DNA of 64,000 bases from Sulfuricella denitrificans (GTDB taxonomy: Bacteria; Pseudomonadota; Gammaproteobacteria; Burkholderiales; Sulfuricellaceae), in the NCBI GenBank assembly GCA_002632355.1, contig NSJJ01000004.1, forward strand, positions 124,001 through 188,000. The letters run 5' to 3'. Numbering within the stretch: the stretch's first letter is position 1; each line of letters starts with the position of its first letter. Shown here piece after piece: positions 1 through 64,000 of the stretch. The notes under the pieces are model-generated. The model saw only the letters and a program-made list of their open reading frames with translations, had not been told where the DNA came from and ran no database searches. The translations under genes and the position numbers were made by a program.

Positions 1-229
1 TAATACCCTCAACTTGCCGCGCAAGCTCGAACAGGGCCGCGTCACTGGAATGATAGAAGCCCTCGCGCAGCAGCAGGTCTTCAGGCGGATACCCGGTAAG
101 GGAAAGTTCAGGTGTCACCAGCACCTGCGCGCCCATCTCCCTGGCGCGATTTGCATAGTCAAGAATCTTGGCGGCATTGCCGATAAGATCACCGACAATG
201 CAGTTGATTTGGGCAAGTGCAATTTTCAT
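1..229 (-). CDS. nadE: Glutamine-dependent NAD+ synthetase, N-terminal part (cut by window edge)
   Basis: Only the first 76 codons are present; the gene continues beyond the left edge. The start is the ATG at 229-227. The protein opens with the beta strand and loop of a nitrilase-type glutaminase domain (MKIALAQINCIVGD) and reaches the conserved TPELSLTGYPPEDLL segment near residue 39, whose Glu (about residue 41) is the first member of the Glu-Lys-Cys catalytic triad. In the family this domain hydrolyses glutamine and channels ammonia to the C-terminal synthetase domain, which amidates deamido-NAD in the last step of NAD synthesis in the cytoplasm. The synthetase domain is outside the window. 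Confidence 0.9.
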   Translation of the reverse strand, partial: MKIALAQINCIVGDLIGNAAKILDYANRAREMGAQVLVTPELSLTGYPPEDLLLREGFYHSSDAALFELARQVEGI

Positions 230-291
230 GCGTATTTAATCAGAATGTATCCGGTTCAAGAACGAGGATCGTTTGGAAATGCGTTTTGCGG

Positions 292-297
292 ATTATA
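292..297 (-). promoter_or_regulatory. Possible -10 element for nadE
   Basis: The minus strand carries a perfect TATAAT about 63 bp upstream of the nadE start. The region upstream is GC-rich and no good -35 hexamer lies at 16-18 bp, so this is a weak promoter call based on the -10 box and its position alone. Confidence 0.35.
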
Positions 298-333
298 GCG
301 CCACCCCCGCCTCACAACTCAAACATCAGACAA

Positions 334-1404
334 TTATCCAGCCTCGAGCTGACAAATAGCTTCAAGCTCACGGGAACGCCAGTTCAGCACAGAGGTATGC
401 GTGAACATTTTGCTTTCCAGCTGAGGAAATTCGGTTCTGATCACGTCGGCTGCAAACTGGGACAGAAAATGCGCCTTCAACTCGGCACGCGCCCGATCTA
501 CGCCAATTTCGTTATAGGGGGAAGATGCCAGCAACAGGAAACCATCATCGGGTATTCGACCGGCCTTCATATTTGACTCGATAATACCCGCAGCCTTGCG
601 GATCGGGTCAGCCAGATCAGGGCTGTAAGGTCCGATAATCAGGGCAAGATTGGGCATGTGAAGAAAATCGAACCCACGCCCGACGCACATCATCCACTCG
701 CGATGCTCGATGTTGAGGGCACGAGCGCTGAGCCTGATCTCGTTCACGTGTGACATATTTCCCATAATCAGCGGCAACAGATCCCGACGCACCTGGCCCG
801 CCATATCAGGAAAAAGCTTTTCCAGACGCAGCTCCAGCGTATTTGCATCCTTTGGCGTCAGTTGCGCCACTTCCAGAATTTCACCATTCGCTCCATGCAG
901 GATGAGCGCATCTTCATCTGTTTCAAAGCCGCAAACAATGGGGTAAACCGTACCATGCCCCTGCCCGAAAACATGCTCCACCTGCTGTTTGATGCCGTAT
1001 GTATGAGCGATGGCCGCCTCGGTATCGTAACAAAACCCGGCACAACCACGGTGCTTGTCGCCTTTGGAAAAATGATAAGTGATCAGCACCAGTACCCGCC
1101 GTCCGGCAGAAACCACACCATGCACATGATTGGTAAGTACTTCACCAAGATGCGGCCAGCCAAGATTGAACATACCGCCAAGATTGCGTATTGGCGTCAG
1201 AATACCGGGGGGAGTGTTGGTGGCAACGGGGATATTGATCCGTCCATCCATGCACTTGAGCACCACGATATCTGACGGGTGTTCAGCAAGATAGCGTTCA
1301 CGCGCCAGAAACATCTCCGGATTACTGAACGAAGCGGAGTATTTTCGCGCATGATCCAGCAGCCACTCGATACGTTCGTTGATCGGTTTACTATGAATAT
1401 CCAT
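334..1404 (-). CDS. Divergent beta-carbonic-anhydrase-like protein
   Basis: A 356-residue soluble protein with no signal peptide. It starts at an ATG preceded by a GGGAGAG ribosome site. The segment VLKCMDGRIN has Cys51-x-Asp53-x-Arg55, and HRGCAG has His118-x-x-Cys121. This matches the zinc-ligand and Asp-Arg dyad pattern of beta-class carbonic anhydrases, including the divergent carboxysome-shell type. A further His111 lies upstream of His118. The length is well above the roughly 200-230 residues of ordinary beta enzymes. No carboxysome or Rubisco gene is nearby; the neighbours are nadE and a cobalamin adenosyltransferase transcribed divergently. Reversible CO2 hydration is therefore likely but inferred from motif only, and the C-terminal half (from about residue 200) is not recognised. 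Confidence 0.6.
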   Translation of the reverse strand: MDIHSKPINERIEWLLDHARKYSASFSNPEMFLARERYLAEHPSDIVVLKCMDGRINIPVATNTPPGILTPIRNLGGMFNLGWPHLGEVLTNHVHGVVSAGRRVLVLITYHFSKGDKHRGCAGFCYDTEAAIAHTYGIKQQVEHVFGQGHGTVYPIVCGFETDEDALILHGANGEILEVAQLTPKDANTLELRLEKLFPDMAGQVRRDLLPLIMGNMSHVNEIRLSARALNIEHREWMMCVGRGFDFLHMPNLALIIGPYSPDLADPIRKAAGIIESNMKAGRIPDDGFLLLASSPYNEIGVDRARAELKAHFLSQFAADVIRTEFPQLESKMFTHTSVLNWRSRELEAICQLEAG

Positions 1405-1487
1405 GCCACTCTCCCTGTTATAAGTGAGAAAATGCCTGAATGGCTGGGCTGCGTCAAATTCACTTTTATTGGGTAGAAAGAAAAATT

Positions 1488-2030
1488 ATGCGACTCACCA
1501 AAATCACGACCCGAACCGGAGACGATGGCACCACCGGCCTTGCTGATGGATCGCGGCTCGACAAGGACAATCCACGCATTGCCGCTATTGGCACAGTGGA
1601 TGAACTCAACAGCCAGCTGGGCTTGCTGCTTACGGAATCGCTTTCACCTGCATTGAAAAAAACCCTCTCCGGAATACAGCATGAGTTGTTCGAACTCGGT
1701 GGCGAACTTGCCATGCCCGCCCGCTCCTTCATCCACGAAACGCACGTGTTACAGCTGGAGAAACAGCTTCAGAAATACAACACCGGGTTGCCGCCACTCA
1801 GGGAATTTATTCTGCCCGGAGGGTCACGCGCTGCGGCCCTGTGTCATGTGGCCCGCACTATCTGTCGCCGGGCCGAACGGGATTGCGTCAGTCTAGGAAA
1901 GGGAGAAGCCATTTCCCCTTCTCTGCTGAAATATCTTAACCGGTTGTCAGACCTGCTGTTCGTACTTGGCCGCATTATCAATCAGGAACAGCACATAGCG
2001 GATGTGTTATGGCAGCGCAACGGAGCTTAG
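1488..2030 (+). CDS. pduO: PduO-type ATP:cob(I)alamin adenosyltransferase
   Basis: 180 residues, the usual length for the PduO-type family. The enzyme transfers the adenosyl group of ATP to cob(I)alamin, giving coenzyme B12, in the cytoplasm. The N-terminal TRTGDDGTTGLADGSR loop is the family's ATP-binding signature, and the later PGGSRAAAL and ICRRAERD segments carry the conserved arginines of the second signature. An ATG 48 bp further upstream is in frame, but the protein family begins at MRLTKI, so the start at 1488 is chosen. The 3' end overlaps the end of the convergent btuF gene by 4 bp. Corrinoid genes lie next door on the other strand, which supports a role in cobamide salvage. Confidence 0.9.
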   Translation: MRLTKITTRTGDDGTTGLADGSRLDKDNPRIAAIGTVDELNSQLGLLLTESLSPALKKTLSGIQHELFELGGELAMPARSFIHETHVLQLEKQLQKYNTGLPPLREFILPGGSRAAALCHVARTICRRAERDCVSLGKGEAISPSLLKYLNRLSDLLFVLGRIINQEQHIADVLWQRNGA

Positions 2031-2899
2031 CGAGCTCGATCCAGCAATTCGCACATGCGCTTCGCACCCTCTAGAATTCTCGGCGTCTGGCGCTGAATAA
2101 AATCGGGATGGATAAAATACAGGCGTTCCTTGCTCACGGCACGCATACTGGGAAACCTTTGCCAGGTTTTCCATACCTGCTCATTCTGGTATAAGCCGCC
2201 ACTGGCGATCATCACCTCCGGATCGAGAGCCACCACGGATTCCATCGAAACGGCCGGCGTCAGGCCAGACAGGGCGGAATATATATTCCGCCCCCCGCAA
2301 AGCTCGATCACATCGTTGATCATATGCTCTCCGTTCACCGTCATGAGCGGTGCATCCCATATCTGGTAAAAAACGCTGACCGGCTTGCGGGCCGAGAATT
2401 TTTTCTTCATATCAGCCACGAGGCGCTCGAATTCAAAAGCAGATCGCTCCGCCACGGCATCTGTCCCGGCAAGCTGACCGATCTCTCGCAGCAAACGTGG
2501 AATATCCTTCAAGTGGCGCGGCTCCGTAACGAACAGCGTCATCCCCATCCGTTCCAGTTGAGCCAGATCTCCCCGGTGATTGCCGCTTTGCCAGGCGATC
2601 ACCAGATCGGGCTTCAAGGCAAGAATCCGCTCTACATCCACTTTCCCCGAATCACCCAGTGAAAGTATGTGTTTTGCTGCAGGCGGATAGTCGCTGAACT
2701 CGGTGACGCCGACAAGGCAGTTACCCGCCCCTGCCGCAAAAACCAGTTCGGCAGCATGGGGGGCAAGGCTGACAATCCGGCACGCTGGACGGAGAAGACT
2801 GACCAGCACGCCCCGGTCGTCCCGGACGGATACAACAGGCAATCCCCAGGACGGGAGGGCGCCGAACAGCATGCATGCTGCGCAAATCAAGCGCAGCAT
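2027..2899 (-). CDS. btuF: Periplasmic cobalamin-binding protein (BtuF-like)
   Basis: 290 residues with an N-terminal hydrophobic signal peptide (about residues 1-19). The body is a helical-backbone metal/corrinoid-receptor fold: RIVSLAPHAAELVFAAGAG opens the first lobe, ALKPDLVIAW closes it, and LDPEVMIASGG lies in the second lobe. Such proteins bind vitamin B12 in the periplasm and deliver it to the BtuCD importer, which is not in this window. It follows the cobC-like gene by 5 bp on the same strand, so it is probably the last gene of a corrinoid operon. Siderophore or haem binding is a possible alternative, but the gene context favours corrinoid. Confidence 0.85.
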   Translation of the reverse strand: MLRLICAACMLFGALPSWGLPVVSVRDDRGVLVSLLRPACRIVSLAPHAAELVFAAGAGNCLVGVTEFSDYPPAAKHILSLGDSGKVDVERILALKPDLVIAWQSGNHRGDLAQLERMGMTLFVTEPRHLKDIPRLLREIGQLAGTDAVAERSAFEFERLVADMKKKFSARKPVSVFYQIWDAPLMTVNGEHMINDVIELCGGRNIYSALSGLTPAVSMESVVALDPEVMIASGGLYQNEQVWKTWQRFPSMRAVSKERLYFIHPDFIQRQTPRILEGAKRMCELLDRAR

Positions 2900-2904
2900 G
2901 CTTT

Positions 2905-3507
2905 TTAAAGCTTACCGTTGTGGAATACCAGACTCGGCAGTGCTGCGGGGCCTTCGCCTTCGATATGAATCCGGGTAATGGCCGAATTACCGACCTGGAT
3001 GCGGAAAATATGATCGATCGGCATTCCCAGCACGTAGGCCATGATCATCCGTATCACCCCTGCATGGGCCACCACCAGGACATGTTCACCCTTGTATTCC
3101 TTGACCAGGGTATGCCACACCGCACTCACCCGTGCGGCAAACTCGATCAAAGGCTCGGCGCCAAGGGGATGATGATGCAGCGGATCGCGCCAGAAGCGCA
3201 GCAGCGTATCCGGGTCATTTTCCATCAATTGTTGAGGTGTCTGGCCTTCCCATTCACCAAAACCGAGTTCCATCAGGCGCTTGTCTTCACTCACCGGGAT
3301 CTGCCATTTCTTTGCAAGTTCATGTGAAAATGCAGCGCAACGTGCTAACGGCGAGGTGGCTATGTGCTGCCATGGGTGATGTTCCCCCACAGCTGACCAC
3401 ATTTCTTCCCAGCCTTTTTCGCTCAGGGGATCATCACTCTGCCCCCGATATTTCTTGCCTCCCACAGGTTCACCGTGGCGCATCAGATCTATAGTTGTAA
3501 TTTTCAT
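2905..3507 (-). CDS. cobC: Histidine phosphatase, probable alpha-ribazole phosphatase
   Basis: About 200 residues. The phosphoglycerate-mutase-like signature LMRHGEP near the N-terminus carries the catalytic His, and VVAHAGVIRM near residue 150 carries the second catalytic His. The family member CobC removes the phosphate from alpha-ribazole 5'-phosphate in nucleotide-loop assembly of cobalamin. The assignment to CobC rather than another phosphatase rests on the neighbours: CobD/CbiB-like upstream and btuF downstream. The start at MKITTIDLMRHGE (3507) is preferred; an upstream ATG adds only seven poorly conserved residues and has no clear ribosome site. Confidence 0.75.
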   Translation of the reverse strand: MKITTIDLMRHGEPVGGKKYRGQSDDPLSEKGWEEMWSAVGEHHPWQHIATSPLARCAAFSHELAKKWQIPVSEDKRLMELGFGEWEGQTPQQLMENDPDTLLRFWRDPLHHHPLGAEPLIEFAARVSAVWHTLVKEYKGEHVLVVAHAGVIRMIMAYVLGMPIDHIFRIQVGNSAITRIHIEGEGPAALPSLVFHNGKL

Positions 3508-3537
3508 GACAATCTTTCTTTCCATCAAAGTAAAAAA

Positions 3538-4461
3538 TCAGGCAGCACTCAGGCGAGCCAGCGTAATTAACAGCAACAATACCAGCCACAACGCCAGCGT
3601 ACGCCAAATCAGGCTGATTGCGCTATCCATATAATCGACATCGGCTTCATCACCCAGCCCGATTTCTGGGCGAGAATCCATTCCTCCACTCGGTTCATCC
3701 AGTTCACCCAGCCTCACGCCTATTGCACCCGTACCACTGGCAAGCACGACGCCGAGACTTTCCTCTACCCATTGTTTGGCCTGTGAGCGCCAGCAATAAA
3801 CAGCATCCTCAAAGTCACCCACAATCGCGAAGCTGACAGCAGTCAGACGAGAGGGAAGCCACTCAATCCAGTAAAAAATACGGCCTGAAAATTTTCCGAA
3901 ACTTCCGAATTCCTGCTCATTGAGCCGACCCCATTTATTCGCCAGAATCTGGGCAAAGCGATAAATTAATGCTCCAGCGGGGCCAAAAAACATAAACCAG
4001 AGGATGACACCGAAGAGCTTGCGGTAAGCGGATATCAGAATTTCTTCGATCCCGAAACGGGCAATATCCGTCGCGGAACAATTTGAAGTGTCGCGTCCTG
4101 TCCATTTTTCCAGTGACTGGCGCGCCTGTTCAAGTGGCTGATTTCGCAAGGCAGAAATAACTGCCACAGCTTTAGTCCCCAGAGAGCCGAACCCCATCAG
4201 CGAATACAGCACAATGATATTCCACAACCAGGCCACCAGACCATTCATGCTATTTAGCAACATGGAGATCAGGGCAAACAGCAATACGAAGGGGAATACC
4301 GCCAGAAACCATGCCAGGACACCGTGGCTATGTTCACCTGCATTAAACTGCCGTTCAAGAAAATGCGCATAAGCAGAAAACCAGTCATACGGCCGGTAAT
4401 CCTGCGGCAAAGGGCGAAAATACTCCAGCAAAAGCGCAGCGAGTAAAGCAGAAAATATCAT
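3538..4461 (-). CDS. CobD/CbiB-family membrane protein
   Basis: 307 residues with several hydrophobic segments: residues 1-13, about 48-67, 75-92, 148-167 and a C-terminal helix near 285-303. The N-terminal ALLLEYFRPL and the middle segment RFGIEEILISAYRKLFGVILWFMFFGPAGALIYRF match the CobD/CbiB superfamily, which includes adenosylcobinamide-phosphate synthase and the related AmpE group. In true CobD the enzyme joins an aminopropanol linker to adenosylcobyric acid in the inner membrane. The next genes, cobC-like and btuF, argue for a corrinoid role, but the sequence alone does not separate it from the AmpE-like branch. Confidence 0.65.
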   Translation of the reverse strand: MIFSALLAALLLEYFRPLPQDYRPYDWFSAYAHFLERQFNAGEHSHGVLAWFLAVFPFVLLFALISMLLNSMNGLVAWLWNIIVLYSLMGFGSLGTKAVAVISALRNQPLEQARQSLEKWTGRDTSNCSATDIARFGIEEILISAYRKLFGVILWFMFFGPAGALIYRFAQILANKWGRLNEQEFGSFGKFSGRIFYWIEWLPSRLTAVSFAIVGDFEDAVYCWRSQAKQWVEESLGVVLASGTGAIGVRLGELDEPSGGMDSRPEIGLGDEADVDYMDSAISLIWRTLALWLVLLLLITLARLSAA

Positions 4462-4471
4462 CTCATCTGCT

Positions 4472-4987
4472 TTACCGAGTGACTTCCACGGTCAGTTCCC
4501 CATCCTGATACAGTTCAACCGTAGGAAGGTTGAGCTTCATGTGATGTTCATCCAGATAGTCCAGCAGCGCCGAATAGGCCTTGCCCGGTGCCAGCAAAGG
4601 CTGCGCCCTGACCTTGACCAGCACCACGCTTCTTGCAGGTATGTTCCCGATGAGCAGGGGATCGCTCACACTGGCTCCCGCATCAACGAGGTAACCTACC
4701 TGTGCACTCCACTCCCGTTTTGGAGTGGTTCTTGGATCATTCAGAAGTACCGTTATTGATGTTCCTGCCTGCAAGCCTTGCTGCTGCAAGGTTTTCAGTA
4801 CCTCCATCTGCTTTTCCGGGAGCTTGTAATAATCGCCCTTCTGGGAAAGATAGGCATAGCGATAGGGACCGCGCTGGGCAAGCTCGAAACGAGCCTGATT
4901 GAAGCCCCCCCACCACCAGAAAACAAGTACCAGTGGTAACACAAAAGCAAGCAGAAAAGGAATCCAGTGTTTCTTCATTCCAGGCAT
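4472..4987 (-). CDS. Membrane-anchored GyrI-like domain protein
   Basis: About 171 residues. It has one N-terminal membrane segment (LLAFVLPLVLVFWWWGG) followed by a soluble domain with GPYRYAYLSQKGDYYKL, resembling GyrI-like small-molecule-binding proteins. The start is uncertain: MPGMKKHW offers ATG codons at 4987 and 4978, and a longer frame back to 5080 has no support. Its stop lies 10 bp before the start of the CobD/CbiB-like gene, so it probably opens that operon. No catalytic residues are evident; ligand and function are unknown. Confidence 0.55.
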   Translation of the reverse strand: MPGMKKHWIPFLLAFVLPLVLVFWWWGGFNQARFELAQRGPYRYAYLSQKGDYYKLPEKQMEVLKTLQQQGLQAGTSITVLLNDPRTTPKREWSAQVGYLVDAGASVSDPLLIGNIPARSVVLVKVRAQPLLAPGKAYSALLDYLDEHHMKLNLPTVELYQDGELTVEVTR

Positions 4988-5144
4988 CTTAAAGTCATCA
5001 AATTGAACGCAAAGATACCACAAACGCCCCCAGGCTGCCCTGAAAACGGCTCTGCATATGGCATCACGAAACAATAGCACAAGCTGATTGCTCTCACTTG
5101 ATTTCTCTTGCTAGGGGGTGACCAGCAGCAGATAATGAACAAAA

Positions 5145-5168
5145 TGTAATAATTAAGAATTTATTACA
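5145..5168. promoter_or_regulatory. Perfect 8-bp inverted repeat upstream of FimV-like gene
   Basis: TGTAATAA (5145-5152) and TTATTACA (5161-5168) are perfect reverse complements separated by 8 bp. The element is AT-rich and lies 64 bp upstream of the FimV-like start codon, in the 244-bp gap between two divergent genes. Size and symmetry fit a dimeric regulator's operator; no family is assigned. Confidence 0.4.
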
Positions 5169-5231
5169 AATGAACTAGCCGCATGTGCTTGGCCACTTTG
5201 GAATGCGCTGTCCAAAACAAGGTGTCTTATC

Positions 5232-6212
5232 ATGAATAAGTGCCATATCTTAAGCCTTGCCATTCTTTCCACCTCTCTGGCAACCTCTGCCACCAGCATC
5301 GCATACAGTCTTGGCGATATCCAGGTACAGTCATACATTGGCCAACCTTTCCGGGCGACAATTCCAATTCAGACAAGCAAGGGAGAGGAAATTGACTCTG
5401 ATTGTCTGAAGCTATCCCCACCCGCAGCCGACAACAACATGATTTACTTGAGACGAGCAACACTTTCATTAGACATACATGGTGATGGCTCGCATCTCCT
5501 GATTTCAGGTCATTTTCCTCTGGACGAACCTTATCTCAGTGTCGTCATTGATCTTGCCTGCAAGGAACAGGGCCACCTGGTTCGAGAGTACACTGTTCTC
5601 ATTGACCCTCCCTCATATACTTCTCTCCCCACCTTTCCTTCATCAACCACAGAGAATGTTCAGCCAGCATCCAAGATAAGAACCATCACTCATAGTGAAG
5701 CAGTAAGCACGAAACCCGCGACTGTCATTAAAAAAAAGCCGAGACGGGCAATTAAGAAAGCCCAACCGATTTTGATCTCAAAGAACCACCAGGACCAGTT
5801 AAAGGTTCTGTCTGGAACGGGCGAAAGACCGGCCCACCCCGGCATGAGCGAAATAGTCCGCCTACAGGAGCATGAAAAAGAATTGATGAAGGAACTGGAT
5901 GATAAAACTGCTAAGCAACTGGAAATGCAAGCCAAACTAGATAAGCTGGACGCCAAACTAGCCGAGATGCAAAAAGTGCTGGAGCGGCAGAATCAGGTCC
6001 TTGCTTCCATGCAAAAGGCATCTGTACCTGAGAAGAAATCTTTTTTTAGCTTGAAAAACGACTACTGGATTGCAGGCCCATTCATTCTAATTGTCGGCTT
6101 CGCCTATTTATTGGCGCGCCGCTCACGCAAGCGGTCTCTGGACGACTGGAAACCGACGATGAGCGGCATCAGTACTATCAAGGACAATATACAACCCAAA
6201 AAACCACGCTAG
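5232..6212 (+). CDS. Short FimV-like protein
   Basis: 326 residues. A signal peptide (1-26) is followed by [22 protein letters not shown], which aligns with the FimV/HubP N-terminal domain (compare LGELTVNSPLGQPLRASIPLKA in the full-length protein encoded at 54.4-56.3 kb). There is no LysM motif. A basic linker (residues 160-185) leads to a coiled coil rich in Glu, Lys and Leu (about 210-262), one membrane segment (about 275-295) and a short basic cytoplasmic tail; the C-terminal TPR-like FimV domain is absent. FimV-type proteins organise polar structures and type IV pili at the inner membrane. The gene looks less GC-rich than its neighbours and stands alone between oppositely directed operons. 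Its stop overlaps the end of rlmB by 4 bp. Confidence 0.7.
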
Positions 6213-6955
6213 GTACGCGAAGCGGTTCGCTGTCGACGTGACTCAAACAGGCAAATTCCCGCTGCAACGGAGACGTTTAGGCTCTCCACCGAACCGAACA
6301 TCGGGATGCGAGCCAGTTCATCGCAATTCTCCCGCGTCAGGCGGCGCAAACCTTCGCCTTCCGCACCCAGCACCCATGCCACCGGGCCATCGAGTTTCAT
6401 GGAAAATAAATCCTGATCCGTTTCACCCGCCGTGCCAATGACCCAGATACCCAATTCCTGCAATTCACGCAGCGTACGAGCCAGATTGGTTACCGTGACA
6501 AATGGCACCGTTTCCGCCGCGCCCGATGCCACCTTGCGTACGGTTGGATTCAACCCCACGGCACGGTCCTTGGGTGCAATCACCGCATGAGCACCCATGG
6601 CATCAGCAACACGCAGGCAGGCACCCAGGTTATGAGGATCCTGGACGCCGTCCAACACCAGCAGTAACGCTGATTCGGGCAGATTTTCCAGCACTCCGTC
6701 CAGGGTATGCGGCAAGGCAGGCAATGCAGAAACCTTGGCCACGACACCCTGATGCTTGTCGCCGGCCATGGCATCGAGCCGCTGGCGTGTCACCAGCATC
6801 GTTTTTATACCATTGGACTCAGCCAGTTGCAGCAAATCGCGGCTACGCTGGTCATGGCGACCCTGGTCGAGATAGAGCGCCTCGACACCTCCGGCATTCT
6901 GGCGCAAACGGCTGGTTACGGCATGAAAGCCGTAAATCAGGACGGACTGGGCCAT
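6209..6955 (-). CDS. rlmB: 23S rRNA (guanosine-2'-O-)-methyltransferase RlmB
   Basis: 248 residues, a usual RlmB length. The N-terminal substrate-binding domain ([21 protein letters not shown]) is followed by the SpoU knotted domain with its three motifs: [32 protein letters not shown] and [14 protein letters not shown]. The enzyme methylates the ribose of G2251 (E. coli numbering) in the peptidyl-transferase loop of 23S rRNA. The start codon overlaps the rnr stop as TAATG, so the two genes are translationally coupled, an arrangement common in proteobacteria. Confidence 0.95.
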
Positions 6956-9282
6956 TATTCCCGCCCGGTCCTGGCTTTGGGTTTGCGCCGAGCCCCTGCA
7001 GGCTGGGGTTTTGCCGCACGAGGCTTGGCAGCGCGGGTTTTTGTCGGCGCCATGTCAGGCAAGCGCTGTTCTTCCTTGACCAGTGCAAAGTCCACCTTGC
7101 TGGTTTCCAGGTCCACGCGCATCACCTTCACCTGCAGACGGTCACCCAGGCGGTAGCGTTTTCCTGTGCGTTCGCCAAGCATCTGATGCCTGGCCGCATC
7201 GAAATGAAAATACTCATCCCCCAGATCGGTCACGTGCACCAGGCCCTCGGCATAAATATCATCCAGCGCGACAAATACGCCAAAACCGGTCACGCCGCTG
7301 ATGGAGCCGGTGAAGACCTCGCCCACCTTGTCCTGCATGAAGTAGCACTTAAGCCAGTTGTCCACGTCGCGCGTTGCCTCGTCGGCGCGGCGCTCGGTCA
7401 TGGAGCAGTGCATGCCCAGTTCGTCCCACTTGCCGGGCTTGTACTTCTCGCCCTGGAGCGCCGCCTTGATGGAACGGTGAACCAGCAGGTCGGGATAGCG
7501 ACGGATCGGAGAAGTAAAATGCGTATAGTTCTCATATGCCAGACCGAAATGTCCCACGTTGTCGGGGCTATACACCGCCTGGCGCAAGGAGCGCAGCATC
7601 ACCGTCTGCAGCAGCTGGGCATCCGGCCGGTTCTTGATTTTTTCCAGCAGCTTGGCATAGTCTTTTGCATGCGGGTCGTCGCCGCCGCCGAGATCAAGAC
7701 CGAAGTCGGCGAGAAATTCGCGCAGGTTGATCAGTTTTTCCGGTGTCGGCCCCTCGTGGATACGGTACAGCGCCGGATGCTTGTGAGTTTTGAGGAACTC
7801 GGAAGCACACACGTTGGCAGCCAGCATGCATTCCTCGATCACCCGATGGGCATCGTTGCGGTGTACCGGCACGATGCGGTCGATCTTGCCTTGATCGTTG
7901 AAAATCATCTGGGTTTCGATAGTCTCGAAATCGATTGCGCCACGCTTGGCACGTGCCTTGACCAGCACCCTGAACAGCTTCTCCAGTTCCAGGATGTGTG
8001 GCAGCAATGCCTCGTTTTCCCTGGCGGCCTTGCCCTTGGGATCAGCCAGCATCTCGGCCACAGTGGTATAGGTAAAACGCTTGTGCGATTTCATCACAGC
8101 CGGATAAAAACGGTATTTCTTCACCACGCCCGTGCTGTTGATGTCCATTTCGCACACCATGCACAGCCGTTCGACATCCGGGTTGATCGAGCACAGGCCG
8201 TTGGACAGTTCTTCCGGCAGCATGGGAATCACGCGGCGCGGGAAATACACCGAATTGCCACGCTCAATCGCCTCCTTGTCCAGGGGTTCGCCCGGCTTGA
8301 CGTAGTGGCTGACATCGGCGATTGCCACATACAATTTCCAGCCGCCCTTGCCGATCAGTTTCCAGCCCTTGCCCAACGGCTTGCAGAACACGGCATCGTC
8401 GAAATCGCGCGCGGTCTCGCCATCGATGGTCACCAGCGGAAGGTCACGGATATCCTCGCGGCCCTCATGATCCTTCTTCTGCACCTTGGGTTTGATCTTC
8501 TTCGCGGCCTGCGCAACTTCAACTGGAAATTCATTGGGCAGGTTGTGCTTGCGCAGGGCAATCTCGATTTCCATGCCGGGGTCTGCATAATTGCCAAGTA
8601 CTTCTGCGACCCGACCGATGGGCCGGTTATGCTTGGAAGGTTGCTCAACCAGATCCACCATCACCACCTGGCCTGGCTGCGCACCTTTATCAGAACCCGG
8701 TTCAATCAGAATTTCCTGACTGATACGTTTGTTTTCGGCTGTCACGAACAAGATGCCATGCTCGACGTGCAGTCGCCCTACCAGCTTGTTGTTGACGTGT
8801 TCAAGCACCTCGACGATGCTGGCCTCAGGACGGCCACGACGGTCAACCCCGATTTGTCTCGCCATGACACGATCGCCGTGCAGCACCTTATCCATCTGCT
8901 TGCCAGACAAGAACAGGTCTGGACTTTTATCATCAGGAACCAGGAAACCAAAGCCATCAGCATGGCCCTGTACCGTTCCCTTGATGAGATGGAGCTTTTC
9001 CATCAGACAGATCGCATTCTTGCGATTGCGCATGATCTGCCCGTCTCGCTCCATCGCCCTGAGACGCCGCGAAAAAATATCGGCATCGTCTTCACTCAAC
9101 CCAAGCAATTTAATCAGCTTTTCGTCGCTGATGGGCGCACCCTGCTCTTCCAGAAGCTGGAGAACCAACTCCCGGCTTGGCAACGGCTTTTCATAATTTC
9201 GGCTTTCGCGCTCGAAATGGGGATCTTGCAGTTTGCCGCCTTTTTTGGCGACCTTGCTATTTTGATTTGACAAAAGTTTCAT
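6955..9282 (-). CDS. rnr: Ribonuclease R
   Basis: 775 residues. Order of domains: an N-terminal winged-helix-like region (about 20-85), cold-shock domains (about 90-240), the RNB catalytic domain beginning near residue 265 with the acidic cluster [11 protein letters not shown], a C-terminal S1 domain ([21 protein letters not shown], near residue 660), and a basic Lys/Arg/Ala-rich tail. RNase R is a processive 3'-5' exoribonuclease that degrades structured RNA. The annotated ATG has AGGAA directly against it with no spacer; a TTG three codons downstream would have better spacing, so the exact start is open. The tRNA-Leu promoter on the other strand overlaps this start. Confidence 0.95.
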
Positions 9283-9294
9283 TTCCTATAAAAT
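9267..9294 (+). promoter_or_regulatory. Promoter of tRNA-Leu
   Basis: TTGACA (9267-9272) and TAAAAT (9289-9294) are separated by 16 bp and lie just upstream of the tRNA at 9309. The -35 box sits inside the first codons of rnr on the other strand, so the two divergent transcripts share this DNA. Confidence 0.65.
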
Positions 9295-9308
9295 TCGCGT
9301 TTCTTGAA

Positions 9309-9393
9309 GCCCAGATGGCGGAATTGGTAGACGCGCACGGTTCAGGTCCGTGTGCCGCAAGGTGTGGAGGTTCGAGTCCTCTTCTGGGCACCA
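9309..9393 (+). tRNA. tRNA-Leu (anticodon CAG)
   Basis: An 85-nt class II tRNA. The acceptor stem GCCCAGA pairs with TCTGGGC, followed by discriminator A and an encoded CCA. The D arm (GGAATTGGTAGAC), the anticodon loop TTCAGGT with CAG in the middle, a long variable arm typical of leucine tRNA, and the T loop TTCGAGTC are all visible. It reads CUG codons. It stands alone between rnr and purA and is followed by a strong terminator. Confidence 0.95.
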
Positions 9394-9397
9394 AATC

Positions 9398-9431
9398 AAA
9401 AAGGGCGGGTTCTTCGGAACCCGCCCTTTTT
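9398..9431. terminator. Bidirectional terminator with UUCG tetraloop
   Basis: A GC-rich stem (AAGGGCGGGTTC / GAACCCGCCCTT) closes on a TTCG tetraloop and is flanked by A and T runs on both sides. It lies between the tRNA-Leu 3' end (plus strand) and the purA stop codon (minus strand), so it can end transcription in both directions. Confidence 0.85.
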
Positions 9432-9433
9432 AT

Positions 9434-10756
<1,323 letters not shown>

Positions 10757-10761
10757 CTAAA

Positions 10762-11919
10762 CTAAATTTTTTCTATCAGCCATTTTTCGTTAATCTTCAC
10801 CAGCCTGCGATCACAGTTCAGCTCATCCTGACTGTTTTCATGACCCGGCAGGTCCACCAGTACGACCTCTCCCTGACCTCGCAGGGCCTCGATTTTTTCG
10901 TATAGTGAGGCATCTTCTGTATAAGGTGCCAGAATGCCAGCCGCAGCCGCAGCCGGACCCAGTGCACTACAAAGCACACGCAGATCCATGCTGAAGCCAG
11001 TTGCTGGCCGCGCACGCCCAAATATACTGCCGACCTCGTCATAGCGCCCCCCCTTGGCAACGGCATGGGCCTGACCGGGGAGATAGGCAGCAAAAACAAC
11101 CCCACTATGGTAATGGTAACCGCGCAATTCGCCCAAATCAAAAGCGATACTCTCAACCATTCCCTCCAGGCTTGCAGCGACAGCCTCCAATTCTGCAAGC
11201 GCCTCATGCACCTCGGGATAATCCGGCAGGTGTTGACGCGCTTGACCAAGAATTTCGATACTGCCGTAAAGTTGTGGCAACTGCAGCACTGCGTTTCGCG
11301 TGATTTCATCCAGGCCCTGAACCAGTTCAGTCAGCGCAGGCACGTCCTTGTTTTGCAACGCAAGGAAGAGTTCCGCTTCAAGTTCAGTTGATACGGAACC
11401 ATGTTCAATCAATGCCTTGAAAATACCCACATGACCAATATCGAGATGAACACCGTTCATCCCTGTCTCCCCTAACGCTTTTATCATCAATTGCTGAATT
11501 TCGATATCGCTCTCAAGACCCTCATGGCCAAACAATTCGGCACCAATCTGCAAAGGCTCCCGGGTCTGCATCATGCCATCAGGCAGCGCATGCAAAACGC
11601 TGCCTGCATAGCACAACCTGACTACACCGCGACGATTGAGCAAATGCGCATCAATCCTTGCGGCCTGGGGTGTAATGTCGGCACGCAGACCCATCATGCG
11701 ACCGGAAAGCTGATCGACCACCTTGAAGGTTTTCAGATCCATGTCGTGACCGGTACCGGTCAGAAGTGAAGGCAGATATTCGAGCAGAGGGGGAATCACC
11801 TGGTGATAGCCGTGCACGTGGAACAGGTCCAGCAAGCGACGACGCAAACTTTCGATGCGACGCGCTTCGGGGGGGAGGATGTCTTCTATGTATTCAGGCA
11901 GTAACCAGGTTTGCATCAT
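10762..11919 (-). CDS. hisZ: ATP phosphoribosyltransferase regulatory subunit HisZ
   Basis: 385 residues resembling histidyl-tRNA synthetase (LPEYIEDILPPEARRIESLRRRLLDLF, then GLRADITPQAARI) but ending without the anticodon-binding domain of a full HisS. A separate, complete hisS is encoded at 22.2-23.5 kb, which supports the HisZ call. HisZ binds short-form HisG and gives it activity and histidine feedback control in the first step of histidine synthesis. hisG itself is not in the window. The start overlaps the DUF2065 stop (ATGATG). Confidence 0.92.
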   Translation of the reverse strand: MMQTWLLPEYIEDILPPEARRIESLRRRLLDLFHVHGYHQVIPPLLEYLPSLLTGTGHDMDLKTFKVVDQLSGRMMGLRADITPQAARIDAHLLNRRGVVRLCYAGSVLHALPDGMMQTREPLQIGAELFGHEGLESDIEIQQLMIKALGETGMNGVHLDIGHVGIFKALIEHGSVSTELEAELFLALQNKDVPALTELVQGLDEITRNAVLQLPQLYGSIEILGQARQHLPDYPEVHEALAELEAVAASLEGMVESIAFDLGELRGYHYHSGVVFAAYLPGQAHAVAKGGRYDEVGSIFGRARPATGFSMDLRVLCSALGPAAAAAGILAPYTEDASLYEKIEALRGQGEVVLVDLPGHENSQDELNCDRRLVKINEKWLIEKI

Positions 11920-12101
11920 TTAACCAAAAAAAACACCAACAGACCGCCCAGCATTGAGCCGAGGCCGATAAAACGCAACTGTCCATCGGATAGTTCGATC
12001 ATTTTACGAAAAGTTTCGCGCCATACAGCAGGCGCCATGAACGGCAGCAGACCTTCCAGAATCAACATCAGTGCAAAAGCAGCAAGCAGATTCAACTGCA
12101 T
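11916..12101 (-). CDS. DUF2065 small membrane protein
   Basis: 61 residues with two hydrophobic segments (about 4-22 and 44-60) joined by a short loop containing WRETFRKMIELSDGQLRFIGLGSM, the conserved core of DUF2065. It is encoded between hflC and hisZ with overlapping stop/start codons at both ends, an arrangement repeated in many beta- and gammaproteobacteria. Function is unknown; the position suggests a link with the HflKC complex in the inner membrane. Confidence 0.85.
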   Translation of the reverse strand: MQLNLLAAFALMLILEGLLPFMAPAVWRETFRKMIELSDGQLRFIGLGSMLGGLLVFFLVK

Positions 12102-12982
12102 TACTTTGCAACCTTGCCGCCGGATGATTTCATGTACTTGAAGAACTCGGATGTAGGTTCCAGAACAAGCACATCGGACTTGTTCTTGAAACTCTGACGA
12201 TAGGCTTCAAGACTGCGATAAAAGGAGTAAAACTCCGGATTCTGGCCATATGCTGCTGCATAGGTAGCCGACGCCTTGGCATCGCCTTCACCCTTGGTTT
12301 GCTGGGCGGTCCGGTATGCCTCGGCCAGTATCACTTCGCGCTGACGATCGGCATCAGCCCGAATTTTTTCTGATTCGGCAAAACCCTGAGAACGCAATTC
12401 GTTGGCCACGCGCTTACGTTCAGCTTCCATGCGCTGATACACCGATTCGCTGACTTCCTGCGGCAAATCCACCCTTTTCAGCCGTACATCCATTACCTGA
12501 ACGCCAATTTTCCGCGCATCGAGATCCGCCTTCTGGCGCAGAATTTCCATGATCTTGTCACGTTCCCCGGAAACCACTTCGTGCACCGTGCGCTTTCCGA
12601 ATTCGGCACGCAAACTGTCATTGACCGTCTGCATGAGGCGCGTCTCTGCGCGAGCTTCATCACCGCCCACGCTGACATAGTGCTGCTTGGCATCCACAAT
12701 ACGCCATTTGACGTAGGAATCGACCAGCACATTTTTTTTCTCGGAGGTCAGGAAACGCTCCGGCTCGGAAGTATTCACCGTCCGCAGACGAGTATCAAAA
12801 TAACGAACGTTCTGCAGCAAAGGTATCTTGAAATACAGACCCGGTTGCTGTTTGACAGAAATGATCTCGCCCAGTTGAAAGACGATTGCCCGCTGGCGCT
12901 GGTCCACAGTGAATACCGTCAGGCTGGAAAGTAATAGCAATGCCAGCAAGCCAGTCAATAAACCACTCAGATGTTTTTTCAT
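12101..12982 (-). CDS. hflC: HflC, modulator of FtsH protease
   Basis: 293 residues. One N-terminal membrane segment (LLTGLLALLLLSSLTVF) precedes an SPFH/Band-7 domain (FTVDQRQRAIVFQLGEI through about residue 190) and a charged coiled coil rich in Ala and Glu (190-250). HflC and HflK form a large cage around the FtsH protease in the inner membrane and limit its action on membrane proteins. The gene overlaps hflK upstream and DUF2065 downstream by single bases (TAATG), which indicates tight co-translation. Confidence 0.95.
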   Translation of the reverse strand: MKKHLSGLLTGLLALLLLSSLTVFTVDQRQRAIVFQLGEIISVKQQPGLYFKIPLLQNVRYFDTRLRTVNTSEPERFLTSEKKNVLVDSYVKWRIVDAKQHYVSVGGDEARAETRLMQTVNDSLRAEFGKRTVHEVVSGERDKIMEILRQKADLDARKIGVQVMDVRLKRVDLPQEVSESVYQRMEAERKRVANELRSQGFAESEKIRADADRQREVILAEAYRTAQQTKGEGDAKASATYAAAYGQNPEFYSFYRSLEAYRQSFKNKSDVLVLEPTSEFFKYMKSSGGKVAK

Positions 12983-14145
12983 TAACGCGTCTCCCGATCC
13001 CGGCTACGGAAAGCATCACGTGAGCGTGCAGTGCTGTCAGCGGATGGCACTGATTCCGGCTGGATTACTGGTTTGGTTACAGGTGAATCGGGTGTGGTTT
13101 GCTGAATAAGTTTATCCAGTGGCAGGTAGAGCAGATTATTGCCACCTTTCTGATCCACCAGAACTTTGCTGGTATTGGTAAGAACCTGCTGCATCGCGTC
13201 CAGATACAGGCGGTCACGGGTAACAACCGGCGCTTTGCTGTATTCCGTCACGATCTGGCGAAAACGCGAGGCATCGCCCTCGGCATTGGCAATCACACGC
13301 TGCTTGTAACCATTGGCTTCTTCCAGCAAACGGGAGGCTGCACCACGAGCCTTGGGCACCACATCATTGGCGTAAGCCTGACCTTCGTTTTTCTGCCGCT
13401 CCCTATCCTGCCCAGCCTTGACTGCATCGTCAAAAGCCGCCTGGACCTGCTCCGGAGGCTGAGCATTCTGCATCGTCACCTTGCTGATGCTGATACCGGT
13501 TTTATAACGGTCAAGAATTTCCTGCATCAGCTTCGTTGCCTGAGCCGCCACTTCAGAACGGCCCTCATAAAGCACAAAGTTCATCTTGTTCTTGCCCACG
13601 ATTTCCCGGATCGCGGTTTCTGCTGCGTTATGCACCGCATCTTCGGGGTGGCGATTATTGAAGAGAAAATCTTCCGGGCTTTTCAGGATGTACTGAACGG
13701 CAAACTGGATATCGATGATATTTTCATCATCAGTCAGCATCAGGGATTCTTTCAGAATCTTGCTTTTGACGTTGTTACGGTAACCGACTTCCACCGTACG
13801 CACCTGTTCCACATTCACCACTTCGACGCTTTCAAAGGGGTAAGGCAAATGCCAGCGCGGACCTGACTGCGTGGTTTCCAGTAACTTGCCAAAACGCAGG
13901 ACTACGCCCCGCTCACCTGCATTGACAATATAAAAACCGCTGCCAATCCAGACTAGCAGGGCCAAAGCTGCAATCAGACCCATTCCACCAAAAGCTTTTT
14001 GCCCTGCGGGAGCGCCCCCGCCTGAAGATGGAGCCTTACCACCGAACATGACATTCAGTTTCTGGTTGAATTTACGCCACAATTCATCAAGATCGGGCGG
14101 TCCGCCGCTATTTTTCTTGCCCCAGTCGGGATCGTTCCAAGCCAT
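12982..14145 (-). CDS. hflK: HflK, modulator of FtsH protease
   Basis: 387 residues. A cytoplasmic N-terminus with the usual GPPDLDELWRKF segment is followed by a Gly/Pro-rich stretch, one membrane helix (about 55-72), and an SPFH/Band-7 domain starting at GERGVVLRFGKLLETTQSG. A coiled coil rich in Ala, Glu and Gln lies at about 230-300, and the tail is Ser/Arg-rich. Partner of HflC in the FtsH-regulating complex. It sits 39 bp after hflX in the hfq-hflX-hflK-hflC order typical of proteobacteria. Confidence 0.95.
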   Translation of the reverse strand: MAWNDPDWGKKNSGGPPDLDELWRKFNQKLNVMFGGKAPSSGGGAPAGQKAFGGMGLIAALALLVWIGSGFYIVNAGERGVVLRFGKLLETTQSGPRWHLPYPFESVEVVNVEQVRTVEVGYRNNVKSKILKESLMLTDDENIIDIQFAVQYILKSPEDFLFNNRHPEDAVHNAAETAIREIVGKNKMNFVLYEGRSEVAAQATKLMQEILDRYKTGISISKVTMQNAQPPEQVQAAFDDAVKAGQDRERQKNEGQAYANDVVPKARGAASRLLEEANGYKQRVIANAEGDASRFRQIVTEYSKAPVVTRDRLYLDAMQQVLTNTSKVLVDQKGGNNLLYLPLDKLIQQTTPDSPVTKPVIQPESVPSADSTARSRDAFRSRDRETR

Positions 14146-14184
14146 TGTTTAATTTATTTCCCAGATTGATTTAGTATCAAGAGT

Positions 14185-15327
14185 TCAGTGAGTAGCGAAA
14201 CCAGCAGGAGCACCTGTATCTGACACCGAATTTTCGACGCGAAGATTTTCACCAAACTCGGACAGAACATCGCGAATCAAAGCCATTCCGTCGCCCGTCA
14301 GCGCACTGACGTGAATACTGACGATTCTACCATACTCGTCCCGCTCCACGCCCGGCGCCTGGCCCCTGATGTCAATTTTGTTGAACAGCATGATCTGTGG
14401 CGCGTCCGCACCGATTCCAGCGAGTACGGCATTGACCTCATCGATTTGCTGATCGCGATTGGGGCTGGCGCTATCCACCACATGCAGCAACAAATCCGCT
14501 TCGACAGCTTCGGTCAGGGTCGAGCGAAAAGCAGCCACCAGCGTGTGGGGCAAATGCTTGATGAAGCCCACTGTATCAGAAAGTACCGCTTCGCCTGAAG
14601 CACCAAGATATAAGCGGCGCGACGTGGTATCCAGGGTAGCAAAAAGCTGGTCAGCTGCATATGCATTAGCATTTGTCAGGCGGTTGAAGATGGTGGATTT
14701 TCCGGCATTGGTATAACCGACCAGAGAAACCGACAACACATTGCCACGAGCCCGCGCACGACGCTGAACCTGATGCTGGCGCTTGAGTTTGAGCAATTTC
14801 TCCTTGAGCAGCTTGACCCGCTTGCCGAGCAAGCGCCGGTCAGTTTCAAGCTGGGTTTCACCTGGTCCGCGCAAGCCGATACCACCTTTCTGGCGCTCCA
14901 GATGTGTCCAGCCACGTACCAGACGGGTAGCCAGATGCTCCAGTTGCGCCAGTTCAACCTGCAGCTTGCCTTCATGGCTTCGTGCACGCTGGGCAAAAAT
15001 ATCGAGGATAAGTGTGGTCCGGTCAATGACCCGGGTTTGAAGCCGCTGCTCCAGATTGCGCTGCTGTCCCGCGGAAAGTTCGTGATTGAAAATCACCATG
15101 CCGGCATCATTTTCTTGCAGTGCGTCAGCAATTTCTGACACTTTTCCGGTACCCGCGAAAAACGCCGCATCCGGACGTGATCTTTTGCCTTCGACTACTG
15201 CGGAAACCTGGACGCCGGCACTTTCAGTCAGTTGCACCAGCTCTTCCAGGCTTTCAGCATAATCCGTATCGCCGAAATCAAGGCTCACCAGAATGGCGGC
15301 ATCCGCTCCACTGGGGCGATCAAACAT
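14185..15327 (-). CDS. hflX: GTPase HflX, ribosome-splitting factor
   Basis: 380 residues. The N-terminal domain ends in the Gly-rich segment GGIGLRGPGETQLETDRR, diagnostic of HflX, followed by a coiled coil and a G domain with GYTNAGKST (P loop), DTVGFIKHLPH (G3) and NKID (G4). HflX binds the 50S subunit and splits stalled ribosomes under stress. It starts 11 bp after the hfq stop; the ribosome site for the ATG at 15327 is poor, so translation may depend on coupling to hfq. Confidence 0.95.
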   Translation of the reverse strand: MFDRPSGADAAILVSLDFGDTDYAESLEELVQLTESAGVQVSAVVEGKRSRPDAAFFAGTGKVSEIADALQENDAGMVIFNHELSAGQQRNLEQRLQTRVIDRTTLILDIFAQRARSHEGKLQVELAQLEHLATRLVRGWTHLERQKGGIGLRGPGETQLETDRRLLGKRVKLLKEKLLKLKRQHQVQRRARARGNVLSVSLVGYTNAGKSTIFNRLTNANAYAADQLFATLDTTSRRLYLGASGEAVLSDTVGFIKHLPHTLVAAFRSTLTEAVEADLLLHVVDSASPNRDQQIDEVNAVLAGIGADAPQIMLFNKIDIRGQAPGVERDEYGRIVSIHVSALTGDGMALIRDVLSEFGENLRVENSVSDTGAPAGFATH

Positions 15328-15338
15328 GTGTATGGCGC

Positions 15339-15593
15339 TTAATCTGGCATTCCCTGCGCATCAGAAGGATGCTCGAAAGGGACTGTGACCGGGCGTGCCG
15401 GCACAACGGTGGAAATAGCATGCTTGTATACCATCTGGGTCACGGTATTTTTGAGCAGGACGACATACTGGTCAAAGGATTCAACGTGCCCCTGCAACTT
15501 GATGCCATTAACAAGGTAAATGGAAACCGGAATATGCTCCTTACGCAGAATATTCAGGAATGGGTCTTGTAACATTTGCCCTTTTGCACTCAT
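15339..15593 (-). CDS. hfq: RNA chaperone Hfq
   Basis: 84 residues. The Sm1 motif ([27 protein letters not shown]) and Sm2 motif ([13 protein letters not shown], with the YKHA core) are complete. A short C-terminal tail follows. Hfq forms a hexamer that pairs small RNAs with mRNAs. The ATG at 15593 has GGAG 8 bp upstream; a longer frame further 5' is not conserved. It is the first gene of the hfq-hflX-hflK-hflC cluster. Confidence 0.97.
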
Positions 15594-15720
15594 TTTTTGC
15601 TCCAAACGCAATATTTTGTTGTTATGGATTTTCACTTTAATTGATTTTTCAACCAATTACCAGCAAACCCGGTCTTATAGATGGGGAAGAGAGCAGATGG
15701 TTTCAATACCACTGCGATAA

Positions 15721-17517
15721 CTATAATTCAGGCTTGCCGAAATAATACCCCTGCCCCCAGTCAACCCCCATATCCCGTAGCATTTTTGCCGTCTCGCCAT
15801 CTTCGACAAACTCCGCAATCGTAGTGATTCCCAGACGCCGGGACAGCGACACCATGCTCTCCACCATATGGCGAACCCGTTCATTGCTGCGCATGTTCTG
15901 CACCATCCAGCCCTCAATTTTCAGAAAACTGACAGGTAGTTCGGCCAGATACAGAAAAGATGAATAACCACTGCCAAAATCATCCAGAGCCAGACGAAAA
16001 CCAAAATCCAGCAGCGGCTGCAAATCCTGCCGCATACGCTCAAAATCTGACAGCAATTGCCGCTCGGTAATTTCCAGGACTATAGGCCTGCTTCCCCTGA
16101 ATTCGATATTACCAGGGCACATGGACACAGCATATTCAAGCATCTGCTCGACCAGTTCCTTGCGCGCAAGGAACTGTGGCGACAGATTCACAAAATGTGC
16201 AAATCCCGGATCAGAGCCATTTTCAAGCGAGGAAGTACAACGCGCCATCGCCTGGCGAACGATGGTGCGATCTACTTCGTGAATCAGGTTAACGCCTTCC
16301 GCCGCTTCAATAAACTCGCCCGCTGGTATGGCTGAACCATCACTCATGATCATCCGGGCCAAAGCCTCGTCAGCCACAGGTTTTCCTGTTACCAAGTCAA
16401 CTATCACCTGATATGCAGCCACCACCCGGTGTTCCTGCAAGGCGCGCTGAAGCATACCGGCGCGCCACAATGTCGTACCTTCCCTGCCATCGCTGGCTAC
16501 CACACAATCACGCCCGTGCCGCTTTGCTTCATAAAGACGCCCGTCAGCATCAGAAAGAGTACGAGAAATATCGGCATCTCCCGACTGGAATTCGCCAACG
16601 CCAAAGCTTGATGTCACCTCGACGTTACCGGACCGGGTCTTGCAAGGACGGGTTCTGAGTGCAAGGCGGACCCGCTCCACTGCGGCATAGGCATCATCTC
16701 CATTCGAATGATGCAGAAACAGAATAAACTCTTCGCCACCCCAGCGCGCGATCCAATCCCCCTCGCGCAAAGCCGCTCGCATGGTCCGGGAGGCGTGTTG
16801 CAAAACCTCGTCACCCACGCCATGACCAAAGTTATCGTTAATCAGCTTGAAACGATCAAGATCGGCTACCGCTATGGAAAAACCGCAATCATCCCGTCTG
16901 GCGCGTGCAATTTCCTCAACAAAACGCAGCTCTGCAGCCCGGCGGTTTGGCAAACCGGTCAAAGCATCGGTCAGCGCCTGGGTTTGCAGGGCCTGAGTCT
17001 GGCGTGTGCGCAACAACATCAGTCCAAACCAGTTTGCCAGCAGCTCCATGAAAACCTTGTCATCATTGCTGAATTCATGCCCAGCAAGGCATTGGCGGCG
17101 AAGAAACACCAGGGTACCGAATATCTCATCACCGACCCAGATAGGAACGCCTGCATAGACCTGCAAACCAGAACTTCGAACCACCTCAACATTTTGAAAC
17201 TGCTCGCTTTCCTGCATATGGTAGAAGTAATAACTTTGCGCTCCCTGAGTCGCTGCTGAACAGAGTGCCTCCAGGGGGCAAACCTCATCGCCCTGAAACA
17301 GGCCCAGGTTATCTACCAGATAGCGGATGACAAAGTGACCTTCCTTTGCTTCCCCGATAAGTGCCGTATCCAGCTCCAGCGCATCCCGTGCAAGAGTCAG
17401 CATCAGCATTGCTTTTTCTTCATCGGACTTGGATCGATTGGTGGCGAGTTGCCATAATGCCTGAAGCCGAGCCGATTGATTCCGCGCCTGGGAGAGCAAA
17501 GTGGATTGTTGAGTCAT
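15721..17517 (-). CDS. GAF-GGDEF-EAL cyclic-di-GMP signalling protein
   Basis: 598 residues without membrane segments. A GAF-type sensor domain covers about 30-170. The GGDEF domain (180-345) has an intact GGEEF active site at 260-264 and an RxxD inhibitory site at 251-254. The EAL domain (365-598) keeps EAL at 384-386, VNLSP, ITE and DDFGSGYSSF; LKID is changed to LKIE. Both a diguanylate cyclase and a phosphodiesterase activity are thus possible, with GAF ligand deciding which dominates. It is a single gene with its own promoter, lying after the hfq cluster on the same strand. The signal sensed is not evident. Confidence 0.92.
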   Translation of the reverse strand: MTQQSTLLSQARNQSARLQALWQLATNRSKSDEEKAMLMLTLARDALELDTALIGEAKEGHFVIRYLVDNLGLFQGDEVCPLEALCSAATQGAQSYYFYHMQESEQFQNVEVVRSSGLQVYAGVPIWVGDEIFGTLVFLRRQCLAGHEFSNDDKVFMELLANWFGLMLLRTRQTQALQTQALTDALTGLPNRRAAELRFVEEIARARRDDCGFSIAVADLDRFKLINDNFGHGVGDEVLQHASRTMRAALREGDWIARWGGEEFILFLHHSNGDDAYAAVERVRLALRTRPCKTRSGNVEVTSSFGVGEFQSGDADISRTLSDADGRLYEAKRHGRDCVVASDGREGTTLWRAGMLQRALQEHRVVAAYQVIVDLVTGKPVADEALARMIMSDGSAIPAGEFIEAAEGVNLIHEVDRTIVRQAMARCTSSLENGSDPGFAHFVNLSPQFLARKELVEQMLEYAVSMCPGNIEFRGSRPIVLEITERQLLSDFERMRQDLQPLLDFGFRLALDDFGSGYSSFLYLAELPVSFLKIEGWMVQNMRSNERVRHMVESMVSLSRRLGITTIAEFVEDGETAKMLRDMGVDWGQGYYFGKPEL

Positions 17518-17553
17518 GTAAATAGCGAATCGAGATTCAGCGCCTGAAACGTG

Positions 17554-17581
17554 TTAATAACAGCATTAACTCATTGATCAA
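17554..17581 (-). promoter_or_regulatory. Promoter of the GGDEF-EAL gene with overlapping palindrome
   Basis: On the minus strand TTGATC (17576-17581) and TATTAA (17554-17559) are 16 bp apart, about 37 bp upstream of the start codon. The -10 box is embedded in the inverted repeat GTTAAT-6 bp-ATTAAC (17553-17570), which could be an operator. Confidence 0.5.
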
Positions 17582-17675
17582 GTCTAAAAACAATATGAAG
17601 AAACAGGATATCCGGGATGAACTTTAGGCTCACCAGCGCCTTTCTGTCAGACCATGCCCAAAGGGGCGAAGATAG

Positions 17676-18845
17676 CTATGCTTCAGGCCAGTAGTCAGTT
17701 GCTATTCCGCTGCCCAGGTCCGCCTCGACCAGACGCCGACGCACCTCAAGCAGGCGCTCAATCAGTTTGGGCTCCTTTTTCTCATAGGCATTGGCATCGG
17801 CTACACGGCTCACCACGACGCCGAGAAGTTCAGTGATCGCGTTGCCAATGGAATTCTGGCTGATGGTGACGATCAACTTGCCCTCGTCGTTTCGGTAGAT
17901 GAGTTGCTTGAAAGCCGGCTGCCAGCGGATGGCATTGGCGTATTTGGCATCGGTAATGCAGCGGTCCCTGACCTTCTTTGCCGTTTTCAGAAAGTCGTTA
18001 TTGAAAAGCAACACGTTTTCGATTTGATCCGGAAAGTAGGCATCTGACGGCATCGGCGCATTGCGCGTGGAAACCTGAGAGAAAAAAGTCCGGTAAAAAT
18101 CGATGAACCCCTTCAGCACCAGATCATATTCATGCCAGAAACGCACATCCTCCAGCGTCGCCGCTCCGCCGGGAATTTCCCAGCTCGGCAGACCCTGGGG
18201 ATAACCGGTCAGATCGAAGCGTGCGGCCTCATCGCTTACCGGCCTCAGCACTTCCAGATGAAGCGCCTTGCAGATGAACTCACGATAGACGTCATGCATA
18301 TATTTCTCGAACAGGGAGTGCTGGCCGCCATCGGTAAGATTGGGGTTTTTCGGATCGGCCGGCTTGGCGTTTCGCAGCTCGTCCATGGGAAAGACGATGA
18401 AGTGATTGTGTAACATGCGGATGCTGGGAACGCCGGGGGAGGTCAGCGGCCAGGTGGCATCCAGGCTCGCCTCGCCGGCCAGCACCAGATGCTGTGCCGG
18501 GTCCGGATACTGTTCCAGCATGTAATCGATGATGACCTGATTCATCCGGTTCCACACGTGCCTGACGTTATCCGGTACCTGGGTGCGACGCACCGGCCGC
18601 CCAAGCGGATTAAGGATGCACTTCGAAGTATTGTAGATGATCGAGGTATCGAATTCGGTACTATGCCCAAGCGCCTTGCGATAGAGCAGCAGGTTTTCCG
18701 GGTTGATCAGCAACCCGTTGTTATGCTCCAGGTCGTTGAGATTTTCCGTACTGTTGAAAAACTCATTGGGCTTCATGCCCTCGGGTACATCCAGGGGGAT
18801 GGGGCGGTAAGGCGTAACGATTTCACGCGGGCTGGATTGTGTCAT
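17676..18845 (-). CDS. Unrecognised 389-residue protein
   Basis: No signal peptide or membrane segment. The codon pattern and position on an open stretch support a real gene, but I do not recognise the family. Visible features: an Asn/Asp-rich N-terminal third, a central segment with AGEASLDATWPLTSPGVPS followed by RMLHNHFIVFP (His146-x-His148 in a beta-strand-like context), an aromatic-rich region about 235-265, and a charged C-terminal helix (350-375). The His-x-His strand after a small-residue loop faintly recalls the galactose-1-phosphate uridylyltransferase/HIT fold, but this is too weak to assign. The gene is on the same strand as der, 128 bp downstream of it, with a hairpin directly before the start codon. 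Confidence 0.8.
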   Translation of the reverse strand: MTQSSPREIVTPYRPIPLDVPEGMKPNEFFNSTENLNDLEHNNGLLINPENLLLYRKALGHSTEFDTSIIYNTSKCILNPLGRPVRRTQVPDNVRHVWNRMNQVIIDYMLEQYPDPAQHLVLAGEASLDATWPLTSPGVPSIRMLHNHFIVFPMDELRNAKPADPKNPNLTDGGQHSLFEKYMHDVYREFICKALHLEVLRPVSDEAARFDLTGYPQGLPSWEIPGGAATLEDVRFWHEYDLVLKGFIDFYRTFFSQVSTRNAPMPSDAYFPDQIENVLLFNNDFLKTAKKVRDRCITDAKYANAIRWQPAFKQLIYRNDEGKLIVTISQNSIGNAITELLGVVVSRVADANAYEKKEPKLIERLLEVRRRLVEADLGSGIATDYWPEA

Positions 18846-18851
18846 GGTCTA

Positions 18852-18891
18852 TGGTAAAAGTCGGAGTTACTCTGGATAGCACTTTTTACCA
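18852..18891 (-). promoter_or_regulatory. Leader hairpin before the 389-residue protein gene
   Basis: TGGTAAAAGT (18852-18861) and ACTTTTTACCA (18881-18891) are complementary apart from one extra T and enclose 19 bp. The element ends 6 bp before the start codon, so in the mRNA it would overlap or block the ribosome site; no clear Shine-Dalgarno is otherwise visible. Confidence 0.4.
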
Positions 18892-18973
18892 CAGCCATCA
18901 GACACGAGGCACTAAATAATTCAAATGCAAGGATAAGATTGCCGCATCGTTGATAAAACGCAACTGGAAGTCA

Positions 18974-20380
18974 TCAGTATTTTTTGCCGTAGTTCTTGCG
19001 GCTGCGCCGGCGCTTGGTATGGGCAGCCCGCTCTTCAGCCTCTGTCTTGGGTGCGGGCGTTCTACCCGCAAAAGGGTTCTGGCCCTGCTTGAACTGTACC
19101 CTGAGTGGAGTACCCTCAAGTTCAAAGGCTTTGCGGAAGGTACTTTCCAGATATCGCTTGTAGCTGTCAGCCACACCCGCCACTGCGGTGCCGTGCACAA
19201 TCACCAGCGGCGGATTGGAGCCCCCCTGATGTGCATAACGTAATTTTGGCCGGATCGGACCGATCTTGGGCGGCTGGTGTTTTTCTGTTGCAGCCATCAG
19301 CACCCGTGTCAGCATGGGGGTGGACATTTTCTTCATGGCAGCGGCAAAGGCGCTGTCGATAGACTTGAACAGACCGCCCACACCGCTACCCTGCAAGGCG
19401 GAAATGTAGTGATACTTGGCGAATTCAAGAAACTGCAGCTTGCGCGCCAGATCCCCCTTGATCACTTCACGCCGGGCTTCGTCCAGGCCGTCCCACTTGT
19501 TCACCGCGACCACAAGCGCCCTGCCCGCTTCCAGAATGAAGCCAGCAATATGTGCGTCCTGCTCGGAAACGTCCTGACGCGCATCCAGCACCAGCACGAC
19601 CACATTGGCGTCTTCGATGGCCTGCAATGTCTTGATGACAGAAAACTTCTCGATGGCTTCGAATACCTTGCCCCGCTTGCGCACGCCTGCGGTGTCAATC
19701 AGGGTATAGCGCCGGCCGTCGCGCTCCAGATCCATGTAAATGCTGTCGCGCGTCGTGCCTGGCTGATCGAAGGCAATAACCCGTTCCTCGCCAAGCAGGC
19801 GATTGACCAGTGTGGATTTGCCCACATTCGGGCGGCCGACGATGGCAACCTTGGGATGGTCTTCTTTATCCTCGATTTCCTGCTCATCGGGAAAACTTTC
19901 CAGCGCCAGCTCGATCAGGTCGCGCACACCTTCACCGTGAGCTGAGGAAATCACCAGCGGATCGCCCAGCGCCAGTTCATGAAATTCAGCTGCAACAACC
20001 TCGCGGCGCATGCCTTCAGCTTTGTTGACTGCAAGAAATACCGGACGACCCGCTTTGCGCAGGCCATCTGCAATGATCTTGTCCTGTGGCGTCAGCCCCT
20101 GGCGGGCATCTACCAGAAACACGATGCAATCCGCCTCATCCACAGCCTGCAGGGTCTGCTTCGCCATCTCGTGCAGGATGCCATCCCTGGCGACCGGTTC
20201 GAAGCCGCCAGTATCCACAACAAGGTAGGGTTTGCTGCCCACCAGGCCGTGACCATAATGACGGTCACGGGTCAGGCCAGGCAAATCAGCCACCAGCGCA
20301 TCACGACTCTTGGTCAGGCGATTGAAAAGCGTGGATTTTCCGACGTTAGGCCGCCCCACCAGAACCAGAGTCGGCTTCAT
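18974..20380 (-). CDS. der: Ribosome assembly GTPase Der (EngA)
   Basis: 468 residues with two tandem G domains: [14 protein letters not shown] near residue 8 with DTGGF, and [14 protein letters not shown] near residue 185 with DTAGV, each with its NKxD motif. A C-terminal KH-like domain ([12 protein letters not shown]) and a strongly basic tail follow. Der binds the 50S precursor and is essential for large-subunit maturation. The start overlaps the bamB stop (ATGA), an arrangement conserved in beta- and gammaproteobacteria. Confidence 0.97.
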
Positions 20381-21555
20381 CGGGCAACCAGCGAAAACAG
20401 GCCGCCATTGCGCGTCTGCACCAGCAGACTCTGCCCGAGCGACAAAGGCGTGGCGGCAATTGCGCTGCCATCGGTAGCTGCGCGTGCGGCAAAACTGCCA
20501 TCTTCACGCGACAGGAAGTGCACATAACCTTCCAGATCAGCCACGGCGACATGTTTTCCGATCACAACCGGCGCACTCAGGCGACGATTGAACAGTTTGT
20601 CCTGCTTCCACAGACTGGAGCCGCTACTCTTGTCCAGAGCATGCACCGCACCACGAATATCACTGACATAAAGCGAAGAAGCATCTGCAGACAGCCCGGA
20701 AACACTCGACATTTCCCGCGCCCAGAGCAGATTGCCATTAATCAATTCGAAGCAGGCCACCCGCCCCTGATAGGCTACGGCACAAATATTGCTGCCATCC
20801 ACCACCGGTTGGCTGGTCACATCGGCGATACGTTCCAGTTCAGTGGCTCCACGTGGCTGAGCCACGCTGGCTTCCCAGCCCAGAATCCCATTGGAAAGAG
20901 AAAGGGCCACCAGCTTGCCACCTGCATAGCCTGCAAACACGCCGCCACGCGACACCACTACACCAGCATGACTGCGAATCGCCAAAGACGGCAATGCACG
21001 CTGATACACCCACTTTCGCTTGCCATCGCGGGCATCCAGCCCGTAAATCTGCCCGTCCGCGGCACGTACCACGACAACGCCCTCAGCGGCCTGGGGTGCG
21101 CTCAGCACCTCGGATGAGACTCTGGATTCCCACACAGACTTTCCATCCAGATCGTATGCCAGAACTTCTCCCTTGCGAGTTGCGACCATAACCAGACCTG
21201 AACCCACACCAACTCCGGCTGAAAGCTTCCTGCCCGTTTCCACGCGCCACAGTTGTTTGCCACTCTCAACGTCAAAGCGGGCCAGCTTCCCGTCATGCCC
21301 AGCGGCAAAGACACTGCCATCCAGCACTGCCGGGGTAAACACATAATCTCCCGCACTGCCGATACCGGCCTGCCATTGAGACACGTATGACAAGCCTGGC
21401 CTGAATTCAGCCAGCGGCGCGGGTTTATCGACTTTGTCGTTGCCCCCCCACAAGCCAAAACCGGTTGAAATCGATTCGCCAAAGCCGGCGCAACCAGCAA
21501 GCGATAAAAACAGCAACCCGGCTAGCGGTGCCTGCAACGTCGTGCGAATATTCAT
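20377..21555 (-). CDS. bamB: Outer-membrane assembly lipoprotein BamB
   Basis: 392 residues. A signal peptide ends in the lipobox LSLAGC, so the mature protein is an outer-membrane lipoprotein facing the periplasm. The rest is a beta propeller of PQQ-like repeats ([52 protein letters not shown] and so on). BamB supports BamA in folding outer-membrane beta barrels. The ATG at 21555 overlaps the preceding stop as TGATG; a GTG one codon earlier is also possible. Confidence 0.93.
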
Positions 21556-22184
21556 CACCCCCCCAAACCGTCCAGTTTCAATTGCACCAGCGAACGATAG
21601 CCACTCGCCATGTCCATTTTTTCCAGAGCCAGTTTATATGAGGCGCGCGCTTCTGCACTCTTGCCGGAAGCCAGCAACACATCGCCCCTGAGGTCATTGT
21701 ACAAGGCGTCGAATCCCGAGCCATGCTTCGATTCCAGCAGCTTGAGTGCTTCTGTAAAGTTTTTCTCGTCTAGCAACACGCCTGCCATCTGCAGTCTTGC
21801 CGTATCCCTGATTTCTTCGCTTTTGGTCTGTTCCATCACCCATTGCAACTGGGCCTTGGCACTCTTGAAATCACCAGCTTCGTAGTTGGATTTGGCAGCT
21901 TGCAGTGCCGCACGTGGCGAATAAGCCGTACGAGGAAACCGATCCATCAGTTGGCCAGCGATTTCTCTCACGCCTTTAGCATCATGTTTTTCAGCCGCGC
22001 CCTGAAGATTTTCATACAATCCGGCAGCCTGTGTCGTTTGCTGGTGCTGATAATAGCGCCACCCTTGCATGCCGGACACAATCGCCACGAATACCGCCAC
22101 GCTTAGCAGAACGGTATTTCCATTCTGCTTCCACCATGCTTTGATGGCATCAATTTGTTCCTGCTCTTCCAGATCGTAAGCCAT
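21555..22184 (-). CDS. yfgM: YfgM-like periplasmic chaperone, tetratricopeptide protein
   Basis: 209 residues. A short cytoplasmic N-terminus (MAYDLEEQEQIDAIKAWWKQNG) is followed by one membrane helix (about 22-40) and a periplasmic TPR-like domain. The first 20 residues are diagnostic of the YfgM/UPF0070 family, which associates with the SecYEG translocon and helps periplasmic protein folding. It lies between hisS and bamB, its usual place in proteobacteria. Confidence 0.9.
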   Translation of the reverse strand: MAYDLEEQEQIDAIKAWWKQNGNTVLLSVAVFVAIVSGMQGWRYYQHQQTTQAAGLYENLQGAAEKHDAKGVREIAGQLMDRFPRTAYSPRAALQAAKSNYEAGDFKSAKAQLQWVMEQTKSEEIRDTARLQMAGVLLDEKNFTEALKLLESKHGSGFDALYNDLRGDVLLASGKSAEARASYKLALEKMDMASGYRSLVQLKLDGLGG

Positions 22185-22220
22185 AAATCACCTATAACAA
22201 TTATTCTTGCATCAAAAGGG

Positions 22221-23483
22221 TTAATTATCTTTTTTCATCACAACAATCGCATCATCTATGCTCATGCGTGCCTGGTCACCCAGGGTCCGCATTGGCTTGA
22301 GGCTGATCTGCCGGGCAGCGGCCTCGTCATCGCCAATAATCACGGCATAGCGCGCTCCACTTGAATCCGCTTTTTTCATCTGGGATTTGAAGCTGCCACC
22401 GCCGCAATGCAGGATGACATGCATACCCTGTTCACGCATCGCTTCTGCCGCCAGAAATGCGAAACGATCTGCGGCTTCGCCCTGATGCACCACATAAACG
22501 TCGGCAGCTTGCCCGGATGGGTTAAACCCCTGCTCTTCAAGCAACGCCAGCAAACGCTCCACCCCCATGGCGAAACCACAGGCGGGCGCTGGCTTGCCGC
22601 CAATCTGGGCGATCAGACCATCATATCTTCCACCTGCACACACTGTCCCCTGCGCACCCAGTCGGGTTGTCACCCATTCGAACACGGTGAAATTGTAATA
22701 ATCCAGTCCTCGTACCAGGCGTGGATTGATGCGGTACTCAATACCAGCTTCGCGCAACAGTCCCTGTACAGCCTCGAAATGCTTGAGAGAATCCTCGTCC
22801 AGATCATCGAGCAATTTAGGTGCTGCCTCGATCAACGCCTGCAGGGCAGGATTCTTGCTATCCAGCACACGCAAGGGATTGGTGTGCAGACGGCGTTTCG
22901 AGTCCTCGTCCAGCAGATTGAGGTGCTGTTCCAGATAATGCACCAGACGGGCACGATGACGCGCACGATCTTCCGAACTGCCAAGCGTATTGATCTCCAG
23001 AGTCACATCCTGAAGCCCCAACTGCTTCCACAGGCGCGCCGTCATCATGATTTGTTCCGCGTCCATGTCCGGGCCGGCAAAACCCAGAGATTCCACGCCG
23101 ACTTGATGGAACTGGCGGTAACGTCCCTTTTGCGGGCGTTCATGACGGAACATCGGGCCCATGTACCACAGTCGCTGCGGCGCAATGTAAAGCAGATTGT
23201 GCTGCAGCACAGCACGCACGCAAGATGCTGTCCCTTCCGGGCGCAAGGTCAGGCTTTCGCCGTTAAGGGCGTCGGTAAAGGTATACATCTCCTTTTCCAC
23301 AATATCGGTCACTTCTCCGATGGCGCGCTTGAACAACCCGGTCTGTTCCACGATGGGCATGCGGATACACTTGTAACCGTAGCTGTGCAGCCAACCGCGC
23401 ACCGTGTCCTCAAAGAACTCCCACAGGGCGGCGTGTTCCGGCAGGATGTCATTCATCCCGCGAATAGCTTGTATCTGACTCAT
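22221..23483 (-). CDS. hisS: Histidyl-tRNA synthetase
   Basis: 420 residues. Class II motifs are clear: IRGMNDILP at the N-terminus, motif 2 ([21 protein letters not shown]), the histidine-binding [15 protein letters not shown] and motif 3 ([12 protein letters not shown]). An anticodon-binding domain fills the last 90 residues. The enzyme charges tRNA-His. The frame is open 61 codons further upstream into ispG territory, but MSQIQAIRG is the conserved start. Confidence 0.97.
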
Positions 23484-23499
23484 TTTGCTTGCAGGGTTC

Positions 23500-24585
23500 T
23501 CAGGTTTTTTGTTGTTTTGCTGCGATCTTGGCGCGCACTTCGCGCTCGATCTGGTCGACGATTTCGTCGTCGTTGACCTTGTGGCTGGGTTTGCCGTCCA
23601 TGTAAAGCAGGTTCGGTTCACCGCCTGCAAGGCCAATATCCGCTTCACGCGCTTCGCCCGGGCCATTCACCACGCAGCCGATCACTGCGACATCCAGATG
23701 TTCCAGAACATCCTCCAGGCGCTGTTCCAGAGCATTCACCACCTTGATGACGTCAAAATTCTGGCGTGAACAGGAAGGGCAGGCAATGATATTTACCCCC
23801 TTGTTGCGCAAATGCAGGCTTTTCAGGATATCGAAACCGACTTTCACCTCTTCCACCGGATCGGCAGCCAGGGAGACACGTATGGTGTCACCGATACCTG
23901 AAGCCAGGATCATGCCCAGCCCAATCGCCGACTTCACGCTACCGGAACGCAAGCCGCCCGCCTCGGTAATCCCCAGATGGAGCGGCTGCTCGATCTGGCT
24001 GGCTAGCAGTTTATACGCCTCCACCGTCATAAAAATTTCCGAGGCCTTGAGACTAACCTTGAAATCGGGAAAATTCAGGCGGTCGAGAATCTCGATATGG
24101 CGCAGGGCCGACTCCACCAGCGCGTCCGGCGTGGGTTCGCCATATTTTTTCTGCAGATCCTTTTCCAGTGAACCGGCGTTGACACCGATGCGTATCGGAA
24201 TGCCGTGATCCTTGGCCGATTGCACCACAGCCCTGACACGATCTTCACGGCCAATATTTCCGGGGTTGATGCGCAGGCAATCAGCGCCCAGTTCCGCTAC
24301 GCGCAAGGCGATTTTGTAGTCGAAATGGATATCGGTCACCAATGGCACAGGGGAACGCTTACGGATCATCCCGAAAGCTTCGGCCGCTTCCATCGAGGGA
24401 ACGGATACACGCACGATATCAGCACCCGCTTTGGCCGCGCGCTCGATCTGCGCCACAGTGGCGTCCACATCGGTAGTTTCTGTATTGGTCATGGTCTGCA
24501 CCGAAATGGGCGCATCGCCGCCAATCAACACATTACCCACCCTGATCTGCCGGCTCTTGCGGCGGGGAATTTCAACCTTGAACAT
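23500..24585 (-). CDS. ispG: 4-hydroxy-3-methylbut-2-enyl diphosphate synthase (IspG)
   Basis: 361 residues, the length of the short bacterial form. The N-terminal TIM-barrel region begins with [28 protein letters not shown]; iron-sulfur ligands are CPSC near residue 268 and a third Cys in [10 protein letters not shown] near residue 300. IspG converts methylerythritol cyclodiphosphate to HMBPP in the MEP isoprenoid pathway. It starts 2 bp after the rodZ stop and precedes hisS, as in many proteobacteria. Confidence 0.97.
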
Positions 24586-24587
24586 AC

Positions 24588-25400
24588 TTACTCCAGAGTC
24601 AGGCGCGCAACTTCGGCCTTGGCGAATGCGGAAAGATCCACAGGCTGTCCTTTGTAAATCAGCTTCACATTGGGCGAGCTTCCGATCACCAGGGATAAGG
24701 GTGCTTCGCCTTCCACCACTTGGTCAGCGCCCACCATATTGTTTTGCGAATGGAGTATCTTGCCGTTTTTGTCGCGTACCTCAACCCAGGCACGGCCGGA
24801 AAACGTCATCGTCAACCGGGCCAGAGCCGTTTCAGGTGATATTGCGGATTCTTTGGAAGCTGGAGCGGCTGTCTCCGCAGTGGGCGAGACAACCGGTTCA
24901 GGTGCGGAAGGAACAGGTGCGGCTGCAACATGAGGCATCTGCGCCACTGGCAAGGCTGACCGGGGTACGGCCACTGATTTCGACTGTTCAGGCCCAAGCC
25001 ACTCCAACACGACCCAGGAAGCCACGGCAACGACAACGAAAACCATCATCAACCACTTCAACCATGGCTTGCTCTGATGCTCGGAAAAACTGATTTTTTG
25101 CGAAGGGGCCTGAATCTGGTGTGACGCCTCCTCCTGCTCAAAATTAAGCAACTCCATCAATGGCTCAGCATCAAGCTGAACCAGACGCGCATAATTCCTG
25201 ATAAAACCACGTACAAACGTACGGCCTGGCAGCTTTGAATAATCATCGATCTCGAGGGCAGCGATCTGCTTCTCGCTCAGACGCAATGCATGCACCACAT
25301 CAGCCAAACTCAAACCCTGGCTTTCCCGCTCGCGCTTGAGCCGTGCACCAGCCCCCTCTGCCACTGCTGCAGGAACGTGTTCTTCGAGAATATCAGTCAC
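24588..25400 (-). CDS. rodZ: Cytoskeletal protein RodZ
   Basis: 270 residues. A helix-turn-helix domain of the Xre type ([30 protein letters not shown], about 23-55) is followed by a membrane helix (about 112-130), a Pro/Ala-rich periplasmic linker and a C-terminal beta domain of the DUF4115 type. RodZ anchors MreB filaments to the inner membrane and keeps rod shape. The start is GTG at 25400, which overlaps the pilF stop (GTGA). Confidence 0.9.
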
Positions 25401-26167
25401 TTCCGTCCCTCTGTCGAAACCGCGCTATCGAACTGACCATTACGATAGGCAATCGCTTCGCGCGAATCGGGAAAATGCTTTCTCAGCTGCAGGCCATAAT
25501 TTGCTTCCGCGTCGCGATTGCCCAGACGGTGGGCGATGCGCGCTCCGAGCCACAAACCTTCCGGAGTCGGCCCGCTTTTCATGAGCTGCTCAAGATAAAA
25601 CTGGGCATCGTTGTACCTGGCGCGACGGAACTGAATATCCGAGAGATAAAACAATGCCTGGGGCGGGGAAGGCTGAAACTTGATGGCGCGCAGAAAGAAT
25701 TCTTCCGCGCCCTGATCATCCCCCTTTTTCAGCGAGCACTGGCCTGCATTGAGATATGCCTTTTCCGGGGTGGTATAGAGCGGATTTTTCAATGCGCTCA
25801 TGAAATGGCCGATAGCCTCGTCAACACGATTGCGTTGGCAGAGAAACCAGCCGTAATTGTTATGTGCATCCGAATTGGTGTCATCGATGCTGAGAGAACG
25901 CCGAAAGCTCTCATCTGCCTTGTCGTACTCTCGCAGTTCCATATAAATCAGTCCAAGGATATTATGGGCTGGCGCATATCTGGAATCTGAGCGAATCGCT
26001 ATGTTGAGCTCTTCCAGGGCAACACCAAGTTTGCCCATGCCAAAATATCCGGCGCCGAGTTCAGTATGAATCTTGGCCCGCTTCGTATCGTCCGACTGCT
26101 GTTCCGCCAAGGCGGGAAACACCATGCAAGCCCACACGAACAACATCATCGCCAGCAGTTTTTTCAT
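25397..26167 (-). CDS. pilF: Type IV pilus biogenesis protein PilF/PilW
   Basis: 256 residues. A signal peptide (1-21) is followed by an array of tetratricopeptide repeats (for example [28 protein letters not shown], then [25 protein letters not shown]). In this family the protein pilots the PilQ secretin to the outer membrane and is usually a lipoprotein. Here the only cysteine in the leader (VWAC, residue 14) has an atypical lipobox and a signal-peptidase I site (ALAEQ) is also possible. The start overlaps the rlmN stop (ATGA). Confidence 0.88.
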
Positions 26168-27249
26168 ACGGCAGCCTCCACTATTTTGATCTGGGTCCGT
26201 CTGGTCTTATCCTGCACCTGCCCTGCCAGCTGGCCGCAGGCAGCATCGATATCATCCCCGCGCGTCTTGCGTGTGGTTGCCACCAGTCCTGCCTGCATCA
26301 GCTCATCGCGAAAACGCCGCATAGCTTCCGGACGGGAACGTTGGTAACCCGACATGGGAAAGGGATTGAAAGGGATCAGATTGAACTTGCAAGGCACATC
26401 CCTGACCAGCTCGATCAGTTGACGCGCATGAGCAACGCTGTCGTTAACACCGTCCAGCATGACATATTCGAAAGTCACGAAATCGCGCGGCGCTTTTTCG
26501 ATATAGCGCCGACAAGCAGCCATCAGCTCGGCCAAGGGATATTTGCGGTTGATTGGCACCAACTCATCGCGCAATCTGTCGCTGGGCGCATGCAGAGACA
26601 CGGCCAGCGCCACCGGGCAGGTATCGCGCAGACGGTCCATGGCCGGGACCAATCCTGAAGTACTCACCGTCACACGACGGCGCGACAGACCGTAGGCATG
26701 GTCGTCGAGCATGATATTGACAGCGGTCACCACATTGTCGAAATTGGCCAGCGGCTCGCCCATGCCCATCAGGACCACGTTGGAAATAATCCTTTCTCCC
26801 TTTGGGTCGCGTCCAAGTGCCTTGTTGGCCCACCACAACTGGCCGATGATTTCAGCCACCGAAAGGTTGCGGTTGAATCCCTGCCGGGCCGTGGAGCAGA
26901 AACTGCATTCCAGCGCACAACCCACCTGGCTGGAAATACATAAAGTTCCCCGTTCATCCTCGGGGATGAACACGGTTTCGATGCCGTTGCCGGCGCCGAC
27001 GTCGAGCAGCCACTTGCGGGTGCCGTCGTCAGACAATTGTTCCTTGATCAGCCGTGGTGGTTCAACCACGGCTGAAACGCTTAACTTCTCGCGCAGGGAC
27101 TTGGCCAGATCGCTCATGCGCGCGAAATCACTCTCGCCGAAATGATGCATCCAGCGCAAGACCTGTTTTGCACGAAACGGCTTCTCGCCGATCTCGGCAA
27201 AGAAAGCGGTAAGTTGCGGCAAATCGAAGTTGAGCAGATTAACGGCCAT
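26164..27249 (-). CDS. rlmN: Dual-specificity 23S rRNA/tRNA adenine-C2 methyltransferase RlmN
   Basis: 361 residues. The radical-SAM cysteines lie in [19 protein letters not shown], near residue 107. The second catalytic cysteine lies in [13 protein letters not shown] near the C-terminus. The enzyme methylates C2 of A2503 in 23S rRNA and of A37 in some tRNAs, using a protein-bound methyl group. The start overlaps the ndk stop (TAATG). Confidence 0.97.
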
Positions 27250-27674
27250 TAGCGCGCGTAAACTTCCATCGCCGGGAAGAAATAGCAGATTTCCACTTTG
27301 GCGGTATCGGGGCCATCGGAACCATGCACTGCGTTGGCATCGATGCTTTCAGCGAAATCGGCGCGGATCGTGCCTTTTTCGGCTTTCTTGGGATCGGTTG
27401 CACCCATCAGTTCGCGGTTCATGGCAATTGCATTTTCGCCTTCCAGCACCTGGATCATCACCGGTCCGGAAACCATGAAATCCACCAGATCCTTGAAGAA
27501 AGGACGCTCGCGATGCACAGCGTAGAAACCTTCCGCTTCAGCACGGGAGAGATGTTTCAGTTTGGCAGCTGCGATCTTGAGGCCATTGCTTTCGAATCGG
27601 GAATAAATCTTGCCGATGAGATTCTTCGCCACGGCATCGGGTTTGATGATCGACAGGGTGCGTTCTACAGCCAT
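27249..27674 (-). CDS. ndk: Nucleoside diphosphate kinase
   Basis: 141 residues, the normal size. [20 protein letters not shown] opens the protein, and [13 protein letters not shown] contains the catalytic histidine (near residue 117). The enzyme balances nucleoside triphosphate pools. A GGAG site 7 bp before the ATG at 27674 fixes the start over an ATG four codons upstream. First gene of the ndk-rlmN-pilF-rodZ-ispG-hisS-yfgM-bamB-der run. Confidence 0.97.
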
Positions 27675-27823
27675 TTGTATCTCCATTTTCAGGGTAAATA
27701 AAGCTTATTCAAAAACCCGGTAAAATAGCACGGAATCCCTATTAAATAAACCTCGCAGCGGCAAAAGCGAAGTGATAACATGCGCTGCATTCCTTCTGAC
27801 GACACTGAATACAGGAAGTTTCA

Positions 27824-28585
27824 ATGGCGGAGCAAGCAGTCCACGACGAACACGCCGAAATCAAGAAGCGCGCCATGCAGCGCCTCATTGTTGCCGGCAC
27901 CCTGGTTACAGCGGCCATCGTCGCTCTCACTGTCCTGAACCACAATCCGGAGCAGAGTACGCCTCCTGCAAGTAAAACCGTTGTGCCCGTCGACACAAAA
28001 CCCGAACCGCTTATTACTGAAGCCGCTGTGGCAAAAACTGCTGAAGAAATTCCCAGCGAGACGCCCCCCCCTGAGGCTCCTGTAGTTGAAACCCCTGCCA
28101 TTCCAGACAGTGAAGCCGCGCCAATCAAACTGCCAGAACCTCCCCCGCCTCAGGTGATTAACCGCAGCCATTCTTCGGCCCCACAGACGCCTCATCCAGG
28201 CACAACCCCGAAATCAAGGATAGAGACTGCCGCTTCGAATACTGCCGAACCCTCAAAAAACATCACGCCACAAGCTGTGACAATTTCCCCGGCACCCCCG
28301 GAAAAGAAAGCTGCCGAAGCTGCTGCCACTGCAAGCAAACCGGCCAGCCCCGCCGTCAAGACGCCTGAAATGCCCGCTCCCAAGGGTTATGTGGTTCAGT
28401 TAGGCCTGTTCTCCAACTATGAAAATGCCGTCCAGCTCCAGAAGCGGCTGGCAGATCATGGCATCAAGTCTTATACCGAAACGCGGCTTCATGTCGGCCC
28501 CTTCCAGAACAAGACCGAAGCCGATCAGGCCATGGCAAAAATCCGCAGCATGGGGATTAACGCGGTACTGGCCCCTGCTCACTAA
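27824..28585 (+). CDS. SPOR-domain cell-envelope protein
   Basis: 253 residues. A short cytoplasmic tail, one membrane helix (about 24-41), a long Pro/Ala/Glu-rich periplasmic linker (45-185), and a C-terminal SPOR domain (GYVVQLGLFSNYENAVQLQKRL to RSMGINAVL). SPOR domains bind denuded glycan strands of septal peptidoglycan, so a role at the division site is likely (FtsN/DedD-like). An AGGAAG site lies 5 bp before the ATG. It is divergent from ndk and precedes kup by 23 bp. Confidence 0.85.
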   Translation: MAEQAVHDEHAEIKKRAMQRLIVAGTLVTAAIVALTVLNHNPEQSTPPASKTVVPVDTKPEPLITEAAVAKTAEEIPSETPPPEAPVVETPAIPDSEAAPIKLPEPPPPQVINRSHSSAPQTPHPGTTPKSRIETAASNTAEPSKNITPQAVTISPAPPEKKAAEAAATASKPASPAVKTPEMPAPKGYVVQLGLFSNYENAVQLQKRLADHGIKSYTETRLHVGPFQNKTEADQAMAKIRSMGINAVLAPAH

Positions 28586-28608
28586 AACCCATCCAGCAGC
28601 AAATCTAA

Positions 28609-30489
28609 ATGTCCGCCGACTCTCATTCTCGACTCCCCGTGCTCGCCCTGGGTGCGCTCGGGATCGTTTACGGCGACATCGGCACCAGTCCGCTTTACAC
28701 CCTGAAAGAAGTTTTCGCGCCCAGCCCTCATCAACTACCGGCATCACCGGATAATATCCTCGGCATACTTTCGCTGATCCTGTGGTCGCTCATCATCGTT
28801 GTTTCGATCAAATACGTGGTCTTCATCATGCGTGCGGACAATCGCGGAGAAGGCGGCATCATGGCACTGATTGCGCTTGCATTGCGCGAGGCCGGGAACA
28901 ATCCGAGGCGCCAGCGCATGATCATGCTATTCGGCATCCTGGGCGCCTGCATGTTTTACGGCGACGGCATGGTCACGCCGGCCATTTCGGTGCTCTCTGC
29001 CGTGGAGGGCCTGGAAGTGGCGGCCCCCGCCCTGCACACCTACATCGTACCCATTTCACTTACGGTGCTATTCATCCTGTTTTTTGTACAGCGCCACGGC
29101 ACGGCAAGGGTCGGCACACTGTTTGGCCCGGTGATGCTGATATGGTTTGCCGTACTTGCCATACTGGGGGTTATCAGCATTGCCCAGACACCCGAAGTAT
29201 TGCAAGCCGCGAACCCGGCCTATGCCATCCACCTTTTCATCAGCCACAAGTGGCTTGCCTTCATCGCCCTGGGCGCTGTGGTGCTTGCTGTCACAGGAGG
29301 CGAAGCCTTGTATGCCGACATGGGGCACTTCGGACGCCAGCCGATCCAGCTTGCCTGGTTCAGTCTGGTTCTGCCTGGCCTGCTGCTCAATTATTTCGGT
29401 CAGGGCGCCCTGCTGCTGCGCGAACCGGGGGCGATCGTCAACCCCTTCTACCACCTGGCGCCGGAATGGAGCCTGTACCCCATGATCGGATTGTCTACAC
29501 TGGCCACAGTGATCGCCTCGCAAGCCGTGATCTCCGGTGCGTTCTCAGTCACGCGTCAGGCCATGCAGCTGGGCTACGTGCCGCGCATGCAGGTGCAGCA
29601 CACCTCGGAGCAGGAAAAAGGCCAGATCTATCTGCCCGCCATCAATTGGGCCTTGCTGGCGTCGGTGGTAGTCCTTGTACTGGGTTTCCGCTCTTCCGGG
29701 AATATGGCTGCTGCTTATGGCATTGCCGTCACCGGAGACATGGTCATCACATCCATTCTTGCCACATTCGTTTTCAGCCGCGCCCTGGGCTGGGGATGGA
29801 GCAGGGCCATCGCACTGTTCAGTATTTTCCTGGTGGTGGATCTCGCCTTCTTTGGCGCCAATATACTCAAAATCGCAGATGGAGGCTGGTTCCCCCTGCT
29901 TGCCGGCTTTGTGATTTTCACCCTGATGACCACATGGAAACGCGGTCGCCAGTTGCTCTACAAGCACATGGAAGGCGACGCGCTCGCCCTTGAACCCTTC
30001 ATCGAAAGCCTGGGCTATAGCGATATGGCTCGCGTAACAGGCACAGCGGTATTCATGACCCCCAACCCCAAGGGCGTGCCACAGGCACTGCTGCACAACC
30101 TCAAACACAACAAAGTGCTGCACGAACGCGTTGTGCTGGCCACAGTCGCCATCCAGGATATTCCCTACGTCGCCCAGGAAGAACGCGTCCGGATGGAATC
30201 ACTGCCCAACAACTTCTTTCGCATCACAGTGTCCTATGGTTTCATGGATGAACCCGATCTGCCGCGTGACCTGACCCTGTGCTGTGCGCAGCACGGCATA
30301 GAACTCAATATGATGGACACGTCTTTTTTCATCGGCCGCGAAACCCTGATTCCCCGTGTCGGATCTGAAATGTGCCTGTGGCGGGAAAAACTCTTCGTCA
30401 GCATGTTTCGCAACGCTGGCAGTGCAACGGATTTCTTCAAGTTGCCGCCCAACCGCGTGGTAGAGCTCGGCACACAGATCATGCTTTAG
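28609..30489 (+). CDS. kup: Low-affinity potassium transporter Kup
   Basis: 626 residues. The family signature [16 protein letters not shown] stands at the N-terminus, and about twelve hydrophobic segments occupy the first 440 residues, followed by a cytoplasmic C-terminal domain. Kup is a proton-coupled K+ symporter of the KUP/HAK/KT family in the inner membrane. The ribosome site is weak. It may be co-transcribed with the SPOR-domain gene. Confidence 0.95.
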
Positions 30490-30517
30490 CAACACCCCTC
30501 GCAATGGCAATGCAGCC

Positions 30518-30526
30518 TGTTATAAT
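30518..30526 (+). promoter_or_regulatory. Extended -10 promoter of prfC
   Basis: TGTTATAAT is an extended -10 element (TGnTATAAT) 28 bp before the prfC start. A -35 match is lacking, which is usual for this promoter type. Confidence 0.45.
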
Positions 30527-30553
30527 TACAGACTTTTTCCCGCCATTCAGATC

Positions 30554-32125
30554 ATGACCCTCCAAGAAGAAATCCAGCGCCGCCGCACCTTCGCCATCAT
30601 CTCCCACCCCGACGCAGGTAAAACCACGCTGACCGAAAAAATGCTGTGGTTCGGTGGCGCGATCCAGATGGCGGGTGCTGTGCGGGCGCGCAAGGCCGAT
30701 CGCCATGCCACCAGCGACTGGATGGAACTGGAGAAGCAGCGCGGAATTTCGGTGACCTCTTCGGTCATGCAATTTCCCTACCGCGAATGCATGATCAACC
30801 TGCTTGACACCCCCGGCCACGAGGACTTTTCCGAGGATACCTACCGCACCCTGACGGCAGTGGATTCGGCGGTCATGGTGATCGACTCGGTCAACGGGGT
30901 GGAAGCACAGACCATCAAGCTGCTCAATGTCTGCCGCCTGCGCGATACGCCCATCATTACCTTCATCAACAAGCTCGACCGCGAAGGCAAGGAACCCATC
31001 GAGCTGCTGGATGAAATCGAGTCGGTACTGCAGATCCAGTGTGCCCCCATGACCTGGCCGATCGGCATGGGCAAGCGTTTCCGCGGCACCTATCATCTCT
31101 ACAACGACACCGTCTCAGTATTCGACCCCAAGGCCGAGAAAGGCACGGCAGAAATCATACAGGGGCTGGACAATCCGCGCCTCGACGAACTGATCGGCGA
31201 CCAGGCTGATGAACTGCGCATCGATATCGAACTGGTTCGCGGCGCTTCGCATACCTTTGACCGCGAGGCTTACCTGAGCGGCAAGCAGTCACCGGTGTTT
31301 TTCGGCTCGGCCATGAACAACTTCGGCGTTCAGTCCCTGCTCGATGCCATTGTCGAACTCTCCCCTGCACCATTGCATCGCCCGGCTCGAACACGCAGCG
31401 TCGAGCCCGACGAACCAAAATTTTCCGGCTTCGTATTCAAGATCCAGGCCAACATGGACCCCAAGCACCGCGACCGTATCGCCTTCATCCGCATCTGCTC
31501 CGGTCGCTTCGACCGGGGCATGAAAATCAAGCAGGTATCGAGCGGCAAGCAGGTCACCGTGGGCAATGCCATCACCTTCATGGCACAGGACAGAAACGCT
31601 GCTGATGAGGCCTTTGCCGGCGATATCATCGGCGTCCCCAATCACGGCACCATCAGGCTGGGAGACACATTCACTGAAGGCGAGGACCTCAAGTTCACGG
31701 GGATTCCCTCTTTCGCGCCCGAAATTTTTCGACGCGCGCAAATCAGGAATCCTTTGAAAACGAAGCAATTGCAGAAGGGATTGCAACAACTCGCGGAAGA
31801 AGGGGCCACACAACTCTTTCGCCCCATCAACTCCAATGATCTGGTGCTCGGTGCGGTCGGCATGCTGCAGTTCGACGTGGTCGCGCATCGTTTGCAATAC
31901 GAATATGGTGTGGATGTCCAGTTCGAACACTTCGATGTTGCCACGGCACGCTGGTTACGTGGCAGCGATCTGGAACTGAAAAAACTGGTGGATAAGCACG
32001 GCTTCAATGTCGCCCTTGACGGCGCCAACGAGTATGTCTACCTGGCGCCCAACCGGGTCAATCTGAATCTGGCTCAGGAGCGTTTTCCGGAAATCAAATT
32101 TCTGGAAACACGGGAAATCGCTTAG
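30554..32125 (+). CDS. prfC: Peptide chain release factor 3
   Basis: 523 residues. G-domain motifs [29 protein letters not shown] and NKLDRE are in place, followed by domain II ([25 protein letters not shown]) and the RF3 C-terminal domain. RF3 is a GTPase that recycles RF1/RF2 from the ribosome after peptide release. It follows kup by 64 bp and has its own likely promoter. Confidence 0.97.
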
Positions 32126-32179
32126 AAAACAGGTGTTCAGAACCGGATTTTCAGTTTCCTGCCCCATGCAATAAAAATA

Positions 32180-32203
32180 CCGGCTGCGAAAATCGGAAGC
32201 CGG
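32180..32203. terminator. Possible terminator between prfC and the TusE/DsrC-like gene
   Basis: CCGGCT and AGCCGG pair over a 12-nt loop, with an A-rich stretch on one side and CTTTA on the other. It lies between two converging genes. The stem is short, so this is tentative. Confidence 0.35.
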
Positions 32204-32286
32204 CTTTATCTGTTCAACAACACCTTTCCGGATTCGCATGAGCGCCCGCTCCGGCACCCTGCGTTCCGGCACATCTCAATTCAATT

Positions 32287-32637
32287 CTAGTGCTCGCCCT
32301 TGGTCCGGAGCAAGCCTGCCATGCGGTTGCCCTGTTTCTGCGGCCCGCCTTTTGGGAAGATTGCGTGCAGGTAGTGGTTGTTCCCCCGCTCTTTTCCCCA
32401 TGCTTCGGAAAAGTGCTTGATCATATTTCGTACCTGAGCCTGGACCGAATGCTCATGGTAATACTCCCGCAAATAGCGAATCACATCCCAATGTTCCTGA
32501 GTCAACTCAAGTTCTTCCTGCCTGGCCAGGGCGATTGCATAGTCCTCCGACCATTCGTCGAGATTCTTGATGTAGCCTTCCGAATCCGTCTCGATTTCAC
32601 TGCCATTAACGAGCAGATGTCTGGTATGAAACCCCAT
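32287..32637 (-). CDS. TusE/DsrC-family protein lacking all cysteines
   Basis: 116 residues. The fold signature is clear: the N-terminal INGSEIETDSEGYI-like strand, LDEWSEDYAIALARQE, LTQEHWDVIRYLREYYHEH and the C-terminal arm FPKGGPQKQGNRMAGL. TusE and DsrC pass sulfur on a penultimate cysteine (DsrC has a second one about ten residues earlier). Here the C-terminus reads GEH where GCV is expected, and the protein has no cysteine at all, so it cannot carry persulfide. It may be a regulatory or binding homologue. An AGGAG site 8 bp before the ATG at 32637 sets the start. The gene is downstream of narI and a cytochrome c on the same strand. Confidence 0.85.
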   Translation of the reverse strand: MGFHTRHLLVNGSEIETDSEGYIKNLDEWSEDYAIALARQEELELTQEHWDVIRYLREYYHEHSVQAQVRNMIKHFSEAWGKERGNNHYLHAIFPKGGPQKQGNRMAGLLRTKGEH

Positions 32638-32763
32638 ATGATTCACTCCTTACTGATTTAGTACAAAATAAAATCCGCAAAACACTCCAAAACAGCCGAC
32701 ACGAGGGTGGGGTGAAGCCGTGGCGTAATTCACCTTTTTCAGATTCAGGTAAATAAAAACGCA

Positions 32764-33183
32764 TTATTTCAGTGACAAAATATAGCGGGTCAGTATTCTT
32801 TTTTTCTCATCACCAAGGTCCGGATATCCAGGCATCGCTATTTTCCCCCAAACTCCGCTGCCGCCATTGGTAATCTTGTTCATGATTTTGTCTTCAGCTG
32901 AAGCATCCTTGCGGTAGACCGCGGCAACATCCTTCCACGCAGGGCCAAGAAGCTTCTTTTCGATGGAATGACAGGCAAAACAGCCGATATCCTTCGCAAG
33001 TGCTGTAAATTCTTCGCGGGAAACAACTGGGTTTGCCGAATTGTCCGCAGATGCTTGTATCGCGATCGGAACCGCGACTACAGGCGCCTTGGGCTGCTGC
33101 CTGGACTCCCCGGGCTGACAACCGTACAGCAGGCCAAATAAGGGCACAATAAAACTTGTCAGCACGATCCTTTGTGTCTGCAT
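32764..33183 (-). CDS. Small class I cytochrome c, probable lipoprotein
   Basis: 139 residues. An N-terminal hydrophobic leader ends at Cys22 (LLYGC, an imperfect lipobox), followed by a Pro/Ala-rich spacer. The cytochrome domain has the haem-attachment site CFACH (68-72), GPAWKDVAAVY and the likely distal ligand Met117 in IAMPGYP, as in cytochromes c551/c5. It should carry electrons in the periplasm. It is encoded 108 bp after narI on the same strand; its electron partner is unknown, because NarGHI itself takes electrons from quinol. Confidence 0.88.
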   Translation of the reverse strand: MQTQRIVLTSFIVPLFGLLYGCQPGESRQQPKAPVVAVPIAIQASADNSANPVVSREEFTALAKDIGCFACHSIEKKLLGPAWKDVAAVYRKDASAEDKIMNKITNGGSGVWGKIAMPGYPDLGDEKKRILTRYILSLK

Positions 33184-33203
33184 CTTTTCTCTTCGCCAAC
33201 ATC

Positions 33204-33225
33204 AAGGTAACAGTGCACTGACCTT
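33204..33225. repeat. Interrupted palindrome upstream of the cytochrome c gene
   Basis: AAGGT-AA-CAGTG / CACTG-ACCTT reads as an inverted repeat around the perfect 10-bp palindrome CAGTGCACTG (33211-33220), with two unpaired bases on one arm. It lies about 20-40 bp before the cytochrome c start codon, in the gap after narI. Confidence 0.3.
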
Positions 33226-33291
33226 TCATCAGGGATGACAGGACAGCGCACCGAATACTATCAACGCAACCGGAAACTCAACAGCAACCGG

Positions 33292-34005
33292 TTAGCGGCT
33301 CTGGTACTTCAATTTCTTGCTACGCACGATCTGGTAGGAACGTGCCAGGTAACCGAACGGCGCACTCCAGACATGAACCAGACGGGTAAACGGGAAAATC
33401 AGGAATACCGTCATGCCGAAGAACACGTGCAGCTTGAAGATGGTATCAACGCCTTCCAGATAAGCTGGATTCGGGTACAGGTACATAATGCTCTGAATCC
33501 ACTCAGCCATCGCTGTCACCACGCGCGGGTCACCATGGCCTGCATGGCCGATGGACACAGGAATGGTGGTCAGTCCCAGAATCAGCGTAGCCATAATCCA
33601 GCCAAGAACGAACTTGTCGGATGCACGGCTGGTGACGGAAACGCGCCGGTTGCTGAAACGCCTGATGAGGAGATTGCCGCCGCCGATCAGGGCCATAACT
33701 CCAAAAAAAGACCCGAGAACAATCGCCATATACTGGTGCTGGATGTCGCCCATCACCATCAGAAACACACTATGCGGCGTCAACAAGCCCAGGAAGTGCC
33801 CGCCGAAAATTGCAAGCACGCCAATGTGAAACAGGTTGCTGGCCCAACGCATTCCCGCCGTTGAGAGCAGCTGACTGGACGCGCTGGTCCAGCCGTACTG
33901 TTCACGATCAAAACGCAACCAACTGCCGATCACGAAAACGCTGAGGCAGACATAGGGATAAATGCCAAACAGCAAATTATTCCAGGTAAAAATATCTTCG
34001 TTCAT
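33292..34005 (-). CDS. narI: Respiratory nitrate reductase gamma subunit (cytochrome b)
   Basis: 237 residues with five membrane segments. The two b-type haems are expected on histidines in NLFHIGVLAIFGGH (helix 2) and KLHVFFGMTVFLIFPFTRLVH (helix 5), all present. NarI anchors NarGH to the inner membrane, oxidises quinol at the periplasmic side and passes electrons inwards. A strong AGGAGG site precedes the ATG. Last of the core nar genes; gap to narJ is 11 bp. Confidence 0.97.
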   Translation of the reverse strand: MNEDIFTWNNLLFGIYPYVCLSVFVIGSWLRFDREQYGWTSASSQLLSTAGMRWASNLFHIGVLAIFGGHFLGLLTPHSVFLMVMGDIQHQYMAIVLGSFFGVMALIGGGNLLIRRFSNRRVSVTSRASDKFVLGWIMATLILGLTTIPVSIGHAGHGDPRVVTAMAEWIQSIMYLYPNPAYLEGVDTIFKLHVFFGMTVFLIFPFTRLVHVWSAPFGYLARSYQIVRSKKLKYQSR

Positions 34006-34016
34006 TTTATTCCTCC

Positions 34017-34541
34017 TTAAGCAGCAATACAGGCAGGTGTAGCGCGGTTCTTGATGATGGAAACCAGAGGCGCGTAAGGACTGTTGGCCTTGGTGAGATT
34101 TTCAGCCAAGACCGTCAGAACCTTGCTGGCATCGGACAAAAATGCTCTCGCCTCTTCATCTTCCTGCAATGCAACAAATTCCAGGATCAGCGGCAGATAG
34201 TCAGGCAACTCGTTGGTCATCTGCTTCACGCCGTAATCCTTATACAATTCACTGAGGTCGATCAGTGCCGGGCCACGGTTCTTGTCGTTATCATCACCGA
34301 AGAAATGATGCGTCAAGTGCAGGCTATGTTCAGGCGTGAGATCGAATGTTTTCACGTAATCCTCCTGGATTTCGATCGGGTCACCCTTCTCAAGCCAGGC
34401 CACAAACTTCTTCACTTCGGCCCATTCCACCACATCGGTATCGACCGTCTCATCCAGCAATTTATTGATCGCCGGGAGATTGTCGAACAGTTCCTGATCC
34501 GGATACTCCAGCAAAGCCGATAGAATTTTGTAGATTTGCAT
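34017..34541 (-). CDS. narJ: Nitrate reductase assembly chaperone NarJ
   Basis: 174 residues, all helical in character. MQIYKILSALLEYPDQELF opens the family, and TPEHSLHLTHHFFGDDNDKNRGPAL is the conserved central segment. NarJ is a TorD-family chaperone that holds apo-NarG until the molybdenum cofactor is inserted; it is not part of the final enzyme. The start at 34541 has a GGAG site; longer frames upstream run into narH. Confidence 0.95.
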   Translation of the reverse strand: MQIYKILSALLEYPDQELFDNLPAINKLLDETVDTDVVEWAEVKKFVAWLEKGDPIEIQEDYVKTFDLTPEHSLHLTHHFFGDDNDKNRGPALIDLSELYKDYGVKQMTNELPDYLPLILEFVALQEDEEARAFLSDASKVLTVLAENLTKANSPYAPLVSIIKNRATPACIAA

Positions 34542-34551
34542 GATTTCTCCT

Positions 34552-36099
34552 TTATTCCTTGTCAGCAGATGGCGCCAGTTCGGCAGGTTCCATCGACTCC
34601 TTGCGGCGCCGCGGGAACATGGAAATCTTGCTGATACCGACTGCAGAGCTATTGCCGAAAGTAAAGCCGTTCTGACCCTGGAAGCCGTGCGCATCATCAA
34701 GACGCTCTTCTTCATGACCGGTCGGAATCACATAGCGGTCTTCGTAGTTGGCGATGGCCAGGTAACGGTACATTTCCTTGGCCTGATCTTCAGTGATACC
34801 CGCCGCATCCAGTGGCCGTGTATCAGCCACACCTTCAACATGCACCGAACGCTGGTAGCTGCGCATGGCGATGAGGCGGTTCAATGCGCTGACGATCGGT
34901 GCTTCCTTGCCAGCGGTAAGCAGGTTGGCCAGGTACTTGACCGGTGTACGCATCGTTCCGGCTTGTGGGATCGCACCATCTGGTCCGACGGGCAGGTTGC
35001 CCTGGTCGATCTGGGACTGCACCGGAGAAAGCGGTGGAACGTACCAGACCATCGGCAGAGTACGGAACTCGGGGTGCATCGGGAATGCAATTTTCCAGTC
35101 AATTGCCATCTTGTAGATCGGCGATTTCTGCGCTGCGATGATCCAGTCTTCGTTGATGCCTTCTGCACGGGCAGCAGCAATAACAGCTGGGTCATTCGGA
35201 TCGAGGAATATCTTGCATTGCGCTTCGTACAGATCCTGCTCGTTGCTGACGCTGGCCAGTTCTTCGATGCGGTCGGCATCGTACAGCATGATGCCGTTGT
35301 AGCGAATACGCCCAACGCAGGATTCGGAGCAAACCGTCGGCATGCCTGATTCAACACGTGGGTAGCAGGCGATACACTTCTCTGCCTTGCCGGATTCCCA
35401 GTTATAGTAGACCTTCTTGTAAGGGCATGCGCTCATGCAGAAACGCCATCCGCGGCACTTGTCCTGATCGACCAGCACGATGCCATCCTCTTCACGCTTG
35501 TAGAGCGAACCGGACGGGCAGGCCGCAACGCAGGCCGGGTTCAGGCAATGGTTGCAGATGCGTGGCAAATAAAGGTTAAAGGTGTTCTCGAACTGGCCAT
35601 ACATCTCTTTCTGGATGTTGTCCATATTCTTGTCCACGCTGCGCTTGGCATATTCGCCAGCCAGATCGTCTTCCCAGTTCGGGCCCCAGGTGATTTTCTC
35701 CATGGGGTCGCCTGTGATCATCGACAGAGGGCGCGCTGTCGGGGCCGCTTCAGACAACGGCGCATTCTGCAAACGCGCGTAGTTGTAGGTGAACGGCTCA
35801 TAGTAGTCATCGATTTCCGGAAGATCCGGGTTGGCGAAGATGTTCAGCAGTTTCGAGGTTCTTCCGCCTGACTTGAGCTCGAGTTTGCCGCCCGCCAGCT
35901 TCCAGCCACCTTTCCATTTTTCCTGGTTTTCCCATTGCTTGGGATAGCCGATACCGGGCTTGGATTCGACGTTATTGAACCAGACGTATTCCACGCCCTT
36001 GCGGTTGGTCCAGGTGTTTTTGCACGTTACCGAGCAGGTGTGGCAACCGATACACTTGTCCAGATTGAAGACAAACGCAAATTGTGCACGTATTTTCAT
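34552..36099 (-). CDS. narH: Respiratory nitrate reductase beta subunit
   Basis: 515 residues. Four cysteine groups bind iron-sulfur clusters: CIGCHTCSVTC near residue 16; CNHCLNPACVAACP and CRGWRFCMSACP near residues 180-220, and CIACYPRVESGMPTVCSESC near 245. The Trp in CRGW marks the site of the 3Fe-4S cluster, as known for NarH. The protein transfers electrons from NarI haem to NarG on the cytoplasmic side. An AGGAG site precedes the ATG. Confidence 0.97.
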   Translation of the reverse strand: MKIRAQFAFVFNLDKCIGCHTCSVTCKNTWTNRKGVEYVWFNNVESKPGIGYPKQWENQEKWKGGWKLAGGKLELKSGGRTSKLLNIFANPDLPEIDDYYEPFTYNYARLQNAPLSEAAPTARPLSMITGDPMEKITWGPNWEDDLAGEYAKRSVDKNMDNIQKEMYGQFENTFNLYLPRICNHCLNPACVAACPSGSLYKREEDGIVLVDQDKCRGWRFCMSACPYKKVYYNWESGKAEKCIACYPRVESGMPTVCSESCVGRIRYNGIMLYDADRIEELASVSNEQDLYEAQCKIFLDPNDPAVIAAARAEGINEDWIIAAQKSPIYKMAIDWKIAFPMHPEFRTLPMVWYVPPLSPVQSQIDQGNLPVGPDGAIPQAGTMRTPVKYLANLLTAGKEAPIVSALNRLIAMRSYQRSVHVEGVADTRPLDAAGITEDQAKEMYRYLAIANYEDRYVIPTGHEEERLDDAHGFQGQNGFTFGNSSAVGISKISMFPRRRKESMEPAELAPSADKE

Positions 36100-36133
36100 G
36101 GGTTTCTCCTAATTTATCCTGTTCACGCGACGA

Positions 36134-39100
36134 TCAACGCTTGCCGATACCGGGCGGGTTGAGCTGCGCTTCGCGTTCCGGAGTCAGCGGCCGTTCCAGC
36201 CAGTCGATGTCTTTGTCCGCCACCTTGCGCATGATGACCTCGGTGTCGCGGTTGCTACCCACCGTACCGTAATAGTTGAAGCTGTAGGCCAGCTGCACAT
36301 AGCCACCAATCATGTTGGTCGGCTTCATGACGACGCGCGTCACCGAGTTCAGAATGCCGCCGCGCTTGCCGGTGGCATTCGATCCGGGCACGTTCACAAT
36401 CTTCTCCTGCGCGTGGTACATCATGGCCACACCGCGTGAAATGCGCTGCGAAACGACTGCACGCGCCACCGTTGCGCCGTTGTGGTTGATCGCCTCGACC
36501 CAGTCGTTATCCTCGATACCGGCTGCCTTGGCATCGGCTTCTGAAATCCAGACGTAGGGGCCGCCACGAAACAGGGTCAGCATGCGCAGGTTGTCCTGGT
36601 AAGTTGAATGGATACCCCACTTGGAATGCGGTGTAATCCATTTCAGCTTGATGTGCTTCTCCGCCAGGATGCTCGGCGAGAGCTTGTCGAACGAATGCAT
36701 GTTCTGTGGTGGTTTATGCACACAGAAGCCTTCACCGAAGTCCAGCATCCATTCGTGATCCTGATAGAAATGGGCGCGTCCGGTCAGGGTGCGGAACGGA
36801 ATGTGCTCATGGATATTGGTGTAGCAAGAGGTGTAAGACACCGTCTCGGATTCAATACCTGACCAGGTTGGTGCGGTGATGATCTTGCGCGGCTGTACCT
36901 GGATGTCAGCGAACGTGATCTTGTCCTCGTGACGGGCCGAATACAGGTGATGGTGGTCGATACCCGTCTTCTTGGAAAGCGCGCTCCATGCTTTGTGAGC
37001 GACTTCACCACAGGTCTCCGGTGCCATGCGCAACACGGAATCGCACACCTTGATGTCTTCCTCGAGAGAAGGCATGCCAAAGGATACGCCTGGTACTTTT
37101 ACCGTACCGTTCATCACCTTCAACTGGTCATATTCCATCTCGGTATTCCAGTCGAGACCCTTGACGTTGTTGCCGATCTTGGTCATCAACGGGCCGATCG
37201 CGATGTACTTCTTGTAGGTGTCGGCAAAGTTGCGCTCAACCACCTTGAGCAGCGGCATGGTTTTGCCGGGAACCGGATCGCATTCGCCATTTTTCCAGTC
37301 CTTGACTTCGCCAAAGGGCTGGGCCATTTCGAACGGCGAATCGTGCTGCATCGGCAGAGCAACGATGTCCTTGCGGGTGCCGAGGTGCTTTTCGGCCAGT
37401 TTCGAGAAGGTCTCGGCCAGGCTCTTGAATATCTGCCAGTCGGACTTGGACTGCCAGCCGGGCGACACCGCTTCCGACAGCGGATGCATGAAGGGGTGCA
37501 TGTCGGTGGTGTTGAGGTCGTTCTTCTCATACCAGGTTGCGGTCGGCAGAACGATATCGGAGTACGCACCGGTGGAGTTCAGGCGGAAGTTGATATCGAC
37601 CATCAGGTCCAGCTTGCCGATCGGCGCCTCGTCGTGCCACTTGATCAGCTTGTTCACGCTGCCAGCGCCGGACTCCTGAAGCACGCCGTTCTGCGTCCCG
37701 AGCAGGTGCTTGAGAAAATACTCGTGTCCCTTGGATGAGGAGCCGATCAGGTTGGCGCGCCAGACGAACAGGTTGCGCGGCCAGTTGACCGGATTGTCCG
37801 GGTCGGCGAACGCCACATCCAGCGAACCGTCCTTGAGCTTGCCGATCACGTGCTGGGCGATGCCAGCCTCGTCGGTGGCACCGGATTTTTCGGCTTCGGA
37901 GACCAGGTCGAGCGGGTTGGTGTTCCAGTGTGGCGCAGACGGCAGCCAGCCCATGCGGACTGCGGCGACATTATAGTCGGCAATCGAGTAGCCCTTGTAT
38001 TTGCCCTTGCCGGCAGGCGAGGTGAGATCGTCGCCGCGCAGGGTTTCATAACGCCACTGGTCGGTGTGGAAATACCAGAAGGAGGTGGAATTCATGTGAC
38101 GTGGTGGACGCTGCCAGTCGAGAGCGAAAGCGATCGGTGCCCAGCCAGCTTGCGGACGCAGCTTTTCCTGACCCACATAGTGTGCCCAGCCACCGCCGGA
38201 CTGACCCACGCAACCGCAGATATGCAGCAGGTTCATCACACCGCGGTACATCATGTCGTTGTGGTACCAGTGGTTGATCGCGGCCCCCATGATCACCATG
38301 GACTTGCCGTGCGTCTTGGATGCGTTGTAGGCAAATTCGCGTCCGGTACGTTCGATATCCGCGGCTTTTACGCCGGTTACCTTTTCTGCCCAGGCGGGCG
38401 TATAGGCCACATTGGCATCTTTGTAATTCGTGGTGACGTTGCCGCCGCCCAGACCACGATCGATACCATACTGCGCTACTTGCATGTCAAAAACGGAAGC
38501 AACGAGGGCTTCTTCGCCATTGGCCAGCTTCAGCTTGCGAACAGGCACATTGCGGTACAGCAGATCGCCTTCGCCCGGCTCGAAGTGCGGAAAACCGACA
38601 GAAGCCACGGCATCCTTGCTGTCTATGCAAGACAGTTCAGCCGTTATTTCCTGCTGAGAAGCCGCATTCTTGGGCAACAAATTCCATTTGCCTTCCTCGC
38701 CCCAGCGGAAACCGATCGAACCGTTCGGCACCACGAAAGATTTGCTCTTCTCGTCAAATACAATCGTTTTCCAGTCAGGATTATTGGTCTCGCCCAAGGC
38801 GCCGTCCAGATCGGAGGCACGCAGGCAGCGGTCGGACACATAGCCATCGCCATGCTTGCGCAGCATCACCTGAATCGGCAGGTCTGTGTATTTGCGCGCA
38901 TATTCGGAAAAATAAGGATCCTGCTTGTCGATGTAAAATTCTTTCAGTGCCACGTGGCCCATTGCCAGGAAGGCAGCAGTATCGCTACCCGGATTGACCG
39001 GCATCCACAGGTCGGAAGCCTTGCAATACTCGGCATAATCGGGCGCCATCGAGATGACCTTCGCACCCTTGTAGCGCACTTCGGAAACGAAGTGGGCATC

Positions 39101-39889
39101 AGGGGTACGTGTGGTCGGCAAACTGGAGCCGCAGACGATGATATAAGTCGAGTTGTACCAGTCAGCAGATTCCGGCACGTCGGTCTGCTCGCCCCAGGTC
39201 TGTGGGGAAGCGGCAGGCAGGTCGCAATACCAGTCGTAGAAGGAACCGCAGGCACCGCCGATCAGGGACAGATAGCGCGCACCCGATGCGTAGGAAATCT
39301 GGGACATCGCAGGAATTGGCGAGAAGCCGAAAATGCGGTCAGGACCATATTTCTTGATGGTGTAGACGTTGGCTGCAGCAACGATTTCCTTGACCTCTTC
39401 CCAATTGGCGCGAACGAAGCCACCCAGGCCGCGCACGGCGGTGTATTGCTTGCGCTTGTTTTCGTCAGCCTGAATCGCGGCCCATGCTTCGACCGGGTCC
39501 TTGCCTGACTTGCGCTCGGCACGGTACAGATTGAGCAGGCGACCGCGAATCAGCGGGTACTTGATCCGCTGCGGGCTGTACAGATACCAGGAAAATGAGG
39601 CGCCACGCTGACAACCGCGCGGCTCATGGTCAGGCAAGTCTTCGCGGGTGCGCGGATAGTCAGTTTGCTGCATTTCAAAGGCAACCAGACCATTCTTGAC
39701 GAAAATCTTCCACGAACAACCGCCCGTGCAGTTTACGCCGTGCGTGGAACGAACCACCTTGTCGTGCGCCCAGCGATTGCGGTAGGCATCTTCCCACTGA
39801 CGATCTTCATTCGTGACGATGCCGTGGTTATTGGAGAAAGTCTCCTTGATCTTTTCAAAAAACTTAAGACGGTCGAGAAAATGACTCAT
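36134..39889 (-). CDS. narG: Respiratory nitrate reductase alpha subunit
   Basis: 1251 residues, full length. The N-terminal 4Fe-4S cluster (FS0) ligands are His50, Cys54, Cys58 and Cys93 (STHGVNCTGGC, RGCQRGA). GSFYDWYCDLPAASPQTWGEQTD and TRTPDAHFVSEVRYKG are conserved around the molybdenum bis-MGD cofactor. NarG reduces nitrate to nitrite in the cytoplasm as part of proton-motive anaerobic respiration. There is no twin-arginine leader of the exported type; MSHFLDRLKFF is the usual vestigial N-terminus. The gene is preceded by AGGAG. Confidence 0.98.
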   Translation of the reverse strand: MSHFLDRLKFFEKIKETFSNNHGIVTNEDRQWEDAYRNRWAHDKVVRSTHGVNCTGGCSWKIFVKNGLVAFEMQQTDYPRTREDLPDHEPRGCQRGASFSWYLYSPQRIKYPLIRGRLLNLYRAERKSGKDPVEAWAAIQADENKRKQYTAVRGLGGFVRANWEEVKEIVAAANVYTIKKYGPDRIFGFSPIPAMSQISYASGARYLSLIGGACGSFYDWYCDLPAASPQTWGEQTDVPESADWYNSTYIIVCGSSLPTTRTPDAHFVSEVRYKGAKVISMAPDYAEYCKASDLWMPVNPGSDTAAFLAMGHVALKEFYIDKQDPYFSEYARKYTDLPIQVMLRKHGDGYVSDRCLRASDLDGALGETNNPDWKTIVFDEKSKSFVVPNGSIGFRWGEEGKWNLLPKNAASQQEITAELSCIDSKDAVASVGFPHFEPGEGDLLYRNVPVRKLKLANGEEALVASVFDMQVAQYGIDRGLGGGNVTTNYKDANVAYTPAWAEKVTGVKAADIERTGREFAYNASKTHGKSMVIMGAAINHWYHNDMMYRGVMNLLHICGCVGQSGGGWAHYVGQEKLRPQAGWAPIAFALDWQRPPRHMNSTSFWYFHTDQWRYETLRGDDLTSPAGKGKYKGYSIADYNVAAVRMGWLPSAPHWNTNPLDLVSEAEKSGATDEAGIAQHVIGKLKDGSLDVAFADPDNPVNWPRNLFVWRANLIGSSSKGHEYFLKHLLGTQNGVLQESGAGSVNKLIKWHDEAPIGKLDLMVDINFRLNSTGAYSDIVLPTATWYEKNDLNTTDMHPFMHPLSEAVSPGWQSKSDWQIFKSLAETFSKLAEKHLGTRKDIVALPMQHDSPFEMAQPFGEVKDWKNGECDPVPGKTMPLLKVVERNFADTYKKYIAIGPLMTKIGNNVKGLDWNTEMEYDQLKVMNGTVKVPGVSFGMPSLEEDIKVCDSVLRMAPETCGEVAHKAWSALSKKTGIDHHHLYSARHEDKITFADIQVQPRKIITAPTWSGIESETVSYTSCYTNIHEHIPFRTLTGRAHFYQDHEWMLDFGEGFCVHKPPQNMHSFDKLSPSILAEKHIKLKWITPHSKWGIHSTYQDNLRMLTLFRGGPYVWISEADAKAAGIEDNDWVEAINHNGATVARAVVSQRISRGVAMMYHAQEKIVNVPGSNATGKRGGILNSVTRVVMKPTNMIGGYVQLAYSFNYYGTVGSNRDTEVIMRKVADKDIDWLERPLTPEREAQLNPPGIGKR

Positions 39890-39928
39890 GTTTTTTTGCT
39901 CCTGTTAATTTTTTCAAACAATCACGAA

Positions 39929-41542
39929 TTACGGGTTCTTGATCTCGGAACCACTACGCAGGTAGAACCACCAGTTCAGAATGAGGCACAGTGCATAGAA
40001 AATTGCGAAACCATACATCGCATTTTCTGGCGTTCCCGCCTTGATCTGGCCACCAATCACCACTGGTGCAATAAAGGCACCGTAGGCTGCCACAGCAGAA
40101 GTCCAGCCCAGTACCGGTCCAGCCTGCACGCGATCGAAAATCACGCCGACGGAGCGGAATGTTGAACCGTTACCGATTCCGGATGCAGCAAACAGCACCA
40201 CGAAGATCACCATGAAAATGGTGAAATACTGTTCCGGTGTGGCAGAGTTATAGGCCAGGAACATCACATAACCCGCTGCTGCAGAAGCACCCACCATCAC
40301 AACAGAAATCAGTTGAGTCACGATGGAACCGCCAACTTTATCGGAAATCCAGCCGCCAACCGGGCGAATCAGGGCGCCGACAAATGGGCCAATCCAGGCA
40401 TAGGTCAGCGCAGAAGGCGCATTGGGGTTTTTCAGAACGTGTGTCATCAGGCCGGTAGCCGGATCAACTACGTGCTGGAAGCCGAAAATCACTGTAATAG
40501 CGAGAGGCACAGCCATCGAAAAGCCGATGAAAGAACCGAATGTCAGCACATACAGCACGGTCAGCGACCAGGTATGCTTGTTCTTGAAAATGGCAAACTG
40601 CTTCTCGATATTGGCTTTCATTTCACCAAAAGCCGCGAGCTTCATGACAATCAGAGTTGCAACAATGATCAGCGGCAAAGCCACCCACATATTCAGGAGA
40701 CCCAGGCCGGTAGGTGCAGGAAGGTAAAGGTAAAGGCCTACTGCGGCGGTCATGAAAGCCAGGCCATACAGCCAGAGAATTTTAATAAAGGCCGAAATCG
40801 TAGAGCCGATATTCGGAGAAATCGGCATCAGGTTATTCATGCCGAAGAAACCCAGGACACCCAGGGGAATCAGTGCCAGCAGCCACACAAAACCGGCGTT
40901 CTGGATATAGGTTGGGGTGCCGGCGAGAATCTTGCCGAGAATCCAGCCACTATCCTTCATCAACTCCATGGAACCGCCCGCGAATGCGCCGAAAATGCCT
41001 GCAGTCATCACCAGAGGAATAAGAATCTGCATGGTAGTCACGCCGAAGTTACCCAGACCAGCATTCAGACCCAGAGCGGTTCCTTGCAGACGCTTGGGGT
41101 AGAAAGTGCTGATATTGGACATCGAGCAGGCAAAGTTGCCGCCACCGACACCGGACAACAGTGCCAGCAACTGGAATACCCACAACGGAGTGCTCTTGTC
41201 CTGTAGCGCAATACCCGCGCCAAAAGCAGGAATCATCAGCAATGCAGTGGTCAGGAAAATCGTGTTGCGGCCTCCAGCGATACGGATAAAGAAGGAGGAA
41301 GGAATGCGCAATGTCGCGCCTGCCAGTCCGGCAATCGCGGTCAGGTTAAACAACTGGTCCTTGGTGAAAGGAAAACCGAGATTGAGCATCTGTACAGTCA
41401 AGATGCCCCACATCAGCCAGATGGCGAAACCCATGAGCAGGCTGGGGATAGAAATCCACAGGTTGCGGCTGGCAACTTTCTTCCCTGTAGATTCCCAGAA
41501 CGCGTTGTCTTCCACGTTCCAGTCCTTGATATTTATCGACAT
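39929..41542 (-). CDS. narK2: Nitrate/nitrite transporter, NarK2-type
   Basis: 537 residues with about 12 membrane segments of the major facilitator superfamily. AGLAGATLRIPSSFFIRIAGGRN and GGGNFACSMSNISTFYPK are nitrate-signature regions with conserved Arg and Gly-rich helices. In the narK1K2GHJI order known from Pseudomonas, the second transporter acts in nitrate/nitrite exchange, which also removes nitrite. The longer-than-average length comes from extended loops. An AGGAGG-like site precedes the ATG; gap to narG is 39 bp. Confidence 0.9.
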   Translation of the reverse strand: MSINIKDWNVEDNAFWESTGKKVASRNLWISIPSLLMGFAIWLMWGILTVQMLNLGFPFTKDQLFNLTAIAGLAGATLRIPSSFFIRIAGGRNTIFLTTALLMIPAFGAGIALQDKSTPLWVFQLLALLSGVGGGNFACSMSNISTFYPKRLQGTALGLNAGLGNFGVTTMQILIPLVMTAGIFGAFAGGSMELMKDSGWILGKILAGTPTYIQNAGFVWLLALIPLGVLGFFGMNNLMPISPNIGSTISAFIKILWLYGLAFMTAAVGLYLYLPAPTGLGLLNMWVALPLIIVATLIVMKLAAFGEMKANIEKQFAIFKNKHTWSLTVLYVLTFGSFIGFSMAVPLAITVIFGFQHVVDPATGLMTHVLKNPNAPSALTYAWIGPFVGALIRPVGGWISDKVGGSIVTQLISVVMVGASAAAGYVMFLAYNSATPEQYFTIFMVIFVVLFAASGIGNGSTFRSVGVIFDRVQAGPVLGWTSAVAAYGAFIAPVVIGGQIKAGTPENAMYGFAIFYALCLILNWWFYLRSGSEIKNP

Positions 41543-41583
41543 TTTTCAATACCTCCAGTTTTATCGTTGTTTAACAATTACAT

Positions 41584-42846
41584 TTATTCCAGCGTATCTG
41601 CCTGCTGAAGCTTGCGGTGACGTTTTGCATCCAGTGGTCTTACTTCAGTCCAGTACATCCACATCAGGGAAACCCAAACCACACCGAACATCAGCATGAA
41701 TGCAGAAGAACGGATTCCGGTCAGATCCACCAGCGCACCGAACATGATAGGCATCAGGAATCCGCCCATACCCCCGGCCAGTCCGACCACGCCAGAAATC
41801 ACGCCGATGTTCTTGGGATAGTCGTCAGAGATGTACTTGAACACCGAGGCCTTGCCGATTGCAAAGGCAATTCCCAGGGTAAACATGATGATGGTGAAAG
41901 CAATCGGCCCGAGGCCCACGTGGTAAGTCGATGGTCCGGTTACGGTATGAATGGTGAATTCGGTCTGCGGATAAGACAGGAAGAAGAGGCACACCAGAGA
42001 AACCCACAACACCCACCAGGTAATGGAATGCGCGCCAAACTTATCTGAGAAATAGCCACCCACGGCCCGCAGCACACCGCCAGGAACGCTGAATGCGGCC
42101 GCCATCAGAGCTGCATGCGTGAGATCGAAGTGGTATTCGGTCACATAGTATTTGGTCATCCACAGGGCAAGGGCGACATAGCCGCCGAACACAATGGAAT
42201 AATACTGGCTGTAGCGCCACACCCTGGGGTCCTTCAAAGCGGCAAGCTGCTCCCGTACAGTAACCGCCTTACCCACTTTGTGTTCTGGATCGGTAAACGA
42301 AAAAAACCAGAACAGGATTGCTGTAATCAGCATGAGAACTGCATACATCTGCGGCACCATCGCCCAGCCATAAGCCACTACGATGGAAGGCGCTACCAGC
42401 TTGGTAATCGCCGCGCCGGTATTGCCGGCACCGAAGATACCCATGGCCGTCCCCTGCTTCTGCTTGGGAAACCAGCGCGCACAGTAGGAAATACCGACGG
42501 TGAACGAACCGCCAGCCACGCCCACGAACAGGCCGGTTACCAGAAACTGCCAGAACGCTGTAGCCTGGGAAATCATGTAAATCGGGATGATGGTGGATAG
42601 CATCAGAACAAAAAACACGATGCGCCCGCCGAATTTATCGGTCCACATGCCCAAGGGTAGGCGGATCAGCGAGCCGGTCAGCACCGGTGTCGCCACCAGG
42701 AGGCCGAACTGGGTTTCATTGAGATCCAGGATCTTCTTGATGGGGATGCCGATCACGGCGAACATCATCCAGATCATGAAGCAGACGGTGAATGCAATCG
42801 TACTGGCAGTCACCACGGACCAAGCTTTGTATTCCTGCGAAGCCAT
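41584..42846 (-). CDS. narK1: Nitrate transporter, NarK1-type
   Basis: 420 residues and about 12 membrane segments. LIRLPLGMWTDKFGGR and GVAGGSFTVGISYCARWFPKQKQGTAMGIFGAGNTGAA are the family signatures, the latter containing the nitrate signature. Type I NarK proteins are thought to be proton-nitrate symporters that start nitrate respiration. The start at 42846 is chosen because GGGAGGA lies just upstream; an in-frame ATG 13 codons earlier lacks support. First gene of narK1K2GHJI. Confidence 0.92.
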   Translation of the reverse strand: MASQEYKAWSVVTASTIAFTVCFMIWMMFAVIGIPIKKILDLNETQFGLLVATPVLTGSLIRLPLGMWTDKFGGRIVFFVLMLSTIIPIYMISQATAFWQFLVTGLFVGVAGGSFTVGISYCARWFPKQKQGTAMGIFGAGNTGAAITKLVAPSIVVAYGWAMVPQMYAVLMLITAILFWFFSFTDPEHKVGKAVTVREQLAALKDPRVWRYSQYYSIVFGGYVALALWMTKYYVTEYHFDLTHAALMAAAFSVPGGVLRAVGGYFSDKFGAHSITWWVLWVSLVCLFFLSYPQTEFTIHTVTGPSTYHVGLGPIAFTIIMFTLGIAFAIGKASVFKYISDDYPKNIGVISGVVGLAGGMGGFLMPIMFGALVDLTGIRSSAFMLMFGVVWVSLMWMYWTEVRPLDAKRHRKLQQADTLE

Positions 42847-42892
42847 GCTCTCCTCCCTTTCAGTTCTGACAGGTTTTTTTGTCACGCTGCCA

Positions 42893-42923
42893 GAATAGGC
42901 CGATCTGGATGCGCAGCCTATTC
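42893..42923. promoter_or_regulatory. Perfect inverted repeat in the narK1 leader
   Basis: GAATAGGC (42893-42900) and GCCTATTC (42916-42923) are perfect 8-bp complements with a 15-bp spacer, 47-77 bp upstream of the narK1 start. It could be an operator (centres 23 bp apart, about two turns) or an RNA hairpin in the leader. It does not match the FNR consensus. Confidence 0.45.
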
Positions 42924-42974
42924 GTCAAAAGAACAGTCGGAAAAGGGCAAAAGGAGGGGGCGCAGACTGCAGGA

Positions 42975-43004
42975 ACTAGTTACATCAGACGGGCGGACTA
43001 GTTA
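42975..43004. promoter_or_regulatory. Two direct repeats ACTAGTTA, 22 bp apart, upstream of narK1
   Basis: ACTAGTTA occurs at 42975-42982 and 42997-43004. The 22-bp step puts both on the same face of the helix. They are 129-158 bp before the narK1 start codon, a position suited to an activator. They do not match the known NarL heptamer. Confidence 0.4.
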
Positions 43005-43080
43005 TTTTGGCGTACAGCCTGAAGGAGTTCAGATAACAGTGGCAAGAAACAAGTGCCGGAGCTGCGACGAGTTCCGGGCG

Positions 43081-43755
43081 TCACTGTTCTTCTTTTAGGG
43101 CCAGCCCATGTTCCACGGCATATACGGCCGCCTGAACCCGGCTGGTCAGATTGAGCTTCTTGAGTATGCTCTGGACGTGAATTTTTACCGTGCTTTCAGC
43201 CACGTTCAGCACGCGTGCCATTTCCTTGTTGCTGGCCCCCCTGGCAAGCAGGGTAATGATTTCCCTCTCACGGGGGGTGAGTTTTTCCCGGTCAGCCTCA
43301 ACAAGCGGCACCGGACCCTCTGCCTTGGGCTGGGTACGCAGGCCCTCCACCAGCTTCCCGGTCATCAAGGGGGAAATAATGGATTCTCCGCGCGCCACGC
43401 TCTGTATGGCATTCACCAGGTAATCGGTATCGATATTCTTGAGCAGATAACCTGCCGCACCTGCGCGCAGGCAGTCGACCAGATCCTCCGCATCTTCCGA
43501 CACCGTGAGCATGAGCACCCGCGTGCCCGGCGCATCCTCCGAAATCAGCCGGACTGCCTCACGACCGCTTATCCCGGGCATGTGGAGATCCAGCAGTACC
43601 ACATCCGGTTTTAGAGACATGGCGCGTTTCACGCCCTCAAGTCCGTCTCCCGCTTCGCCCACCACCTCGAAATCCTTCTGCCGCTGCAGCAGCAGTTTTA
43701 TTCCGCTGCGGAACAGGGTATGGTCGTCCACGATGAGCACTCTGATCGGGTTCAT
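43081..43755 (-). CDS. narL: Nitrate/nitrite response regulator NarL
   Basis: 224 residues. The receiver domain carries the phosphorylation site Asp in VVLLDLHMPG (near residue 57) and the conserved Lys in YLLKNI (near residue 107). The C-terminal LuxR-type helix-turn-helix (LTPREREIITLLARGASNKEMARVLNVAESTVKIHV) binds DNA. It should activate the nar genes 234 bp downstream when nitrate is sensed. The start overlaps the narX stop (ATGA). Confidence 0.95.
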   Translation of the reverse strand: MNPIRVLIVDDHTLFRSGIKLLLQRQKDFEVVGEAGDGLEGVKRAMSLKPDVVLLDLHMPGISGREAVRLISEDAPGTRVLMLTVSEDAEDLVDCLRAGAAGYLLKNIDTDYLVNAIQSVARGESIISPLMTGKLVEGLRTQPKAEGPVPLVEADREKLTPREREIITLLARGASNKEMARVLNVAESTVKIHVQSILKKLNLTSRVQAAVYAVEHGLALKEEQ

Positions 43756-45683
43756 GCGGCTTCCTTGTATGATTTGTCCAGAGTCAGTCTGATTTCCGTG
43801 CCTGTTCCTACCCTGGAAACAATACCGAGCTGACCTCCAATACGATGGGCTCGTTCCTTCATGATACTGATGCCAACATGTGAGTCACCGGGCTGTAGCT
43901 CCGGGTTGAAGCCATGACCATTGTCACGTACCGAAATAACGAAATCGCCATTTCGTGAAATCTCAACAGTCACATTACTGGCGGCCGCATGTTTTCTGAT
44001 ATTTGACAGTGCCTCCTGAACAATATGCAACACCTGTGTCTCGTTGCTGGTATCGAGCGGCGCGCCCTCGCCGCTAATGTTCAATGTTGCCTTGATTCCG
44101 GTCTGGCCTTCGAATTTCTCCAGCGAACTCCGGATCGCCCCTTCCAGATCGGACTGGTGTACGCGCGTACGGAAATGAACCAGCAATTCGCGCACATCGT
44201 CGTAACTTTCCTGCACACCTTCACGAATATGCGAAAGCCCCTCTACAACTTCACTGTCATTCCCCTTGCGGAAAGAGTCTTCCAGCATCTGTATCTGGAT
44301 GTTGAGGAAAGCCAAACCCTGGGCGATGCTGTCATGCAGTTCCTGAGCCAGCAGATTGCGTTCTTCCGAGATTGCCATTTCCTTCTCGCGCGAAACCAGG
44401 CGCTGCCCCTCGATTGCCGCTCCGAGATGCTGGCCTACGGCTTCCAGCAAATGCACTTCCATCGGCGTGAAACCGCGCGCCTTAAGGAAATAAAGGTTAA
44501 AAATCCCGATCAGGCGTTTTTTTACCTTGATGGTAAAGACAGACACCGAGCGATATCCTTCGTCCCGGCAGTTATACATCAGCTTGAGTTCTGTCGGCTG
44601 ATGCAGATCGAAAAAGGCCGGGGTCTGCGAGCTCGCTGCTCCGCCGCACAGGCATTCGCCCATATTGAGACAGGATTCTTTCTGCGCAAAATCATCGCTC
44701 AGGCCTTCTGTCACAACCAGGTGAATTTTCTGTGTACTGGGATCAACCAGTCTTACTGCCCCACCCTCGGCATTGAACTGGGTCATCAGTCGCCGGATGA
44801 AGCGCCGGGAAAGCTCCTCCACCGCAGCCGGTTCGTTGAGCAGGGCGGTCACTTCATACAGCAAGCCCAGTTCCTGGTTTTTTTCCTCCAGACTGTGCGT
44901 CTTCGTTTCCACTCGCTGCTCCAGGGTGTTGTATAAGCCCTCCAGATGATCCGCCATCTGATTGAATCCGAGCGCCAAAGCTCCGAACTCGTCACGGTTT
45001 TCCACAGGCACGCGCACACTGAAATCCTCTCCCGCCATGCGCTGTATGCCTTCCTGCAACTTGGTGGCAGGACGAATTATCAGCAGATACATGAGGAATA
45101 TGAGAATCACGGTTCCCACGATGGCCAGCATCACCAGACCCAGCTGAATCGATCGCAACAAGCTGGTTTTGTAGGCATTATCACGTTCGACGCTCAGCAC
45201 CAGACCATTGACCAGGCCCACATAATTTTCCACCGAGGGGCGGATTTCCTTTAACAGGCGGTGACGCGCCTCGGGTTCATGACTGTTCAGCACGCCCTCC
45301 AGCAATGGACGGATATGCCCTTGCCATTCCAGCCTGAGGTTCGCCATCTGACGCCGTACCCCCACGTCCTTTGGCAACAGCAGAGGGCGTGAAGGATCAC
45401 CCTGTTCAAGATCCATCAGGGTTTTTTCGAAGGCGGCCATTTCCCGGTGCACCTCGCCTTCCATACTCTCCTGATCCAGGCCGAAATATATGTTGTACGT
45501 CAGGAGATAAGCCAATCTGTAGGAACGCATACGTTCGCTACCGGCATCATTGATCGCTGCCGCACCGCCCTCCAGTTGCCAGGAAACATACAGCGTCAGG
45601 CTGATGGCAATCAGGGCAACGCAGAAAAAGGCGAGCAGAATACTCACCAGTTTGGAACTTAGTGTCTGGAAAGATTTAATCAT
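43752..45683 (-). CDS. narX: Nitrate/nitrite sensor histidine kinase NarX
   Basis: About 643 residues. Two membrane helices flank a periplasmic helical sensor domain with GSERMRSYRLAYLLTYN, the region that binds nitrate in this family. A HAMP domain (about 205-260), a GAF-like domain with several cysteines (CLNMGECLCGG), a HisKA_3 domain with ELHDSIAQGLAF (phospho-His) and a HATPase domain follow. It phosphorylates NarL. The start at MIKSFQ is the family-like one; the ribosome site is weak, and the open frame extends 38 codons upstream. Confidence 0.93.
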   Translation of the reverse strand: MIKSFQTLSSKLVSILLAFFCVALIAISLTLYVSWQLEGGAAAINDAGSERMRSYRLAYLLTYNIYFGLDQESMEGEVHREMAAFEKTLMDLEQGDPSRPLLLPKDVGVRRQMANLRLEWQGHIRPLLEGVLNSHEPEARHRLLKEIRPSVENYVGLVNGLVLSVERDNAYKTSLLRSIQLGLVMLAIVGTVILIFLMYLLIIRPATKLQEGIQRMAGEDFSVRVPVENRDEFGALALGFNQMADHLEGLYNTLEQRVETKTHSLEEKNQELGLLYEVTALLNEPAAVEELSRRFIRRLMTQFNAEGGAVRLVDPSTQKIHLVVTEGLSDDFAQKESCLNMGECLCGGAASSQTPAFFDLHQPTELKLMYNCRDEGYRSVSVFTIKVKKRLIGIFNLYFLKARGFTPMEVHLLEAVGQHLGAAIEGQRLVSREKEMAISEERNLLAQELHDSIAQGLAFLNIQIQMLEDSFRKGNDSEVVEGLSHIREGVQESYDDVRELLVHFRTRVHQSDLEGAIRSSLEKFEGQTGIKATLNISGEGAPLDTSNETQVLHIVQEALSNIRKHAAASNVTVEISRNGDFVISVRDNGHGFNPELQPGDSHVGISIMKERAHRIGGQLGIVSRVGTGTEIRLTLDKSYKEAA

Positions 45684-45760
45684 CGGGTATGTCGGGTGCT
45701 GTTTGCATGCCGACCATGTTGCCCAACATGAAGGCGGCTGTAAAGAATTGCAGGGGCCCC

Positions 45761-45778
45761 GGGGTTTTATACAACCCC
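45761..45778. repeat. GC-clamped inverted repeat between lpdA and narX
   Basis: GGGGTT (45761-45766) and AACCCC (45773-45778) pair around TTATAC. In the minus-strand transcript it lies just after lpdA, but no T run follows, so it is not a standard terminator. On the minus strand the loop contains GTATAA, which could alternatively be part of a narX promoter. Confidence 0.3.
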
Positions 45779-45806
45779 CCCCGGATCCTGCTGCCAACCA
45801 GCGCCG

Positions 45807-47540
45807 CTACTTGCGCTTGATATAAAGGTCAGTAATCGTACCCTCGGCCATTTCGGCGGCGAAGCACAGTGTTTCTGACAAGGTGGGATGAGGATGGATC
45901 GTCAGGCCAAGGTCCTGTGCATCGGCCCCCATTTCCAGCGCCAGCACCGCTTCGGCAATGAGCTCACCCGCATTCGGGCCGACGATAGCGGCACCGATGA
46001 TCCGCTTTGTTTCCTTGTCCAGCAACAGCTTGGTGGCACCATATTCTGCATTGATCGAAAGTGCGCGTCCGCTGGCGGCCCATGGAAAGCTGGCCTTTTC
46101 GTATTCGATGCCTAGTGCTTTGGCCTCGGTTTCGGTCAAACCCATCCATGCCACTTCCGGATCGGTATAAGCCACGGAGGGGATGGTGCGCGCATCGAAG
46201 GCCGCCTTGTGCCCGGAAATCACTTCTGCAGCGACTTTGGCCTCGTGTACCGCCTTATGGGCCAGCATGGGCTGCCCAACGATATCCCCGATAGCGAAAA
46301 TGTGCGGCACATTGGTGCGCTGCTGTTTATCCACGGGAATGAATCCCTGTTCGTTCACCGTAACGCCGGCTTGTTCGGCACCGATCAGAGTGCCATTCGG
46401 ACGACGGCCTACCGCAACCAGCACACGATCGAACAACGCCGGCGCAGGCGCATTTTCGCCCTCGAAAGTGGCCAGAATCCCTTCTTTCCTGGCTTCCAGA
46501 GCGGCAACCCGGTTCTTGAGAAGGATGGACTCATACTGCTTCTCGATCTTTTTGTGCAAGGGTTTGACGATATCCTTGTCGCATCCCGGAATGAGTTGTT
46601 CGCCCAGTTCCACCACGGTGATTTTTGATCCCAGCGCATGATAAACCGTCGCCATTTCAAGTCCGATAATACCGCCGCCGATCACCAGCATGCGCTTCGG
46701 CACATCTGCCAGTGCCAGTGCGCCGGTAGAATCCATGATGCGGGGATCTTCTGGGAAAACAGGAATATTCACTACCCGCGAGCCGGCAGCAATCACCGCA
46801 TTATCGAAGGAGATATCCATCTCGCCATTGGACGTTTTCACCCGGATATGATGCGGTGCGATAAATTGACCATTTCCGTGGATAACCTGAACATTGCGCT
46901 GCTTCGCCAGTTGTGCGAGGCCGCCAGTCAGGCGATTCACCACGCTTTCCTTCCAGCCACGCACCTGGTCGATATCAACCTCAGGACTGGCGAACTTCAC
47001 GCCATGGCTGCCCATATCCTCGGCCTCGGCTATGACCTTTGCCACGTGCAGCAAGGCCTTGGAAGGAATGCAGCCAACATTAAGGCAAACACCACCCAGC
47101 GAAGCATGACGCTCAATCAGGATAACCTTCCTGCCCAGATCGGCCGCACGGAAAGCGGCTGTATAGCCGCCAGGGCCAGCGCCCAGCACGACCACATCCG
47201 CATGGATTTGCTGTCCTTTGCTTTCTGACGCCATGGCAGCCTGGCCTGCCATGACTTCCAGAACTGGCGTTTCCGGCACGGTTGCCACAGCCGCAGCCTC
47301 CTCCACTTCCAGGGTCAGTATTTCGCTACCCTGGGCCACTTTGTCACCCACTTTCAGCTTGATTGAATTTACGATGCCGGCGTGGCTGGACGGGATTTCC
47401 ATCGTCGACTTGTCGCTTTCGAGAGTAAGTAGCGAAGTGTCTTTCTCCACTCTGTCGCCTGGCTTGACCAGCACTTCGATCACCGGCACATTGTTGAAGT
47501 CGCCAATATCCGGTACGGTTATTTCGATAATTTTGCTCAT
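45807..47540 (-). CDS. lpdA: Dihydrolipoyl dehydrogenase (E3) with N-terminal lipoyl domain
   Basis: 577 residues, about 110 more than a plain E3. Residues 1-80 form a lipoyl domain with the lipoylated Lys in TLESDKSTME; an Ala/Val/Glu-rich linker follows. The flavoprotein part has the FAD site VVVLGAGPGGYTAAFRAADLG, the redox disulfide GGVCLNVGCIPSK and the C-terminal catalytic HPHPTLSE. It reoxidises lipoyl groups of pyruvate dehydrogenase, reducing NAD+. E3 with a lipoyl domain is known in several betaproteobacteria. Confidence 0.96.
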   Translation of the reverse strand: MSKIIEITVPDIGDFNNVPVIEVLVKPGDRVEKDTSLLTLESDKSTMEIPSSHAGIVNSIKLKVGDKVAQGSEILTLEVEEAAAVATVPETPVLEVMAGQAAMASESKGQQIHADVVVLGAGPGGYTAAFRAADLGRKVILIERHASLGGVCLNVGCIPSKALLHVAKVIAEAEDMGSHGVKFASPEVDIDQVRGWKESVVNRLTGGLAQLAKQRNVQVIHGNGQFIAPHHIRVKTSNGEMDISFDNAVIAAGSRVVNIPVFPEDPRIMDSTGALALADVPKRMLVIGGGIIGLEMATVYHALGSKITVVELGEQLIPGCDKDIVKPLHKKIEKQYESILLKNRVAALEARKEGILATFEGENAPAPALFDRVLVAVGRRPNGTLIGAEQAGVTVNEQGFIPVDKQQRTNVPHIFAIGDIVGQPMLAHKAVHEAKVAAEVISGHKAAFDARTIPSVAYTDPEVAWMGLTETEAKALGIEYEKASFPWAASGRALSINAEYGATKLLLDKETKRIIGAAIVGPNAGELIAEAVLALEMGADAQDLGLTIHPHPTLSETLCFAAEMAEGTITDLYIKRK

Positions 47541-47654
47541 AATCCCACCTGCGGCCTATTCGTCCGCGCTCAAGCGATTAAATTCAGTCTCTGCTCGTTG
47601 CAGCACGCACCGCAGCAGTCATAAAACGCGAATGACTCTCCTGATTCAACTATT

Positions 47655-48980
47655 TTAAAGCAGCAAACGCCGCACATCGGAGAGGACGGCACTGAGAAAA
47701 GAAGTCATGCGCGCACCCAGCGCACCGTCAATCACGCGATGATCATAAGAAAGCGACAGCGGGAGCATGAGACGCGGAACAAACTCTTTCCCATTCCACA
47801 CCGGCTTCATGCTGGAGCGTGAAACACCGAGAATCGCCACTTCAGGCAGATTGAGGATCGGGGTGAAATAAGTACCGCCGATACCACCCAGGCTGGAAAT
47901 ACTCATGCTGCCGCCCTGCATTTCAGCAGGGGAAATCTTTTTCTCGCGCGCCTTGGCAGACAGTGTACCCAGCTCGCGCGCGATATCCAGCAAGCCCTTC
48001 TGATCGACATCGCGGATCACCGGAACCACCAGACCATCGGGCGTATCGGCAGCAAAGCCGATATGGAAATACTGTTTCATCACCAGGCTTTCTCCATCCG
48101 CAGAAAGGGAGGCGTTAAATTCCGGATAGGTTTTCAGGCCTGCCGCCACCGCTTTCATCAAAAACGGCAACAGCGTGAGTTTGACGCCTTGCTTGCCAGC
48201 CTCGTCAAGCATGCCCTTGCGGAAGACTTCCAGTTCGGTGATATCCACTTCCTCGAACTGCGTGACATGAGGCGCCGCCACCCAGTTGCGGTGCAGATTG
48301 GCACCAGAAATTTTCTTGATCTTGGAAAGCGGCTTGACCTCAACCAGCCCGAACCGGGTAAAGTCCACAGCCGGCATCGCTGCCAGGCCCAGGCTCAGTC
48401 CGCCTGTGGCGCCACCACGCGGCTTTGCCAGTTCAGCCTTGACGAAGGCCTGCACATCCTCTTTCAGGACCCGGCGTTTCGGACCTGAACCATTGACCAA
48501 AGAAAGGTCCACTCCGAGTTCGCGTGCAAAAGCGCGTACAGAGGGACTGGCGTGAACCTTGCCACCACTTTCTGCCACAGCGCCCCCCCTGACAAGGGGG
48601 ACGGAAGGGGATTGGGGTGCTGGGGGAGTTTGGCCCGGAGGTGCGCTCACCGCTACGGGCTGTGGCGCCGGCTTGCTTTCAGCCACGGCATCAGAGACAG
48701 CTTGAGCCGCCTTGGAGGGAACCGCCGCAGATGCACTCTCCTCTGCCTCCATGGTCAGGATCAATGTCCCTTCAGCCGCCTTTTCACCCGCCTTGAGACG
48801 CACCGCCTTCACTTTCCCGGCAAAGGGTGCCGGGATATCCATGGTGGCCTTGTCGCTCTCCAGTGTGACCAGGGAATCCTCTACCTTGACCACATCGCCT
48901 TCCTTGACCAGCACTTCGATCACGTCCACTTCGGGAAAATTCCCGATGTCCGGAACACGCACTTCCTTGATGTTCGACAC
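47655..48980 (-). CDS. aceF: Dihydrolipoamide acetyltransferase (E2 of pyruvate dehydrogenase)
   Basis: 441 residues. One lipoyl domain (Lys in [10 protein letters not shown], near residue 43), an Ala/Pro-rich linker (80-140), a peripheral-subunit-binding domain ([17 protein letters not shown]) and the catalytic domain ending with [14 protein letters not shown], which holds the active His and Asp. It forms the core of the complex and makes acetyl-CoA. The start is GTG at 48980 with AGGAGA upstream; the frame upstream of it is not conserved. Confidence 0.95.
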
Positions 48981-49066
48981 TATTCTTTCTCCTGGCTTTT
49001 CACCGCGCTGGGGAAGCTTGACAGCATGACCTGAAGAACCTCCACCTTTCACGGCTAAACACTTTG

Positions 49067-51721
49067 TTATACCGTGACTGGATTCGGCTTGTTGGGATCG
49101 ATACCGTATTTTTTCATCGCCTCGCTCACCTTGGCGGCGGGCAAAGTCCCTTCATCGGCCAGTGCTTTAAGCGCTGCGAGAACGACATGGTAACGATCCA
49201 CTTCGAAGAAACTGCGCAGTTTCTCACGGCTGTCGCTGCGTCCGAAACCATCGGTACCGAGCGTCACAAAGTTCGCAGGCACGAATTCGCGAATCTGGTC
49301 GGCATAGGCTTTCATGTAGTCAGTGGAAGCAATCACCGGCTCCTTGCCACCCTTGAGACATTTCCCGACATAGCTTTCACGCTGTGGCTTTTCCGGGTGC
49401 AGCATGTTCCAGCGCGAGACATCCAGACCTTCGCGGCGCAGTTCGTTGAAGCTGGTGACGCTCCAGACTTCGGCGGACACGCCGAAATCGTTTTCCAGCA
49501 GTTCGGCAGCGGCTTCGACTTCGCGCAGAATCGTGCCTGACCCCATCAGACGCACTTTCAACTTCTTCTTGCCAGATTTTTTCAGCAGGTACATGCCCTT
49601 GATGATGCCCTCCTCCACGCCCTTGGGCATGGGCGGATGGACGTAATTCTCATTCATCACCGTGAGGTAGTAATACACATCCTCCTGCTCCTGGTACATG
49701 CGGCGCAGGCCGTCCTGGATAATCACCGCCAGTTCGTAGGCGTAGGTCGGATCGTAGGTGATGCAGTTGGGAATGGTGGCCGCCTGCAGGTGGCTATGGC
49801 CGTCCTCGTGCTGCAGGCCCTCGCCGTTGAGCGTGGTGCGCCCCGCCGTGCCGCCGAGCAGGAAGCCGCGTGCGCGCGAATCGCCCGCCAGCCAGGCAAG
49901 GTCGCCGATGCGCTGGAAGCCGAACATCGAGTAGTAGATATAGAACGGGATCATCGCCACGCCATGATTGCTGTAGCTGGTCGCCGCCGCCACCCAGGAA
50001 GCGAAGGCACCGGCCTCGTTGATCCCCTCTTCGAGAATCTGCCCGGTCTTGGCTTCGCGGTAATACATCACCTGATCGGCGTCCTGCGGCTCATACAACT
50101 GGCCCTGCGAGGAATAGATGCCGAGCTGGCGGAACATGCCTTCCATACCGAAAGTGCGCGCCTCGTCGGGCACGATAGGCACCACGTGCTTGCCGATCAC
50201 CTTGTCCTTGACCAGCGTGCCGAGGACGCGCACGAAGGCCATGGTGGTGGAAATTTCGCGCTCGCCAGTACCGCTCAGAATGGCATCGAAATCCTTCAGG
50301 GAAGGAACATTGAGAGTTTCCGCTTTCTGCCGCCGCGCAGGCAGGTAGCCGCCAAGATTTTTGCGACGCTCCTTGAGATACTGCATTTCAGGGCTATCCT
50401 CAGCCGGGCGATAGAGCGGTACGCTGGAAATCTGGTCGTCAGCGATCGGAATATTGAAGCGATCGCGGAACGCCTTCAGCGATGCATCCGACATTTTCTT
50501 CGCCTGATGGGTGATGTTCTGACCTTCGCCCGACGTACCCATGCCATAGCCCTTCACCGTCTTGGCCAGAACAACTGTTGGCTGGCCCGTGTGTTTGGTC
50601 GCTGCCGCGTAGGCTGTGTACACCTTGAATGGATCATGCCCGCCGCGGTTGAGGCGCCAGATATCGTCATCCGACATATTGGCAACCATTTCCAGCAGTT
50701 CAGGGTACTTGCCGAAGAAGTGCTGACGCACGTAAGCGCCGTCCTTGGCCTTGTAGTTCTGGTAATCGCCGTCAACACATTCTTCCATGCGCTTGAGCAG
50801 CAGGCCCTTGGTGTCTTTAGCCAGCAGGGCATCCCAGTGACGGCCCCACACCACCTTGATGACGTTCCAACCTGCGCCGCGGAATACCCCTTCGAGTTCC
50901 TGAATGATCTTGCCGTTGCCACGCACCGGACCATCCAGACGCTGCAGATTGCAGTTCACCACGAAAATCAGGTTATCGAGCTTCTCACGCCCGGCAAGCG
51001 AGATCGCACCCAGAGATTCCGGTTCGTCGGTCTCGCCATCACCGAGGAACGCCCACACCTTGCGGTTCTCGGTATTCACCATGCCGCGGTCGTTGAGGTA
51101 CTTCATGAAACGTGCCTGATAGATCGCAGTCAGCGGACCCAGGCCCATTGAAACGGTGGGAAACTGCCAGAAATCCGGCATCAGCCAGGGATGGGGATAG
51201 GAAGGCAGGCCGCCGCCATCCACTTCCTGACGGAAGTTTTTCATCTGTTCGTCGCTCAGGCGGCCTTCAAGATAAGCACGGGCGTAGATGCCGGGCGAAG
51301 AGTGCCCCTGGATATACAGCAGGTCGCCGCCATGCTTGTCGTCCGGTGCGTGAAAGAAATGGTTGAAACCGACGTCATACAGGGTTGCTGCCGATGCAAA
51401 GCTGGCGATATGTCCGCCGACACCGGGGCTCTTCTTGTTTGCCTGCATCACCGTGGCGATGGCGTTCCAGCGGATCAGGGCGCGGATACGGCGCTCCAGC
51501 GCCAGATCGCCGGGAAAGCGCTCTTCCTGAGGTACAGGAATGGTATTGAGATAAGCCGTGCTGGCCGAATAAGGCAGATTTGCGCCGCTGCGGCGCGCCT
51601 TGTCGATCATCTGCTCCAGCAGAAAATGAGCTCGCTCCACACCTTCCAGCTCGAGAACCGCATCCAGGGCATCCAGCCACTCCTGCGTTTCCTGAGGGTC
51701 CATGTCGGGGATTGCTGCCAT
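49067..51721 (-). CDS. aceE: Pyruvate dehydrogenase E1 component (homodimeric)
   Basis: 884 residues, the homodimeric type. The thiamine-diphosphate signature lies near residue 230 ([10 protein letters not shown] ... [14 protein letters not shown]), and [14 protein letters not shown]-like segments around DGHSHLQA are family-typical. E1 decarboxylates pyruvate and passes the acetyl unit to AceF. AGGAG precedes the ATG at 51721. First gene of aceE-aceF-lpdA; the upstream gap holds a palindrome. Confidence 0.97.
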
Positions 51722-51772
51722 TATGATCGCTCCTGAGTAGACATTTATTCAAACCTGTTATGATTCCTTATC

Positions 51773-51789
51773 TTGACCTCTTTGGTCAA
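51773..51789. promoter_or_regulatory. Palindrome between aceE and the M17 aminopeptidase gene
   Basis: TTGACC-TCTTT-GGTCAA is a perfect 6-bp inverted repeat with a 5-bp spacer. Each arm reads as a TTGACC -35-like hexamer, one on each strand. It lies 51 bp upstream of aceE and 36 bp upstream of the aminopeptidase start, so it may be a shared operator for the divergent genes. Confidence 0.45.
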
Positions 51790-51825
51790 GGCAAGAATAC
51801 ACGCCACCGTCCGGGAAACAGCACC

Positions 51826-53301
51826 ATGAATCAAGCAAAAATTATTGAGAAACAGTCTGATATCAGACTGCAGGAAATTCGCAGCGACGATCACTTGCTG
51901 ATCATTCTGCCTGCGGTGAAAAAACTGGCCCAGCTCAAGGGCACGCCGCTGCTCGACATCCTGCAGGCACGCATGGAACGGCGCGGCGTCAAGCTCGCGG
52001 ATCTGAAGAAAACCCCGCTCAGCAGCGATCTCGATCAGGGCGCGCTGGTCACATGGCTCATGCTTGATTCCCAACTGAGCGCCTTTGAACAACTCACTGC
52101 CATGCGCAAGGCCATCCAGGCGCTGCTGGCGGAACACCCCCAGTCCATCACCATCGCGGTCAGCGGAAGCGCCGAGCAGCGCCGTCTGGCAGCGGAAAGC
52201 GCGGTCTATTGCACCCTGCTCAACAGCGCCCTGCTTCCCGTGCGCAAAAAGAAGGACGAACGCAAATCGCTGCAGAAAATCAATTTATATGGATACAAAT
52301 CGGACAACGCTTACCTGGCGCAACGTGCGCAGGCTGATGGCAACATTCTGTGTCGCGAACTCACCATGCTGCCCGCCAACGAACTCACGCCGGGCCTGTA
52401 CCGTGAGCGTATCCAGAAACTCGCCCGGGAAGAACAATGGAAATGCGAAGAGTTTGACCTGAGAAAATTGCGCAAAATGGGTGCCGGCGCATTTGTCGCC
52501 GTGGCCCAGGGCAGCGAGGAGGAGGATGCCGCCATCGTGCATCTTTCACACCGTCATCCTGACGCAAAGCAAACCGTGGCACTGGTGGGCAAGGGCATCT
52601 GCTTCGACACCGGCGGCCACAATCTCAAGCCGGCACGCTACATGCACGGCATGCACGAGGACATGAACGGCTCCGCGGTGGCGCTGGGCATCCTGCTTGC
52701 GGCCAGCCGCGCGAATCTGCCCGTCAATCTGGATGTCTGGCTGGCCATTGCGCAAAACCACATCAGCCCCAAGGCCTACAAACAGAACGACGTGGTCACT
52801 GCCCTGAATGGCACCACCATCGAAATCATCCACACGGATGCTGAAGGACGCATGGTACTGGCTGACACGCTCACCCTGGCATCACGCAGGAAGCCGGACT
52901 TCATGATCGACTTCGCCACCCTGACCGGCAGCATGGCGACCGCGTTAGGGGCGCGTTACTCGGGCATTTTAAGCAACCGTGACAACCTGATCGAGCTTGC
53001 TCTAAAGTCGGGGAAGATCACGGGAGAAAGAGTGAGCGCTTTCCCGCTCGATGCGGACTATGAAGAAGAGCTCGACAGCCGGATTGCCGACATCAAGCAG
53101 TGCACCATGGAAGGCGATGCCGACCACATTCTGGCGGCACGCTTTCTCATGCGTTTTATCGAAAACGAAACCGCATGGCTGCACATGGACCTTTCTGCCA
53201 GCAACTGCAAGGGCGGACTGGGTGCGGTGGCAACGGATGTCACCGGCTTCGGCGTGGCGTGGGGAATAGCCTTATTGGCTAGTTATTTAGGCAAATTGTA
53301 A
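51826..53301 (+). CDS. M17 family leucyl aminopeptidase
   Basis: 491 residues. The metal-binding core is complete: VGKGICFDTGG (Lys and Asp), MHEDMNGSA (Asp) and HTDAEGRMVLADTL (Asp, Glu and the catalytic Arg). The N-terminal domain is poorly conserved, as usual in the family. The enzyme removes N-terminal residues from peptides in the cytoplasm, with two metal ions. It is divergent from aceE. The ATG at 51826 is preferred over one 22 codons upstream inside the palindrome region. Confidence 0.9.
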   Translation: MNQAKIIEKQSDIRLQEIRSDDHLLIILPAVKKLAQLKGTPLLDILQARMERRGVKLADLKKTPLSSDLDQGALVTWLMLDSQLSAFEQLTAMRKAIQALLAEHPQSITIAVSGSAEQRRLAAESAVYCTLLNSALLPVRKKKDERKSLQKINLYGYKSDNAYLAQRAQADGNILCRELTMLPANELTPGLYRERIQKLAREEQWKCEEFDLRKLRKMGAGAFVAVAQGSEEEDAAIVHLSHRHPDAKQTVALVGKGICFDTGGHNLKPARYMHGMHEDMNGSAVALGILLAASRANLPVNLDVWLAIAQNHISPKAYKQNDVVTALNGTTIEIIHTDAEGRMVLADTLTLASRRKPDFMIDFATLTGSMATALGARYSGILSNRDNLIELALKSGKITGERVSAFPLDADYEEELDSRIADIKQCTMEGDADHILAARFLMRFIENETAWLHMDLSASNCKGGLGAVATDVTGFGVAWGIALLASYLGKL

Positions 53302-53359
53302 TTGCAGGTTTGCTGCGCTATAGTCGGATTTAACCTTTAAACCTCCGGCAGGCTTCGCC

Positions 53360-54346
53360 ATGACCGACCATACGCTTCTCACTGACAACTTCCAGCGGCC
53401 CATCGAATATCTGCGCCTGTCGGTAACCGACCGCTGCGACCTGCGCTGCGCCTATTGCATGCCGGAAGATTTCAAGGGCTACGAAGAACCGGAAAACTGG
53501 CTCACTTTCGACGAAATCGAGCGCCTGATCGGCGCATTTGCCCGTCTGGGCGTCAAACGCCTGCGCCTGACCGGCGGAGAACCCCTGCTGCGGCGCGACC
53601 TGACCGGTCTGGCCGGACGTCTTTCCGCCCTGCCCGGCATCGAGGACCTGTCGCTCAGCACCAACGCCACCCATCTCGACAAGCACGCTCAAGCGCTGCG
53701 CGACAATGGCATATCTCGCATCAATGTCAGCCTCGACTCACTGCAGCGCGAGCGGATTGAAAAAATCACCGGGCGTGATTGCCTGCACAAAATTCTCGCC
53801 GGGCTGATGGCAGGCAAGGAAGCCGGACTGGCTCCCATAAAAATCAACATGGTGGCATTGCAGGGGGTCAACGACGACGAAATCGACAGCATGGTGGCCT
53901 TCTGTATCGAACACGGCTTCATCCTGCGTTTCATCGAAGCCATGCCCGTCGGCAGCACAGGCCGCGAGGCTCAGTTTCTCGATCTGCAGCCGGTCAAACA
54001 GCGGCTACAGGAACGCTTCGGTCTGCTTGAGGGGGTGATCCCGGGTGGCGGTCCGGCGCGTTACCTGAAATCCGCCGATGGCAAATTCAGCGTCGGATTC
54101 ATTACGCCAATTTCCCAGCATTTCTGTGAGACCTGCAACCGCGTGCGCCTTGCCGTGGATGGAACGCTCTATACCTGCCTGGGCCAGGATGAAAAATTCG
54201 AGTTCAGGCCGCTGTTGCGCGGCGGAATCTCTGATCAGGGCCTGGAGGATGCCATTCGCCTGGCAATTTCCCTCAAGCCGGAGCGCCACGAATTCCGCGA
54301 GGAGCCGCGCAAGATCATACGTTTCATGTCGTCCACAGGCGGCTGA
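53360..54346 (+). CDS. moaA: GTP 3',8-cyclase MoaA
   Basis: 328 residues. The radical-SAM cluster motif lies in CDLRCAYCMPEDF (near residue 25), the Gly-rich LRLTGGEPLLRRDL follows, and the second 4Fe-4S cluster is held by CETCNRVRLAVDGTLYTCLG near residue 255. The C-terminal Gly-Gly (STGG) is present. With MoaC it converts GTP to cyclic pyranopterin, the first step of molybdenum cofactor synthesis, needed by NarG and the molybdoenzyme implied at the window's end. Confidence 0.97.
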   Translation: MTDHTLLTDNFQRPIEYLRLSVTDRCDLRCAYCMPEDFKGYEEPENWLTFDEIERLIGAFARLGVKRLRLTGGEPLLRRDLTGLAGRLSALPGIEDLSLSTNATHLDKHAQALRDNGISRINVSLDSLQRERIEKITGRDCLHKILAGLMAGKEAGLAPIKINMVALQGVNDDEIDSMVAFCIEHGFILRFIEAMPVGSTGREAQFLDLQPVKQRLQERFGLLEGVIPGGGPARYLKSADGKFSVGFITPISQHFCETCNRVRLAVDGTLYTCLGQDEKFEFRPLLRGGISDQGLEDAIRLAISLKPERHEFREEPRKIIRFMSSTGG

Positions 54347-54363
54347 GGGGGAATCGCCCCACC

Positions 54364-56295
54364 CTAGCGGGTCGATTTATCACCGTTTCCGTCGTCGGGA
54401 AACGGCCGGGTATTTTCAAACATTTCAGGGAACAGCGGATCGAGTTCCAGATGATCCTGTTCCTTGTCGGCAGGCGGCTTTTCCGGCTCATCCTTGCGAT
54501 CAAGCACAAAATCAAGCGGCATATCCAGCGTCGGAACATCATCCTGCGCTAACAAGACCTGATCTTGCGCCTCATCCACCGGGGATGGTGCCGCGTTCTG
54601 CTCTGACTGAACATCTGCAACCTCTTCCTGCAAGGTAGCATCAAGCTCTTCCGGGCTTGAAATATAAAGTGAATTCTCTGCGTCGATCTGCCGGCCCATT
54701 TTTTGCACCAGGACCCACAAACTGCTGTCATCCATGGTTGACTGGCAACGCAGCGCAAGCTGTTCAAATTCCTGCTTCATGCCAAGCGAGCCATAAACTT
54801 CGAAGAGTTTTTTCCACAGGGAGACATCGTCCGGATGTTTTCCCATATAGTCCTGCAATAGTTCGATGGCGCGATTTGACCAGCCATAGGCCATATACAG
54901 ATCCGCCTCGTCCAGCACCGATTCGGCTTCAGTAAAAGTTACTGACTCCCCTTCCCGATCAAAAATACTGGTGACATTGGAAAGAAAATCATCTTCATGG
55001 CCCGCAACCTCTGGCTTGCCCCCCCCTTCTCTGATTTGTTCAGCGTCAGGCCGTGCATCTGGTTCGAATTGGGGTATTTCGCTCATTGCAAATTCATGAG
55101 CCAGTTCCGAATCGAGCTCGGCCTCAGCCCGGCGCCTGCGCCAGCGCCACCAGCCTGAAAGCAAGAGCGCCAGGATCAAACCTCCGCCAGCCAATCCGCG
55201 AAAAGAAGTGTTATCTAGCCAGCTTACACCCGCTTCTGGCGATGGTGGCGCTATTTTCTGAGCAGGAGGCGCGGCCAGCTTCTCGCTTAGCAACATGCGG
55301 TTATTGGTTTTTTCCAGTGCTTTCTGCAGGCTGTCGATCTGGTCCTCAAGCTGCATGATGCGATTTTTCATGCTCAGGGTGTTGGCCACCTGGTCGTCGG
55401 CATCCAGCAAGCGCTGCTTTTCGCGCAATTGCTGCAGTTGTGCTTCGGTCATCTTGCCAACCATGGACAAGTCCAGGTCCGAGGTGGAAAGCTTGAGGTG
55501 GAAACCGCCTTCTGGCCCGGATGGCTGAGAAGACTGAACTTGCTCGACCGGTGTTGAATCGGTTCTTTTTGCGGCACGTCTGGTGCGCTCCGGCTCACTT
55601 TTTGGCACGACCGGGGAAAGGGCAACCTCAACCGATAGCGTGCGCAGCGCCGGAACCCGGAACGTACTGCTCTCCGTTAATGCCTCATCCGCCGGAGTAT
55701 CACGCAGTTCCGGGTTTGCATTGCGTATCGAACGCAGAAAGCTGCGCTGCATGCGCGAGTTTCGAGGATAAAGGCTTGCAGCAATGGAATGCAGCGTCTC
55801 ACCTTTGCGGACATCCCAGACGTGCTGATCCTGCGTAGCGGGATTTTGTGTCCCGGCGACCACTGCGGGTTTGATTACCTGGGTACGGGTCTGCGCATAC
55901 TCCACCGGGTCCAGCAACAGGGTGTAATCGCGACTCAGATGCCCCTGCCCACAGTTCTCCTGCACTCGCAAACGCACATAAGGCTCATTGACAGCCTGTA
56001 CCGAATGAATATTTATCTGGAACTGACCGTTTTTCTCGAGTAATTCCAGGCGCGCCTGGGTCAGGTAGGAAGCATAATCGCTTGGTCCTTCAGGTCGCAC
56101 AAGCGAAAAACAGCGGCTATCCAGTTCCTCTTCAGGGCTGGCCTTGAGTGGAATCGAGGCGCGCAGCGGCTGCCCCAGAGGGGAATTCACCGTCAACTCG
56201 CCCAGCAGCATGGCGGAAGTCGCAAGCGGGACTGCGCAGGAAATCAATCCTGCTGCAATCAATGCCACTTTCAAATTATCCGTCTGCCTGTTCAT
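54364..56295 (-). CDS. fimV: FimV/HubP-type polar organiser protein
   Basis: 643 residues. Signal peptide (1-26); conserved N-terminal domain LGELTVNSPLGQPLRASIPLKA; LysM peptidoglycan-binding motif (VWDVRKGETLHSIAASLYPRNS, about 160-215); a coiled coil (about 280-335); one membrane helix (about 360-378); an acidic cytoplasmic part; and a C-terminal TPR-like FimV repeat (LYMAYGWSNRAIELLQDYMGKHPDD) with another acidic tail. FimV/HubP anchors polar proteins and supports type IV pilus assembly. It ends 18 bp after the converging moaA gene. Start is the ATG at 56295; a TTG precedes it. Confidence 0.92.
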   Translation of the reverse strand: MNRQTDNLKVALIAAGLISCAVPLATSAMLLGELTVNSPLGQPLRASIPLKASPEEELDSRCFSLVRPEGPSDYASYLTQARLELLEKNGQFQINIHSVQAVNEPYVRLRVQENCGQGHLSRDYTLLLDPVEYAQTRTQVIKPAVVAGTQNPATQDQHVWDVRKGETLHSIAASLYPRNSRMQRSFLRSIRNANPELRDTPADEALTESSTFRVPALRTLSVEVALSPVVPKSEPERTRRAAKRTDSTPVEQVQSSQPSGPEGGFHLKLSTSDLDLSMVGKMTEAQLQQLREKQRLLDADDQVANTLSMKNRIMQLEDQIDSLQKALEKTNNRMLLSEKLAAPPAQKIAPPSPEAGVSWLDNTSFRGLAGGGLILALLLSGWWRWRRRRAEAELDSELAHEFAMSEIPQFEPDARPDAEQIREGGGKPEVAGHEDDFLSNVTSIFDREGESVTFTEAESVLDEADLYMAYGWSNRAIELLQDYMGKHPDDVSLWKKLFEVYGSLGMKQEFEQLALRCQSTMDDSSLWVLVQKMGRQIDAENSLYISSPEELDATLQEEVADVQSEQNAAPSPVDEAQDQVLLAQDDVPTLDMPLDFVLDRKDEPEKPPADKEQDHLELDPLFPEMFENTRPFPDDGNGDKSTR

Positions 56296-56352
56296 CAAGC
56301 CAGCCTTATCGAAAACCCAGAAACTGGCACGAAACCCGCACCAGCAGCGGAG

Positions 56353-56380
56353 TTTATAACAACCCGCGTCTTGCCATCAA
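56353..56380 (-). promoter_or_regulatory. Promoter of fimV
   Basis: On the minus strand TTGATG (56375-56380) and TATAAA (56353-56358) are 16 bp apart and lie about 60 bp upstream of the fimV start. It stands between the typA repeats and fimV, so fimV need not depend on typA transcription. Confidence 0.55.
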
Positions 56381-56431
56381 GCCGTTTGATGCAAATGGCT
56401 TAAGCAGAAACAAGCCGCGTGCGTACGTTTT

Positions 56432-56668
56432 AGTTCCGGCTAACACGCCTCTGGCGCATAAGCCTGCTCTGAAACTTACAGGCCGCGCGCGTTCCGCTTG
56501 CGTTCGTTTTAGTTCCGGCTAACGCGCCTTTGGCGCATAAGCCTGCTCTGAAACTCACAAGCCGCGCGCGTTCCGCTTGCGTTCGTTTTAGTTCCGGCTA
56601 ACGCGCCTTTGGCGCATAAGCCTGCTCTGAAACTCACAAGCCGCGCGCGTTCCGCTTGCGTTCGTTTT
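56432..56668. repeat. 79-bp tandem repeat, three copies, overlapping the 3' end of typA
   Basis: Three head-to-tail units at 56432-56510, 56511-56589 and 56590-56668. Units 2 and 3 are identical; unit 1 differs at 4 positions. Each starts AGTTCCGGCTAAC. In unit 3 the last 35 bp (56634-56668) are the final coding bases and stop codon of typA, so the other units repeat typA's end (ERKRNARGL and stop). A degenerate fourth fragment lies at 56411-56431. Each unit also holds the small hairpin GCGCC-AAA-GGCGC. The rest of the fimV-typA gap has only the fimV promoter. Confidence 0.9.
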
Positions 56669-58448
56669 CAGTCAGGAAGCGTTTGCGCAGGCGGATCGAC
56701 TTGGGTGTGAGTTCGACCAGTTCGTCGTCGGCAATGAATTCAACTGCGGACTCAAGCGTCAACTGAACAGGCGGGGTCAGGCGCACGGCTTCGTCGGTGC
56801 CGGAAGAACGTACGTTGGTGAGCTGCTTGCCCTTGATCGGGTTCACCACCAGGTCGTTATCGCGGCTATGAATGCCGATGATCATGCCTTCATACAGCTT
56901 GTCCCCGGGGGTAACGAACATCCGGCCGCGATCTTCCAGTTTCCACAGGGCATAGGCTACGGCCTCGCCGTTGTCCTGCGAGATCAGCACGCCGTTATGA
57001 CGGGAAGGAATGTCCGCCTTCATCGGTGCATACTCGTCGAATACGTGGCTCATCACACCGGTACCGCGTGTCAGGGTCATGAATTCGGACTGGAAACCGA
57101 TCAGCCCGCGCGCCGGGATGCGATAATCAAGACGTACGCGCCCTTGACCGTCGGGCAGCATGTCCTGCAAATCGCCACGACGGCGGCCAAGCTCTTCCAT
57201 GACCGCACCCTGGTTGGCATCTTCCACATCGGCGGTCAGCATTTCGAATGGCTCACATTTCTCGCCATCGATTTCTTTGATCAACACGCGCGGGCGCGAC
57301 ACTGACAATTCAAAACCTTCACGGCGCATGGTTTCGAGCAGAATCGTGAGATGCAACTCGCCACGCCCAGCCACTTCAAACACATCGGCGTCACCAGTCT
57401 CACTGACACGCAGCGCGACGTTGGTGAGCAATTCCTTGTTCAGGCGCTCGCGGATCTGGCGGCTGGTCACGAATTTGCCTTCCTGCCCAGCCAGCGGGGA
57501 GTTATTGACCTGGAAATTCATGGTCAGGGTAGGTTCATCTACCGTCAGCATCGGCAACGCTTCGGGAGCGTCGATTGCAGTCAGGGTGACGCCGATACCG
57601 ATCTCGTCGATCCCGTTGATCACGACGATATCGCCAGCCTGCGCCTCTTCCATCTGCACCCGGTTCAAACCACTGAAACCCAGAACCTGGTTTACTTTTG
57701 CACGTACACCCTTGTCTCCGGGGCCGCGCATCACCAGCACTTCCTGACTGGGCTTCAGTCTGCCACGGGCAACACGGCCGATGCCGATGCGACCAACATA
57801 GCTGGAATAGTCCAGCGCGGAAATCTGCAGTTGCAGCGGCTGCTCAGGGTCACCTTCCGGGGAAGGAACGTGCTTGAGAACTGCCTCGAACAGAACGCGC
57901 ATATTATCGCTTTTCTCGTTGGCATCGAGAGAGGCAAACCCGTTCAGTGCCGAAGCATAGATCACGGGGAAATCCAGTTGTTCTTCAGTCGCGCCCAGCT
58001 TGTCGAACAGGTCGAAAGTCTGGTTCACCACCCAGTCGGGCCGTGAACCGGGGCGGTCGATCTTGTTCACCACCACGATCGGCTTGAGGCCAAGCGCCAA
58101 AGCCTTCTTGGTCACGAAACGGGTTTGCGGCATCGGGCCTTCCACTGCGTCCACCAGCAGCAACACGCCGTCAACCATGGACAGTACGCGCTCCACTTCT
58201 CCACCGAAATCGGCGTGCCCCGGGGTGTCCACGATATTGATGTGATGGCCTTCATATTCGATCGAAGTATTCTTGGCCAGAATGGTGATGCCGCGCTCCT
58301 TTTCCAGATCGTTGCTGTCCATCACCCGCTCTGCAACCTGCTGGTGCGCGGCAAAGGTACCTGCCTGCTGCAGCAGTTTGTCGACAAGGGTGGTTTTGCC
58401 GTGGTCAACGTGGGCGATAATGGCGATATTACGGAGGGCGCGTGACAT
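56634..58448 (-). CDS. typA: Ribosome-associated GTPase TypA/BipA
   Basis: 604 residues. Translation-factor G motifs: [42 protein letters not shown] and [13 protein letters not shown]; then domain II, an EF-G-like domain and the BipA-specific C-terminal domain. TypA acts on the ribosome in stress and at low temperature and assists 50S assembly. The start is the ATG of [10 protein letters not shown]; an open frame of 39 codons upstream is not conserved. The last 11 codons are part of a 79-bp tandem repeat. Confidence 0.96.
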
Positions 58449-58805
58449 GAAAGATTTCCGGTGCGGTAAAAAGCTGGGCATTTTAGCATAACCATCTGGT
58501 AATTTTCTAAAATACCCGTATAATGCGGCGGCTTGGTCGGATCGATATCCGTCCATTGAGTTCATCGATCTCTGGCCCCCTCTTTTTCAGTACTTCCTGA
58601 AAAATGCGATTTCACCCCGGTTAGCGACGATGTTTTTGCGCCGCGCGGTGTTATGCAGATATTCCCCGGAATCTCCGGCAAGTCTTGCAGTTCCCTGCCT
58701 GTGCGCCACATTTAATTGCGTTTTGTCATCATTATTTACTTCCTGCTGTTTGCAGCTTAGGGGAAATAATGTGTCACGGCGCGAATTTAAATATAAGGAA
58801 ATTCC
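58449..58805. other. 357-bp gap between divergent typA and the DEAD-box helicase gene
   Basis: This gap contains the outward promoters of both genes. For the helicase, TATAAT at 58519-58524 (plus) has only a weak -35; transcription from it would give a leader of about 275 nt, much of it AT-rich near the ribosome site AAGGA. For typA, the extended -10 TGCTAAAAT (minus strand, box at 58480-58485) stands about 32 bp upstream of the start. No convincing small gene was found in between. Confidence 0.5.
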
Positions 58806-60116
58806 GTGTCTTTTGAAAATCTCAAGTTGCATCCTTCCATTCTTCAAGCCATTGCTGACAGTGGTTACACCACCCCAACACCGATTCAGGCCGAAGCCAT
58901 CCCTGAAGTCCTGGCAGGCCGCGACATCATGGCCTCGGCGCAAACCGGCACCGGCAAAACGGCTGCCTTCATGCTGCCCGCCATCCACCGCCTGTCCACC
59001 CCTTCAGCAGTCAAAAGCAAGGGCCCGCGCGTTCTGGTGCTGACACCGACTCGCGAACTGGCAACCCAGGTCAACGACGCAGCACGCAAATACGGCAAGC
59101 ACCTGCGCCTTAACACCGTCAGCATCCTCGGCGGCATGCCCTACCCGCTGCAGAACAAACTGCTGTCTGGTTATGTGGATATTCTGGTCGCCACCCCCGG
59201 CCGTCTGATCGATCACATCGACCGTGGCCGCATCGACTTTTCGCGCCTGGAAATGCTGATTCTGGACGAAGCCGACCGCATGCTGGACATGGGTTTCATT
59301 GAAGATGTGGAAAAAATTGCCAACGCCACACCGGCCAGCCGTCAGACCCTGCTGTTTTCCGCCACGCTCGATGGCAACATCGGTAAACTGGCCACGCGCC
59401 TGCTGAAAGATCCGAAACGCATCCAGGTTGCAGCACAGCAGGATCGCCACGAGAACATCGAGCAGCGCCTGCACTTCGTTGACGATATGGCGCACAAAAG
59501 CCGCCTGCTGCAGCACATGCTGACTGACGTCGACCTGACGCAGGCCATCGTATTCACCGCCACCAAACGCGACGCAGACATGCTGGCCGAAGATCTGTTT
59601 GCACAGGGGCATTCTGCAGCAGCCCTGCACGGCGACATGAACCAGGGTGCGCGCAACCGCACGCTGACCAAACTGCGTCGCGGCGGCCTGCGCGTCCTGG
59701 TGGCAACGGATGTGGCAGCACGCGGTATCGACGTTGCCGGCATCAGCCACGTGATCAACTTCGACCTGCCAAAATTCGCCGAAGACTACGTCCACCGCAT
59801 CGGCCGTACTGGTCGCGCCGGTGCGTCCGGCATTGCCGTTTCCTTCGCATCCTACCGGGACATGCAGCTTCTGCAACGGATCGAGCGTTTTACCGGTCAG
59901 TCCATCGCACCGCACACCATTGCAGGTCTCGAGCCCAAGCGCGTGCCGCGCCCAAGCTCACCCCGTTCTGGCCAGGACCGCAAGTTTTCCGGCAAACCGG
60001 GTGGTAGCCGTGGCGCTTCCGGTCAGCCACGCCGTGAAGGCGGTTTTGCCCGTAACGGTGAAAAGCGCCCCAACAGCGGTGGCTTTGCACATCACAGCGG
60101 ACGCCGTCACGGTTAA
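58806..60116 (+). CDS. rhlE: DEAD-box ATP-dependent RNA helicase, RhlE type
   Basis: 436 residues. SFENLKLHPSILQAIADSGYTTPTPIQAEAIP holds the Q motif; AQTGTGKT is the Walker A site; DEAD lies in LILDEADRMLDMGF; SAT and HRIGRTGRAG complete the helicase core. The C-terminal tail (375-436) is rich in Gly, Arg, Ser and Pro and likely binds RNA. RhlE-type helicases remodel rRNA and mRNA, often in the cold. The start is GTG at 58806 with AAGGA 7 bp upstream. Confidence 0.92.
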   Translation: MSFENLKLHPSILQAIADSGYTTPTPIQAEAIPEVLAGRDIMASAQTGTGKTAAFMLPAIHRLSTPSAVKSKGPRVLVLTPTRELATQVNDAARKYGKHLRLNTVSILGGMPYPLQNKLLSGYVDILVATPGRLIDHIDRGRIDFSRLEMLILDEADRMLDMGFIEDVEKIANATPASRQTLLFSATLDGNIGKLATRLLKDPKRIQVAAQQDRHENIEQRLHFVDDMAHKSRLLQHMLTDVDLTQAIVFTATKRDADMLAEDLFAQGHSAAALHGDMNQGARNRTLTKLRRGGLRVLVATDVAARGIDVAGISHVINFDLPKFAEDYVHRIGRTGRAGASGIAVSFASYRDMQLLQRIERFTGQSIAPHTIAGLEPKRVPRPSSPRSGQDRKFSGKPGGSRGASGQPRREGGFARNGEKRPNSGGFAHHSGRRHG

Positions 60117-60134
60117 TCCGCTTTAGCAGGAAAT

Positions 60135-60166
60135 AAAAAAGGCGCTTCATTGAAGCGCCTTTTTTC
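60135..60166. terminator. Bidirectional rho-independent terminator
   Basis: GGCGCTTC-ATT-GAAGCGCC (60141-60159) forms an 8-bp stem with six A before and a T run after. It lies between the helicase (plus) and the glycine-zipper gene (minus) and can serve both. Confidence 0.85.
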
Positions 60167-60179
60167 TTGCAAACTCAAT

Positions 60180-60512
60180 TTAGTCGTCGTGACCATGCCC
60201 GTGGCGATGTTTTTCCTTGTAATGTCCCCGATGAAGGCCGTTGTCATGGCGCCCATCCTCGTAATAAACCTCACGCTGTCTTGCGCGGGGTTCATTGCGT
60301 CCGGAGGTCATTGCAGCGGAGCCGGCAGCACCTCCGATGGCTCCTCCGATAATGGCGCCATCTCTCCCGCCAATGGCCGAGCCGACAGCCGCGCCAGCGC
60401 CTCCGCCCAAAGCGCCGCCGATCACTGCATTCCCGTCTATGCTGCCCGCCTGGGCAGGAACTGCGCACACAACAAGCAAAGCCAGTACGGTCAAGCCAGC
60501 AAACAATTTCAT
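60180..60512 (-). CDS. Exported glycine-zipper protein with His-rich tail
   Basis: 110 residues. A signal peptide (1-22, cleaved after AQA) is followed by two Gly/Ala-rich segments with GxxxG spacing (IGGALGGGAGAAVGSAIGG and AIIGGAIGGAAGSAA), which can form tight membrane-inserting helices. The C-terminus (75-110) is Arg/Glu-rich, then His-rich (KHRHGHGHDD) and might bind metal. Similar small proteins are found in the periplasm or outer membrane of proteobacteria without known function. GAGAGG precedes the ATG. Confidence 0.8.
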   Translation of the reverse strand: MKLFAGLTVLALLVVCAVPAQAGSIDGNAVIGGALGGGAGAAVGSAIGGRDGAIIGGAIGGAAGSAAMTSGRNEPRARQREVYYEDGRHDNGLHRGHYKEKHRHGHGHDD

Positions 60513-60590
60513 GATTTACCTCTCGTTACGAAATGACAAAAACTGAACGCATCATAACAAGAGCGGAATTTGGGGGAGATTACAGAACTG

Positions 60591-60974
60591 TCATTTTTCA
60601 GCCTGGTTACGCATGAAATCGGCCGTTTTCCAGAATGCCGCCGTGAGTTCCTGATGCAGCTTCTCGTCCACACCAACCTCATTCATGGCGCGCATCATGC
60701 ACGCCATCCACTGGTCGCGCTCATCCTCGCCAATAACGAATGGCATGTGGCGCTGGCGCAGACGCGGATGACCAAATTTTTCCATATAGAGCTGGGGACC
60801 GCCGGTCCAGCCTGAGAGGAACATGAACAGCTTGTTGCGGGCCTCGGTGAGATCCTTCGCGTGCATCTTGCGGATGCCGTAGTAGTCCGGATCTTCATCC
60901 ATCAGATCATAGAACCGGTCTACCAGGCGGCGGATAAGTTCATCGCCGCCAAGGCGGTGATAATGCGTTTCCAT
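60591..60974 (-). CDS. Group II truncated haemoglobin
   Basis: 127 residues. GGDELIRRLVDRFYDLMDEDP opens the globin; MFLSGWTGGPQLYMEKFGHPRLRQRHMPF carries the Gly motif and the proximal His (in RQRHMPF), and the Trp in RDQWMACM occupies the G8 place typical of group II. Such proteins bind O2 or NO in the cytoplasm and may protect respiration; the presence of nitrate respiration here makes NO handling plausible. It starts 3 bp after the purT stop, so the two are co-transcribed. Confidence 0.93.
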   Translation of the reverse strand: METHYHRLGGDELIRRLVDRFYDLMDEDPDYYGIRKMHAKDLTEARNKLFMFLSGWTGGPQLYMEKFGHPRLRQRHMPFVIGEDERDQWMACMMRAMNEVGVDEKLHQELTAAFWKTADFMRNQAEK

Positions 60975-60977
60975 GGT

Positions 60978-62177
60978 CTATTCCTTTACCGGCCGGACCT
61001 TGCTCGCAGCCAGTTTGGCGCGGCTGCGCGCTTCGTCCACATCGGCCCCGTTGGCCAGTGCCACGCCCATGCGCCGGCGCGTGAAGCTTTCCGGCTTGCC
61101 GAACAGGCGCAGGTCGCTCTGCGGAACCGCCAGCGCCTGCTCGACCCCTTCGAACGCGATGCCTTTTTCCTCCAGCCCGCCATAGATGACTGCCGAAGCA
61201 CCTGGGCCGCGCAGGGAAACGTCCACCGGCAGGCCGAGGATGGCGCGGGCATGCAGCTCGAATTCGGACAGGCGCTGGCTGCACAGCGTCACCAGGCCGG
61301 TATCGTGGGGACGGGGGCTGACTTCGGAGAACCACACCTGATCCCCCCGGACGAAAAACTCGACGCCGAAAATCCCGCGCCCGCCCAGGTCGCCGGTCAC
61401 GGCCCCGGCGATTTCCTGCGCCCTTTTCAGCGCTGTCGGGCTCATGGCCTGCGGCTGCCAGCTCTCGACATAGTCGCCCTTGACCTGGACATGCCCGATG
61501 GGCTCGCAGAAACAGGTCTCGACCGCGCCACTGGCGCCTACCGCACGCACGGTCAGCAGGGTGATTTCGTAATCGAACTGGATCATTTCCTCGACGATCA
61601 CCTTCCCGTGGCTGACCCGGCCGCCGCTCATAGCGTAATTCCAGGCTTTTTCCACGTCTTCCGGGCCGTTCACGGTGGATTGCCCCTTGCCGGAAGAGGA
61701 CATCACCGGCTTGACGATGCAGGGGTAGCCGATGGATTTCTCGATGGCATCCCGCATCTCGTCCAGCGAGTCGGAAAAGGCATAACGCGAAGTGGGCAGG
61801 CCCAGTTTTTCCGCGGCCAGACGGCGGATGCCCTCGCGGTTCATGGTGAGTTGTGCCGCGCGTGCCGTCGGAATGACTTCCGCCAGCCCATCCTGCTCGA
61901 TGACAGCCAGCATGTCGGTGGCAATGGCCTCGATTTCCGGCACCACGAGATGCGGCCGCTCCAGTTCGACCAGCGCCCGCAGCGCCGCTCCGTCAGCCAT
62001 GTTGATGACGTGCGCGCGATGCGCCAGCTGATGACCGGGCGCGTTCGGGTAACGGTCCACCGCGATGACTTCCACGCCCAGGCGCTGCAGGGCGATGATG
62101 ACTTCCTTGCCCAGCTCGCCGCTGCCAAGCAGCATGACGCGGGTGGCCGAGGGACTGAGTGGGGTGCCGATTTTCAT
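60978..62177 (-). CDS. purT: Formate-dependent phosphoribosylglycinamide formyltransferase 2
   Basis: 399 residues, an ATP-grasp enzyme. [30 protein letters not shown] is the N-terminal preATP-grasp fold; [16 protein letters not shown] holds the ATP-binding Lys and Gly loop; [25 protein letters not shown] carries the metal-binding Glu. It makes formyl-GAR from GAR, formate and ATP in purine synthesis. GAGG lies 8 bp before the ATG. It is followed by the truncated haemoglobin gene. Confidence 0.97.
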
Positions 62178-62253
62178 GGTGCTCGCCTCAAATGATTTCT
62201 GGCGGCATGATAACCGATGGCTTGCCTGCCTGTCAGGTGGACCAGACTGACAG

Positions 62254-62811
62254 TCAGCGTGTCCCCATCAGGCGCGAGAAAAACTCGCGCCGCGACACTT
62301 CCTTCTGCCAGCCGCAGTCGCGCTGCTGCTCTTGCATCACGCGGTCGCGAGTTTTGATCACCTCGCCCCAGTCCGAAAAAACCGCATCGGCCGAGTCGTA
62401 ACGTTCCATGGATTGCACCAGCGGCTGCAAAAGAAAATGCCCCAGTTCGGGCAGGTAATTGAGATGCGCATTCTGGCGGCCGCCCAGAATGGGGAAATCG
62501 AGCAGCGGGCCAATGACGACAAACGGTTCGGCAGCCCGCCCGGCGGCACTCCACCCGTCCGGAATGCTCAATCCGGGGTCGCGCTCCGGCAGGAATACCC
62601 GCGCCATCATCCACGGCGTCAGCAGCAGGAACACGCACCATCCGTCGCTGCGGCGGAATGCGCGAACCTCCACCGGCAAATCGTGATTGACCAACCACTC
62701 GCCGGAAAACTGCTGCCGGTAGATCGCGCCAAAGCACCGGCTCACTGCGGCGATGACCTGCTGATCCTCCATACCGGCCAGCACGCTTGCCTGCCAGGCG
62801 GCTTCAGTCAT
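62254..62811 (-). CDS. HybE-like chaperone domain protein with C-terminal twin-arginine motif
   Basis: 185 residues, starting at an ATG that overlaps the torD-like stop by 8 bp. The segment [19 protein letters not shown] (about 57-75), then [16 protein letters not shown] and [17 protein letters not shown], resemble HybE, the hydrogenase assembly chaperone that binds Tat leaders. The last residues read SRREFFSRL (173-181), close to the twin-arginine consensus SRRxFLK but at the wrong end of the protein. Function is inferred: quality control of an exported redox enzyme together with the TorD-like protein. No hydrogenase gene is visible. Confidence 0.6.
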
Positions 62812-63343
62812 GGAACAGTCCTCTGATTTCATGACCGAGCTGCCGGTAAAGTTCGAGCCGTCCCTCTTCGCCCAGCGTTGCGCCAAAACGCGGCGCCCAC
62901 ATGGCCAGATGATCCGCCCATAACTCCCGCAGCAGTTCCGAGCTATGCGAGCACTGCTGCTCCTGCAGCCAGGCGGCGCACTCCAGCATGGTGCCGAGAT
63001 AATCCGTCGGCGCACCATCGGCCTGCAAGCCGGCACGGCGATAGAGGTCGCCGAGGTGCTCGCTGGCCGCACCGAACATCATGCCGCCGAGGAACGCCGA
63101 TTCGAACGGCGGACAGGCGGTTTTCGGGTGGCCGGAAATAAACAGGCGCGTATGCTCCGCCTGCCATTCCTCGAGCGGAAGATTGTCCAGTTCCGCCAGC
63201 GCCTGATGCAACCAGGCGTGATCCCCGGCCAGTTCGCGCAGCACTTCGAGCGAATCGCCGTCCGGGCTGGCCAGCAGCCCTGCAAGCAGGCGCAAAGCTT
63301 CAGGCGAGACGCCGCTTGTTTTCACCTCACCAGGGATAGGCAT
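62804..63343 (-). CDS. TorD/DmsD-family molybdoenzyme chaperone
   Basis: 179 residues, helical. The family core is visible in LPLEEWQAEHTRLFISGHPKTACPPFESAFLGGMMFG (about 58-95) and the conserved PTDYLGTMLECAAWL (about 117-130). Such chaperones bind the twin-arginine leader and the cofactor site of a molybdenum enzyme before export. Its start overlaps the end of the NrfD-type gene; the ATG at 63343 has a GGGGG stretch upstream and is chosen over 63355. It is translationally coupled to the HybE-like gene. Confidence 0.85.
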   Translation of the reverse strand: MPIPGEVKTSGVSPEALRLLAGLLASPDGDSLEVLRELAGDHAWLHQALAELDNLPLEEWQAEHTRLFISGHPKTACPPFESAFLGGMMFGAASEHLGDLYRRAGLQADGAPTDYLGTMLECAAWLQEQQCSHSSELLRELWADHLAMWAPRFGATLGEEGRLELYRQLGHEIRGLFHD

Positions 63344-64000
63344 AGACCCCCGCATACATGAAATAGTGGCGCAGCATGTAGCCGCCGATCAGCACCAGCA
63401 CCGCCGCCGCCACGGTGGGGAAGCGGCTGCCCCAGCCCTTGGTCACGCCCCTGAGTTCGAGCAGGAATGGCACGATCAGCCCGAACCCGATGAAGCCGAT
63501 CAGCCAGCCCATGTCGCCCCATAGCAACTGTGCGGAGCGGTAGCCGGATTCGGAGCCGGACAGGGTGTAGTTGAAGAATGAGAACAGGATCACCAGTTCC
63601 GTCGCGATCAGGATCACGTCGAAGCGCTCGTAGCGATGACGCAGATCGTCGTCGTTTTCATCGGTGATAAAGACATTGAGCAGCAGCAGCAGGTAGGCGA
63701 AGGCGGTTGAGAACGCCGACACCGTGAACAGCAGCGGCACGCCGGGATTGTGCCAGAGCGCCACCGCTGGGAAGGACTGGATCAGCAGGCCGGTGTACAC
63801 CGCTGTGCCGATGCCGTTGATCGAGGCCAGCCAGCCGACGATGCGGCGGCGCTTCATGCAGCAACTGGAAAGCCACTCCACCAGCGGCCACTGCAATACG
63901 CTGCGCACCAGCGGCAGGCGCTGGAACAAGGGCGTCTCGCGCATGTAGGGCAAGGCGTAGAGCATGCCCCACACCATCATCCACAGGATGAACTGGGTGC
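63327..64000 (-). CDS. NrfD/PsrC-type membrane subunit, C-terminal part (cut by window edge)
   Basis: At least 224 residues, open to the window edge, so the start is not seen. There are about six hydrophobic segments with charged loops, for example WLASINGIGTAVYTGLLIQSFPAVALWHNPGVPLLFTVSAF, which is typical of NrfD-type quinol-interacting subunits. In complexes of this kind (polysulfide, thiosulfate, tetrathionate, sulfite enzymes) it links the quinone pool to an iron-sulfur and a molybdenum subunit, expected just outside the window. The substrate cannot be told from this part. Confidence 0.88.
   Translation of the reverse strand, partial: TQFILWMMVWGMLYALPYMRETPLFQRLPLVRSVLQWPLVEWLSSCCMKRRRIVGWLASINGIGTAVYTGLLIQSFPAVALWHNPGVPLLFTVSAFSTAFAYLLLLLNVFITDENDDDLRHRYERFDVILIATELVILFSFFNYTLSGSESGYRSAQLLWGDMGWLIGFIGFGLIVPFLLELRGVTKGWGSRFPTVAAAVLVLIGGYMLRHYFMYAGVYAYPW

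Follow-up and report, generated by a model that had tools for sequence, protein, structure and literature searches.

The window analysed here is a stretch of 64,000 nucleotides from Sulfuricella denitrificans. It carries, on its minus strand, an unbroken open reading frame (ORF) of 389 codons, with its ATG at 18845 and its stop codon ending at 17676. The encoded protein has a computed mass of 44.5 kDa and a pI of 5.6. The downstream neighbour, at 15721-17517, is a GAF-GGDEF-EAL gene according to Pfam search, and the gene upstream on the same strand (18974-20380) is taken to be der from two GTPase motifs rather than from a family search. The features of the gene are as follows.

17676..18845, minus strand: gene for the 389-residue protein, a predicted HIT/GalT-superfold nucleotidyltransferase and candidate adenylyl sulfate (APS):phosphate adenylyltransferase-like enzyme (from the ORF, relatives, alignment and model)
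18402..18410, minus strand: codons for the HxH motif (His146-Asn147-His148), from which none of the 159 aligned rows departs (position from the ORF; putative role, with His148 the proposed AMP carrier)
17829..17909, minus strand: codons for the C-terminal block of highest conservation, residues 313-339 (KQLIYRNDEGKLIVTISQNSIGNAITE) (position from the ORF; role putative)

No family in Pfam or NCBIfam scored above cut-off for this protein, nor did any Pfam family when 91 relatives were scanned individually, and neither a sequence search nor a profile search of the PDB returned a match. The original prediction of a clear coding sequence without recognised domain, lying between a signalling gene and der, is borne out by these results. 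Its description of the protein as an orphan is not, as 398 loci encoding relatives were found in a scan of genome_contigs. An alignment of 159 rows, some of them duplicates, shows no variation at 103 positions, among them His61, His146, His148, Lys313, Gln314, Asn331 and Asn335. This conservation, together with the 398 relatives, shows that the ORF is a real gene. Duplicates are present in both the 100-locus and the 159-row alignments, where the copy from the window appears as L001 and again as L101 and several G-genomes repeat genome_contigs records; the partial sequence L168 was left out of the 159-row alignment and of the motif counts.

The best 80 of the 398 loci have a best-segment identity of 79% or more. 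Named records among these 80 are mostly sulfur- or iron-oxidising proteobacteria and include Sulfuricella, Sulfurimicrobium, Thioalkalivibrio, Gallionella, Sideroxydans, Sedimenticola, Candidatus Thiodiazotropha and the symbionts of Lamellibrachia, Escarpia and Solemya, while many of the others are metagenome bins named to class level only. Whole-genome searches identified the gene in 29 of 100 relatives, in 45 of 370 genomes of the class (two of them, G191 and G448, with decayed copies) and in 26 of 299 genomes of the phylum. The last figure includes G504, in which a weak match within a 783-codon frame (C17:4263-4376, L170) is confined to the C-terminal 38 residues of the family; this genome was excluded from the counts of other-class carriers. 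Identity falls to 57-63% for proteobacterial members of other classes, and a class-level search around one of them found the gene in 1 of 114 genomes. Viral contigs and plasmids were searched for the gene and yielded no copies.

A scan of the window for promoters and terminators yielded about as much as shuffled sequence. Some 9-mers are more frequent upstream of the relatives than in shuffles, an excess probably due to the common descent of neighbouring sequences. Upstream of the gene, in window positions 18846-18960, a TGTGGTAAAAA-like sequence is common to some relatives and stands at the same place in several; it may be a promoter element or mere shared descent.

Predicted fold and histidine motif

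Structure prediction and profile-profile comparison, both proposed in the original prediction, gave different outcomes. The AlphaFold2 model computed from alignment A2 (91 rows) reached a pLDDT of 89.2 and a pTM of 0.91. An earlier model from the narrow alignment A1 (32 rows) had a pLDDT of 56 and its fold search returned noise, a defect mended by adding the relatives at 57-63% identity. With VIA-align, the top match of the A2 model was 6id0 chain U (Z 10.3, rmsd 4.3 A), along with four further spliceosome chains, all of which we take to be CWF19-type proteins with HIT-like domains. Other matches were the Ap4A phosphorylase Apa2 (4i5w; Z 10.0, rmsd 4.6 A, 200 residues aligned), Rv2613c (3wo5; Z 9.0, rmsd 4.0 A, 144 aligned), a uridylyltransferase (6k5z, Z 8.6), the GalT-like AT5G18200 (1zwj) and its ADP-glucose complex (2h39, ADP-glucose phosphorylase), both at Z 8.4, and the DUF4931 protein 4qvu (Z 8.3). 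HIT proteins followed at Z about 4 to 7, and clearly unrelated folds appeared from Z 3.1 downward. Foldseek was weak, with GalT-like 1zwj the sole match at E <= 0.001. The 389-residue protein is accordingly predicted to have the alpha-beta fold of the HIT, GalT and Ap4A-phosphorylase proteins.

The sequence comparison was negative. In hhalign, A2 gave no signal above column shuffles against 11 PF09830 proteins, and sub-regions, with 30 shuffles each, gave none against Ap4A phosphorylases either; the test has weak power because the alignment is shallow (Neff 1.9). The profiles PF19327 and PF09830 matched none of 91 members. Homology to Ap4A phosphorylases was not supported by sequence profiles, either for the whole protein or by parts.

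The RMLHNHFIVFP segment, placed by the original prediction in a strand after a loop of small residues, is present and so arranged in the model: a strand at 119-126 is followed by a loop with GEASLDATW...GVPSIRM and by a strand at 146-153 that opens with HNHF. This order would correspond to that of the HIT motif. His61, His146 and His148 are each invariant in 159 of 159 rows. The available text of PMC7705103 gives the motifs as HphiHphiHphiphi for HIT and HXHXQphiphi for GalT, and the family keeps two of the three defining positions. The third, directly after HNHF, is I in 117, M in 24 and V in 18 of the 159 rows and is never H or Q. The suggestion of a His-x-His site for nucleotidyl transfer thus stands at the level of the predicted fold, which matches Ap4A phosphorylases, GalT-like and HIT proteins, and falls short in the classical third H or Q. 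For the metal site offered as its alternative, nothing in the analysis speaks.

The Ap4A phosphorylases (Apa2, Rv2613c; PF19327 and PF09830) are the best named matches of the predicted fold. Like the family, they have HxH at a strand start, and a C-terminal N-A...G...V-R stretch looks alike by eye. Residues 312-349 of the model, predicted as strand-strand-helix-strand, also resemble by eye the C-terminal part of PF09830 proteins; the conserved block 313-339 spans two of the predicted strands and the start of the helix. The two groups differ in that HxHxQ of the phosphorylases is HNHF[IMV] in the family, which also lacks Pfam and profile-profile signal, and the 389-residue protein exceeds most of the bacterial PF09830 proteins compared by about 90 residues and has extra predicted helices. 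To GalT, ADP-glucose phosphorylase and HIT proteins the likeness lies in HxH and in the predicted fold, at Z about 7 to 8.6, whereas the third H or Q and any sequence match are absent.

Gene neighbourhoods

A check of carrier species and their neighbouring genes, also called for by the original prediction, led to sulfur and iron oxidisers, with sat-aprBA, adk, pfp and hppA as neighbours in some lineages. Two genomes of different families, G055 and G086, were chosen for inspection after a survey had shown the gene near aprA, and in both the order is sat, aprB, aprA and the family gene, all on one strand. A terminator-like hairpin is seen in the sequence between aprA and the family gene in both (L206, L207), so the gene is a neighbour whose co-transcription is not clear. 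Just upstream of the family gene at these two loci there is a ATTCAATAACTTA-like sequence. Past the family gene, G055 has three genes, for a CxxCxxCC protein, a CbbQ-like AAA protein and a VWA protein. Genes of these three kinds come directly after aprA in the genome to which the window belongs (L141), and the 389-residue gene is found at another place on that contig. Two aprA copies in this genome score over cut-off, L141 (G000:C19:14000-26000) and L142 (G000:C23:1-16000). One of them follows sat, and the other is at a separate locus with an upstream membrane-protein gene that is aprM-like by eye.

Counted by eye, the gene or its remnant lies within about 10 kb of aprA in seven of 81 aprA-positive carriers (G055, G086, G382, G447, G462, G191 and G448). 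Four small genomes, G298, G382, G191 and G448, are taken from size and gene content only to be SUP05-like sulfur oxidisers and symbionts. The surroundings of the gene in these genomes include pyrophosphate-dependent phosphofructokinase (pfp), adenylate kinase (adk), membrane pyrophosphatase (hppA) and sat-aprMBA, not all in each, the neighbours being named by NCBIfam for sample genes. The order pfp-adk-gene-hppA is found in G298 and, with a decayed gene copy, in G191; sat-aprMBA is nearby in G382, G191 and G448, and neither apr nor sat was found in G298. In G191 and G448 adk, hppA and pfp are 89-97% identical to those of G298, and the decayed copies (L139:9397-10558 and L140:9689-10153) lie between intact hppA and adk, with sat and aprMBA kept. 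This suggests that the gene is dispensable in these two genomes.

Since the gene can be lost beside a retained sat and aprA, an APS-binding hydrolase or sensor, which would remove or report APS without energy conservation, has to be considered. Fhit and Hint proteins have been reported to hydrolyse APS, the predicted fold is HIT-like, and the missing third motif residue means that transfer chemistry may be altered. We nevertheless regard such a role as improbable, for 103 invariant positions over 159 rows and the adenylate-kinase neighbours both suit a flux enzyme better.

Among the best 80 of the 398 loci, adk is found in the flank of 8, pfp of 7, a SoeA-like gene of 7 and a SoeB-like gene of 8, all in Thioalkalivibrio records, and aprMBA in the flank of one Gallionellaceae record. 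SoeAB were named from similarity to a DMSO-reductase-type pair and from PMC6382920, in the available text of which soeABC is reported for every Thioalkalivibrio strain. The der context of the window recurs in nine of these 80 loci, and linkage to sulfur genes is missing at most of them, the window included. In another 20 loci, of which 15 belong to other classes, no neighbours of the adk, pfp, Soe or apr type were seen, and the same holds for six of eight additional new loci. Where any context is seen, it is one of sulfite oxidation and not of sugars, unlike that of GalT-type enzymes.

Co-occurrence with aprA

The presence of aprA was called from TIGR02061 over cut-off. In the 370 genomes of the class, aprA is present in 41 of 45 carriers and in 73 of 325 non-carriers (Fisher 1.6e-19, uncorrected for phylogeny); G310 has two sub-cut-off pieces, and G291, G298 and G377 have none. 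In further genomes of the order it is present in 24 of 28 carriers, against 1 of 25 non-carriers chosen out of 67. It is missing from four order-level carriers: three genomes with a completeness of 74-90% (G018, G020, G021) and G067, in which only a contig-edge piece of the family gene was seen. Four non-carriers, with genomes 79-89% complete, come from the same family; aprA passes the cut-off in three of them and is present as a piece in the fourth. Carriers of other classes have it in 16 of 22 cases; G494, G523 and G573 have only sub-cut-off pieces, the match is very short or weak in G498 and G581, and G558 has at most a weak one. The family thus occurs with AprBA in most carriers of all three samples. 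The 73 aprA-positive genomes without the gene mean that it is not required.

A subset of 184 genomes was also scored for dsrA and RuBisCO, with RuBisCO counted as negative for seven weak profile matches whose best E lay above 1e-50. All 19 carriers of this subset have aprA, dsrA and RuBisCO, so the association is with the guild as well as with apr. A general protein of sulfur lithotrophs, tied to dsr or autotrophy and linked to apr by guild membership only, would account for these 19 carriers at the thresholds used. It is very improbable in our estimation, as the gene adjoins sat-aprBA and is found in 19 of 54 genomes with both dsrA and aprA but in 0 of 9 with dsrA and no aprA over cut-off, these being small numbers and two of the nine having aprA pieces. 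The three subset genomes with aprA and no dsrA also lack the gene.

ATP sulfurylase (Sat) would share with the proposed enzyme the substrate APS and the release of sulfate, but belongs to a separate family. Its gene is present in all 35 chosen aprA-positive non-carriers (about half of the 73), once as a fragment below cut-off, and in 43 of 45 carriers, the exceptions being G263 and G298. Replacement of Sat by the family gene was rejected on these counts; as the two co-occur in 43 of 45 carriers, neither replaces the other. Replacement of the classical Ap4A phosphorylase was rejected too, since PF09830, found in 5 of 45 carriers and 6 of the same 35 non-carriers, is not mutually exclusive with the gene. 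A classical Ap4A-phosphorylase gene (PF09830) is found at a distance of about 22 kb from the family gene in G401:C16 and of about 11 kb in G457:C8.

These counts bear also on a phosphorylase of the same fold acting on another nucleotide, Ap4A (NpnN) or ADP-glucose, in the nucleotide and pyrophosphate economy of autotrophs. The nearest named folds are indeed Ap4A and ADP-glucose phosphorylases, and pfp, adk and hppA adjoin the gene in some lineages. Such an enzyme is unlikely, in view of the PF09830 genes that are not replaced, the absence of the gene from all 44 subset genomes with RuBisCO and without aprA, and its position directly after sat-aprBA in two families.

Proposed role in sulfite oxidation

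Passages of PMC8551704 and PMC8232776 describe two exits from APS, one through ATP sulfurylase with pyrophosphate and one through APAT, which uses phosphate and gives ADP that is converted by adenylate kinase. It is the APAT exit that the predicted HIT/GalT fold, the invariant HxH, the mostly aprA-bearing hosts and the sat-aprBA and adk neighbours of some lineages appear to fit best. From fold, motif, aprA co-distribution and synteny, the protein is probably, with some reserve, a cytoplasmic HIT/GalT-fold adenylyl-sulfate:phosphate adenylyltransferase-like enzyme in the APS branch of sulfite oxidation; we infer its cytoplasmic location, substrate, reaction, physiological direction and the role of His148. 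Several points count against this reading: the lack of a sequence-level link to Ap4A phosphorylases (at Neff 1.9), the I, M or V in place of the third H or Q, the carriers without aprA over cut-off (G291, G298, G377), the 73 aprA-positive genomes without the gene, the many loci unlinked to sulfur genes, the hairpin after aprA in G055 and G086, and the guild association.

In the proposed scheme, APS reductase would form APS from sulfite and AMP. The enzyme would move the AMP of APS onto His148, with release of sulfate, and pass it from His148 to phosphate to give ADP (net APS + Pi -> ADP + sulfate), and adenylate kinase would convert two ADP to ATP and AMP. It would act alongside ATP sulfurylase, phosphate being needed in place of pyrophosphate. 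The 389-residue protein may in this way harvest energy from an intermediate of sulfite oxidation, because a nucleotide-transfer fold is predicted for it and it travels with sulfite-to-sulfate genes.

Cleavage of APS with phosphate has already been described, from enzyme activity; a search of open PMC papers, Pfam and NCBIfam found no family model or named gene for it. Should the family prove to be that enzyme, an ATP-yielding step would be added to hundreds of sulfur- and iron-oxidiser genomes, including those of animal symbionts, and models of the energy yield of sulfite oxidation would change. More tentatively, and at less than even prospects, the proteins may form a previously unrecognised HIT/GalT-fold family that has no orthologue among characterised nucleotidyltransferases, uses a reduced two-histidine motif to split APS with phosphate or a different acceptor, and provides a second energy-conserving exit from APS in sulfur-oxidising proteobacteria.

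APAT is adenylylsulfate:phosphate adenylyltransferase, EC 2.7.7.5. The enzyme of Thiobacillus denitrificans ('ADP sulfurylase') was reportedly assigned to a new nucleotidyltransferase family, going by the title of a paper by Bruser, Selmer and Dahl in 2000, and GalT and Ap4A phosphorylases are said to have been named as its relatives. The reaction proposed for the 389-residue protein is that of APAT and both come from sulfur oxidisers. They may differ in size: the APAT subunit is said, with some uncertainty, to be near 41 kDa, against the 44.5 kDa computed for the 389-residue protein.
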